Shown here piece after piece: positions 1-44,843 of a stretch of 44,843 bases of DNA; the stretch's first letter is position 1; every line of letters starts with the position of its first letter. The position numbers and the translations under genes are program-made. The notes beneath the pieces were generated by a model that made no database searches, had not been told where the DNA came from, and saw only the letters and a program-made list of their open reading frames with translations. The stretch is from positions 1-44,843 of the IMG/VR virus record IMGVR_UViG_3300034117_001174; one strand, 5' to 3'. The stretch is from a virus.

Positions 1-127
1 CGCAGCAATCTCTACGGCAGCAACAGACGCCACAAGCAAGGCTAACGCAGCTCAAGCCGCAGCAATCTCTACGGCAGCAACAGACGCCACAAGCAAGGCT
101 AACGCAGCTCAAGCCGCAGCAATCTCT
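1..127 (+). repeat. 57-bp perfect tandem repeat, about 2.2 copies visible
   Basis: Copies start at 1, 58 and 115 (the last partial) with no mismatch over the overlap. Each unit encodes 19 residues of Ala-rich coiled coil in frame with the fibre gene. The array probably continues before the window. Perfect identity implies recent slippage or unequal recombination, which would change shaft length in 19-residue steps. Confidence 0.9.
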
Positions 128-871
128 TACACAGATTTGTTATCAACATCATTAGATAACACTTTGGCCGAATATGTTTTAGAAAATGATAGAAATCAAA
201 TTAATGGATTTGCTGGATTAAATGCTTCTGGCAAGTTGCTAGATTCAGTCATACCAGATTCAGTAAACGCATATGCAGACTCTAAAGTAGCGGCACTTGT
301 AAATTCTGCACCATCAACACTAGATACTTTGGGAGAGCTAGCAGCAGCATTGCAGGCAGACGAGTCCGCATCAGCTACTTTATCGGCCCTAGTTGGAACA
401 AAGCTATCTTCATCAACTGCTGCATCAACATATGCACCACTTGCCTCACCAACATTTACAGGTACCGTCTCAGGAATTACAAAGACCATGGTTGGACTAG
501 GACTAGTAGACAACACTTCAGATTTATCAAAACCAATTTCTAATTCACAGCAAACAGCCCTAGACACAAAATTAAATCGGTTAGTACAAACAAACCAACA
601 GTCTGGATCTTATCAAATAGTTCCGTCAGATGCATTTAAGTTAATTGAAATGAGTGGAGGAGGAACCTTAACAATAGTAGAAAGTTTAAGTTTTCCAGTT
701 GGAACAACAATAGAAGTTTTGCAGACTTCTAATAGCCAAGTAACAATTGCTGGGGGAGGCTTCGTACCAGATTCTACACCTGGATTAAAATTAAGAGCAA
801 GATGGTCTTCTGCAACTCTTTTAAAAAGAGCAGAAAGCTCATGGGTTGTAATGGGCGATTTGAGCGCCTAA
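2..871 (+). CDS. Tail fibre protein, C-terminal part (5'-truncated by window edge)
   Basis: The frame is open from the first bases, so the start lies before the window; 289 residues are visible. It opens with Ala-rich repeats (AAISTAATDATSKANAAQ, 19 residues each) typical of a trimeric coiled-coil shaft. Next comes the widespread fibre motif 'SPTFTGTVSGITKTMVGLG' followed by VDNTSD, and then a beta-rich tip ending 'WVVMGDLSA'. The tip resembles the end of the 4859-7591 fibre ('WLIYGDLKA'), so the two probably share a C-terminal fold. A TTG at 137 could be mistaken for a start, but the repeats continue in frame upstream of it. Role: receptor-recognition appendage, from composition and context. 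The receptor is unknown. Confidence 0.8.
   Translation, partial: AAISTAATDATSKANAAQAAAISTAATDATSKANAAQAAAISYTDLLSTSLDNTLAEYVLENDRNQINGFAGLNASGKLLDSVIPDSVNAYADSKVAALVNSAPSTLDTLGELAAALQADESASATLSALVGTKLSSSTAASTYAPLASPTFTGTVSGITKTMVGLGLVDNTSDLSKPISNSQQTALDTKLNRLVQTNQQSGSYQIVPSDAFKLIEMSGGGTLTIVESLSFPVGTTIEVLQTSNSQVTIAGGGFVPDSTPGLKLRARWSSATLLKRAESSWVVMGDLSA
434..502 (+). repeat. 69-bp perfect dispersed repeat, copy A
   Basis: This stretch is identical, base for base, to 6902-6970. Both copies encode the fibre motif APLASPTFTGTVSGITKTMV and the residues GLG after it. The flanking DNA of the two genes is diverged, so this looks like gene conversion or a recombination joint between two fibre genes. 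Confidence 0.85.
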
Positions 872-872
872 A

Positions 873-1478
873 GTGGTAACTAGATTTTATGGAATACGAA
901 CTGGTGTAAGAAAAGTATCAGTACCTAATATTATAGGTATTAGTAAAACTCAAGCACGTATTAATTTAAGCAATATTGATTTAACTTATTTAGAGCAAAC
1001 TACACCAGGAACAGTTCTTTCTGATAATGATATTGTATCTGCACAAAATATAGCATCTGGTGCAATTGTTCCAAAAGGATCAATTGTTCAGTATACCTAT
1101 AAAGTATTCACCTTTACGCCACCTTACTTCCCACCGTTCTTCCCACCGTTCTTCCCACCACACTTCCCGCCGTTCTTCCCACCGTTCTTTCCACCACACT
1201 TCCCACCGTTCTTCCCACCGTTCTTCCCACCACACTTCCCACCGTTCTTCCCACCTTATTTTGCAGCAGAAACATGGGGACCATGCACAAGCTATCAAGT
1301 TATACAGCCAACATGTAATGGTGAAGATGTGTATCAAGGAATTTATCAAGGAACTAGAAGGACTTCTAGTCTTGGAAATGTAGAAGTTTGTAGTGGATTG
1401 TCATTTATTGGATTTGGTTCATGTATTGCATCAAATAATAGAAGTTGTGGAGGATCGGGACCAGACGGTCCTTGCTAA
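873..1478 (+). CDS. PASTA-domain tail protein with (PPxF)12 tract and Cys-rich C-terminus
   Basis: The 201-residue protein has three parts. Residues about 16-76 form a PASTA domain (starts 'VPNIIGISKTQARINL', ends 'VPKGSIVQYTYK'); PASTA domains in Gram-positive kinases and penicillin-binding proteins bind peptidoglycan fragments. Residues 83-130 are exactly 12 units of Pro-Pro-X-Phe. The last 70 residues hold six Cys (WGPC, QPTC, VEVC, GFGSC, NRSC, DGPC), which could form three disulfides; the start loosely resembles a thrombospondin type-1 repeat. The GTG start is one base after the stop of the fibre gene, so the two are probably co-translated. Inferred role: virion appendage that contacts the wall of a Gram-positive host. 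The Pro tract is a candidate substrate of the oxygenases at 9178-14174. Confidence 0.75.
   Translation: MVTRFYGIRTGVRKVSVPNIIGISKTQARINLSNIDLTYLEQTTPGTVLSDNDIVSAQNIASGAIVPKGSIVQYTYKVFTFTPPYFPPFFPPFFPPHFPPFFPPFFPPHFPPFFPPFFPPHFPPFFPPYFAAETWGPCTSYQVIQPTCNGEDVYQGIYQGTRRTSSLGNVEVCSGLSFIGFGSCIASNNRSCGGSGPDGPC
1119..1262 (+). repeat. (PPxF)12-coding repeat, 12-bp unit, 36-bp higher-order period
   Basis: Twelve uninterrupted 12-bp units encode Pro-Pro-X-Phe. The X residues read Y F F / H F F / H F F / H F Y, a three-unit (12-residue) period. The tract begins right after Phe-Thr and ends at Ala, the same borders as the longer tract at 8219-8638. The reverse strand is also open here, purely from composition. 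Confidence 0.95.
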
Positions 1479-1484
1479 TAAAAT

Positions 1485-1763
1485 ATGGAAGAAAAATATA
1501 CGCACGAAAACTATCAGGACTGGATGCCTATGCCAGCCGAAAAGTTTATAGAAGAATATGATAAAAAAATAAGAGCAGTAAAACCTTGGGACCTTTTAAA
1601 TCCAGAAGCATACACAACAGAAAGCGTTGCTAATGAAAGACTAGAAATATGTAGACAATGCCCAGAGTTTATAGCACTTACTAGCCAATGCAAAAAATGT
1701 GGATGTTTTATGGCATTTAAAACAAAGCTATCTGAAGCAACATGCCCATTAAATAAGTGGTAG
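1485..1763 (+). CDS. Small Cys-rich (probable zinc-binding) phage protein, DUF6171-like
   Basis: The 92-residue protein carries six Cys in its last third: CRQC, then CKKCGC about ten residues later, then a final Cys in 'ATCPLNKW'. This C-x2-C...C-x2-C-x-C...C pattern looks like a zinc-binding knuckle and is familiar from small proteins near fibre genes of other tailed phages (DUF6171-like, from memory). The N-terminal half is acidic and helical. The ATG start is six bases after the previous stop and there is no strong Shine-Dalgarno. Function unknown. Confidence 0.7.
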   Translation: MEEKYTHENYQDWMPMPAEKFIEEYDKKIRAVKPWDLLNPEAYTTESVANERLEICRQCPEFIALTSQCKKCGCFMAFKTKLSEATCPLNKW

Positions 1764-1781
1764 TCTTAGAAATACTTACGG

Positions 1782-1787
1782 TATAAT
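1782..1787 (+). promoter_or_regulatory. Possible -10 box (TATAAT)
   Basis: A perfect TATAAT lies in the 55-base gap before the gene at 1819, about 30 bases upstream of its GTG and ahead of a strong AGGAGG ribosome site. No good -35 hexamer is present at 17 bases. Confidence 0.35.
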
Positions 1788-1818
1788 TAGTTTAGGCAAC
1801 ATCGCCAGGAGGACAATA

Positions 1819-2373
1819 GTGGCAAGTACATTTCCAACAAGCAAAGATAACCTTTCAAACCCAGCAGCAACAGATGATTTATCTGGACATGCTGCTCAAC
1901 ATGCAAATGCAAATGATGCAATTGAAGCATTAGAAAATGTAGTAGGTGTAACAAACTCTGCAGATTCATCTACTTTGACCTACAAAGTAAATGAGCTTTC
2001 AACATCACTCAATACTCTTTCAAACCAATCAGCTAATATTGAAACATTAATGGGTTTGGACGGAAACAACGATTTAACAATTTCAGGAATACAAAACAAG
2101 ACTACTGTAGACTCATATAACTCAGCAGACTATCGGACAGCAACATATGCGCTACAGATTGTAAAAGCATCTACTGGCGAATCTTATTTTTCAAACATAA
2201 CAGCTTTAAGAGGAGACTCAGACATATATGTATCTGAATCCAATATAGTAACAAATGCCACTTCTTCAATAGCAACAACAGCTTTTGAATCAACGGGTGG
2301 TATAATTAATCTAACAGTCACCCCAGTATCAGGAGAAGTTACTGTAAGATATTTTAGAACAGCGTTAAAATAA
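1819..2373 (+). CDS. Fibre/appendage protein with C-terminal ADYRTA-type domain
   Basis: The 184-residue protein starts at GTG behind a strong AGGAGG site. The N-terminal part ('NPAATDDLSGHAAQHANAN') resembles oligomerisation modules of phage fibre proteins. The last 85 residues, starting near 'SADYRTATYALQI' and ending 'VRYFRTALK', match in layout the end of the neighbouring 654-residue fibre ('AADYRTAKALVKL' to 'MVYATLIK'). Related domains occur in structural proteins of many marine phages. Probably a short fibre or decoration sharing a tip fold with its neighbour. Exact role unknown. Confidence 0.6.
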   Translation: MASTFPTSKDNLSNPAATDDLSGHAAQHANANDAIEALENVVGVTNSADSSTLTYKVNELSTSLNTLSNQSANIETLMGLDGNNDLTISGIQNKTTVDSYNSADYRTATYALQIVKASTGESYFSNITALRGDSDIYVSESNIVTNATSSIATTAFESTGGIINLTVTPVSGEVTVRYFRTALK

Positions 2374-2396
2374 AGCAGTAAGAGGAGTCATAAATT

Positions 2397-4361
2397 ATGG
2401 CAATAGTAAATAAGAACTTTAGAGTAAAGAATGGCCTTATCGTTGACGGTTCCGTCGCAACGGTAAACGGATATAACGTATTAACAGAGGCATCAACAGC
2501 CTTTATCATCAGCACAGTTGGCGGATCAGCAGATACAGCCAATACTCCTAATACTGTAGTAAAGCGTGACGGCTCAGGTAATTTTGCCGCAGGGACAATT
2601 ACAGCATCTATTGTTGGTAATTTAACTGGTAACGTAACTGGTACAGTTTCAAGCCTTTCAAATCACACAACAGATACATTAACAGAGGGCACATCAAATT
2701 TATATTTTACTAATGCACGAGCATTAGCAGCAACCGCTGCCGCATACGACGCAGCAGGTGCCGCATCAAGCGCACAGGCAAACGCAGCAACAGACGCCAC
2801 ATCAAAGGTTGCCGCAGAAGCTTCAGCACGTAACACCGCAATTGCTTCAGCAATTGCAACAGAAGTTACAGATCGTAACTCTGCAATTGCAACTGCTAAA
2901 ACAGCAGCTGAAGCCACAGCATCAGCAGATGCTACTTCAAAGGCAAACGCAGCGCAGTCTGCAGCATCAGCAGATGCTACTTCAAAGGCCAGCGCAGCTC
3001 AAGCAGCAGCGATCTCTGCAGCAGCAACAGATGCTACTACTAAAGCTAACGCCGCTAAAACAGCAGCTGAAGCCACAGCATCAGCAGATGCTACTTCAAA
3101 GGCAAACGCAGCTCAAGCAGCAGCAGAAGCCACCGCAGCAGCAGCACTTTCTTCACACCAATCAGATACAACAAATATTCATGGAATTGCAGATACTTCG
3201 CTTCTAGCAACTACAGCAAATGTAGCTACAGCCAAGTCAGAAGCAATTGCAGCAGCAGCATCAGCCTCAACATCAGCAATCTCAGCAGCAATTGCAACAG
3301 AAGTTACAGACCGTAACGCAGCAATCACTACTGCAGTTAATTCAGTTGTAGATGGTGCACCGTCACTTCTTAATACATTAAATGAAATTGCAGCAGCAAT
3401 TGCAGATGATGAAAATTATGCAACAACCATGACAACAGCTTTAAATACAAAAGCACCACTTGCTTCACCAGCATTGACTGGCGTACCAACAGCACCTACT
3501 GCAGCAGCAAATACTGATACAACTCAGGTTGCTACAACAGCATTTGCTAAAGCAGAAGCAGACGCAGCTCAAGCAGCAGCAGCAACAGATGCAACAGATA
3601 AGGTAGCAGCAGAAGCAGCACTCAGAGTATCAGGCGACGCAGCTTCAGTATCAACTGCAGCAGCAGATGCAACAACTAAGGCTAACGCAGCAAAAACCGC
3701 AGCAGAAGCCACCGCAGCAGCAGCACTTACAGCACACGAAGCAGACACAACAAATATTCATGGAATCGCAGACACTGCACTTCTAGCAACTACTGCAAAC
3801 GTAGCAACAGCTAAGTCAGAGGCAATCTCAGCAGCAGCAACAGATGCTACAACCAAGGTTGCAGCCGAAGCTTCAGCACGAAACTCAGCAATTTCAACTG
3901 CAATTTCAGGTGAGGTCACAGACCGCAACGCAGCAATCACAGCAGCTCAGTCAGCAGCTCAGTCAGCAGCAGAATCTACTGCAGCAAGCGCTCTTACAAA
4001 TGTAAAGAATGGCACAACACCATTCACAGTAGTTAATGTAAATGATGTTGCAGCAGTACGGGCAGCAACTACAACAGTAGCATCCGCAGCAACTGTAAAT
4101 GCTCTGACATGGGCAGCAGCAGATTACAGAACAGCTAAAGCACTTGTTAAGCTAAAAAATGGTGTAAACACTCAAGTTTCTGAGGTACTGCTTACACTTG
4201 ATACAAGCAACAACGTAGCAATAACTGAATTTGGAACAATTACAACAGGAGTAGATCTTGGAACAGTAACAGCAGCATATGTTTCAGGCGATGTTTCAGT
4301 ATCAGTAACAACAACCTACGCATCAACAGATGTAATGGTTTACGCAACACTGATTAAATAA
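2397..4361 (+). CDS. Long Ala-rich coiled-coil tail fibre
   Basis: The 654-residue protein starts at ATG 9 bases after AGGAG. The N-terminus 'MAIVNKNFRVKNGLIV' is shared with the gene at 4426 and may be a common attachment module. Then come fibre motifs ('VVKRDGSGNFAAGTI', 'LTEGTSNLYFTNARA'), long Ala/Thr/Asp-rich heptad-like stretches with duplicated segments, and 'PTAPTAAANTDTTQVATTAF', a common phage fibre element. The last 90 residues form the ADYRTA-type domain also found in the gene at 1819. Nearly identical coding blocks recur inside the gene (for example around 2903 and 3061), showing growth by internal duplication. Likely a trimeric shaft with a distal beta domain. Confidence 0.8.
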   Translation: MAIVNKNFRVKNGLIVDGSVATVNGYNVLTEASTAFIISTVGGSADTANTPNTVVKRDGSGNFAAGTITASIVGNLTGNVTGTVSSLSNHTTDTLTEGTSNLYFTNARALAATAAAYDAAGAASSAQANAATDATSKVAAEASARNTAIASAIATEVTDRNSAIATAKTAAEATASADATSKANAAQSAASADATSKASAAQAAAISAAATDATTKANAAKTAAEATASADATSKANAAQAAAEATAAAALSSHQSDTTNIHGIADTSLLATTANVATAKSEAIAAAASASTSAISAAIATEVTDRNAAITTAVNSVVDGAPSLLNTLNEIAAAIADDENYATTMTTALNTKAPLASPALTGVPTAPTAAANTDTTQVATTAFAKAEADAAQAAAATDATDKVAAEAALRVSGDAASVSTAAADATTKANAAKTAAEATAAAALTAHEADTTNIHGIADTALLATTANVATAKSEAISAAATDATTKVAAEASARNSAISTAISGEVTDRNAAITAAQSAAQSAAESTAASALTNVKNGTTPFTVVNVNDVAAVRAATTTVASAATVNALTWAAADYRTAKALVKLKNGVNTQVSEVLLTLDTSNNVAITEFGTITTGVDLGTVTAAYVSGDVSVSVTTTYASTDVMVYATLIK

Positions 4362-4370
4362 TTAATAAAA

Positions 4371-4397
4371 GGTATGGGGTCCTTTCAAAACCCCACC
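4371..4397 (+). terminator. Hairpin after the long fibre gene, possible weak terminator
   Basis: TGGGGT (4375-4380) pairs with ACCCCA (4390-4395) around a 9-base loop, and flanking GG/CC can extend the stem past a TA bulge. There is no U-run after it, so it may be an attenuator or an mRNA stabiliser instead. Confidence 0.4.
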
Positions 4398-4425
4398 AAA
4401 AACATTAGGGGATATGTGAACTTAA

Positions 4426-4797
4426 ATGGCAATAGTAAATAAAAACTTCAAGGTTAAAAATGGCCTTAACGTAGCAGGACCTGCAACATTTGATGCAGCA
4501 GTAAATGTAGACAACTTAGTCTTAAATTCAACCCCCCTTGCCTTCGACTCATCAACTGGAAGATTAAAAATCCAGATTAATGGTGCTTGGAAGGAAATTG
4601 CCCTTTTAACAGATGCGGCAGAAGATCTAGAAGCTCTAACATTTATGGATATTGGATTGGCTATGGATTATAATGGTCAGCCAATCTATACAGTATATGC
4701 AAACGGAGTAAATACCACAGCCACAAAATTTGCGGACGGTGGAGAGTACTCAACAGAAGTATATAGCATGAGCTTTGATTCTGGAACAATTGCATAA
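4426..4797 (+). CDS. Short fibre-associated protein sharing the fibre N-terminus
   Basis: The first 15 residues ('MAIVNKNFKVKNGLNVAG') nearly duplicate those of the 654-residue fibre, but the coiled-coil shaft is missing. The rest (123 residues in all) is a small beta-rich domain with 'GRLKIQINGAWKEIALL', an element resembling fibre head domains. It may bind the same virion socket as the long fibre, or cap it. AGGGG lies 14 bases before the ATG, a long spacing. Function is inferred from the shared N-terminus only. Confidence 0.6.
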   Translation: MAIVNKNFKVKNGLNVAGPATFDAAVNVDNLVLNSTPLAFDSSTGRLKIQINGAWKEIALLTDAAEDLEALTFMDIGLAMDYNGQPIYTVYANGVNTTATKFADGGEYSTEVYSMSFDSGTIA

Positions 4798-4826
4798 TTG
4801 TTTTGGAATTATTGTAGTGCTATAAT
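4798..4826 (+). promoter_or_regulatory. Probable promoter, TTGTTT - 17 bp - TATAAT with extended -10
   Basis: TTGTTT (4798-4803) and TATAAT (4821-4826) are 17 bases apart, with TG one base before the -10 (TGCTATAAT). It directly follows the stop of the 4426 gene and would drive the large fibre gene. Confidence 0.5.
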
Positions 4827-4858
4827 TAACAAATAAGTCTAAACAAGGGGTGGCAAAT

Positions 4859-7591
4859 ATGTCAACAGTAAGAATTCAAGTAAGAAGAGGTACCGCTTCA
4901 CAATGGACCTCAGTAAATCCAATTTTGGCAGCAGGAGAAATGGGTGTCGAGTCAGACACAAACCTATTTAAATTCGGTAACGGATCTTCTACATGGACTG
5001 CCCTTGCATATGCAAACAATTCAGATGTAGCGATTGGTGAAATATCCCAAGACGCAATTAACACCGCCCTTTCAATGGGAGCGGGGCTCACAAAGTCATA
5101 CAACGATGGAACGAATACAATCCAGATAACAGTAGACTCAACAGTCGTAGCACTTAAGTCTTATGTAGACACTGGCGACGCAGCTTCAGTATCAACTGCA
5201 GCAGCAGATGCCACTACAAAAGCTAATGCAGCCCAAGCAGCCGCAATTTCAGCAGCAGCAGCAGATGCCACTACAAAAGCTAATGCAGCACGAGCAGCAG
5301 CAGAAGCAACAGCTGCAGCAGCACTTTCAGGTCTTTCAAATACAGTAGATTCAGATTTTGTACCAGTATCTGACCTTGGTCAGCCAAATGGTGTTGCAAC
5401 ACTTAATGCAAGCACAAAAGTTCCTACATCACAAATAGATACAGATATAATTGCTCTTAAGACATACGTTCAATCACAAGATACAGCTGCTATTCTTTCA
5501 GCTAACACTTACACTGATGGTCAGGTTGCTAACTTAATTGGTGGCGCACCAGCAGCACTAAATACTTTAATTGAACTTTCTACAGCTTTGGGTGCAGATG
5601 CAAACTTTTCAACAACAGTAACAAATGCACTTGCTTCAAAAGCACCACTAGCCGCACCAACATTTACAGGAGCAGTAGTTCTTCCTTCAACAACTTCGAT
5701 TGGAAATGTTGAGGGTGGGGAAATTGCTTACCTAGATGGAGTAACATCTTCAATTCAAACTCAAATTAATGACAAGGCTCCTTCATCTGGCCCAACATTC
5801 AGCGGCACAGTAACACTACCTTCAACAACTTCAATTGGTTTAGTAGACGCAACAGAAATTGCTTACTTAAACGGAGTAACATCAACAGTTCAGGGTCAGC
5901 TCGATGCAAAGGCACCACTGGCTGGACCAATATTTACTGGCTCAGTAACACTCCCATCAACTACAGCAATAGGCACAGTAGATGGAACAGAAATTGGATA
6001 CCTAGATGGAGTTACATCAACAATTCAGGGTCAGCTCGATGCAAAGGCACCACTGGCTGGACCAATATTTACTGGCTCAGTAACACTCCCATCAACTACA
6101 GCAATAGGATCAGTTGATGGAACAGAAATCGGATATCTAAACGGAGTAACATCAACAGTTCAAGGTCAGCTTGACTCAAAAGCACCACTAGCTGGACCGA
6201 TATTTACTGGCTCAGTGACACTACCTTCTACAACAGATATTGGACAGGTAACCGCAGAAGAAATTGGATACGTAAATGGAGTAACATCTTCAATTCAAGG
6301 CCAGCTCGATGCAAAAGCACCATCCGCAGGCGCAGTATTTACAGGAAATATAACCCTTCCATCAACAACATCAATAGGACTAGTTAATTCAACTGAAATT
6401 GGATACTTAGATGGAGTTACATCTGCGGTTCAAGTACAACTTGATGCACTAGCGCCAAAAGCAAACGCAGTATTTACAGGAACATTTGAAGCCCCAGTAG
6501 CAACAATTACTGGAGCCATGATGGCAAACGGAACAGTTACATCATCCCAGATTGCAGATGCAACAATTGCAACAGGCGATCTTGCAGACGGAGCTGTAAC
6601 TTCAGCTAAAATTTTAGACGGAACTATTCTAACAGGAGATCTTGCAGACGAAGCTATAACATCAGCTAAGATTGCAAATGGAACTATTGTAGATGCAGAT
6701 ATAAATGCGTCAGCAGGAATAGCCACATCAAAGATTGCTGGACTAGATACAGCACTTGGACTACGGGCTACTCTAGCAGGTCCAACATTTACAGGTACAG
6801 TAGTTCTTCCGTCAACAACTTCAATAGGCCTAGTTGATTCAACAGAAATTGGATATGTAAATGGAGTAACATCTGCAATACAGACACAGCTGGATGCAAA
6901 AGCACCACTTGCCTCACCAACATTTACAGGTACCGTCTCAGGAATTACAAAGACCATGGTTGGACTAGGATCTGTTGATAATACAGCGGATGCTTCAAAA
7001 CCAGTATCAACAGCACAGGCTACAGCAATCGCAGCTGCCAAATCAGAAGCAATTGCAGATGCAACTTCACAAGTTAATGCACTATTAACAGGTGCACCAG
7101 CAGCTCTTAACACACTTGATGAACTTGCTGCAGCACTTGGTGATGATGCAAACTTTGCCTCATCAGTAACAACCTCTCTTGGACTAAAAGCACCACTTGC
7201 CTCACCAACATTTACAGGTACAGTAACAGTTGCAGCAGCTGGCGTTGCGTTTACAGATAAAACACAAACAAAGGCTGGCGTACCTTCACGAACACCAATT
7301 GCAAGTACAATTTCTGCAAGCACAACATTGGCAGGAGGCCTACAAGATAACATGGTTCCGCTAGCTGGAGCTGTAGCAATTACAATTGGCGATGCATCAA
7401 ATGCACTGTATGCTGTTGGAGAATCAGTCGATTTCTACCAGATATCAGGAACTGGTGCAAGCTTTGCTAAAACAGGATCAGTCAACCTTCTCTTCACACC
7501 AGGCGCATTGCTTAGAACAACATATTCTTCAGCAACTGCACAAAAAGTATCTTCAACTGACTGGTTGATATACGGAGATTTGAAAGCTTAA
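4859..7591 (+). CDS. Large tail fibre with Mtd-type N-terminus and 45-residue repeats
   Basis: The roughly 910-residue fibre begins 'MSTVRIQVRRGTASQW' and continues to 'FGNGSSTWTALAYA', the N-terminal domain seen in major tropism determinant-like and hyaluronidase-like phage proteins. An Ala-rich coiled coil follows, then six tandem 45-residue repeats (residues about 275-544; core 'EIGYLDGVTS' and 'QLDAKAPLAGPIFTG'), a segment of 'ITSAKIANGTI'-type repeats, a seventh 45-residue copy, the 'GITKTMVGLG' motif and a tip ending 'WLIYGDLKA'. The tip resembles that of the 2-871 fibre. I chose ATG 4859 because AGGGG (4846-4850) is 8 bases upstream; the in-frame GTG at 4850 overlaps that site. Likely a receptor-binding fibre. 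Confidence 0.8.
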   Translation: MSTVRIQVRRGTASQWTSVNPILAAGEMGVESDTNLFKFGNGSSTWTALAYANNSDVAIGEISQDAINTALSMGAGLTKSYNDGTNTIQITVDSTVVALKSYVDTGDAASVSTAAADATTKANAAQAAAISAAAADATTKANAARAAAEATAAAALSGLSNTVDSDFVPVSDLGQPNGVATLNASTKVPTSQIDTDIIALKTYVQSQDTAAILSANTYTDGQVANLIGGAPAALNTLIELSTALGADANFSTTVTNALASKAPLAAPTFTGAVVLPSTTSIGNVEGGEIAYLDGVTSSIQTQINDKAPSSGPTFSGTVTLPSTTSIGLVDATEIAYLNGVTSTVQGQLDAKAPLAGPIFTGSVTLPSTTAIGTVDGTEIGYLDGVTSTIQGQLDAKAPLAGPIFTGSVTLPSTTAIGSVDGTEIGYLNGVTSTVQGQLDSKAPLAGPIFTGSVTLPSTTDIGQVTAEEIGYVNGVTSSIQGQLDAKAPSAGAVFTGNITLPSTTSIGLVNSTEIGYLDGVTSAVQVQLDALAPKANAVFTGTFEAPVATITGAMMANGTVTSSQIADATIATGDLADGAVTSAKILDGTILTGDLADEAITSAKIANGTIVDADINASAGIATSKIAGLDTALGLRATLAGPTFTGTVVLPSTTSIGLVDSTEIGYVNGVTSAIQTQLDAKAPLASPTFTGTVSGITKTMVGLGSVDNTADASKPVSTAQATAIAAAKSEAIADATSQVNALLTGAPAALNTLDELAAALGDDANFASSVTTSLGLKAPLASPTFTGTVTVAAAGVAFTDKTQTKAGVPSRTPIASTISASTTLAGGLQDNMVPLAGAVAITIGDASNALYAVGESVDFYQISGTGASFAKTGSVNLLFTPGALLRTTYSSATAQKVSSTDWLIYGDLKA
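5681..6490 (+). repeat. Six tandem 135-bp repeats (45 residues each) in the large fibre
   Basis: Units start at 5681, 5816, 5951, 6086, 6221 and 6356; a seventh lies apart at 6806-6940. Each begins Leu-Pro-Ser-Thr-Thr and ends near Phe-Thr-Gly. An 83-base block is identical between the copy starting near 5891 and the one near 6026, so part of the array is recent. Confidence 0.9.
6902..6970 (+). repeat. 69-bp perfect dispersed repeat, copy B
   Basis: Partner of 434-502, about 6.4 kb away in the large fibre gene. It sits at the boundary between the 45-residue repeats and the distal part of that fibre. Confidence 0.85.
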
Positions 7592-7612
7592 TTGAATAGG
7601 GGAATATAAATA

Positions 7613-8686
7613 ATGGCAAAAAAAGTAGGTAAACACTCCGCAGCGGCTAATGATTTCTTAGAGCCAAAGCCAGTAGTAATAACATCAGCAACCGATATTG
7701 GAACTGAACGAGTTTTAAATAACGGAGCAATTAATATAATCTGGACACTCCCAGCTGGATCGCCAGAAGCAACACTATATACCATTACCCCATCACCAGC
7801 AGTATCTGGAGCACCTTGGACAACAACAGGATTATCATATCTTGCACAGGGATTGGCCTCAGATCAGCTATATACATTTTCAATTGTTGCGTCTAATGGC
7901 GCAGGCGCAGCAGCAGCAACAGTAACATCTGCTGTGCGGTCAACAACAAAGCCAAGCGCTCCAACTTCAGCATCAGTAGCTTCAGCACACCCAGTAGCTA
8001 ATCAAGATACAGTTACATGGTCTCCTCCTACATTTACTGGAGGAAAGGCTATTTCAAGCTATACAGTTGTTTCTTCAGATGGCCCATCTTATCCAAACTC
8101 TGTTTCTCCAAAAGCTATCGCAGAGACAGGTGGAACAACTCAAAGTTATACAATTTATGCAGTTAATCCAAACGGCTCAAGTCCAGGAACGGTTGTTGGA
8201 CCAATAACAACATTTACACCACCTCACTTTCCGCCGTTTTTTCCACCTTACTTCCCACCATTCTTCCCGCCGTTCTTCCCACCACACTTCCCACCGTTCT
8301 TCCCACCTTACTTCCCACCATTCTTCCCACCGTTCTTCCCACCACACTTCCCGCCATTTTTCCCACCTTACTTCCCACCATTCTTCCCACCATTCTTCCC
8401 ACCTTACTTCCCACCGTTCTTCCCACCACACTTCCCACCATTCTTCCCACCATTCTTCCCACCTTACTTCCCACCATTCTTCCCACCACACTTCCCACCA
8501 TTCTTCCCACCGTTCTTCCCACCTTACTTCCCACCATTCTTCCCACCACACTTCCCACCGTTCTTCCCACCATTCTTCCCACCTTACTTCCCACCATTCT
8601 TCCCACCACACTTCCCACCGTTCTTCCCGCCATACTTTGCGCCACCAACATTTGGTGGAAGTAAATGGTCACCAAGAGCATACTAA
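7613..8686 (+). CDS. FN3-domain tail protein with (PPxF)35 tract
   Basis: The 357-residue protein starts at ATG 9 bases after AGGGGA. It has two fibronectin type III-like domains (residues about 20-110 and 115-200; the second contains '[15 protein letters not shown]' and '[14 protein letters not shown]'). A tract of exactly 35 Pro-Pro-X-Phe units (140 residues) follows, then a short tail '[15 protein letters not shown]'. Polyproline of this length should be extended and stiff, and the aromatic at every fourth residue could make it sticky. It has the same tract borders (Phe-Thr before, Ala after) as the PASTA protein at 873. Position between the fibres and five prolyl-hydroxylase-like genes makes it the prime candidate substrate. 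Virion location is inferred. Confidence 0.75.
8219..8638 (+). repeat. (PPxF)35-coding repeat: seven 60-bp super-repeats
   Basis: Thirty-five 12-bp units with no interruption. The X residues read HFYFF three times, then YFHFF three times, then YFHFY: seven super-repeats of five units (20 residues, 60 bp). Synonymous changes are scattered at the Pro codons, so the protein pattern is better kept than the DNA. Confidence 0.95.
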
Positions 8687-8694
8687 TAAGTAAA

Positions 8695-8720
8695 GTTGGG
8701 GGCTAGCAATAGCCCCCAAC
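8695..8720 (+). terminator. Perfect 11-bp hairpin with GCAA loop
   Basis: GTTGGGGGCTA (8695-8705) pairs perfectly with TAGCCCCCAAC (8710-8720) around a GNRA-type GCAA loop, just after the stop of the FN3/PPxF gene. No U-run follows, so it may act as a weak terminator or protect the 3' end of the mRNA. Confidence 0.6.
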
Positions 8721-8732
8721 AAATGCTATAAT
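8704..8732 (+). promoter_or_regulatory. Probable promoter of the oxygenase cassette
   Basis: TATAAT (8727-8732) is preceded by TGC (extended -10). The best -35 at 17 bases is TAGCAA (8704-8709), which falls in the terminator hairpin. AGGAG at 8739-8743 serves the gene at 8749. This promoter could drive the whole 8749-14174 gene string. Confidence 0.5.
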
Positions 8733-8748
8733 TTAAATAGGAGAAATA

Positions 8749-9150
8749 ATGACAAACAAAAGATATGTTTTAGTAGCAGGCGACTCAGTAGTAGACATCG
8801 TTGTATTTAATGACGCCTACTCTCAATATGAAAGATGGTCAGAGGGGTTTTCCTCAGAAAACATAACTTTTAAAGATGTTTCTGGTAATGAGAATGCAAT
8901 AATAGGGTCAACTTATGCAGACGGAGTATTCACAAAATACAACGAGCCGTCAATTCCAGTAGACGCATTTACTGGAAGATATGCAGCTCTTGCCGACAAT
9001 AAAATATTCTATTTAAAGTTTGCAGACGACGGTCAGCTAAAAGATTTTTACGACACCAACTGGGAGAATATTTCAAATGTAGTAGAAATAGATGAAACCC
9101 AAGATGTTAGCTTTTTAAGTAAGTGGGCAGGTCCAGGCTTTATTAACTAA
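8749..9150 (+). CDS. Hypothetical phage protein, first gene of the oxygenase cassette
   Basis: The 133-residue protein has a strong AGGAG site. It begins 'MTNKRYVLVAGDSVVDIVVF' and contains 'IIGSTYADGVFTKYNEP', a layout (short beta-domain, then 'GSTYxDGxF') seen in small proteins next to fibre genes of other tailed phages. No catalytic motif is visible. It heads the transcription unit containing the five oxygenases, so it may be a virion accessory or an assembly factor. Function unknown. Confidence 0.6.
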   Translation: MTNKRYVLVAGDSVVDIVVFNDAYSQYERWSEGFSSENITFKDVSGNENAIIGSTYADGVFTKYNEPSIPVDAFTGRYAALADNKIFYLKFADDGQLKDFYDTNWENISNVVEIDETQDVSFLSKWAGPGFIN

Positions 9151-9177
9151 TAAAGTTTTATAGTAGAAAGATAAAAA

Positions 9178-9849
9178 ATGGAAAAAAATTTTTCCTATTC
9201 ATCCAAAGAAGAACTTGCACCTGGAGTATGGGTGTATAGAGATGTATTCAAGCCAGAGTTTGATATTATAAATAGACTTGAAGGCACACTAAAATCTAGT
9301 AATGGTCTATACAACTGGCAAGACGCAACCGTCGGATATAGAGAAAAAATGCCATCCTATCGTGACTGTGTAGATTTTAAAATAAACTTCTTTGACTATC
9401 CTGGTAAAGATCCATACATGGTTAAATTTGATGAAATATGGAAAGACTCCAGAGACGCACAAAAAGTTGCATTAGATGATTACTCTGCTTTTTATAATAT
9501 TGAATTAAAATATTGGGAAGCAATGAACTTTATTAGATATGGCGAAGGCCAACACTTCTCGTATCATTCAGATCACGGATGGTCTTATATTTCAGTAGTA
9601 TCTATGGTTGGCTATTTGAATGATGATTATGAAGGCGGCGGACTAAGATTTGATAAGATAGACTTAGAAGTAAAGCCAAGAGCTGGAGATCTATATATAT
9701 TCCCTTCATCGTATCTATTTTCACATAGCGCATTGCCAGTAAAATCTGGAACAAAGTATTCAGTTGTTACAATGACAGACTACAATGATGCCACACACAC
9801 TCAAGAATTCTACAGACAGTTTAAATCAAGCGCATCAGAGCCAGAGTAA
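9178..9849 (+). CDS. 2OG-Fe(II) oxygenase, prolyl 4-hydroxylase-like (paralogue 1)
   Basis: The 223-residue protein has a complete double-stranded beta-helix active site: H130-x-D132 ('YHSDHGW'), distal H183 and K193, which would bind 2-oxoglutarate. Lys at this position is typical of prolyl 4-hydroxylases. The family signature 'YLNDDYEGGGLRF' followed by 'KPRAGDLYIFPS' lies between them. Such enzymes couple 2-oxoglutarate decarboxylation to hydroxylation of a peptide side chain. Its TAA overlaps the ATG of the next gene (TAATG), so translation is coupled. Substrate not known; the PPxF tracts encoded upstream are the obvious candidates. Confidence 0.88.
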   Translation: MEKNFSYSSKEELAPGVWVYRDVFKPEFDIINRLEGTLKSSNGLYNWQDATVGYREKMPSYRDCVDFKINFFDYPGKDPYMVKFDEIWKDSRDAQKVALDDYSAFYNIELKYWEAMNFIRYGEGQHFSYHSDHGWSYISVVSMVGYLNDDYEGGGLRFDKIDLEVKPRAGDLYIFPSSYLFSHSALPVKSGTKYSVVTMTDYNDATHTQEFYRQFKSSASEPE

Positions 9850-10574
9850 TGTTTAATATAGATGTATACAGAATAAGTCAGTCACCAGCAGAGATAAAAC
9901 AATTAGGCATTAAAAGAGACTGGATGGATGACACTGATGACTCACACGCATACAAATGTTTTCCATTAAGCTTAAGCAATTCACTAGGATGGGGACTTTA
10001 TTTCCCAGAAGACATAACTTTTATCTGGGATGGCATTTCTTCATCCAATACAAGCGATCACGTCAAAATTCTTAAAGGCGAAAAGTATGCTTATACAAGT
10101 AGAGAAAATGCAACTATAAGTTTTAGAACAGGCTTACTGATAAGAACAGATCCAGACGTTACAATGCTTGCAATGCCTGCTCCAAATTATATATTAGACG
10201 GAGTACAGCCATTTACAACATTAATAAGTACATCGTTTTTTAAAGGTGAGTTCCCAGTAGCTTGGAGAATAACAAGACCAAATGTAGAAATAACAATTAA
10301 AGCTGGTACACCAATAGCTTCTTTGTTGCCAATATCATTATCAGGACTAAATAATTCTGAAGTAAATTTAAAATCAATGTTTGATTTAGAGCCAGGGTTT
10401 TTTCCTGGTGAAGATTATGGTAAAATAGTCCATGACATTAATTCTTCAGGACGGTGGACAAATTTTTACAGAGATGCTGTAGACCATAAGGGTAAAAAAA
10501 TTGGAGATCATGAAGTTAAGTCTTTAAGGCTTAAAGTCAATGATGGAAAGCCAGAGATGTGCAATGACAAATAA
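9849..10574 (+). CDS. DUF6065-like protein (paralogue A)
   Basis: The 241-residue protein has the layout I associate with DUF6065: 'YKCFPLSLSNSLGWGLYFP' near residue 35, a middle segment around 'APNYILDGVQPFTTLI', then 'ITIKAGTPIASLLPISL' near residue 155. It is probably an all-beta domain. The same three blocks are recognisable in the next gene, so the two are paralogues. No metal-binding set is evident. It is wedged between oxygenase genes with overlapping ends, which suggests a role in the same modification step (substrate presentation, or a companion subunit). This is inference. Confidence 0.6.
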   Translation: MFNIDVYRISQSPAEIKQLGIKRDWMDDTDDSHAYKCFPLSLSNSLGWGLYFPEDITFIWDGISSSNTSDHVKILKGEKYAYTSRENATISFRTGLLIRTDPDVTMLAMPAPNYILDGVQPFTTLISTSFFKGEFPVAWRITRPNVEITIKAGTPIASLLPISLSGLNNSEVNLKSMFDLEPGFFPGEDYGKIVHDINSSGRWTNFYRDAVDHKGKKIGDHEVKSLRLKVNDGKPEMCNDK

Positions 10575-11289
10575 AATAATATTTCATTCTGCAAAAACGT
10601 ATAATAATAAAAATGGAGAAAATGGCCCAGTGCCAGCAGCAAACTCAGTACCATTTTGGTGGAAAGACGCAGATAGATATATTAAAGACCCTAATGGAGA
10701 GCCTTATATAAATGCAAGCGGAGTTGGAAAAGTTCTAAGCTACAAGTCCTGTCCAGCAATGCTTGATACATTTACATCTGGATACATGCTAAGAACACCA
10801 TGCGATTTAGATTTTTATATAAAAAGAGGCAGAACCAAAGTAAGAATACCTGTTGGATTTGAAGATATTGTTGGTGAAAGAGAACCAATGGAAGGATTTC
10901 AAACACCCCCAGGATTTGATGATAGACATTTTCATTGGTATTTAAATTGGGCACCGCAAGTTCCCAAAGGGTACAGCACTCTCTATGTTCAACCACTTAA
11001 TCATTTTGATTTACCATACGTTACTGTTGCTGGTATAATAGATAGTGATAAGGTTACAAACTCTGGCCTACTGCCATTTTTTTTAAAGACTGGCTTTGAA
11101 GGCGTAGTTCCAGCAGGAACACCAATTGTTCAAATATTTCCTTTTAAAAGGGAAGACTGGGAAATGGAATATAAGTTCTACACCCCAGAAGAAATCTTTG
11201 AGCAGACTAGAGAAAATTCATTAAAGTTTAGGGATCCAAATGGTGGTGTCTATAAGAGAGACTACTGGGAAAAAAGGAAGTATAAATAA
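10564..11289 (+). CDS. DUF6065-like protein (paralogue B)
   Basis: I place the start at ATG 10564 ('MTNKIIFHSAKTY', 241 residues); the in-frame ATG at 10540 would add eight residues and a longer overlap. It shares with its upstream neighbour 'YKSCPAMLDTFTSGYMLRTP', a central 'YVQPLNHFDLPYVTVAG' block and 'VPAGTPIVQIFPFKRED'. The C-terminal 45 residues are charged and helical. Function unknown. The conserved AGTPI turn and position between oxygenases suggest the same process as paralogue A. Confidence 0.6.
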   Translation: MTNKIIFHSAKTYNNKNGENGPVPAANSVPFWWKDADRYIKDPNGEPYINASGVGKVLSYKSCPAMLDTFTSGYMLRTPCDLDFYIKRGRTKVRIPVGFEDIVGEREPMEGFQTPPGFDDRHFHWYLNWAPQVPKGYSTLYVQPLNHFDLPYVTVAGIIDSDKVTNSGLLPFFLKTGFEGVVPAGTPIVQIFPFKREDWEMEYKFYTPEEIFEQTRENSLKFRDPNGGVYKRDYWEKRKYK

Positions 11290-11291
11290 AC

Positions 11292-11987
11292 ATGTCAATG
11301 CAAAAACAGATTAACACAAATGAAGGTCATGATTATAAAAAACTTGGCTCAATAACCCCATCTGGATTTTTTGGTAATTCAGTAGATAATATTGTTGAAT
11401 TAAAGAACTTCGTAACCGATGAAGAAGCAAGAAGATTAACAAATTTTGCTCTTAATAATAAGACTTGGGATATAACAAGCTCTCACACAAATGAAAATGG
11501 AACAGTAATCTATGATGCAAATGTTTGGGCGGATAGAGTTTGCACAAGAAGATCAATGGAAATTTCAGCTGATCCGACAATTGTGAATCTTGTAGAAAGC
11601 CTAATTACAAGACTACAGCCAGAAGTAGAAAAGTTTTTTAATGTAAAAATCCAAGCCACAGGACCAGCAATTGTTAGATGGCCAATTGGAACAAGACAAG
11701 ACCCACATGCAGATAAAGAACTGCATGAGGGCCCAGATGCTGGAACACCAAACGATTTCCCACATTATGACATTGCATCATTGTTTTATTTTAACGATGA
11801 CTATGAAGGCGGAGAGCTATTTTTCCCAGTACAAGGCATTGAGATAAAGCCAAAAGCTGGATCTGCATATTTTTTCCCAGGAGACATGCATTATGTTCAT
11901 GGAGTCAGACCAATTATATCTGGTAATAGATACACCTCTCCATTCTTTTGGAACATACTAGAGCACACTGGAGATAAGAAGCCATAA
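11292..11987 (+). CDS. 2OG-Fe(II) oxygenase, prolyl 4-hydroxylase-like (paralogue 2)
   Basis: The 231-residue protein has H139-x-D141 ('DPHADKEL'), distal H203 ('YVHGVRPI') and R213 ten residues on ('GNRYTSPFFW'), so all iron and 2-oxoglutarate ligands are present. The signature 'YFNDDYEGGELFF' with 'IKPKAGSAYFFPGD' is closest to bacterial prolyl 4-hydroxylase-type proteins. An N-terminal helical part (residues 30-110, 'VTDEEARRLTNFALNN') is also family-typical. Its stop overlaps the next start (TAATG). Substrate unknown. Confidence 0.9.
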   Translation: MSMQKQINTNEGHDYKKLGSITPSGFFGNSVDNIVELKNFVTDEEARRLTNFALNNKTWDITSSHTNENGTVIYDANVWADRVCTRRSMEISADPTIVNLVESLITRLQPEVEKFFNVKIQATGPAIVRWPIGTRQDPHADKELHEGPDAGTPNDFPHYDIASLFYFNDDYEGGELFFPVQGIEIKPKAGSAYFFPGDMHYVHGVRPIISGNRYTSPFFWNILEHTGDKKP

Positions 11988-12826
11988 TGTCAATAGAGCA
12001 TGTAGAAATCTATCCTAAAATCTTTGTTTATAAAAACATGTTTAAAGATTTAGATGGCCTTTTAGATGCAATAAAACAGTCAGAGATAAACCCAGAAGGT
12101 TCTATTATGAGCGAGTGGGAAGACTGGTATACATTTGGAACAGAGATAGACACATTTAATCTTAATCTTGAAAAAACAGATAGAGTAGCAAAAGAAGAAG
12201 AGCAGATCCAAGACGTAAATAAAGTTTTTTATGAAGTGGTAAACGATTACTTTAAAAAACACAATGTAGAATATAGCTTTGATTTATTTTTAGATGAAGT
12301 AGATGGTGAAGAAAAAAGCAAATGGATTAAGATGGGCCCGTCTATATGTAGGTATAATCCAGATAAAGATGTTGCAGACAATTTAGCAATGCAATATCAC
12401 ACAGATTATCAAATTGAAAAAAGAGATGCTAGAGGATATAATTTTTCAGTATCAGTAACAATGTATCTTAATGATGATTACGAAGGCGGGGGAATTGATT
12501 TTTATATAAACGAAAAGCTATTCTACTATAAGCCAGAAGCAGGAGATATAATTGTTTTCCCAGCGGGGGATCCAGGATTCCTTACAGAAGATGAAGAGTT
12601 ATATAGACATGGGGTTAGAAATATTAAAGGTTCTCCAAAGTACTTTATTAGAAACAATATGCTAAGATTTAATGAAGGAACAGAAGAGTGGATAAAAAAT
12701 CAATCGCTTTATGGCAAAGATTTATGGCAACAGATGGAACAAGAAAAATGGAAAGCTAATAGAGAAATTGGCTTTTATCAAGAAATTACTGAAAAAGAAA
12801 TAGAGAGTGCGGTGAGAATTAAATGA
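11987..12826 (+). CDS. 2OG-Fe(II) oxygenase (paralogue 3)
   Basis: The 279-residue protein, the longest of the five, has H138-x-D140 ('QYHTDYQ'), distal H208 ('YRHGVRNI') and K218 ('GSPKYFIRNN'). The core signature is 'YLNDDYEGGGIDF' then 'YYKPEAGDIIVFPAGD'. It has an extra insert around residues 60-115 and a C-terminal helical extension of about 50 residues, neither found in its neighbours, which may give a different substrate reach. Its ATGA overlap with the next gene indicates coupled translation. Confidence 0.87.
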   Translation: MSIEHVEIYPKIFVYKNMFKDLDGLLDAIKQSEINPEGSIMSEWEDWYTFGTEIDTFNLNLEKTDRVAKEEEQIQDVNKVFYEVVNDYFKKHNVEYSFDLFLDEVDGEEKSKWIKMGPSICRYNPDKDVADNLAMQYHTDYQIEKRDARGYNFSVSVTMYLNDDYEGGGIDFYINEKLFYYKPEAGDIIVFPAGDPGFLTEDEELYRHGVRNIKGSPKYFIRNNMLRFNEGTEEWIKNQSLYGKDLWQQMEQEKWKANREIGFYQEITEKEIESAVRIK

Positions 12827-13566
12827 CATTTAATTTAGAAAATAAGAAAGAGCTAAAAGAAGATATTTATTTATTTGAAGACTTCCTTACTGAAGAGGAA
12901 TGTGAAGCAGTAATAAAATACTGGGCGCACTCTGTAGAAAAAGGCACACTGCCATGGCAGGGTATTTCTTTTTATGAGTCATATGCGTCTAATCTACCAA
13001 ACGATGAAGACGTTGTTAATTTTGGTCTTCCAAGAGACTTTTTTGATACGCTGGAAAAAAAGATTCAAGAGGCAATGGAAATAACTAGAGGAGACTCAGT
13101 TAAGCTAGTTAGTTACCATGCACAAAAATGGACAGAAGGAGCATTTGCTGGATACCATTCAGACAATAGCCCACTTGACGATCCAGAGTATAATGCATTT
13201 GAAAGAAGTAAATGGGCAGCATTCCTTTATCTTAATGGAGATTTTGAAGGCGGAGAACTAAACTTCCGTGACCATGATATTTCAATAAGGCCAAAAGCTG
13301 GAATGCTTGCTGCATTTTCAGGTGGTCATCATAATATACACGAAGTCCAGATAATAACAAAAGGAATTAGATATACAATTGGATCTTTCTGGGATAACGC
13401 CGAAGCAGAGTATTCAGAAGAAACCAAAGCAAAGTGGGAAGAAGAAATAACTGAAGCTAGAATTAGACAAGCCGACGATCAAAAGGTATGGCAAGAAAAT
13501 AAGTCTAAAGGGATAATGGAAGAGCCGCCTCCATATCAAAAAGAACGATTGAATAGGGGTAAGTAA
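12823..13566 (+). CDS. 2OG-Fe(II) oxygenase (paralogue 4)
   Basis: The 247-residue protein has H112-x-D114 ('GYHSDNSPL'), distal H173 ('NIHEVQII') and R183 ('KGIRYTIGSFW'), with the signature 'YLNGDFEGGELNF' and 'IRPKAGMLAAFSGG'. The last 55 residues are a charged helix ending in a Pro-rich stretch ('EEPPPYQKERLN'). All catalytic ligands are intact. It is translationally coupled on both sides (ATGA upstream, TAATG downstream). Confidence 0.87.
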   Translation: MTFNLENKKELKEDIYLFEDFLTEEECEAVIKYWAHSVEKGTLPWQGISFYESYASNLPNDEDVVNFGLPRDFFDTLEKKIQEAMEITRGDSVKLVSYHAQKWTEGAFAGYHSDNSPLDDPEYNAFERSKWAAFLYLNGDFEGGELNFRDHDISIRPKAGMLAAFSGGHHNIHEVQIITKGIRYTIGSFWDNAEAEYSEETKAKWEEEITEARIRQADDQKVWQENKSKGIMEEPPPYQKERLNRGK

Positions 13567-14174
13567 TGGCAATGTATGAAGCACAAGAGCTATCAAAGAA
13601 CATTTTTTATTTTAAAAATGCTATTTCCGAACCAGCTAGGCTTATAGATTTTATTGAAAAGCAAGATGGAGAAGAAGACGGCAACACAAAAATAATTTCA
13701 AAATGGGCACCTTGGAGAGCAAGCAATTCCCCTACAGATATCTACGGGGAAGAAAAGCTAATAAGCTCTAATTTTAAAGAAAAAGAATTAGCTCCAAACG
13801 CAAAAGAGCTTTATATCATTAACAGCATAAGGTCTAACATGCATTACATATGCACACAGTACAAGATATATAACGATCTTGAAGGAGATGTAAAGCTAGA
13901 CCCAGAATTTGGTATAAAGAAATACTATGTCGGAGAAAGCCTTGGCAAGCATGCAGACCAATATGATGGCAATTTTAAGCTTAGGTTTTCAATTGTAGCT
14001 TATTTAAATGATGACTACACAGGCGGAGAGCTAGCCTTTGCAAATCAAAACGTAATGATAAAGCCAGAGGCGGGGAGCATAGTTATATTCCCATCATCTG
14101 AGCCATATCTTCATGAGTCAAAAGAACTAAAGTCTGGGGTCAAATATATGTGCCCAGGATTCTGGATGCACTAA
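13566..14174 (+). CDS. 2OG-Fe(II) oxygenase (paralogue 5)
   Basis: The 202-residue protein has H129-x-D131 ('GKHADQYDG'), distal H183 ('YLHESKEL') and K193 ('GVKYMCPGFWMH'). The signature is 'YLNDDYTGGELAF' with 'IKPEAGSIVIFPSS'. It is the shortest paralogue and ends right after the final core strand. Last gene of the coupled oxygenase string; the next gene has its own possible promoter. Confidence 0.87.
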   Translation: MAMYEAQELSKNIFYFKNAISEPARLIDFIEKQDGEEDGNTKIISKWAPWRASNSPTDIYGEEKLISSNFKEKELAPNAKELYIINSIRSNMHYICTQYKIYNDLEGDVKLDPEFGIKKYYVGESLGKHADQYDGNFKLRFSIVAYLNDDYTGGELAFANQNVMIKPEAGSIVIFPSSEPYLHESKELKSGVKYMCPGFWMH

Positions 14175-14186
14175 AGCAATAAAAAG

Positions 14187-14202
14187 TGGTAAAATGAAGA
14201 TA
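14187..14202 (+). promoter_or_regulatory. Possible leaderless-type promoter (-10 TAAAAT six bases before ATG)
   Basis: TGG-TAAAAT (hexamer at 14190-14195) ends six bases before the ATG at 14202, so transcription would begin at or next to the start codon. No Shine-Dalgarno is present. The -35 match is weak (TGCACT at 14167). Confidence 0.35.
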
Positions 14203-15926
14203 TGCTATATAAACAAGTCGTATTAAAAGATAATCCAATTGGCTTTTGGCCTCTTGATGAATCTTCTGGTGCAACTGCTTATGATTATTCTGGATCGCAA
14301 AACCATGCTTCCTATAACTTTACCCCAGATAATAAATTTTTACCCCTTGTTCCTGGCGGGATTCTTGGAACAAAAATAAGCGGAACAAACAAAATAACTT
14401 TTTTAAATTTAAAAAGTCCATACGGCAATTACATCCAAGGCGCACTTGCCGATAAATATAGTTCTGATGTTTCATTTACAATAGAATGCTGGGTTCAATT
14501 TAATGAAGTTACTTCTGCAACAATATTTGCAGACCAATCAAATGATATAGGATTTTATTGGGCAAACGACGCTATAGTATTTTCAATAGGAACAAATAAA
14601 AAAATATATCATCTTGTTAAAGATAAATACAAGTCTATGCATGTTGTGGGAACCTACTCAAACAACCTAATGAGCTTGTATCTAGATGGAGATCTGATAG
14701 AAACAATCGATGTAACAGATTTTCTTTTTACAAATTCTACATTTGCTCCACAAATAGGAACAGTCTCTGGCGGCGCATCTTCATATATGATAGTAGATGC
14801 CCCAGCTATTTATAGATATCAGCTATCAAACTATTCAATATTAACTCACTATCAAATGGCAGCATTGCCAAATTATGTTTCTATTGCAGATCCAGAAAAT
14901 GGAAGAGCTTTTTCAAATACAGACGGTACATCTTTATTAAGCTTAGTATACCAATACGGATTTAATAGAGACATGCAGCTCTTACAAAATGACGATCTAT
15001 ATTACAACACATTGACAAAAGAAATTTCTCTTTTTAAAACAGAAGAAGCAGTGTCTAAAACAACAGAAGTTATAGACGTAATATCAATACCCATGATGCT
15101 AGACTTTGTTTCATCAAAAATTGAATGGTCTTCTGACAACGGGGTATCCATCTATACTAGCTCAACTGGTGAATCTAACTCATACGTACAATGCGAAAAT
15201 GGATTTCCTATACCACAATATCAGTATAACTCTTTGGCTGATTCTGGAATAATATATCTAAAGGTTGTTTATTCAACGACAGACTTATCTAAATACACTC
15301 CTTCTTTAGAAAATTTATCAATAACACTGTACTCAGAACTTAGCGTCACGGCATCTAATTCACCAGCCACGCTATCTTCATCTTCTAATATTTCAATAGG
15401 ATCTAAGTCCGTTCCAGCTATAAAAAGAAATAGGGCATCTGGAATTCGAACTGGTGGGTCAGGATCATTTACTGTGTCAGATACAGAAGAAACAAAAACA
15501 GTTGAAATGGTGTACACCCCTGAAAATATAAACGCTTCATCTTTAATGTCTAGAGGGTCCAGCCAGATATCCTGGAATCAGGCGGGAGTCATATCAAAGT
15601 CTGGTTTTGATAGCCTATATATCAATGGGTCGCTAGTTTCATGGTCAAGTAATATATGGACGTATTTGACAAAAAATCAGCCTTCTCACATTGTTGCGGT
15701 ATTTACGGCTGGCGGGACAGAGGACATTGTGTTTAATAATCAAGGTATAGCCTCTAAATATGAAGGCATTTCTTTGTATCCATCATCTGTAACAATAAGC
15801 CCACCTGTTCATTATGCAATGCATATTGGCTCATATTATGAAAACATATCAAATGAGTCAATGACCGTGACAGAAATTGGCACCCCTATATATAATTATG
15901 ACTTTGTTGTGGTCAAAACCGTATAA
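14202..15926 (+). CDS. LamG/concanavalin-like lectin-fold tail protein
   Basis: The 574-residue protein has an N-terminal LamG-type jelly roll (residues 1-215): 'DNPIGFWPLDESSGATAYDY', 'FTIECWVQFNE' and 'SLYLDGDLIETIDV' are hallmarks of this fold, found in sugar-binding and adhesion proteins. The second half has another beta-rich segment ('TVEMVYTPENINASS' and 'SLYINGSLVSWSSNIW', residues 420-570) that looks like a second, diverged copy. Proteins of this type in phage tails are usually receptor- or glycan-binding. It has no obvious Shine-Dalgarno and may be leaderless. It separates the oxygenase cassette from the head genes. Confidence 0.7.
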   Translation: MLYKQVVLKDNPIGFWPLDESSGATAYDYSGSQNHASYNFTPDNKFLPLVPGGILGTKISGTNKITFLNLKSPYGNYIQGALADKYSSDVSFTIECWVQFNEVTSATIFADQSNDIGFYWANDAIVFSIGTNKKIYHLVKDKYKSMHVVGTYSNNLMSLYLDGDLIETIDVTDFLFTNSTFAPQIGTVSGGASSYMIVDAPAIYRYQLSNYSILTHYQMAALPNYVSIADPENGRAFSNTDGTSLLSLVYQYGFNRDMQLLQNDDLYYNTLTKEISLFKTEEAVSKTTEVIDVISIPMMLDFVSSKIEWSSDNGVSIYTSSTGESNSYVQCENGFPIPQYQYNSLADSGIIYLKVVYSTTDLSKYTPSLENLSITLYSELSVTASNSPATLSSSSNISIGSKSVPAIKRNRASGIRTGGSGSFTVSDTEETKTVEMVYTPENINASSLMSRGSSQISWNQAGVISKSGFDSLYINGSLVSWSSNIWTYLTKNQPSHIVAVFTAGGTEDIVFNNQGIASKYEGISLYPSSVTISPPVHYAMHIGSYYENISNESMTVTEIGTPIYNYDFVVVKTV

Positions 15927-15928
15927 TC

Positions 15929-15947
15929 TTGTCAAGGCCTTGGACAA
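15929..15947 (+). other. Near-perfect palindrome between the lectin-fold gene and the head module
   Basis: TTGTC-AAGGCCTT-GGACAA is an inverted repeat with one extra base, just before the putative promoter of the head module. It could be an operator or a small hairpin (loop GGCC). No U-run follows. Confidence 0.45.
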
Positions 15948-15951
15948 AACC

Positions 15952-15980
15952 TAGACTTTAATATCAAATAATGGTACAAT
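15952..15980 (+). promoter_or_regulatory. Probable promoter of the head module, TAGACT - 17 bp - TACAAT
   Basis: TAGACT (15952-15957) and TACAAT (15975-15980) are 17 bases apart with TGG just before the -10. The -10 ends eight bases before ATG 15989, giving an almost leaderless transcript. A weak AAGG is all that remains as ribosome site. Confidence 0.45.
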
Positions 15981-15988
15981 TAAGGTCT

Positions 15989-16327
15989 ATGAATATCTTA
16001 AACCAAAAATCACAGATTCTAGAAGAAACCACACTTGGCATATACGTGTGGGAAATGCCCGATGGCAGATGGATTGGAGACGATGATGGCAACTTCCTAT
16101 CAGTCACATCCAAAAAAGGAAACAGATCTAAAATGGACGCTTTGGCTAGAGAGGTTCGCTCATACGGTATTTATGAGGGCCAACCTAAATTCCTTTCTGG
16201 CAGAAGAAAAATCGATGACGAAGAATTTGAATATCAAAACGAAAGACTAAAGTGGGGCCTAACACCAGACCCTATGGATATTGGTGTTTATAAAGACTCA
16301 ATGTTAAGAAATGGTAAGGTCAAATGA
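15989..16327 (+). CDS. Small conserved protein upstream of portal
   Basis: I start at ATG 15989 ('MNILNQKSQILEETTLG', 112 residues) because the earlier in-frame ATG at 15971 overlaps the putative -10 box. The protein has 'GIYVWEMPDGRWIGDDDG' and a C-terminal 'SGRRKIDDEEFEYQNERL' followed by 'GLTPDP', a layout I associate with small genes just before the portal gene in actinophages (from memory, not verified). Its TGA overlaps the portal start (ATGA). Function unknown; stoichiometric head component or portal partner are possibilities. Confidence 0.65.
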   Translation: MNILNQKSQILEETTLGIYVWEMPDGRWIGDDDGNFLSVTSKKGNRSKMDALAREVRSYGIYEGQPKFLSGRRKIDDEEFEYQNERLKWGLTPDPMDIGVYKDSMLRNGKVK

Positions 16328-17916
16328 AAAGGCTAGAATCTATAGAAGACGAAATTGATACAGTATCCACAATTGATATATCAAATACTTCAGACTGGTT
16401 CCATTTTCAAAAGTTAGACGGACCACAAGATGACCCATTTAAGATTGGTCTAGAAGAAATTAAAAAGCTAAGAGGCCTTGGAACAAACTTTAAGCGTAAA
16501 ATTAATCGTGATTTTTCAAAAGCATTTGTTGGAACAAGCGGAGTTGCCACACAGCAAAACCTACTACAGCAAGCTATTAGCGGATATGCATTATTTGATC
16601 TTGTAGAGCCAACATATAACCTAGAATATCTTTCAAAAATTTATGAAGTTTCAACATATAACTATGCCGCAATTAATGCAAAGGTTTCAAATATTGTTGG
16701 TCTAGGGTATATGTTTACAGAAACATCTAAGGCAAAAGATGCAATGGATGCAATAACAGACGATAAGCAGCTAGACAGAGCACGTTCAAAGATTGATAGA
16801 ATTAAAACACAGCTAGATAAATGGCTTGACGATTGTAATGAAGAAGAGTCTTTTACAGAGACCCTCATAAAGGCCTACACAGACCTTGAGGCAACAGGAA
16901 ACGGTTACATAGAGATAGGACGTACAGTCACTGGAGATATCGGCTACATAGGCCACATACCCGCTAAAACAATGCGTGTGCGTAGATTCCGTGACGGCTT
17001 CATTCAATTGCTTTATGGTAAGGCCGTATTCTTCCGCAACTTTGGGGACCTAGAAACACCTAGCCCAATTGCTGGTCAAGAAGATAGACCAAATGAAATT
17101 ATACATTTAAAAAAGTATACTCCAATGAATAACTACTATGGAGTTCCAGATATTATTGCAGCGCAACAAGCGTTGGCTGGAAATGAATTTGCAGGAAGAT
17201 ATAACCTAGACTACTTTGAAAATAAGGCGGTCCCAAGATATATTATTACAGTAAAAGGAGCAAAGCTTTCCCCAGAGTCAGAAAGAAAACTACTAGAGTT
17301 CTTCCAAGTTGGACTAAAAGGAAAGAACCATAGATCCCTATATATCCCATTGCCAGCAGATACTCCAGACTCAAAAACCGAATTTAAGATGGAGCCAATT
17401 GAAGCAGGCGAACAAGAGTCTTCATTTAATATCTATCGTAAATCTAATAGAGATGAAATCTTGCTGGCTCACCGTGTCCCAATTAGCAAGATAGGTATCC
17501 CAGAAGGAATTAACTTAGCAGCAGCCAGAGATGCAGATAAAACATTTAAAGAGCAGGTATGTCGCCCATCACAAGATAGGCTTGAAAAGAAGCTAAACTA
17601 TTTAATTGCAGAAAAGACAGATGTCGTACAATTAAAGTTTAATGAACTTAGCCTTACTGACGAAGAGACACAAAGCCGCATTGACGAAATTTATTTAAGA
17701 ATGCAGGTAATTACCCCTAACGAAGTTCGCATTAGAAAGAACATGACAACCGTAGACGGTGGAGACGAAATGGTGGATTTAAAACCCCAGCAAGTAGCTG
17801 ACCAAAAGGCAAAGTCTACTGGAAATAAAAAGCGAGATCAGCAAAGATCGGCTAATGCCCCAGACAAAAGCGGAGAGGCCAGAAACCCAAAGGGAGATGG
17901 TCCAAAAGTCAAGTAA
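16324..17916 (+). CDS. Portal protein
   Basis: The 530-residue protein has portal hallmarks of the HK97/PBSX-type group: 'YLSKIYEVSTYNYAAINAKV' and 'SNIVGLGYMF' in the wing/stem entry (residues 100-135), 'PAKTMRVRRFRDGF', 'IIHLKKYTPMNNYYGVPDII' in the clip region, and 'REE'-like 'NRDEILLAHRVPISKIGI' near residue 380. The C-terminal 40 residues are charged and disordered-looking. It forms the dodecameric DNA-entry ring of the capsid. It is coupled to the small upstream gene by ATGA; the protease follows after 53 bases. Confidence 0.9.
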   Translation: MKRLESIEDEIDTVSTIDISNTSDWFHFQKLDGPQDDPFKIGLEEIKKLRGLGTNFKRKINRDFSKAFVGTSGVATQQNLLQQAISGYALFDLVEPTYNLEYLSKIYEVSTYNYAAINAKVSNIVGLGYMFTETSKAKDAMDAITDDKQLDRARSKIDRIKTQLDKWLDDCNEEESFTETLIKAYTDLEATGNGYIEIGRTVTGDIGYIGHIPAKTMRVRRFRDGFIQLLYGKAVFFRNFGDLETPSPIAGQEDRPNEIIHLKKYTPMNNYYGVPDIIAAQQALAGNEFAGRYNLDYFENKAVPRYIITVKGAKLSPESERKLLEFFQVGLKGKNHRSLYIPLPADTPDSKTEFKMEPIEAGEQESSFNIYRKSNRDEILLAHRVPISKIGIPEGINLAAARDADKTFKEQVCRPSQDRLEKKLNYLIAEKTDVVQLKFNELSLTDEETQSRIDEIYLRMQVITPNEVRIRKNMTTVDGGDEMVDLKPQQVADQKAKSTGNKKRDQQRSANAPDKSGEARNPKGDGPKVK

Positions 17917-17933
17917 GTTTAATCGACTACTAT

Positions 17934-17962
17934 TTGCGTTAGAGTAGATAAACCTATAAAAT
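17934..17962 (+). promoter_or_regulatory. Possible leaderless-type promoter, TTGCGT - 17 bp - TAAAAT
   Basis: TTGCGT (17934-17939) and TAAAAT (17957-17962) are 17 bases apart. The -10 ends seven bases before the protease ATG at 17970, and there is no Shine-Dalgarno in between. Confidence 0.4.
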
Positions 17963-17969
17963 TAAGCAT

Positions 17970-19280
17970 ATGAACATTGAAAAAGGCCTATGGTCAAGTA
18001 ATGGCGACAACTTGCACTTGTCAGTACCATTTACTAAAGTCAACCGTGAAAATAGAACCGTCTCTGGTTTTGCAACATTAGATAATGTTGATCAAACAGG
18101 CGACGTTGTTACTGCTGAAGCAAGCATGAAAGCATTTGAAAGTTTCAGAGGAAACCTTCGTGAGATGCATCAGCCACTAGCCGTCGGCAAGGTTGTTTCA
18201 TTTAAGCCAGAGACATACTACGACCAGACAACAAAAGAATTTTACAATGGAGTTTATGTAACTTCATATATTTCAAAGGGTGCACAAGATACTTGGGAAA
18301 AAGTTCTTGATGGCACTCTTTCTGGTTTTTCAATCGGCGGAAAAATAACAGAGTCTGACAATGAAGTTAATAAGGCGGACGGAACACAGGTTAGATTTAT
18401 CAAGGCTTATGATCTAGTAGAGCTATCAATTGTAGACTCACCAGCAAATCAACTTTGCAATATTCTCTCAATTGAAAAGATGAATGGCCAACTTGTATTC
18501 AAGGGAATGGCAGCAGATGTTGTTACAGAAAATATTTTTTATTGTGAAGAAAGCGATTCTGTTTTTATGTCAACAGAAAAAACTTTTGATTCGCCAATCA
18601 CAGGTAAGCCAGCAAAGATTATTGGCTGGGTAGAAAGTTCAGACATGAACAAGTCAAAAGAAATAGATAAGATTCTTGCTTCATTTAAGAAGACAAGATT
18701 AGCGTTGCCTGAAACACAAACAATTGCAAAACAGGCAAACGTAGAAGGAGGTAATGAGATGTCAGACGTACAAAATGATGTAGTTGTAGAAGCTGTAGAA
18801 GCAGAAACAATTATTGAAAAGTCTGTCGAGGTTGTAGAAGAAGTAGCAGCAGTTGAGGCTATTGCAGAAACAACCGAAGACACAACTCCTGCCGACTCCG
18901 TTGAAGAAACAGTTGAAAAAACAGCTGATCCTGACTTTGCAAAAATGTTAGGCGATCTTAAGGGATTTTTCTCGGAGACACTCGCAAAGGCTACAGACGC
19001 AAATGCGGCTCAAGTTTCAGAAATTAAAGAAACAGTTGAGTCATTCAGCAAGAGCGTAAATGGCCAAATTGCAGAGTTGGCAGAAAAGCACAATGCATTA
19101 AGCACAGCAGTGCTAGAAATCAAAGGCACCATTGATGGTGTTCAAAAGCGTGTAGATGCCGTTGAAGGCGACACAGCTATTAAGAAGTCTTCTGATCTTG
19201 GCCGTTCAGAGGTTGTAACAAAAAAATCAACATGGAACGGTTCTTTCCTCGGTTCCGTAAATGAAATCTTTTCAAACTAA
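17970..19280 (+). CDS. Prohead maturation protease with C-terminal scaffold region (XkdF-like)
   Basis: The 436-residue protein has an N-terminal S78-type phage protease domain (residues 15-175): 'VSGFATLDNVDQTGDVV', His67 in 'REMHQPLAVG', the putative nucleophile Ser121 in 'SGFSIGG', and 'LVELSIVDSPANQ' afterwards. Residues 264-436 are acidic, coiled-coil and scaffold-like (Glu/Val/Ala-rich, then 'EIKETVESFSKSVNGQIAEL'). A perfect ribosome site inside the gene should also produce this second half alone. The protease cleaves scaffold and capsid delta domains during head maturation. The major capsid gene follows 18 bases later. Confidence 0.88.
   Translation: MNIEKGLWSSNGDNLHLSVPFTKVNRENRTVSGFATLDNVDQTGDVVTAEASMKAFESFRGNLREMHQPLAVGKVVSFKPETYYDQTTKEFYNGVYVTSYISKGAQDTWEKVLDGTLSGFSIGGKITESDNEVNKADGTQVRFIKAYDLVELSIVDSPANQLCNILSIEKMNGQLVFKGMAADVVTENIFYCEESDSVFMSTEKTFDSPITGKPAKIIGWVESSDMNKSKEIDKILASFKKTRLALPETQTIAKQANVEGGNEMSDVQNDVVVEAVEAETIIEKSVEVVEEVAAVEAIAETTEDTTPADSVEETVEKTADPDFAKMLGDLKGFFSETLAKATDANAAQVSEIKETVESFSKSVNGQIAELAEKHNALSTAVLEIKGTIDGVQKRVDAVEGDTAIKKSSDLGRSEVVTKKSTWNGSFLGSVNEIFSN
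18746..18751 (+). promoter_or_regulatory. Internal Shine-Dalgarno (AGGAGG) inside the protease gene
   Basis: AGGAGG (followed by T, a perfect anti-16S match) lies seven bases before an in-frame ATG at 18759. The coding demand is only Gly-Gly, so the match is not forced by the protein sequence. It decides the start of the nested scaffold. Confidence 0.75.
18759..19280 (+). CDS. Nested scaffolding protein (internal in-frame start)
   Basis: Translation from ATG 18759 gives a 173-residue protein beginning 'MSDVQNDVVVEAVEAE' and ending 'GSVNEIFSN', identical to the C-terminal part of the protease. It is strongly acidic then coiled-coil, as expected of a capsid scaffold. The arrangement parallels phage lambda, where scaffold Nu3 is made from an internal start in protease gene C. 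Expression as a separate protein is inferred from the ribosome site; the position just before the capsid gene fits. Confidence 0.7.
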   Translation: MSDVQNDVVVEAVEAETIIEKSVEVVEEVAAVEAIAETTEDTTPADSVEETVEKTADPDFAKMLGDLKGFFSETLAKATDANAAQVSEIKETVESFSKSVNGQIAELAEKHNALSTAVLEIKGTIDGVQKRVDAVEGDTAIKKSSDLGRSEVVTKKSTWNGSFLGSVNEIFSN

Positions 19281-19298
19281 AGGGTAGGTGAAATAAAA

Positions 19299-20348
19299 AT
19301 GAGTAATGAACTATTAGAAAAAGCAGTAGCAGCAGGTACAAACGTAACTGGTAGCTATGCATCCGCAACTGGTGGAACTGGAGTACACACAGCGTCTGAA
19401 AACGGCAACGGTGGACTTCTAAACCCAGAACAATCAGCGCGATTTCTAGACTATATGTTCGACGCTACCGTAATTGGTAAGGTTGCACGTACTGTCCGAA
19501 TGAAAGCAGATACAACAGAGATTGACCGTATGTCTATCGGCGAGAAGCTTGTAAAGCTTGCAACTGAAGCAGACAACACAGGAGTTAACTCACCTGTAAC
19601 ATTCTCAAAAATTTCTTTGACAACAAAGAAGCTTCGCATGGACTGGGAACTTTCAACAGAGTCTCTTGAAGACAATATTGAAGGCGCAGACGTCGAAGAT
19701 CATATTGCCAGAATGATGGCAACACAAGCAGGTAACGATATTGAAGATTTGATCCTAAACGGAGACACTTCACTAACAGACGATGCCCTATACAAGTCAT
19801 TTAATGGCGTTGTAAAGAAGGCAAAGACTTCAGGTCGCGTAGTAGATGCAGCTGGAGCAGCCGTTTCACGTGCTGTATTCAACTCTGCACTTAAGGCACT
19901 TCCACGTAAGTACAAGCAGCGTCGTACAGACCTTCGCTTCCTTGCAGGATCAAACTTGATCCAGGATTACCTATACTCAACATCTAATTCAACAAACTTT
20001 GCAAACCCACAGGATATTGCTTCAGGCATCATCCGTGGTGATGTTCCAGTTGTTGGAGGTCCAGCAGGATATGTAGCTCCATACGCATTTGGTATTCCAA
20101 TCGTTGAAGTTCCACTTCTTAGCGAGACACAGGCTGGTACATATGCTAGCCCATCAGGTTCACACGGAGATATCCACTTGACATTCCCAAATAACGTTGT
20201 TATTGGTATCAAGCGTGATGTTACTGTTTACCGCTTCTTCTGGCCACGTAAGGACTCAGTCGAGTACACAATGTATACTCGTGTTGGCGTCCAGATCGAG
20301 CAAGCAGATGCTTGGGTAGTCGTAAAGAACGTTAAGGTTGCTTCTTAA
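19299..20348 (+). CDS. Major capsid protein (HK97 fold)
   Basis: The 349-residue protein lies straight after protease/scaffold, as usual. It shows the HK97-type order: a flexible N-terminal arm ('GGLLNPEQSARFLDYMFDAT'), an E-loop/spine region ('RMSIGEKLVKLATEADNTG'), 'LSTESLEDNIEGADVEDHIA' (long helix), 'RTDLRFLAGSNLIQDY' in the P/A region, and a C-terminal strand pair ('VVIGIKRDVTVYRFFWPRKD'). Arg codons are almost all CGT/CGC here, unlike the AGA used in most surrounding genes, as expected for a very highly expressed gene. A terminator follows at once. Confidence 0.92.
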   Translation: MSNELLEKAVAAGTNVTGSYASATGGTGVHTASENGNGGLLNPEQSARFLDYMFDATVIGKVARTVRMKADTTEIDRMSIGEKLVKLATEADNTGVNSPVTFSKISLTTKKLRMDWELSTESLEDNIEGADVEDHIARMMATQAGNDIEDLILNGDTSLTDDALYKSFNGVVKKAKTSGRVVDAAGAAVSRAVFNSALKALPRKYKQRRTDLRFLAGSNLIQDYLYSTSNSTNFANPQDIASGIIRGDVPVVGGPAGYVAPYAFGIPIVEVPLLSETQAGTYASPSGSHGDIHLTFPNNVVIGIKRDVTVYRFFWPRKDSVEYTMYTRVGVQIEQADAWVVVKNVKVAS

Positions 20349-20400
20349 TTAATTAAGAATTAAACTACCGAAATGCCCCCAATTAATTTTGGGGGCTTTT
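20342..20400 (+). terminator. Terminator after the capsid gene, with AT-rich palindrome over the stop codon
   Basis: GCCCCCAA (20375-20382) pairs with TTGGGGGC (20389-20396), loop TTAATT, followed by TTTT: a classical intrinsic terminator. Upstream, 20342-20359 is an 18-base perfect palindrome (TTCTTAATTAATTAAGAA) that includes the stop codon. Confidence 0.85.
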
Positions 20401-20425
20401 CATTTTAATTTAACAATGCTATAAT
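20397..20425 (+). promoter_or_regulatory. Probable promoter of the neck genes, TTTTCA - 17 bp - TATAAT
   Basis: TTTTCA (20397-20402), overlapping the terminator's U-run, is 17 bases from TATAAT (20420-20425); TGC precedes the -10. AAGGAG at 20441 is the ribosome site of the gene at 20456. Confidence 0.5.
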
Positions 20426-20455
20426 TAAAGGACCTAGAAAAAGGAGAATATAAGT

Positions 20456-20848
20456 ATGTCGTTTGACACATTAAAGGTAGCCGAATTAAAAGTAATTGCA
20501 GAAGATTTTGCGGTTGACACAGAAGGCTTAAAGAACAAAAAAGACATTATTGCAGCCCTATCCGAAGAAGGAGTTTCTTGGTCAGTCTATCAAAAGACAA
20601 AGCAAGAAATTGAAGATAATCTAGAAGAGATTGAAATAATTCCTAGACTAGATCCAAAGAAAGTAGACGCAGACTCTATTTTGGTAAGAATGACAAGAGA
20701 GAATTATCGATACGATATTCATGGTCATACATTTACGAAAGAACATCCGTTCGTTGCAATGCCAGAAGAAGACGCTCAAAAAATTTTTGATACAGAGGAG
20801 GGTTTTCGTTTAGCGACACCAAAGGAAGTCCAAGACTTTTATCACTAA
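20456..20848 (+). CDS. HeH/LEM-domain head protein
   Basis: The 130-residue protein begins with a HeH/LEM/SAP-like helical hairpin (residues 1-45: 'MSFDTLKVAELKVIAEDFAV' and 'LKNKKDIIAALSEEGVSW'), often found in small head genes right after the capsid gene of actinophages. The C-terminal part ('ILVRMTRENYRYDIHGHTF', 'EHPFVAMPEEDAQKIFDTEE') resembles a small beta-domain found in capsid-associated proteins. Probable role: minor head protein or DNA-binding neck protein. This rests on domain and position. Ribosome site AAGGAG is nine bases upstream. Confidence 0.7.
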   Translation: MSFDTLKVAELKVIAEDFAVDTEGLKNKKDIIAALSEEGVSWSVYQKTKQEIEDNLEEIEIIPRLDPKKVDADSILVRMTRENYRYDIHGHTFTKEHPFVAMPEEDAQKIFDTEEGFRLATPKEVQDFYH

Positions 20849-20864
20849 ACGTTAACATAAGTTA

Positions 20865-21833
20865 ATGGCAGAAATATATAAATCTCAAACATCTACAGTA
20901 AAAACAAAAATATACTGGGGTGGAGAAATAACGGATGCAGACGGACCAGTTGTAGCAACAGTAAGACAAGTAACTACTGATGGAACCGTTTATCCTACAC
21001 TTGCAACTTATACTGCCACAAAACTAGAGTCGGACATTGGTACGTATCAGATTACGATACCGTACAGCCTCGCCCTACAGCCTAAAAAACTTAGAATAAC
21101 TTGGACGTATCAGGTAGGCGGAATAGAGGGTAGAAATACTCAAGTTGTAGATATAGTAACTCCATACGTAGATATATCTGATGTCATAGATGATTTAAAT
21201 TTTGGAACAGACCCATCTGACCCAAACTACAAAACTTATGGCGAGCTTCAGCTAGCAGAGAAATATGCTAGAAAATTAATTGAGGCTTATACAAACCAAG
21301 TTTTTTATTCATACAATGGAACACAGGTTGCCCAAGGATATGGGTCAGATATACTTCCTTTGCCAATAAGAATAGAAGAGATTACAAGATTACACGAAGA
21401 AGATGTTCAAGTATTTGAAGTTGGAGTAAATACAAACAACTGGTTTTATACACCAATAGTCTCTGAATCAAATTATGGAATAAGAGTAAATTTGCAGGAC
21501 ATGCAAGACGATTTAGTTTATTCAGCAAATGGAATGATACCTCCATCAATTAACAGCAGAGGATATTCTGGGACATTTAAAAAAGACTTCAGGTATAAGG
21601 TTGAAGGAGTATTTGGTTGGTACTACGTGCCAGACAATGTTAGAGAAGCGTCTAAGATTCTAATGAAACAATACTTTGAGCAAGACCGTGCTTGGAAAGA
21701 TAAATACGTAAAGAACATAAGCACATTTGACTGGAAGTTTGAGTTTATGGAAGATGCACATAGAGGCACAGGGAATCTGTATGCAGATCAGCTCCTTGCA
21801 CCATATATAACAAACGGTATGGTTGTATTTTAA
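20865..21833 (+). CDS. Head-tail adaptor (gp6-like connector) with N-terminal beta domain
   Basis: The 322-residue protein combines an N-terminal Ig-like beta domain (residues 1-115, ending 'NTQVVDIVTPYVDISDVIDD') with a helical adaptor part ('LQLAEKYARKLIEAYTNQVF', 'NVREASKILMKQYFEQDRAW') like the gp6/gp15 adaptors that dock under the portal. Order portal-capsid-HeH-adaptor-stopper supports this. The next gene starts directly after the stop codon. Confidence 0.75.
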   Translation: MAEIYKSQTSTVKTKIYWGGEITDADGPVVATVRQVTTDGTVYPTLATYTATKLESDIGTYQITIPYSLALQPKKLRITWTYQVGGIEGRNTQVVDIVTPYVDISDVIDDLNFGTDPSDPNYKTYGELQLAEKYARKLIEAYTNQVFYSYNGTQVAQGYGSDILPLPIRIEEITRLHEEDVQVFEVGVNTNNWFYTPIVSESNYGIRVNLQDMQDDLVYSANGMIPPSINSRGYSGTFKKDFRYKVEGVFGWYYVPDNVREASKILMKQYFEQDRAWKDKYVKNISTFDWKFEFMEDAHRGTGNLYADQLLAPYITNGMVVF

Positions 21834-22259
21834 ATGAGCCTGGCAACTTCCCTAATGCCACTTCAGCTTGACATATATCTTCAATCAGATACACAAGATG
21901 CAAACACTGGCGCTATCAAAAAAGACTGGGCCTATTCTAAAACAATGCAGTGCTCTGCAAAAGGAATAATATCCAACTCAGGCACAGGTCGTGGCGGTGA
22001 CAGACAAACCCTTAACACAAAATATTCTAACGAGCAAATGCTTGAAATAAGAAGCGTTGATCAGATTACTTATAGAGACAAGATAACAAACATTAGAGAC
22101 ATTAAGGGTAACATAGTTTGGAAAGAATTAGACTTTCCATCAGAAACCCCGACAGTATTTGAAGTAATTAGCTCAACTCCGATAACAGATCCATTTGGTA
22201 ATATCCTTGCATATAACTCTATTGTTAAAAGATCGGAGAATCAGCAAATTGGAATCTAA
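21834..22259 (+). CDS. Head closure / head-tail stopper protein
   Basis: The 141-residue protein has no strong family motif that I can name, but size, beta-rich composition ('VFEVISSTPITDPFGNILAY') and position between adaptor and gp10-like gene fit the stopper that seals the portal after packaging. It starts directly behind the adaptor stop. Its end overlaps the next gene by 11 bases. Confidence 0.6.
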   Translation: MSLATSLMPLQLDIYLQSDTQDANTGAIKKDWAYSKTMQCSAKGIISNSGTGRGGDRQTLNTKYSNEQMLEIRSVDQITYRDKITNIRDIKGNIVWKELDFPSETPTVFEVISSTPITDPFGNILAYNSIVKRSENQQIGI

Positions 22260-23037
22260 TGTCGCACTTCTTCGAGCCGCAAGCGGACTAGAAAGATTAA
22301 TGGCTGGAGCCCCAGTGGGTCCAGTAAAAGATAGCAATGTAGCACAGATATCTGCATTCCTATATCATCAAGCCAATGTGCTTGCCAAATTAGATTCAGA
22401 TGCAGCATTTAAAAAACTATTTAAAAGAACAATATTTGATAGCATTAATAAAGAGTTCGGTCAGTATATAGATGCAAAGGCAAGAGTAAAGCCAAACTCA
22501 TTACACCATGTATACGAGTGGAATAAAGCTGGACAGCCTACAAGTAGACTATTTCTATTAAAACAAATAGATTCATCTGGACTATCATTTAAAATAGACT
22601 CAAACTTTATTCTTTCAAGATCAGCTGTTCCATCAAGAAACAAAAAGCAAAAGAAGAAATACATATTTGCAAATAAGGCGGATGTAATGGAAGCTGGGCT
22701 ACCAGTTACAATAAGACCAAAGTCTGCAGAAAGACTTGTATTTGAATTAGACGGAATAACAGTCTTTATGCCAAAGGGCTCATCCGTAACAGTAAAAAGC
22801 CCAGGCGGAAAAGCATCAAGCAATCAATTTAAATTGGCCTACTCACAATTCTTTTCAGGCAACCTAGTGAATATAGCAATCAAAAATTCTGGATTTCAAA
22901 ACCTATTTAATGCGGGAATGACAAAAGCGCTAGCAGTCCCAGGATCAATAAAGAAAATCCAATATTCATTTAGCCCTAACGCAATAAGAGCAGAGGCAGA
23001 TATGTCATTGGCAAAAGCATTTGGAGGGGCACTATGA
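22249..23037 (+). CDS. HK97 gp10-like neck/minor capsid protein
   Basis: I start at TTG 22249 ('MESNVALLRAASGLERLMAG', 262 residues) because GGAG lies 10 bases upstream; an earlier in-frame ATG at 22195 would bury 65 bases in the stopper gene. It is a basic protein with a helical N-terminus and 'HVYEWNKAGQPTSRLFLLKQ', similar in layout to gp10-like proteins between stopper and tail terminator. Likely a neck component; the family call rests mainly on position. It is coupled to the next gene by ATGA. Confidence 0.6.
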   Translation: MESNVALLRAASGLERLMAGAPVGPVKDSNVAQISAFLYHQANVLAKLDSDAAFKKLFKRTIFDSINKEFGQYIDAKARVKPNSLHHVYEWNKAGQPTSRLFLLKQIDSSGLSFKIDSNFILSRSAVPSRNKKQKKKYIFANKADVMEAGLPVTIRPKSAERLVFELDGITVFMPKGSSVTVKSPGGKASSNQFKLAYSQFFSGNLVNIAIKNSGFQNLFNAGMTKALAVPGSIKKIQYSFSPNAIRAEADMSLAKAFGGAL

Positions 23038-23540
23038 TAGATTATAATATAGACGCAATGTATGAGATAAGAAAGCACCTATGGCAAGAGCTTATATTGA
23101 ATAAAATATTCAATGACTCAGATTACTATAGTGATAATATAGGCAAAGAGATTATCCCAATTATCCCAGTCCAGCAACAGCCCGAGTTAAATCAATTTTT
23201 AAGCGGGAAGAAGCATATAGTCTATGACAAGATAGGCCTATCCTATGAAGAGAACTGGATGATATGCTGCGAAAAGATTCTATTTACTATATATGCCACT
23301 GATTTTTCAGAGATCAATCAGATTAGAAATTTAATGCTAGACGTATTTAGAAGAATGGACGACTCAGCCAAAGATCTAAATGCCTCAAAATCAACTCCAA
23401 AGATTAAGTTCTTTAACACAATGGTTGCCGAAATATCACCCACTGAGCCATCCCAAGAGCTACAGGGATTTTTGTCTGCAGATGTGATCCTTGAGGTTAA
23501 ATATGCAAGAACGACAGACGGAGATGGAAGATTTAACTAG
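23034..23540 (+). CDS. Tail terminator / tail completion protein
   Basis: The 168-residue protein lies between the gp10-like gene and the major tail protein, the standard place for the tail terminator ring. It has an alpha/beta layout with 'ENWMICCEKILFTIYATDFS' followed by 'EINQIRNLMLDVFRRMD' and a closing strand 'LSADVILEVKYAR', typical of gpU/gp17-like terminators. ATGA overlap with the upstream gene. It caps the tail tube and joins it to the head. Confidence 0.65.
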   Translation: MIDYNIDAMYEIRKHLWQELILNKIFNDSDYYSDNIGKEIIPIIPVQQQPELNQFLSGKKHIVYDKIGLSYEENWMICCEKILFTIYATDFSEINQIRNLMLDVFRRMDDSAKDLNASKSTPKIKFFNTMVAEISPTEPSQELQGFLSADVILEVKYARTTDGDGRFN

Positions 23541-23541
23541 G

Positions 23542-23570
23542 TTGCTTTTGGGTGCATTATACTCTAAAAT
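23542..23570 (+). promoter_or_regulatory. Possible promoter of the major tail gene, TTGCTT - 17 bp - TAAAAT
   Basis: TTGCTT (23542-23547) and TAAAAT (23565-23570) are 17 bases apart in the 121-base gap, the longest in the window. The remaining leader holds an AT-rich stretch (TATATATATATT) and a strong AGGAGG at 23647-23652. I see no gene in this gap. Confidence 0.4.
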
Positions 23571-23661
23571 TAGTCTTAGAGGAAAAGAGCCTAGCCAGCT
23601 TGATTTAAAGTTTTAAAGTAAGTCAATATATATATATTTATTTAACAGGAGGTTTTACAAC

Positions 23662-24399
23662 ATGGCACAAAACACAGGTAATGCTAGAAATATTCTCGTT
23701 GGTGCGTCTCCACTGTTTCTTTCAGTAACAGACATCACTAGCGGAGACTACGTAGCTTCTGCACCAGCAGGAGTTAAGAATGATTTCGCAGCAAACAAGA
23801 ATAAGACAGTTCCAGCATTTAAAACTGGAGAGTCTTACACAGATTCTTTGAACAAAGTAGACACCACGACAGCAGCAACAGGTGCAGTATCACCAGCTCT
23901 TGATACAAAGGGTGCATTTTACCGTAACGTAGGTTACACAAACAATGGTCTTCAGGTTACATACAACCCATCATACGGTTCAGTAACAGTAGATCAGCTT
24001 CTTGACACAGCAAAGCTTTTCAAGGAGTCTATGGAAGTTATGATCGCAACAGAAATGGCAGAAGGTACTCTTGAGAACGTTCTTGCAGTATTCGGTCAGC
24101 GCTCAACAACACTTACAGAATCTGGCAAAAAGCTAGGTCTTGCAGGTGGAGCTCTTGGTGAAGCGCCAACAGAGCGTCAGCTTATTGCAGTTGGTCAAGC
24201 ACCAACTTCAACAGCAGAATCTGCAACTGAGCGTGTATACTATGCACGTCGTGTTCTTTCTGTACAACAGTCACAGTTCTCTTTGGCTCGTAACGCAGCA
24301 TCAACATTCCCAGTAACATTCCGTTTGCTACCATCTGGTGAGTTAACTCACGCAGGTGAAGAATACGGTTTCATCGTAGACCGCGTTCTTTCAGCATAA
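23662..24399 (+). CDS. Major tail (tube) protein
   Basis: The 245-residue protein has a strong AGGAGG nine bases before its ATG, lies between the tail terminator and the chaperones, and has its own promoter and terminator. Composition is Ala/Thr/Val-rich with long beta stretches ('NNGLQVTYNPSYGSVTVDQL', 'FPVTFRLLPSGELTH', ending 'YGFIVDRVLSA'), typical of tube subunits. Arg codons are almost all CGT/CGC, as in the capsid gene and unlike most neighbours. Forms the hexameric rings of the tail tube. Confidence 0.85.
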   Translation: MAQNTGNARNILVGASPLFLSVTDITSGDYVASAPAGVKNDFAANKNKTVPAFKTGESYTDSLNKVDTTTAATGAVSPALDTKGAFYRNVGYTNNGLQVTYNPSYGSVTVDQLLDTAKLFKESMEVMIATEMAEGTLENVLAVFGQRSTTLTESGKKLGLAGGALGEAPTERQLIAVGQAPTSTAESATERVYYARRVLSVQQSQFSLARNAASTFPVTFRLLPSGELTHAGEEYGFIVDRVLSA

Positions 24400-24414
24400 T
24401 TAATTAAATTAATT

Positions 24415-24451
24415 AATAGGACCCCCCCAAGAAATTGGGGGGTTTCCTATT
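24415..24451 (+). terminator. Terminator after the major tail gene
   Basis: CCCCCCAA/TTGGGGGG with a GAAA loop (24431-24434), flanked by a further 7-bp pairing (AATAGGA 24415-24421 with TCCTATT 24445-24451). The U-run is short (TTT). An AT-rich inverted repeat precedes it, as after the capsid gene. Confidence 0.8.
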
Positions 24452-24478
24452 GCCCTTATATTTTCTATATGATACAAT
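24450..24478 (+). promoter_or_regulatory. Probable promoter of tail assembly genes, TTGCCC - 17 bp - TACAAT
   Basis: TTGCCC (24450-24455) and TACAAT (24473-24478) are 17 bases apart, with TGA right before the -10. It starts at the edge of the terminator and would drive the chaperones and tape measure. Confidence 0.55.
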
Positions 24479-24507
24479 AATTATAAGTAGATCCTAGGAG
24501 GATTAAA

Positions 24508-24840
24508 TTGGCAACAACAGTATATGATGTAGAAGAAATTACATTACAAAATGGAGACAAAGTTACGCTTAAGCCTTTAACAATTAAAGACCTAAGAGCG
24601 TTTATGGAAGCCATAAATAAGACAGCAGAAGCAACAACAGAAAATGATACGTTAACAGTATTAATTGATGCGTGTGCAGTTGCACTATCTAAACAACTAC
24701 CAGAATTGGTAAAGGATAGAGACTTACTAGAAGACGCACTAGACGTTCCTACAATCAATCGCATTCTTGAAGTTTGCGGTGGGATTAAGATGGACGACCC
24801 AAACCTTCTAGCGGCAGCGGTTCTGGCTGGTCAGAACTAG
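24508..24840 (+). CDS. Tail assembly chaperone (gpG-like), TTG start
   Basis: The 110-residue protein starts at TTG, six bases after AGGAGG. It is helical ('DLRAFMEAINKTAEATTEND', 'PELVKDRDLLEDALDVPTIN') and lies between tail tube and tape measure, the position of lambda gpG-like chaperones that coat the tape measure during tail assembly. About 12 codons before its stop lies a canonical -1 slippery heptamer, so a fraction of ribosomes should continue into the T frame (24804-25166). Confidence 0.8.
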   Translation: MATTVYDVEEITLQNGDKVTLKPLTIKDLRAFMEAINKTAEATTENDTLTVLIDACAVALSKQLPELVKDRDLLEDALDVPTINRILEVCGGIKMDDPNLLAAAVLAGQN

Positions 24841-24851
24841 ATCTAGCCGCT
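24798..24851 (+). other. Programmed -1 ribosomal frameshift site with stem structure
   Basis: C-CCA-AAC (24798-24804) is a canonical X-XXY-YYZ heptamer in the G frame. Five bases later AGCGGC (24810-24815) can pair with GCCGCT (24846-24851), enclosing a second stem GTTCTG (24820-24825) / CAGAAC (24832-24837). The -1 frame is open from 24789 to 25166. This matches the conserved G/GT mechanism of long-tailed phages. Confidence 0.85.
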
Positions 24852-25166
24852 TTATTGGGTGAAGTTTTTCTTTTAGGAAACTGGAAGAATTACGAAGAAC
24901 TAGAAAACAGTCTTTCAATGCCAGAACTGATTCAAACTTTTAAATCAATGCAGAAGTCAGAGTCAGAAAAAAGAAAATTCTTAGCTTCAATTCAAGGAGT
25001 TGATTTGGGTCAAGAAGAAAATGAAAATAGTACCACCTTTGAAGATGTTCGAAGAAGAGCACTTGGAGTAAATGCGTCAGCAGATGACGTTATTGGACTA
25101 CAAGGTTCGTTTGCAGCAGAAGCTGGATTCGGAGTCGGAGCAGGACTGGGGTACTCCAAGGAGTAA
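24804..25166 (+). CDS. Tail assembly chaperone T domain, read by -1 frameshift from 24508
   Basis: After slippage at 24798-24804 translation continues 'PSSGSGSGWSELDLAALLGE', giving a GT fusion of about 219 residues (99 from the G frame, 120 from this frame). A TTG at 24855 could pass for an independent start but has no ribosome site. The T part is helical and acidic and ends in Gly/Ala-rich 'AGFGVGAGLGYSKE'. In lambda the GT form recruits the tube protein to the tape measure. The tape measure starts six bases after the stop. Confidence 0.8.
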   Translation, partial: PSSGSGSGWSELDLAALLGEVFLLGNWKNYEELENSLSMPELIQTFKSMQKSESEKRKFLASIQGVDLGQEENENSTTFEDVRRRALGVNASADDVIGLQGSFAAEAGFGVGAGLGYSKE

Positions 25167-25172
25167 AAGTAG

Positions 25173-28100
25173 TTGGTCGATCAAAATATTAATACCAACA
25201 TAACTGCGACGGCGAATTTTAGTAGCCTTACAGCGCAGTTACAGGCCGTTACAGCCCAACTCATAAAACTTCAAACGACTACTGTTGGATTAAACCAAAA
25301 GCTTCAGGGTCAAATAGGACAGATGAACAGGTCCTTCGTAGATACTATGCGATCAACGGGCCAGTTTTCTTCCCACTTTGTTACATTATCATCTGATGTA
25401 GATAAGTTTGGTAAAAACTTAGACGCAGGAAGAATGAAGCTTGGAAAATATTTTAATACATGGCAAAGCCATGCAAAGGGCACAACCAATATAGTAAAAG
25501 AATTAGCAAAGCAGCAAGTAATGCTGCAAAATGCTGTAGTACAACCACTTGGTAAAAATGCTCAGGGCTTGATGCAATACAACGTAATGGTTGCACGAGG
25601 TCTGGACGAAAACAAAAACAAGCTTCAGCTCTTAAGACAAGAGCAAGCAATCATGAACAAGGTAATGCAAGATGGATCTAACCAATTAATTAACTGGGGT
25701 AAGAATACACAGTGGGCTGGTAGACAGCTTACCGTTGGACTTACTGTACCAATTGCTGCCTTTGGCGCAGCAGCATCAAAAGCGTTCAGAGAGGCAGACG
25801 CTGAGCTTATTAGACTACAAAAGGTTTATGGCGGACTAACTGCATCGACTACTGCTGAGCTTGAAAAGGTTAGAAGAGATGTAACTGGTATTGCCAAAGA
25901 AATGGCATCGGCATATGGAGTTTCATTTAAAGACACAATTGCACTCGCTGCAGATCTTGCTGCCACTGGTAAACAAGGCACAGATTTAATGAAAGCAACA
26001 CAAGAAACAACAAGACTTGCGGTACTTGGTGAAGTAGATAGACAAGATGCAATGAAAGCAACTTTAGCTATTCAGAATGCCTTTAAGCAAAACACACAAG
26101 AGCTTACAGAATCAATTAACTTCCTCAACGCAGTTGAAAACCAGACATCAACAAGCCTTGCAGATCTAACTGAAGCAATTCCAAAAGCTGGTCCAGTTAT
26201 TAAATCATTGGGCGGAGAAGTACAAGATTTAGCTCTTTACCTGACAGCAATGAAAGAAGGCGGAGTAAATGCTTCAGAAGGAGCTAACGCAATTAAATCT
26301 GCAATGGCATCTCTTATTAACCCTACAAAAGTTGCAAGAGAAATGTTTGCTGGATTTGGAATCGATATAGCTGGAATTGTTACATCTAATGCTGGAGACC
26401 TAACAGGAACAATTATTGCACTACAGAAATCTTTAGATAGTCTTGATCCACTAAGCAAATCAAAAGCAATTGAGCAGCTATTTGGAAAGTTCCAGTTTGC
26501 TAGAATGTCTGCTCTATTTGAAAACCTTGGAAAAGAAGGAAGCCAGACGCTGCAGGTTTTAGATTTGATGAAAGCCAGCACACAAGAATTAGCAGCTATC
26601 TCTGACCGAGAATTAAAGATGATGACAGAGTCTGCATCTGGTAAGTACCGCAGAGCTCTAGAATCAGTAAAGGCAGACCTTGCTGTTATTGGAGAATCTT
26701 TCTTAAAGATAAATACTTTTATATTAAATGTTATTGATGGAGTTGTTAAGTTTGTTGGAAAACTTCCTGGACCAATTAAATCTATATTAACATTTGTGGG
26801 CGGGCTGACTGCAGTTGCTGGACCACTTATCATGCTTACTGGTGTGCTTGCAAACTTCTTTGGATACATAGTAAAGGGAATGTTTAGCCTAAAGCAATTC
26901 TTTAAAGGCGGAGAGCAGTTCAAGCTTCTAACCCCAGAGCTAGTTGCAGCAGATGCTGCAGCAAAAGCAGTAGGAGAATCATTCTATAGCGATGCAAAGG
27001 CAGCAAAGGTATTTGAAGATGCAGTACTAGCACTGTCTAGATCATTTGATATTTTGCAAACAAAAGCAGCAATGGCAACACAGGCAACTCACTCAAGTGT
27101 AAACGTTAGCACAATCGCAGGTAATGCTGTCACTTCAGGCGCAGGGTTTGATAGAGTTGTTGACAAAAACAGTCCTTATTTGGGCAAGCCTTACTCTAGA
27201 GATATGTCTCACACAATTCCATCTGGACAAGAACAGCTTGGAACAATATTTGGAGTAGTTCCTGGAACTGGTCCAGTAAATAGAAAGATTAGTAATAACC
27301 CACAGATGTACATGGACGGAGATCTTCCAAGAGTTCCTGGAGTAACTTCTGTAAACAGCGTTTCAACAGGCATAGTAGCAAGCGAAGCCGCAAAGTGGCA
27401 CTCAATGACAGCGGCAATTGCAATGCAGTCAAAAGAAGAACTTGCATTACTTAAGCAAGAAGTTGCTGCAACTGGAACTGTAACAGCAGAACTATCCGCA
27501 TCGTATTCAGCAATGCTACCACCAATGGTAGAGCTAACATCTATGGCAGCTGCAGAAGGTGGAGCAATTGTAGCAGAACTTAAGGCTGGCAAAATAACTG
27601 TAGATCAAGCAAGAGCAAAGATTATTGCACTTAATCAACAGGTAGAAGCAATGATGGCAGAGACATCCCAAATGGTTGCATCAAGCATGGGAAGAACAAT
27701 TAATCTTACAACAGTCCCACTGACATCACAGCCAACAGTAGATCCAATAACTGGAAAATCTAACATGAAAGAAATGTTCCACAAAGGAACAACAAAGAAT
27801 CTTGTAGATAAGATTGCAAGATCTCTTGGAGTTAGAACTTCTGGCGGAGGCTACAGTACAGAAACAACAAAGCCTATTATTAGAAGAAATGAAGGTGGAA
27901 TGGTATACGATCCTTCAAAGCATGGATCAGTTGTACCAGGACCAGCAAATGTAGATTACGATATGATCCCAGCAAAACTTCCAGAAGGAAGCTATATACT
28001 TAATCAAGAAGCATCACGTAAAAATCCTAGCCTAGTAAACATGGCAAAGAACAAATACGCAGGCGGAGGAAAAGTTGTAGATGCAATATTAACACCAAGA

Positions 28101-31100
28101 GAAACATACTTTGACCCAGAGTTCACAGCTGCAAATAAGCCAATGCTTGATAGAGCAAATAGTGGATCAAGAATTGAATTTAATGCTGGCGGATTCCTTG
28201 GCGGAATGGTAAAGAATGGAATTAGAAATTATGGAAAGATGCAAGACATATTCTCTGGAAGAAATGCTGGAGTTTCTGAGCTTGAGAGAACAACATCTTA
28301 CATTAAAGCATTAAGAGAAAACAAATATCAAGATAATATTGTTCCAAACTTAATTCAAAATGATGCTGCAGCGATATTAAAATTTTCTAAAGATCCAACA
28401 ATGACTCCCGCAAAAGCTGTCGCTATTGCAGAAAATGCAATACGAGCATCTATGGAAAGCCATAAAGAATATGTAAAAACTGGCAAAGGCTTAACATATA
28501 CAGAGTCTCAAAGAAAGTTTATGGAGTCAAACTTTCCAGAACTTGTGATTAAAAGACCAAAAGGAATGACAGACAAACAATGGAAAGATTACAAAAGAGG
28601 TAAATCCCCAGCAGATCCAGTTGCAAGAAAAGCAATATTTAATATTTTAAAGAATAGGTTCCCTGGAGTACCAATTCATTATAACCTTGATCGTGCTCAC
28701 ATAGAAAGAATGTTTGGGTCTACCGCTGGTAGAGGATACTTTGGTGAGGCTGCACACGATCCATTTAACAGATACGGAAATGATTTACAAAGAAGAAAAA
28801 TAGTTAATGACGTAGTTCCTCTAACAAATCAAGAAGCGCTTGCAAGATCGGAGCAGCTAGCAAAAGCTTTAGGGTTTGTAGATGTAGATGATTACATGAG
28901 ACATGTTCCAATAATTGAAAAATGGATAACTACTGGAAAGTGGAATGGATCTAAGCCAATACCAGAAACCCTTGTTCGTGCACTTGGTGGAGACATGAAG
29001 ATATTTAATGCATCAAGAACACCAAAGAAATCTAAATCATCCGTTCCAACAACAATTATGATAAGAGGCAGAAGAGTAAAGCTTGCAAATAGTGGTGGAA
29101 TGATCGGCGGAATTGTAAGTCAAGGTAAGCATGCTTACGGAGACCCAGCCGCCGCCGCAAGACTAAAAGCCTTCGCAGACGCACAGCAAGTAAGAAGAAC
29201 AGCGCAGCATCAAAAAAATCTTGAAAGATTCCCTTGGATTAAACCACAAATTGATGCATACAGAGCGTCTAAAAAGGGACACTTCCTTGGAATGCCAAGA
29301 GGAATTAAAGCAGTAGAAGAGCAAAGAAAAGCAAGACTTACAATGGAAGAAATTAATTCTTCTGTAATGTCTGGCAGATTTGCTGACATGGATCCAACTG
29401 ATTTTGGAATGCTAGTTTCTCCATCAATTGGAAGAAGCTTCCCAGTTTCTGGTATCGGTGGACTATACAAAAAGCCAGATGGATCTATGGTATTTGTTAA
29501 ACCAGCAATGAGCGAGACTGAAGCTTTGGCGGAACAAAGAGCAACAATAATTGCAAGAGAAGCACATGGATTAAATTCTCCAAGACAAGAAATTAGAACA
29601 ATGATAGATCCAACAGATGCTACTGGAAAGAGAAAATTAATTGTTTTAGAGTCACCATTTGATGAAGCATTTGCAAATTCAACTGGAACTTTCACACAGG
29701 CAGAATACTTCAAACAGCTCGTAGCAGCCAATCTAAGAGGAGATAGAGATCTTAGTTCAAGTAACCTATATGGCTCTACTTTAGCCGATGTAGGGACCGC
29801 TGGTGTATTTAAAATGGCATCTAACGCACAAGGCAGAAGAGAATATTCAGATGACATGCCATCTATGAAAGATCAGGCACGTATAAATTTACTTGGAGTA
29901 AAGGGTGGGGCTAAAAAATTCTTTGCTGAAACCACATTAAATATACCAAAGGGAATGAAAGCAAAAGATTATCATCAGGCAATGATTGATGAGATAGACG
30001 AAGTTCTTCCTAAACTAGAAAAAACAATAACTGAATTTAATTTAAGTGTAGATGAAAGACAATACTACAAAGCAATGATAGACAGATTAAAGGATGGCAG
30101 ATTAGTTAATTGGGAAGAGTTCCACGGGATTCACTCTGCAGTAAAGACATCTGCTCCAAAAGCATTATCACCAGCCGCACTTCTTAAATTAAAAACAGAG
30201 TCAGAATTAAGAATGAGACAAAGAGGACACGCTGCCAGCCTCTCAGATAATGCATTTAAGAACAATGGCAATGGATTTAATATGGGCGGAATGATTCAAG
30301 CAAGAGCAAAGGGCGGACCAGTAAATTCTGGACAGCCATATCTTGTTGGAGAAAAAGGACCAGAACTATTTGTTCCAAAAAATAATGGCGGAATAGTTTC
30401 AAACTACGCATTAGGCGGAATGGTAAGATCAAACAAAACTGGATATGGTAAATTTGGTAATTTTAGAACATCAGTAAAAAATAATGGACTTAGGTCTACA
30501 GTAAGAGGAAGCTCTTCTTTAAGAGGAGCGCCCCAGGTAGATGCCAACGGAGTTGCTGTCCCAGTAGATCAAAATTCTGTAATGGCAACATCAATGGCTG
30601 GTATGGCAATGATGATGGGAGGCTCACAGGTTCCAGGAGTTGCTGGACAAGGAATGCAGTTTGCTGGAATGGCTATGCAAATGGCACCAATGCTAAAAAT
30701 GATTGGGCCAATGGTAAAGGGCATGGGAACATTTGGCGGACTTCTTGCAAAAGCAAGGACCATTGGAATGGCAGCATTTACCGCACTTAGAATTGGAATT
30801 GCTGCACTGATGGGTCCAGTCGGTTTAGTCTCTATAGCAATCGGTGGACTAGTCGCCCTATTCTTAAAAATAAGAGCAGAAAGAGCACAAGATAGAAAAG
30901 AAGAAATTCTTTCAAACGGAATAACTAAAAAAGGCGCAGAAGAAGCTGGAATTAAATACAACAACGTATCTAATTCAATTAAAGATGTCAACGCACAGCT
31001 TGAGCTAACTCGCGCAAAAGGCAAAGCTGCATTTGAGAATTTAAATAGCGCTGGAGTTCAAGGCTTATCATTAACTATTGCTGAACTTAAGAAAGCAATT

Positions 31101-33296
31101 AAAGAAGCTAAAGCAAGTCAAAAAGAACTTGTTGAAGGATTTAGCAATGCTGGAAGTGGCAGTGCATCAACTCAAGAAAAACAAAAGATTGTTAATGAAA
31201 TGGCTACCAACCTAAAGGCACAATTTGTTGCCGCAGGAATGTCAGCGCAACAAGCAACAAATAAAATATTTGCAATAATCAAAGCATCAAAAAATGCAGA
31301 CATGGCTTTTAATGCAATATCTTCAAAGGGTTTTGGAGAAATTATTGATAAGACTACTGCTGCAACATCTATGGTAGAAAAGCTTAACAAGAAAATGGCA
31401 GAGACAAGGCTTGTTCAAGCCTCTGGCGGTGGCTATAAAGCAGAGTCTTCATTTAAGGGAGAAGCACTAGGTAATGCGTTGTCTAATACAACCTCAGCGA
31501 TAGATGCAAATATGAAGGCGCTAGTTGGAACAAAAGATGCAATGGGTAATGTTATAGATGAAGCCACAGCCTACAAGATGACAATAGATGACATAAATTC
31601 TAAGACAGGGTCAACTACTACTCTCACCAAAGAGCAGATAGAAAGTCTCAAGGAGACACACCCAGCCCTACAAGAAATTTTAAATACAACAGACACTACT
31701 GCAAGCGCATTTGCTAAATGGCGAATTGTTTTGTCAGGAGTTAGAGTTGATCTGAAGCATATAACGGCAGAAGAAGCAATCGCTATAGCTCAATTTGAAG
31801 AGGGACTAAACTCTGCAATAGAAGCGCAAGAAAAATCTGGCGTTGGAGTACTAGGCAAATCTCAAACAATAATTAACAAGTTACAGTTGCAAATAGGCAA
31901 GGGATTGGCTGCACAACAAAAAGCTCACAATCAGGCTATGGGTAACATAGAAGATGAAATTAAAGCTATAGACAAAAAGATTAAAAAGATTCAAGAAGAA
32001 GCAGATGCAAAGATTAAAGCAATTGAAGATGAGCAAAAGGCTAATGACTTTAATGCAAATATGCAGCAGCTACAAATTGAAAATCAAGATGCTTTAGCTA
32101 AAGGCGACATGGCTGGCGCTGCGCTTACACAAATTAAGATTAGACAGCTTGCCGACCAAAGACAAAAAGAATTAGCAATAAATGCAATAAGAGAAAAAGA
32201 AGCAAAAGATATAGACGCTTTAAATAAAAAGAAAGAAGGTCTTGCTGCAAAGCAGGAAGCCTCAGCAAAGAGACTTGCAGCGCTTCAAGAAGCAGCAGCA
32301 AAGACTCAGATTAGACTTGATAAAATTAAAACTTATCAACTAGAATATGAAAATATACTTAAAGAAAAAGCAAATATTTCTTTGATGGCAGAAGGCAAAG
32401 AAAGAGATGAAGCGCTTAAAGCATGGAGAGGAAACCTAGGAGCATTAGGGCAAAACCTTTCTAAAGATGCGACTGGCAAAGACTCAGCGCTAGCTGGAAT
32501 GGTAAAAGATATATTTCAAGGAACAATGATTGGATCTAAGGGAGAATCTCTTGCTGGAACAACAACTAGAAACTATGTTGGAAGAAGAATGGTTGAGTCG
32601 TATGTTCCAGGAATTGCTGATGCAAAGGCTGGCACTGCAGCATCTGATTTATCATTAAAAGCAGCCGACTCTATTAAGGGAGGATCATCATTAAATGATA
32701 TCGTTCTTGCGGTAAGAGGGCAAGGCAAAGACGGAGGCTGGTCAAAAGCAACTGCTATTCCAGTGGACACAAATTACGATAAATATAAAACTAGAGATGG
32801 TGGTATACTTACAGATGATTCTAAGGTAAAAATTGCAAAAGAGTTAGGCTTAGAAAAAGATCAATATTTTAAATATCTTAATAAAACATATAGAGTTTAC
32901 GATCCAAATGACGGAAGCAAGATAGTCAGACAGGCAAAAGGCGGACCAGTATTTGGTGCTGGAAGTGCGACATCAGATTCTATTCCAGCTATGCTTTCAA
33001 ATGGTGAGTATGTAATTAATGCTAAGTCTGCATCTGCATACGGATACCAGAATCTTGATACAATAAATAGAATGGCTCAAGGCGGATTAGCAGTAAGATA
33101 TGATATTCCATCTGGATCTAAAATTAAAGCCAATATGGCAACTGGCGGAGTAGCAAATTCTTCACAAACAGTATATAATGTTAACATAGAGCTTAATGGA
33201 ACAAATGTAACTGTTGACGATGTAATGAATAAATTTGACCAAAGAATGCGAAACGTTAACGCAACAATGGGTCGAGTAGTAACGAATAGGAAGTGA
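25173..33296 (+). CDS. Tape measure protein (2707 residues) with embedded kinase-like segment
   Basis: TTG start, AAGGAG nine bases upstream. Residues about 185-440 form the conserved phage-tail tape measure core ('READAELIRLQKVYGGL', 'YGVSFKDTIALAADLAATGK', 'MKEGGVNASEGANAIKSAM'). Hydrophobic segments lie near 530-570 and 1803-1906. Three Gly-Gly/IPAxL-type modules typical of tape measure ends occur at 906-946, 1699-1751 ('SGQPYLVGEKGPELFVPK') and 2586-2640 ('SDSIPAMLSNGEYVINAKSA'). A coiled coil spans 2243-2386. Residues about 960-1690 look like an insertion: a His/Asp-rich segment near 1166-1215 and a kinase-like one at 1430-1549 (K1443, D1526, N1531, D1539). The protein sets tail length and is ejected during infection. 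Length suggests a very long tail, but the globular inserts make a simple estimate unsafe. Confidence 0.92.
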   Translation: MVDQNINTNITATANFSSLTAQLQAVTAQLIKLQTTTVGLNQKLQGQIGQMNRSFVDTMRSTGQFSSHFVTLSSDVDKFGKNLDAGRMKLGKYFNTWQSHAKGTTNIVKELAKQQVMLQNAVVQPLGKNAQGLMQYNVMVARGLDENKNKLQLLRQEQAIMNKVMQDGSNQLINWGKNTQWAGRQLTVGLTVPIAAFGAAASKAFREADAELIRLQKVYGGLTASTTAELEKVRRDVTGIAKEMASAYGVSFKDTIALAADLAATGKQGTDLMKATQETTRLAVLGEVDRQDAMKATLAIQNAFKQNTQELTESINFLNAVENQTSTSLADLTEAIPKAGPVIKSLGGEVQDLALYLTAMKEGGVNASEGANAIKSAMASLINPTKVAREMFAGFGIDIAGIVTSNAGDLTGTIIALQKSLDSLDPLSKSKAIEQLFGKFQFARMSALFENLGKEGSQTLQVLDLMKASTQELAAISDRELKMMTESASGKYRRALESVKADLAVIGESFLKINTFILNVIDGVVKFVGKLPGPIKSILTFVGGLTAVAGPLIMLTGVLANFFGYIVKGMFSLKQFFKGGEQFKLLTPELVAADAAAKAVGESFYSDAKAAKVFEDAVLALSRSFDILQTKAAMATQATHSSVNVSTIAGNAVTSGAGFDRVVDKNSPYLGKPYSRDMSHTIPSGQEQLGTIFGVVPGTGPVNRKISNNPQMYMDGDLPRVPGVTSVNSVSTGIVASEAAKWHSMTAAIAMQSKEELALLKQEVAATGTVTAELSASYSAMLPPMVELTSMAAAEGGAIVAELKAGKITVDQARAKIIALNQQVEAMMAETSQMVASSMGRTINLTTVPLTSQPTVDPITGKSNMKEMFHKGTTKNLVDKIARSLGVRTSGGGYSTETTKPIIRRNEGGMVYDPSKHGSVVPGPANVDYDMIPAKLPEGSYILNQEASRKNPSLVNMAKNKYAGGGKVVDAILTPRETYFDPEFTAANKPMLDRANSGSRIEFNAGGFLGGMVKNGIRNYGKMQDIFSGRNAGVSELERTTSYIKALRENKYQDNIVPNLIQNDAAAILKFSKDPTMTPAKAVAIAENAIRASMESHKEYVKTGKGLTYTESQRKFMESNFPELVIKRPKGMTDKQWKDYKRGKSPADPVARKAIFNILKNRFPGVPIHYNLDRAHIERMFGSTAGRGYFGEAAHDPFNRYGNDLQRRKIVNDVVPLTNQEALARSEQLAKALGFVDVDDYMRHVPIIEKWITTGKWNGSKPIPETLVRALGGDMKIFNASRTPKKSKSSVPTTIMIRGRRVKLANSGGMIGGIVSQGKHAYGDPAAAARLKAFADAQQVRRTAQHQKNLERFPWIKPQIDAYRASKKGHFLGMPRGIKAVEEQRKARLTMEEINSSVMSGRFADMDPTDFGMLVSPSIGRSFPVSGIGGLYKKPDGSMVFVKPAMSETEALAEQRATIIAREAHGLNSPRQEIRTMIDPTDATGKRKLIVLESPFDEAFANSTGTFTQAEYFKQLVAANLRGDRDLSSSNLYGSTLADVGTAGVFKMASNAQGRREYSDDMPSMKDQARINLLGVKGGAKKFFAETTLNIPKGMKAKDYHQAMIDEIDEVLPKLEKTITEFNLSVDERQYYKAMIDRLKDGRLVNWEEFHGIHSAVKTSAPKALSPAALLKLKTESELRMRQRGHAASLSDNAFKNNGNGFNMGGMIQARAKGGPVNSGQPYLVGEKGPELFVPKNNGGIVSNYALGGMVRSNKTGYGKFGNFRTSVKNNGLRSTVRGSSSLRGAPQVDANGVAVPVDQNSVMATSMAGMAMMMGGSQVPGVAGQGMQFAGMAMQMAPMLKMIGPMVKGMGTFGGLLAKARTIGMAAFTALRIGIAALMGPVGLVSIAIGGLVALFLKIRAERAQDRKEEILSNGITKKGAEEAGIKYNNVSNSIKDVNAQLELTRAKGKAAFENLNSAGVQGLSLTIAELKKAIKEAKASQKELVEGFSNAGSGSASTQEKQKIVNEMATNLKAQFVAAGMSAQQATNKIFAIIKASKNADMAFNAISSKGFGEIIDKTTAATSMVEKLNKKMAETRLVQASGGGYKAESSFKGEALGNALSNTTSAIDANMKALVGTKDAMGNVIDEATAYKMTIDDINSKTGSTTTLTKEQIESLKETHPALQEILNTTDTTASAFAKWRIVLSGVRVDLKHITAEEAIAIAQFEEGLNSAIEAQEKSGVGVLGKSQTIINKLQLQIGKGLAAQQKAHNQAMGNIEDEIKAIDKKIKKIQEEADAKIKAIEDEQKANDFNANMQQLQIENQDALAKGDMAGAALTQIKIRQLADQRQKELAINAIREKEAKDIDALNKKKEGLAAKQEASAKRLAALQEAAAKTQIRLDKIKTYQLEYENILKEKANISLMAEGKERDEALKAWRGNLGALGQNLSKDATGKDSALAGMVKDIFQGTMIGSKGESLAGTTTRNYVGRRMVESYVPGIADAKAGTAASDLSLKAADSIKGGSSLNDIVLAVRGQGKDGGWSKATAIPVDTNYDKYKTRDGGILTDDSKVKIAKELGLEKDQYFKYLNKTYRVYDPNDGSKIVRQAKGGPVFGAGSATSDSIPAMLSNGEYVINAKSASAYGYQNLDTINRMAQGGLAVRYDIPSGSKIKANMATGGVANSSQTVYNVNIELNGTNVTVDDVMNKFDQRMRNVNATMGRVVTNRK

Positions 33297-33302
33297 TGAT
33301 AT

Positions 33303-33734
33303 ATGCTAATGCCTAGAGGCTCAATTCTTCAGATAGAATCAGATGGCACTTACCATAAAGTCACAGAACATAATAGATCTGCTTTTGACATTAGCCCACA
33401 AAGAATAGAAACCCAAACAAGAATGGTTAACGGATCATTAAGAAAATTTTGGATTGCAGATAAAAGAGCATTCAGCCTTTCTTGGGACATGCTTCCACAC
33501 TCAACAGATTTAACAGTAGATGGACAATGGGGAGCAGAGGACTTACAGAATTTTTATTACAGCTCTGAAGGCAGAGGCGCATTTAATATAAAGATTAATC
33601 TGGCAACGGATGGAACCAATCAAGAAAGCACTGGAGAAGTTGTAAAAGTAATGTTTCAGAGTGCGTCCTTTAGCGTTTTAAAAAGAGGCCTGGAACCATT
33701 CTGGAGCGTATCTATAACACTGGATGAAGTCTAA
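33303..33734 (+). CDS. Minor tail protein, Dit/tube-like
   Basis: The 143-residue protein follows the tape measure. Its beta-rich layout ('RKFWIADKRAFSLSWDMLP', 'GAEDLQNFYYSSEGRGAF', closing 'EPFWSVSITLDEV') resembles a tube-like fold as in the N-terminal part of distal tail proteins. Probably forms the first ring below the tube. The start at ATG 33303 is uncertain; ATG 33309 is also possible. It is coupled to the next gene by TAATG. Confidence 0.6.
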   Translation: MLMPRGSILQIESDGTYHKVTEHNRSAFDISPQRIETQTRMVNGSLRKFWIADKRAFSLSWDMLPHSTDLTVDGQWGAEDLQNFYYSSEGRGAFNIKINLATDGTNQESTGEVVKVMFQSASFSVLKRGLEPFWSVSITLDEV

Positions 33735-35728
33735 TGGCCACTTCAGATACAACACTATTAAACCATCTATACTCTGCTAGAGCACTAAAGCCAAGCGTAA
33801 AATGCTACATTGAATATAACATGAACTCAATGATTAAAGATATAACAGTAACATCAAGCGGAGAATATACTTCAAACGGAACAAAGCCATATAAGAAACT
33901 GTTCCCAGCCGAGTCAGTTATACAACCATTTAGACCAGTATATCCTGGAGCTAAGTATTATATTTACACAGCATCTGGACAGATAAACCCAACAACTAAA
34001 CTTCCAATTGGAACTGGTGAACCAGGTCTTCACCAAAGAGCAAAGGATGCAGGTAAATCTAATTCATTGCCAAGGCTATATTTTGCAGGCGGAGACAATA
34101 CATATAAGTATTGGATATCTGCTATTAACACTAATGCCTCAATGACAATAACTTATCCAAAATTTGTATTAACAAATAAGGTTGTTGTTAAGTTTGAGAA
34201 GTATCATGAGATTCCATCTGCATGTACAATAACATTAAAGTATTCTGATTTAACTTCATCTGGCCCAATCTCGGCAGCCCCAAATTCAAATGGAGAATCT
34301 ATAATTTATTATGGATCATCTTGGACAACAAATGCTTCTTCCTTAGTTCCAGCAAATAGCAAAAAAGTTATAGAGGTAGCCGTAGCTGCCACAAACAGAA
34401 TGCAAGATAGAGTTACTGCAATAATAGAAATATCTCCAAGGCTTGTTCGTGATATATCTGATGATGTAACTAACTTTTCTATAACAAAAGAATCTTCTAA
34501 CTCTGGCGCAGATGGAGTTCTACCAGTTGGATCTGTAACAGCAAATAGCCTATCTATTGATCTTGCTAAATATAACAACTCTTCAATAGAGTATTTGGCA
34601 TACGATGATTCTATTGCTTCACCAGGCCACCTCATACCAGAAAAAAACTATTTAATTAAAAATGCACAGATAGATATTTCAATTGCTTTAGATGTTGACG
34701 GAGTAATAAAAACTGTACCTCAAGGAACATATTTTATAAATGAATATAGCAGAAGTCAATTTGGTGAAGTTTCTATACAGGCCCTGGATGGAGCAAAATA
34801 TTTGCAAGAGACGCTTATGCCAAATTTATATCTAGAGTCTTACCCAACAACAAGCGTAATAAAAGCAATACTAGATAACGTTGGAATGACAAACTATAAC
34901 TTTAATACAACCACAACTGCAACGTCAGTTGACAATTCTATTGGAAGCATAAAATACTTTTCAACAGATGACTCGATGACAGTTTGGGATACAATACAGC
35001 AAATATGCATGGATACTCAAATGAATGCATTCTTTGATGACAATAACATTTTACAATTCTATACAAGAAATTATATATACGATGCTACTAGATCTTCTAG
35101 CTTTTCTTTTTATGCAGAAGACACAGTTGTTAGCGGAGTAACACGAATACCAAATATATTAACGTTTCAAAAAAGAGAGATCCCGTCAACCAACCAAGTT
35201 ATTGTTAGATGGCAAGTCCCACAGATAACAAACCAGGCAAACAGCGCAGCTCCAATATGGCAGTCACCAGTAACATTTTTAGGTGGAGGAGGCCTGCTTG
35301 TAGACCTGCCTTACCCACAATCCAAAACACCAATGAGAGACGGAAAAGAATATTACGTAGTTAACGTTGTAGCAAATGTATCAAGCGCTTACGGGAATTC
35401 AGTCCCAGCACTTTATCAATTTTCTGGATATCTAATGATTGAATCTGAAATTATTGAATATGATGCAATAGGGTATGAATATAGAATTGATAGCTCTGGT
35501 CCTAAATTTTTCTGGGCTACCTCACAGGTAGATGTTGATAAATATAGAGCAATGGTTCCATCATTCTACGGAACATCTGAATTCTTTAAGCCAGTGGACG
35601 TATACAGAATTAAAACAAACGCAGACGGAACACTGGCTGGCCGAGGAGCACTTGGCACCACAGCAGTTACTCATTATGTAAGAACCTCAACTGGCTGGGT
35701 AGACTCTGGATCGGTGGTTATAAAATAA
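33734..35728 (+). CDS. Minor tail protein, probable distal tail/hub component
   Basis: The 664-residue protein is the first large gene after the Dit-like one. It has a long beta-rich N-terminal part with an inserted domain ('PGAKYYIYTASGQINPTTKL', carbohydrate-module-like) and a central 'LIKNAQIDISIALDVDGVI' / 'QGTYFINEYSRSQFGEVSIQ' block typical of hub proteins. A segment 'SVIKAILDNVGMTNYNF' / 'TVWDTIQQICMDTQMNAFFD' follows, a recurring module in baseplate hub (Tal-like) proteins. Its partner downstream carries the hub's usual C-terminal half, so the two may together form the hub. TAATG overlaps at both ends. Confidence 0.7.
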   Translation: MATSDTTLLNHLYSARALKPSVKCYIEYNMNSMIKDITVTSSGEYTSNGTKPYKKLFPAESVIQPFRPVYPGAKYYIYTASGQINPTTKLPIGTGEPGLHQRAKDAGKSNSLPRLYFAGGDNTYKYWISAINTNASMTITYPKFVLTNKVVVKFEKYHEIPSACTITLKYSDLTSSGPISAAPNSNGESIIYYGSSWTTNASSLVPANSKKVIEVAVAATNRMQDRVTAIIEISPRLVRDISDDVTNFSITKESSNSGADGVLPVGSVTANSLSIDLAKYNNSSIEYLAYDDSIASPGHLIPEKNYLIKNAQIDISIALDVDGVIKTVPQGTYFINEYSRSQFGEVSIQALDGAKYLQETLMPNLYLESYPTTSVIKAILDNVGMTNYNFNTTTTATSVDNSIGSIKYFSTDDSMTVWDTIQQICMDTQMNAFFDDNNILQFYTRNYIYDATRSSSFSFYAEDTVVSGVTRIPNILTFQKREIPSTNQVIVRWQVPQITNQANSAAPIWQSPVTFLGGGGLLVDLPYPQSKTPMRDGKEYYVVNVVANVSSAYGNSVPALYQFSGYLMIESEIIEYDAIGYEYRIDSSGPKFFWATSQVDVDKYRAMVPSFYGTSEFFKPVDVYRIKTNADGTLAGRGALGTTAVTHYVRTSTGWVDSGSVVIK

Positions 35729-37062
35729 TGGCACTAGTAAAAAATGTAGGAGCAGAAAAGACATTTAAAAAGATAACCCAGACCCAAGACTCAACAACCT
35801 ACACGGTCTCGCAAAAAGCATTTAGCTCAATAACCCCAGCAGCGGTATCTTCAAATGCATATACTGGAGCATCTTATTATGCGTTCGGAACAACATTCTT
35901 TATGGACGACGCACAGGAAAATCCACTTCAGTGTGGAGGCCTTGCTTTTGCACTAGGGACAGGTGGTAAAACTGGTTACTTTATTGAACTAGACACAACA
36001 CCAAATGCCATATATGGAAATTCAAAAAACATAAATATATTTAAATCATACCAAGTAACAGAAGACGGAGTTACCTATGGAAGAAAAACAAAATTAACAA
36101 ATGAATATGTGAATAATGTAAGTACATTAAATGCAGTTTATGGTGGAAGAGCATTTAATATAGATGTAAAAATTAAAGCATTTTCAAATAAGGTTGAAAT
36201 TAAAATATGGATTAATGGATACAATATAACAGCAGTAGATACATACGGGCCAATAGCAAACAATAAAACGTTTGCTAATAATTTAATACCTATAACTAAT
36301 AATGTTGGAATTTTTGCTAAAAAGGGAACGTGCTATTTTGATTATGTTTACGGAATGAGTATAACAGAGTCAGAGTGGAAGTCTGACTCATATGGAACAA
36401 ACAGATACACGGGCCAGTTTTCAAAAGACCTAATCAGCATGGCTTTTGGAGATTTGAACTTTCAGGGTCTAGAAAATAAATCTATACCACCAGCGTCAAT
36501 AGACGAATTTGGAACAACTGTAAGAGAGCTACATCACGTTAAGCTAAAATTTGATTCTAGGCCATCAATGCCAGTTAGATTCTCTACTGGAAATAATGCA
36601 TACGCTTCAATTGTTGCTCAAAGCTTAACTAACTATGAAGGAGAAGCTTTTGTTTTAAACAACGCCTCTACTCCAATTCCACTCCAAGACAACACAAGCG
36701 CAAGCTTTTATATAATAGGCAATACTATTGATAGCTCAGGGCAGCTTGAAAATGTAATAGAAACCACAACTAAAGATTATGTAAAAAAGGAGCCATTCAT
36801 ATTTGAATCAAAGTGGATTCAGTCAAACGAAGATGCTGATGCTCTGGGAAACTGGATTAAAGGAAGTGCTATAAACAAGGGCTCAGTGGTAGACATGGAA
36901 ATTTTTGGAAACCCAGTAGTATCTCCTGGAGATGTAATTTCAATATTCTATCCATATCAGGGGTACTCTAATACCAATACATCTAAATTTATTGTAAATT
37001 CAGTAACCCACGGGTACTCAGAAAACGGATTGACAACTAGCATTAGTTGTAGGTCTCTGTAG
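35728..37062 (+). CDS. Minor tail protein, lectin-like domain plus hub C-terminal module
   Basis: The 444-residue protein has an N-terminal jelly-roll-like region (residues 45-215: 'GLAFALGTGGKTGYFIELDT', 'VKIKAFSNKVEIKIWINGYN', 'VGIFAKKGTCYFDYVYGM'), as in concanavalin-like sugar-binding modules. The C-terminus 'IFGNPVVSPGDVISIFYP' followed by 'FIVNSVTHGYSENGLTTSI' is the closing module of hub/Tal-like proteins. It probably completes the hub begun by the upstream gene. Receptor sugar binding is plausible but inferred. Confidence 0.65.
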   Translation: MALVKNVGAEKTFKKITQTQDSTTYTVSQKAFSSITPAAVSSNAYTGASYYAFGTTFFMDDAQENPLQCGGLAFALGTGGKTGYFIELDTTPNAIYGNSKNINIFKSYQVTEDGVTYGRKTKLTNEYVNNVSTLNAVYGGRAFNIDVKIKAFSNKVEIKIWINGYNITAVDTYGPIANNKTFANNLIPITNNVGIFAKKGTCYFDYVYGMSITESEWKSDSYGTNRYTGQFSKDLISMAFGDLNFQGLENKSIPPASIDEFGTTVRELHHVKLKFDSRPSMPVRFSTGNNAYASIVAQSLTNYEGEAFVLNNASTPIPLQDNTSASFYIIGNTIDSSGQLENVIETTTKDYVKKEPFIFESKWIQSNEDADALGNWIKGSAINKGSVVDMEIFGNPVVSPGDVISIFYPYQGYSNTNTSKFIVNSVTHGYSENGLTTSISCRSL

Positions 37063-37071
37063 ACATGGAAA

Positions 37072-37080
37072 TGATATAAT
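37072..37080 (+). promoter_or_regulatory. Possible leaderless-type promoter (TGATATAAT six bases before ATG)
   Basis: TATAAT (37075-37080) with TGA in front ends six bases before the ATG at 37087. There is no usable Shine-Dalgarno. No good -35 is seen at 17 bases; the extended -10 may compensate. Confidence 0.4.
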
Positions 37081-37086
37081 AAAAAT

Positions 37087-37416
37087 ATGGCAAAGATAAA
37101 AGAACAAGAAGTCGGAATAGCCCCTAAGATAGTAGTACAGCAGGGCTCACCAGACGCATTGCTTTTAGACCCAAGGTTTATTAAATCTGAAAGTATAATA
37201 ACCCCAGAGTATACAAAACTTGTAGGCGTCCCAGATGGTCCAGGAGATCCAGGAGATCCAGACAAGACAAGACCAGACCTGGACGATATTATAGGATTTA
37301 CATACGAGAAAAAATTAACCCCAAACCAAGCGGTCATATACACATTAAAAATTAAATTTAGAAATTCAAGCGGCGGAAAGATAAAAGGATTTGATGCCAA
37401 AGTGCCTCAACTATAG
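37087..37416 (+). CDS. Small tail-tip protein with short collagen-like linker
   Basis: The 109-residue protein has an N-terminal 45-residue segment, a Gly/Pro/Asp-rich hinge ('DGPGDPGDPDKTRPD', residues 50-64) and a beta-rich C-terminal domain ('AVIYTLKIKFRNSSGGKIKG'). The GDPGDP hinge is collagen-like and is another possible prolyl-hydroxylase target, though short. It lies between hub and tip genes. I do not recognise a family; tail-tip accessory by position. Confidence 0.55.
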   Translation: MAKIKEQEVGIAPKIVVQQGSPDALLLDPRFIKSESIITPEYTKLVGVPDGPGDPGDPDKTRPDLDDIIGFTYEKKLTPNQAVIYTLKIKFRNSSGGKIKGFDAKVPQL

Positions 37417-37424
37417 GAGATGAA

Positions 37425-38357
37425 ATGATAAAAGGAACTTATATTTTTTATGAGGATGGCAAAGAGATCTGTCGTTCAGAAAACGTCATAACTAGATTTG
37501 GCAAAAGATTTCTTACAAATTTTATTGCTGGAAATACAAGTTTTAGGAATAAAGACATTGCCCTTGGAATAGGATCAAATGCTGCAACTGAGCTTGATAC
37601 CAAGCTACAGTTTGAATTCTATAAAGCCCCAGTATCGTTTGGAAGCATAGACATTCAATGGAATGAATCTTTATCTGCATACACATATACTGTTATATAT
37701 AGTGCAAAGATTCCATCAAGTGTTACTGGATTAATTAAAGAGGTTGGCCTGTACCCTCTAGGAGAATCTAGCAAGACATTCTATTCAGATCAAGTTTTAA
37801 ATTCATTTGACGATCAAACTGAATGGACAAATGCTGGAGTATCGGCAAGCATTTCCCCACTGTATTCTAGAATTGGGCCAACAACTGTATACTGGTCAAC
37901 AACTGGGAACACATCAAAAGAATACAAATACTCTATGAATGTAAAAGACATGTCGGGGTACAGTGTAAATGATACAATAGCTTTATCAATATACCAAGCA
38001 GACAACTATTTAAATAAAATTAGAGTTAAATTCTACAGCTCAGATACAGAATATTACTATATTGATTTAACTCCGAACTCAACTGCTGGATATGATATAC
38101 CATTCTCATTACTTACTAACTTGTTTACAAATAAAGTAGGTCTCCCAGAGATATCACGTATTAATCAAATCGGAATAGAAACATTCCCAGAGTCTGGGCA
38201 GAATACTACTGTTTACTTTGATGGACTTAGAATTAATGATGAAGATACTTATGATGTAAATTATGGAATAATTAGCAGATCTGTTTTGGCATCGGCCTTA
38301 AATAAAATTGCTGGACGATCCGTAGATATAGAATATAGGTTGCAGTTGTCGTGGTAG
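37425..38357 (+). CDS. Tail-tip protein with carbohydrate-binding-like C-terminal domain
   Basis: The 310-residue protein begins with a small beta domain common in phage tail proteins ('RFGKRFLTNFIAG', 'DIALGIGSNAAT', 'SVTGLIKEVGLYPL', residues 20-120). A galactose-binding-like beta-sandwich follows at residues 125-275 ('KYSMNVKDMSGYSVNDTIAL', 'IRVKFYSSDTEYYYIDL', 'TTVYFDGLRINDED'). It is likely exposed at the tail tip and may bind host glycans. AGGAG is nine bases upstream. Its stop overlaps the next gene by seven bases. Confidence 0.65.
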   Translation: MIKGTYIFYEDGKEICRSENVITRFGKRFLTNFIAGNTSFRNKDIALGIGSNAATELDTKLQFEFYKAPVSFGSIDIQWNESLSAYTYTVIYSAKIPSSVTGLIKEVGLYPLGESSKTFYSDQVLNSFDDQTEWTNAGVSASISPLYSRIGPTTVYWSTTGNTSKEYKYSMNVKDMSGYSVNDTIALSIYQADNYLNKIRVKFYSSDTEYYYIDLTPNSTAGYDIPFSLLTNLFTNKVGLPEISRINQIGIETFPESGQNTTVYFDGLRINDEDTYDVNYGIISRSVLASALNKIAGRSVDIEYRLQLSW

Positions 38358-41300
38358 AAAAGCTTCCGTTAGACCTGGACAAAAAGGCTGACATAAATCA
38401 AAAAGTTGAGGAGTCTGTATATGACTCTGAATACTGGACTGTCAGCATACCGAATCTATCACCAGACACGGAGTTTCCACTACAATTTGCATGGGTGTAC
38501 GAAGACGGAACGATATCAGACTATTCAGCATATAAAACATTTACAACCCCAGGAGAAGACACTCTAAAGAGACCTAAGTTCCTCCCTACAGACCTAACTG
38601 TTTTTCAAGGAAAGCTAAGGGTAAATTGGCAGGGAGTAGATGTAGATGGAGACGAGTACGGAAAAGAATTTGGATATGTAGATGTACTGTATAAGCTATC
38701 AACAGATACAGAATGGAAATCTGCTGGAGTATTTATTAAATCTAGTTTCTTGCTTATTCCAGGAACACCAAAACTTACATATAATGTTAAGCTAGTTGCA
38801 TATACCAAAACAGGAGTGCCTTCATTAGATAGCGATATACAAACAAAAACACTTATTCAAACTGGACCAAATCCTCCAACGAACGTACAAAGGTTTTGGT
38901 CTGGAACAAAGTTTGTTGTAACATTTACACAGAACCCAGCAGCAGTTGGAAATGAGTATATTAAGAGTAATAAAATTACTTTAACCTCATCAACAAATAT
39001 AAGCTTTACTTTTGAATTCCCAGTAGTTCCTGGTGATACACAAAGATATGAGCTCGGAGAAGATCTAAGCAATACTTATTTTGGACCACAGTTAAACCCA
39101 GGATTTTCTGGTTCTGTTTGGTCAACCGATAGATATGACGGAGAAAGCATAAAAGTACCATTTGCATTTCTTGCATACGAATCAATTCTCACTGCACCAG
39201 TAATAACAGTAGCACAACTAGTTGGCGGATACAAGGTTTCGTACACAGATCAACTTGACGAAGCATCAAAAAAAGCATTTAATAATATAAGCATAGAAGA
39301 ATCTTTAACTGGTTCTTCATCTGGATTTGACAGAGTTTCTTTTGGTCCATCCAACCCAGTTACAATATCTACTGGAAGTAGCACGGCACAAAGATGGGTG
39401 AGGGCGTTAGTTTATGACAATATAGGCGGCTATCCAAAGAATCCAGATGGTACACCATTATATTCTAATGTAGCAACAGTATCGCCAAAGAATTCTGACC
39501 CGTCAGACGGCACACCGCCAGCGGTACCTTCAGTAAGCGCTGGAACCCCAACCGCTACTACTGTACCAATAACAATAACAGTAGCTGATGCTGACACTAA
39601 AGATGTGTACGTTAGATATAAGAAGTCAACCGAATCTCTTTATGGATACGACCTGACACCAGTTTCAGTTGGATCAAATTCATGGACAATAAAAGGTCTA
39701 CAGCCAAACACTACATATAATATTGGCGTTAGCGGAGGAGATTCTTTTTCTAACTACAGTGCATACAGCGCAGACATCAGCGCAGTCACAGCATCCTCCG
39801 CACCAGGCGCACCATCAAATGTTACGCTATCAAACTTAAGCAGTGGAGTAGGAGTAGTAGCGTCCTGGACAGCACCAGCAACAACCGCACTTTCAATTTC
39901 AAAATATAAAGTAGAGCTAAGAAAAGACCCAGCCACAACAAATACACTGATTCAAACCCAGTATTCATTTAGCACAAACATATCTTTTTCTGGATTAAGT
40001 CCTTCTTCAATATATCAAGTTACTGTATTTACGGAAGACGTATCTGGAACATTCTCAGCATCAGCTTCCAGCGCAGCCTTTACAACAAATACATCTGGCG
40101 GACTAAGTGATGGTATTGCCCCGACATCTTCACCCACACCAGTTGTAACGCCATTGTATGGAGCCTTAGAGGTTAGATGGACTCCTATTGTTAATGCAGA
40201 TATTGTTACATATGAAGTGCATGCTTCAACAACAAATAACTTTACACCATCCATAGCAACTAAAGTACTTGAAGTAGCTGGCACATTTGCTATTATAAAA
40301 ACAATTTCTGGAACACCTCTTGTATACGATACAATATACTACGTTAAAATAATTGCTAAAGATGTTGACGGTTCAGCAGCAGCTGGGGCTCAAGCATTTG
40401 AAAAGCCGTCAAAAGTTGATAATGGAGATATCGCAGCTGGAGCAGTACGTGCAAATGTAATTTTGGCTGGATCCATAACAGCCACACAAATGGATGCAGA
40501 TAATTTATTTGTTGGCAAAACATTTAAAATTGGAACTGGCGGAGTGATATTTAGCGGAACAGGTGCAGCACATGGAAATGCCAATACAGGATTTTATTTA
40601 GATTCTACTGGACAATTTTCTTTAAAGGATAAACTAATATTTTCTTCGGCAGGGAACCTAACAGTAAATGGAATAATTAACGCAGACAGCGGAACACTAA
40701 AAGGCGCTTTATCAATTGATGCAACTAATATGAAATTTGGTAAAGGGGTAAAGGACAGCTTTAACGGAATTTATATAGACGACAATAACTATTGGTATTC
40801 AAATGGAAACTTTAGAGCAGGTGGAGCTGGTACTGGTATAACATCTACTGGTGGTTCACTAAGCATAGTATCTCCCGTTACTATCACTGGCACATCTTCA
40901 GTTACTGGAAACCTTGGAGTCATTGGAACAATATATTCTGGCAGTGCAGTAGATTCTGGACAAAGAGCCGTATTAAATTCAGCAGGAATCTATGCCTACC
41001 CAGCAGGCGTAGGAGCTTCAGCAACAACATCTATATTTGCAAACGCGGCTGCAGGTGGAGTAACGTTTGCTACCGAGAGAGGTAGGCTTGGATCTTCTTC
41101 AAACTATTGGTTGGTTGGAGCAAATACAATATCTAGCGTTGCTGGTTCTGGAAGCGTAACCCTAGAGTCTTCGGCAACCAATGCAAGAGTTGTAACTTCA
41201 CCAGCAGCAGCAACATCTACAAGCGGAATATCTGGAAGCGGATTATATGGAATTTGGTCTGGAGCAATCGCAGTATCTGGATCAAGCACTGATGCACAAA

Positions 41301-42031
41301 TTGCAGCAGCACCATTTAGCGTAACACATGCAGGAGCATTAATTGCAAATAGTGCAACCATAAGAGGCAAGGTAACTGCCACAAGCGGAGGATTTGGAAC
41401 TGTAGATGCCAATGGAGATGTTACAAGTGGTTGGAGAATCTCTGCAAATACTATACAGGCATATGGCTCTGGCGCAACTGCTGGAACAATTAACGGTGGA
41501 AATATAACTGGTGCAACAATTACTGGAAGTAGTTTTAATATTACAAAAGAGATAGCATTTAGCGGAGTAATTACAGTTGCAGAGCCATCCGCAATAGAAG
41601 ATAATGACGGTGGAAACAGTGGATCTGGCTCAATAATCAATGCAAACACTCAGACTATAACCATGTCATTTACTGATGGTTTAATAAATTCAACTGGATC
41701 TTTAATGATAAAAGCTGCAAATACATTAGAGCTTTACGGAGGCTCAGCAGTAGCAGCATCATTTTCAGCAAGCGGACACTCGATAGTAATTCCAGGAACA
41801 AGTGGTTTGTATATTGGAAATACTTCAAACGCTCAAGGAGCAGCCGCATCCAGCCACCCCGCATTTATAACAATTGATGGAAGAATGAGATTAAGAGTTG
41901 GAGCGCCACTTTACTATCCAAACGGTTCAACTGGTGCTTATATAAGAAATATTTATGTTAAAAGTGCTGCCAGCACATATGCCCCACCTAGCAGTGTTGG
42001 TCATATTGGTGACATCATGGTAACATATTGA
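38351..42031 (+). CDS. Large tail-tip/fibre protein with several FN3 domains
   Basis: The 1226-residue protein starts at GTG, overlapping the previous gene. It is a chain of FN3-type domains (residues about 25-70, 75-170, 176-385 with an insert, 387-480, 484-580, 594-683; for example 'PGAPSNVTLSNLSSGVGVVA' and 'DIVTYEVHASTTNNF'). The tail-tip transition 'GDIAAGAVRANVILAGSITA' / 'MDADNLFVGKTFKIGTGG' follows, as in J-like proteins and side fibres. The last 500 residues are repetitive beta shaft with 'SGTLKGALSIDATN'-like motifs and a small distal head. Likely the central or side fibre of the tip that meets the receptor first. Confidence 0.8.
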   Translation: MVEKLPLDLDKKADINQKVEESVYDSEYWTVSIPNLSPDTEFPLQFAWVYEDGTISDYSAYKTFTTPGEDTLKRPKFLPTDLTVFQGKLRVNWQGVDVDGDEYGKEFGYVDVLYKLSTDTEWKSAGVFIKSSFLLIPGTPKLTYNVKLVAYTKTGVPSLDSDIQTKTLIQTGPNPPTNVQRFWSGTKFVVTFTQNPAAVGNEYIKSNKITLTSSTNISFTFEFPVVPGDTQRYELGEDLSNTYFGPQLNPGFSGSVWSTDRYDGESIKVPFAFLAYESILTAPVITVAQLVGGYKVSYTDQLDEASKKAFNNISIEESLTGSSSGFDRVSFGPSNPVTISTGSSTAQRWVRALVYDNIGGYPKNPDGTPLYSNVATVSPKNSDPSDGTPPAVPSVSAGTPTATTVPITITVADADTKDVYVRYKKSTESLYGYDLTPVSVGSNSWTIKGLQPNTTYNIGVSGGDSFSNYSAYSADISAVTASSAPGAPSNVTLSNLSSGVGVVASWTAPATTALSISKYKVELRKDPATTNTLIQTQYSFSTNISFSGLSPSSIYQVTVFTEDVSGTFSASASSAAFTTNTSGGLSDGIAPTSSPTPVVTPLYGALEVRWTPIVNADIVTYEVHASTTNNFTPSIATKVLEVAGTFAIIKTISGTPLVYDTIYYVKIIAKDVDGSAAAGAQAFEKPSKVDNGDIAAGAVRANVILAGSITATQMDADNLFVGKTFKIGTGGVIFSGTGAAHGNANTGFYLDSTGQFSLKDKLIFSSAGNLTVNGIINADSGTLKGALSIDATNMKFGKGVKDSFNGIYIDDNNYWYSNGNFRAGGAGTGITSTGGSLSIVSPVTITGTSSVTGNLGVIGTIYSGSAVDSGQRAVLNSAGIYAYPAGVGASATTSIFANAAAGGVTFATERGRLGSSSNYWLVGANTISSVAGSGSVTLESSATNARVVTSPAAATSTSGISGSGLYGIWSGAIAVSGSSTDAQIAAAPFSVTHAGALIANSATIRGKVTATSGGFGTVDANGDVTSGWRISANTIQAYGSGATAGTINGGNITGATITGSSFNITKEIAFSGVITVAEPSAIEDNDGGNSGSGSIINANTQTITMSFTDGLINSTGSLMIKAANTLELYGGSAVAASFSASGHSIVIPGTSGLYIGNTSNAQGAAASSHPAFITIDGRMRLRVGAPLYYPNGSTGAYIRNIYVKSAASTYAPPSSVGHIGDIMVTY

Positions 42032-42051
42032 TGGGTAGAACGGTAATTTGA

Positions 42052-44843
42052 ATGGGTTTATTTGCTAAGACTGGTTCCACTACATGGTCAACCACTAAAA
42101 AAGTATTTGCTAAAACTAGTACTGGTGGTTGGTCTGTAATAAATTCTGTCTGGGCAAAAGTAGAATCTGGTTGGCAAAAAGTGTGGCCAAAAATTGCACC
42201 CTCAACGAACCCAGACGATCCGATAAACATTAGATTAAATTCTTATAATGGAACAGTAGCCACTGGCTACATGTACATAGATACAATTTTGTATGGCCAC
42301 GATGGTCTTTTTCTTAATGGACCAGCCACAGCCTCAGATAGAAAATTTGTTGCTTCAACGTCAGTTAATTTAAATGATATAGTTGCGGGGGATGTAGAAA
42401 CAACAGCCCCATTAGATGTATTTAATCTATCTAATAATACAGACACAACAAGAAATAGAATAGATGGCAATTACTTATTCTATCAATTAAAAGCTACTAA
42501 TAATCAAGACCCTACCCTGTCCTCAGTTTTAAATGGTCCAGTGCCGCCAATTAAAATTATTAAAAAAACACCATCTATTACATCAACTGTATTTACAGAG
42601 TATGGAGATGGCATCTATCAAATGGAGTTCTATGCCTCCTCTAAATGGTACAACTCACCAGACCTAGCAAATTCATATGTAAGATGGTGGAGGCATACTG
42701 ATAAAGTAAACTACAGAAATGGCACAATACTTCAAACAGATTATTTTACATCTACCAATATAAACAACTTTCAAAAATTTGGAACTGGCTGGACAGATGG
42801 ATCAAGCACATCACCAGACCTAAATGCAATTTCAATTTTGGCAACAACTGTTCCCCCAAGCGGAACATATATAATTGCAGAAGTTGTTTTAAAAAATTCT
42901 TTTACAACACATTTTAGTACCGAAGTAACAGCAGTAAAATTTAGCGGAGTCTTGCCATTTATTCGTAACGTAAGGTTTGAAGATGATAATGGAAGAGATC
43001 CAACTGATTATTTAAATAGACTTATTACAGATGGATTCTGGTATTTAAAATTTGATGTAGACAATGTTACTGCATCAACAACCTATAGGGTTGACTATAG
43101 ATTATATGATGTATTCTCTGGAACATATTATAACTTTGCAACTGGTGCATCTTTTACAAATGGAAATTCTTGGCCAACACAATACAATGTTACTGGCACA
43201 CTTAGCGGCAGCACAGCATATTTAAATGATGGAAGAAGATTTATTAATAAAACATATTTAGCTTCGGCATCGCATACTTATGGTGGAGGAATTGTAAGAT
43301 ACAGACTAGGAATTAGAATTACTGCACAAACCCCTGGTCAACAAAGAACATATTTTACTGGCGTTATAAATAATAACGGTGGACCATATGTGCTTGCTGA
43401 TACTGGAGGAGAATTTGATTTAAATACAGAATCAGTCATTACACTGGCTGCATCTAAAACATCCCCAACAGTTGCTGAGTCGATAACTTTTAGTGGAACC
43501 ACAGATTCATTTCCATCTGGATACAGCTCATTCCCAAGGCAATACAAAATAGATTTTGGAGATGGGACAACTACTGGAACTGTTGCAAATGGTGGTTGGG
43601 TAAACTTTCCTGGCACCGCAAATCCATCATTTTCTGTAACCAAATCTTATACTACGGCAGGAACTTATGCCGCAACACTTTTTTGGACACCACAAGGAGA
43701 TAAGTCTAGATCTACATCAACTCAAATTACTATTACTGTAACCGACCCACCAGTTAACATTTCAGCACCGACATTAACTGGAACCAATTTATCGCCAGGA
43801 GGAGTTTTAAATTTTGATGTTGGTTCGTGGACAAAGTCTCCAACAACTTATACCGTTAAAATATACAGAGGTACAGCAAATGTTGCCGTGTCCGAAACTC
43901 TCGTCTCAACACAAACATTAACTGCACCAACAACAACTGGTACCTACACAATAACACAAGAAGACTATACTAATACTGGCATAAGTCCAGTTCGTAGATA
44001 CTTAAGGATATTTGTAACTGCAAATAATGGCAGCGACTCGGTACAAAAATCTGGTGGAGAAGTTGGTCCAGTAACTCCACCATCTTATACAATTACCTGG
44101 AAAATGAATGACGGAACTTCAAATGATGCTGGAACGGCCTCTACATTTACCGCAGGTGGATCAGTAACTGCACCGAACCCAACAAGAGCAAATTATGTTC
44201 TTGATGGATTTAGAGAAACTGCATCTGGAACATTTTTTTATTCCGTTGCGGGAGGCGGGTCATTTAGTCCACCCACGGGAAACAGAACTATGTATGCTAG
44301 ATGGACATATTCACCACCTTCATACACTTTTGTATTTGGCAATAAAATAAGCGTTTCAACAAATGGATATATATCGCTAGGAAACACTTCAACCGTAACT
44401 GAAAACAAAACCACAACAGCAGCAGCAACATCTGGAAAGGTTTTGGCAATACTTCCTCACGACGCAAGACAGACAGCCCTATACTATTTTTCAGATACAG
44501 TAAAGTATGTTGTTAGATGGATAGGCGCAACATATAATAATGCCGCACAAGTAATGGCTTACGAGATAGCATTTTATAAAGATCAGCAGTATGCAGACTT
44601 TAAAATTTTAAATAGGTCAGTAGCCCAACAAAGCAACGATGCCTATTTAGTTGATGCTGCATCAGGAAGTGGAGTTATAACAAGCTATCCCGTAACCCCC
44701 ACAGAACTTAGTAGATGGCGTGTATATTTTAATAGCACAACTCCAATTACCCCAATAACATATACCGAACTTTCTTTAAGTGTAATGAAAAGAGATACAA
44801 CACAAGATGGGGTTGACGATAATACAACTACATTAACTACCGC
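42052..44843 (+). CDS. Giant adhesin-like tail protein (3'-truncated by window edge)
   Basis: The frame is open without a stop from ATG 42052 to the window end, at least 930 residues. It begins with a Trp-rich repeat ('TGSTTWSTTKKVFAK', 'TGGWSVINSVWAKVESGW'), a start module seen in tail proteins of other phages. Later parts include a PKD-like domain (residues about 464-563, 'RQYKIDFGDGTTTGT'), an InlB/Flg_new-type beta repeat (about 678-755, 'VTAPNPTRANYVLDGF' and 'NRTMYARWTY') and a following 'NKISVSTNGYISLGN' domain. These modules are typical of surface adhesins. A six-codon reading frame (42031-42051) overlaps the previous stop and ends directly before this ATG, so start by termination-reinitiation is plausible. 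Confidence 0.8.
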   Translation, partial: MGLFAKTGSTTWSTTKKVFAKTSTGGWSVINSVWAKVESGWQKVWPKIAPSTNPDDPINIRLNSYNGTVATGYMYIDTILYGHDGLFLNGPATASDRKFVASTSVNLNDIVAGDVETTAPLDVFNLSNNTDTTRNRIDGNYLFYQLKATNNQDPTLSSVLNGPVPPIKIIKKTPSITSTVFTEYGDGIYQMEFYASSKWYNSPDLANSYVRWWRHTDKVNYRNGTILQTDYFTSTNINNFQKFGTGWTDGSSTSPDLNAISILATTVPPSGTYIIAEVVLKNSFTTHFSTEVTAVKFSGVLPFIRNVRFEDDNGRDPTDYLNRLITDGFWYLKFDVDNVTASTTYRVDYRLYDVFSGTYYNFATGASFTNGNSWPTQYNVTGTLSGSTAYLNDGRRFINKTYLASASHTYGGGIVRYRLGIRITAQTPGQQRTYFTGVINNNGGPYVLADTGGEFDLNTESVITLAASKTSPTVAESITFSGTTDSFPSGYSSFPRQYKIDFGDGTTTGTVANGGWVNFPGTANPSFSVTKSYTTAGTYAATLFWTPQGDKSRSTSTQITITVTDPPVNISAPTLTGTNLSPGGVLNFDVGSWTKSPTTYTVKIYRGTANVAVSETLVSTQTLTAPTTTGTYTITQEDYTNTGISPVRRYLRIFVTANNGSDSVQKSGGEVGPVTPPSYTITWKMNDGTSNDAGTASTFTAGGSVTAPNPTRANYVLDGFRETASGTFFYSVAGGGSFSPPTGNRTMYARWTYSPPSYTFVFGNKISVSTNGYISLGNTSTVTENKTTTAAATSGKVLAILPHDARQTALYYFSDTVKYVVRWIGATYNNAAQVMAYEIAFYKDQQYADFKILNRSVAQQSNDAYLVDAASGSGVITSYPVTPTELSRWRVYFNSTTPITPITYTELSLSVMKRDTTQDGVDDNTTTLTT

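Follow-up and report, generated by a model that had tools for sequence, protein, structure and literature searches.

It is reasonably likely that residues ~1408-1660 of the tape measure protein (TMP) encoded in the window, meaning the whole 44,843-nucleotide stretch that was analysed (IMG/VR record IMGVR_UViG_3300034117_001174), form a divergent, probably active kinase-fold enzyme that the TMP of a siphovirus carries as exchangeable cargo and that would be delivered as the DNA enters. The activity of the domain, its delivery and its action on the host are inferred. The features on which this reading is built are as follows, in window positions.

25173..33296, + strand: TMP, 2707 aa, TTG start, carrier of the kinase-like module (open reading frame, PF10145, PHROG families)
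25893..26486, + strand: PhageMin_Tail (PF10145) region in the N-terminal part of the TMP, aa 241-438 (Pfam)
26775..26873, + strand: first hydrophobic membrane-type segment, aa 535-567 (Kyte-Doolittle, window 19)
about 29394..30152, + strand: kinase-like domain, aa ~1408-1660, modelled as 29310-30161 (AlphaFold2, PDB fold matches, conservation)
29499..29501, + strand: K1443, beta-3 lysine (110/110; third strand of the model)
29532..29534, + strand: E1454, candidate alpha-C glutamate (106/110; helix after strand 3 of the model)
29742..29765, + strand: catalytic loop D1524-[RK]-D1526-L-x-x-x-N1531, equivalent of HRD...N (conservation; profile alignment on kinase RDIKPEN)
29787..29795, + strand: D1539-V-G1541, equivalent of DFG (D and G 110/110; profile alignment to kinase DFG)
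30774..30881, + strand: second hydrophobic segment, aa 1868-1903, past the cargo region (Kyte-Doolittle, window 19)

Among 110 distinct domain sequences, G1430, K1443, D1524, D1526, L1527, N1531, D1539 and G1541 are each invariant, and E1454 is retained in 106. As the most divergent pair in this set is only 38% identical, the conservation of the catalytic residues, judged from the alignment, is beyond what chance would leave. An earlier note had proposed a kinase-like segment on the basis of G1429, G1430, K1443, D1524-R-D1526, N1531 and D1539-V-G1541, all of which were found at those numbers, and the loss of K, D or N in homologues that it had considered did not occur. The span that it gave, 29460-29820, holds the catalytic part, while the folded domain is wider, at about 29394-30152. 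With a dN/dS of 0.11-0.21, the domain is shown by computation to be under purifying selection. An antisense open reading frame at 29210-29857 was rejected as a real reading because it has acquired stops in most relatives, which leaves the + strand frame as the genuine one.

The AlphaFold2 model, built on a 109-sequence alignment, reached a pLDDT of 92.4 and a pTM of 0.92; a model from 6 sequences only had a poor C-lobe and a pLDDT of 55. The order of elements in the full model is b1-b2-b3 (K1443)-aC (E1454)-b4-b5-helix-DxDLx3N loop-two short strands-DxG-helical C-terminal part, the last of these comprising ~120 residues, so that in the model the N-lobe is in kinase order and the C-lobe is atypical. 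In a fold search of the PDB, the top 50 matches were all protein kinases, yet they were weak (best E 5.4e-3, probability 0.2-0.84, TM-score at most 0.32), with no match at E <= 0.001. A viral structure library (BFVD) returned four phage-protein matches at E < 1e-3 and probability 1.00, with TM-scores up to 0.55: a protein of Mycobacterium phage Onyinye labelled as an ADP-ribosyltransferase (ART; 1340 aa), a second ART-labelled protein (1220 aa), a portal-labelled protein (1201 aa) and a 273-aa "transferase". When the domain profile is compared with Ser/Thr kinases, the highest-scoring local alignment falls exactly on RDIKPEN...DFG, at a score that 3/100 column shuffles also reached. The predicted fold and the PDB matches together support the kinase-like reading of the earlier note.

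The domain is best described as a divergent family, as it has no sequence-family match in Pfam, NCBIfam or PHROGs and no PDB sequence match with single or profile queries; weak matches to NanE, RaiA and others were dismissed as chance. The protein kinase family PF00069 has no match in the window's own record at E <= 10 and is absent from the families listed for the 109 members. The marks of this eukaryotic-type Ser/Thr/Tyr kinase family were likewise not found: the glycine loop reads GxSFPVxGxGG and the canonical GxGxxG is absent, Asp1524 sits at the His position of HRD, the N-to-DxG spacing is short at 8, and neither an APE motif nor a kinase C-lobe signature was recognised on inspecting the alignment. 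The marks found are those of the protein-kinase-like fold superfamily, namely the beta-3 Lys with the alpha-C Glu and the D-x4-N with the D-x-G. The likeness to HipA that had been suggested from the D-to-N spacing was not supported. HipA-type kinases share this spacing of five, and a lysine and a glutamate in comparable order, but the window's own record has no PF07804 match at E <= 10 and the hhalign profile score against HipA was reached by 30/100 shuffles, within the shuffled range, and membership in this family was dropped. Low hhalign probabilities are not evidence against a kinase, since PF00069 compared with HipA, both true kinase families, also scores low and the method has little power here.

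The carrier of the domain is identified as a TMP by the PF10145 match at aa 241-438 (E 1.3e-26) and by matches of the same open reading frame to several PHROG tape measure families. Its neighbours encode a portal, a maturation protease, a capsid protein, a head-tail adaptor, an Ig-domain tail protein and minor tail proteins, and no sheath gene was found among the ten open reading frames scanned around it. With these head and tail genes present and no sheath in that scan, the virus is most likely a siphovirus. Over its N-terminal 676 residues, the TMP is 24-37% identical to its counterparts in Streptomyces, Gordonia and Rhodococcus phages, the G+C content is 39%, and an actinobacterial host is likely. 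The contigs are metagenomic, and we infer both the freshwater or aquatic habitat and the host assignment.

Several further features of these genomes were observed. The window encodes a 913-aa protein with an Mtd_N (major tropism determinant N-terminal) domain (4850-7591, E 1.5e-12) and a 201-aa protein with a PASTA domain, a cell-wall binding domain (873-1478, E 6.7e-06). Two 2OG-Fe(II) oxygenases flank a DUF6065 protein 5' of the head genes (9178-9849, 9849-10574 and 11292-11987), a group that is possibly a surface or glycan modification cluster. CHAP, LysM and OmpA-type domains occur in the C-terminal halves of related TMPs (L036:10793-18148, L270:14300-21004, L134:10925-17626), fitting a part in cell-wall penetration. 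One contig binned as a cyanobacterium MAG (L296, CAINGU010000031.1) encodes a TMP sharing 45% identity with the N-terminal region of the one in the window; the contig probably belongs to a phage.

Relatives of the kinase-like domain are encoded by up to 247 stretches across four IMG/VR scans; none was found among bacterial and archaeal genomes sampled at one per species, and none by tblastn in cultured phages, where the only matches were to tape measure linkers or due to chance. The TMP N-terminal region is also present in 225 of the 232 open reading frames that bear the domain, the remaining seven being partial: L013, a stretch taken from the TMP in the window itself, and frames cut at a contig edge. 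The domain therefore lies in a virion protein of DNA entry. Compared with more distant TMPs, it is typically 43-62% identical to that of the window, and the N-terminal core 36-41% identical.

The position of the domain within the TMP behaves as an exchangeable slot, the surroundings of which are given here.

28230..29072, + strand: preceding module, aa ~1020-1300, no Pfam match, variable among relatives
29088..29141, + strand: upstream Gly-Gly boundary motif NSGGMIGGIVSQGKHAYG, aa 1306-1323, like the motif just 5' of kinase-like or ART-like modules elsewhere
30279..30377, + strand: downstream boundary NMGGMIQARAKGGPVNSGQPYLVGEKGPELFVP, aa 1703-1735, common to TMPs with an ART-like module in the slot

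A scan that used the N-terminal region of the TMP as query yielded 52 distinct open reading frames of at least 1750 aa, picked by their N-terminus only; of these, 17 have a kinase-like module, 8 an ART-like module and 27 neither. Since both modules are missing from more than half of these TMPs, infection does not require the module. In the cultured relatives Tomas, Jay2Jay, Wakanda, Quaran19 and Francesca (phages of Streptomyces and Rhodococcus), the TMP is shorter and the domain is absent. Of the open reading frames in the window's TMP clade, 86 carry the kinase-like module, 45 the ART-like module and 0 both, counts that are biased by the choice of loci; three TMPs of other clades hold the two together (L190, L354 and L357).

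Backbones with differing slot content are 82-93% identical over their first 950 aa, and pairwise comparisons place the change of content at the slot. L307, with an ART-like module, is 86% identical to the kinase-bearing L022 over aa 1-1022 and 62% identical past the slot, while L226, with neither module, is 86% identical to the kinase-bearing L027 before the slot and 77% after it. In L218, window residues 1-1323 and 1710-1752 align (56% and 67%, respectively) and the stretch between them differs. L254 represents an empty site in which both flanks of L026 are present and the kinase domain is absent: it reads NSGGEIPGYVGGGAIGN, where L026 reads NSGGEIGG...[domain]...NAGGVIGN. A Gly-Gly-type motif lies within 140 residues 5' of the kinase domain in 96/144 open reading frames and of the ART-like domain in 47/50, and the junctions that could be compared cleanly fall at such motifs, which, judged by sequence, look like module borders. 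These computations show that the kinase-like module is exchangeable among closely related TMPs. The preceding module (aa ~1020-1300) can be aligned in some kinase-bearing TMPs and is missing or replaced in others. A further TMP module without a Pfam match, RRIGAGFGPTGAPKPSxYESAPWGVNSL...SPIDKDIL, was observed in L226 (3287-4609), L222 (9578-11080), L254, L026 and L022, and can sit directly 3' of the kinase-like module.

The ART-like module, which takes the kinase slot in sister TMPs, was found in about 50 distinct TMPs. Its motifs occur in order, with R in 50/50, S in 49/50 and E-x-E in 48/48 of the non-gapped sequences, so that at the level of motifs the sister module carries the complete R/S/ExE signature of ADP-ribosyltransferases. 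The term "ART-like" is the proper one, as only one of ten members matches PF03496, and that at E 0.05; a comparison with PDB sequences gave no match. Modules with R, SxS and ExE were seen in the TMP slot of L218 (13475-14422), L219, L264, L266, L270, L278, L292, L235 and L246 and at ~60 loci of a wider set.

In the proposed mechanism, the TMP would exit the tail during DNA entry, its hydrophobic segments would engage the host membrane, and the kinase-like module would enter the host cytoplasm, where it would phosphorylate, or otherwise nucleotidyl-modify, a host protein with host ATP before phage gene expression, a role like that of the injected ADP-ribosyltransferases of other phages. The support for delivery is circumstantial. 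During injection, the TMP of lambda is located at the inner membrane (PMC13190303), and the cargo region of the window's TMP is flanked by its two hydrophobic segments. Delivery into the host is made more likely by the sister TMPs that hold an ART-like module in the same place, as phages such as T4 are known to inject enzymes of the ART class (PMC9503650). The need of the two chemistries for ATP and NAD+ would also fit cytoplasmic delivery, since both cofactors are cytosolic.

Other readings of the domain were weighed against injected cargo. A kinase-fold enzyme that is not injected and instead acts on phage or envelope components, such as tail or capsid proteins at assembly, would have ATP at hand, since late synthesis of the TMP takes place within the producing cell, and would equally conserve its catalytic residues; we consider it unlikely, as backbones that are 82-93% identical carry an ART-like module or no module at this position, which would be odd for an assembly function, and as swapping of this kind is typical of host-directed cargo. 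Kinase-fold families with other chemistries exist, and the Asp in place of the HRD His, the N-to-DxG spacing of 8 and the helical C-terminal part are atypical enough that AMPylation, glutamylation or phosphorylation of a small molecule or lipid deserves the same low weight, with the fold and profile matches, weak as they are, pointing to protein kinases and not to APH or HipA.

Two readings without a kinase-fold enzyme were given still less weight. That the domain is an inactive structural one, lengthening the TMP or binding a partner, would accord with an activity that is predicted only and with the existence of phages with and without it, but is very unlikely given that five key catalytic residues are invariant down to 38% identity. 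A coincidental likeness with no kinase fold at all could draw on the low TM-scores and on the lack of a PDB fold match at E <= 0.001; against it stand the confident model, the kinase order of its strands, the kinase identity of the top 50 matches and the motifs placed in register by profile alignment, and we regard it as slightly less probable again.

The reading as an injected kinase-fold module can be set beside several known systems. T7 gp0.7 is, as the window's module is predicted to be, a phage-encoded kinase acting on host proteins, and is made after infection and not carried in the virion. It is named as a precedent by Iyer et al. 2017 (PMC5512222), who described divergent kinase domains, chiefly from phages of Verrucomicrobia-Chlamydia and Bacteroidetes, in large phage polyvalent proteins presumed to enter the host along with the DNA. 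These polyvalent proteins share with the present case a divergent kinase in a multidomain phage protein and ARTs as alternative effectors; their kinases are described as having lost the whole C-terminal subdomain, with an insert that separates the catalytic-loop His from the Asp and a Gln in the final strand of the N-lobe (PMC5512222). In contrast, the window domain has a ~120-residue helical C-terminal part and Asp-x-Asp without an insert, and its last N-lobe strand, around LIVLESP, has no Gln by inspection. Its carrier also differs in being a TMP, and the words "tape measure" do not occur in PMC5512222. The earlier suggestion of a new kind of injected effector was therefore too strong, kinases in phage-injected polyvalent proteins having been proposed in 2017; what is new here is the TMP as carrier, the kinase-like family and the exchangeable slot.

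MuF is a head protein whose variable module is C-terminal. The MuF polymorphic toxins of temperate phages are virion-associated, with exchangeable enzymatic modules and a proposed delivery into bacteria (PMC5576092), and differ from the present case of an internal module in a TMP. T4 Alt and other phage ARTs fused to head proteins (PMC9503650) are likewise virion-borne enzymes that enter with the DNA; the window's module has another chemistry and a tail location, and the link to this type is the ART-like module in the TMP slot of sister phages. The Sle1-type effectors of actinobacterial contractile injection systems are TMP-related, packaged in the tail-like particle and translocated to membranes (PMC13277306), and share swappable functional domains in a TMP-related protein, but they belong to bacterial contractile systems, their functional domain is C-terminal, and no description of a kinase or ART among them was found. 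The open-access literature searched yielded no account of a kinase or ART inside a TMP.

To our knowledge, the enzymes known inside TMPs are cell-wall hydrolases. If the present reading is true, the tail ruler would also deliver host-modifying enzymes, and this would offer a handle on how phages take over uncultured aquatic bacteria. The kinase-bearing, ART-like-bearing and empty TMPs are a ready set for asking what TMP cargo does. More tentatively, at a little under an even chance, the TMPs of a large group of freshwater phages could be general effector-delivery platforms in which kinase, ART and other modules are shuffled at Gly-Gly linkers and injected first. The virus may use its tail ruler for delivering swappable enzymes into the infected bacterium.
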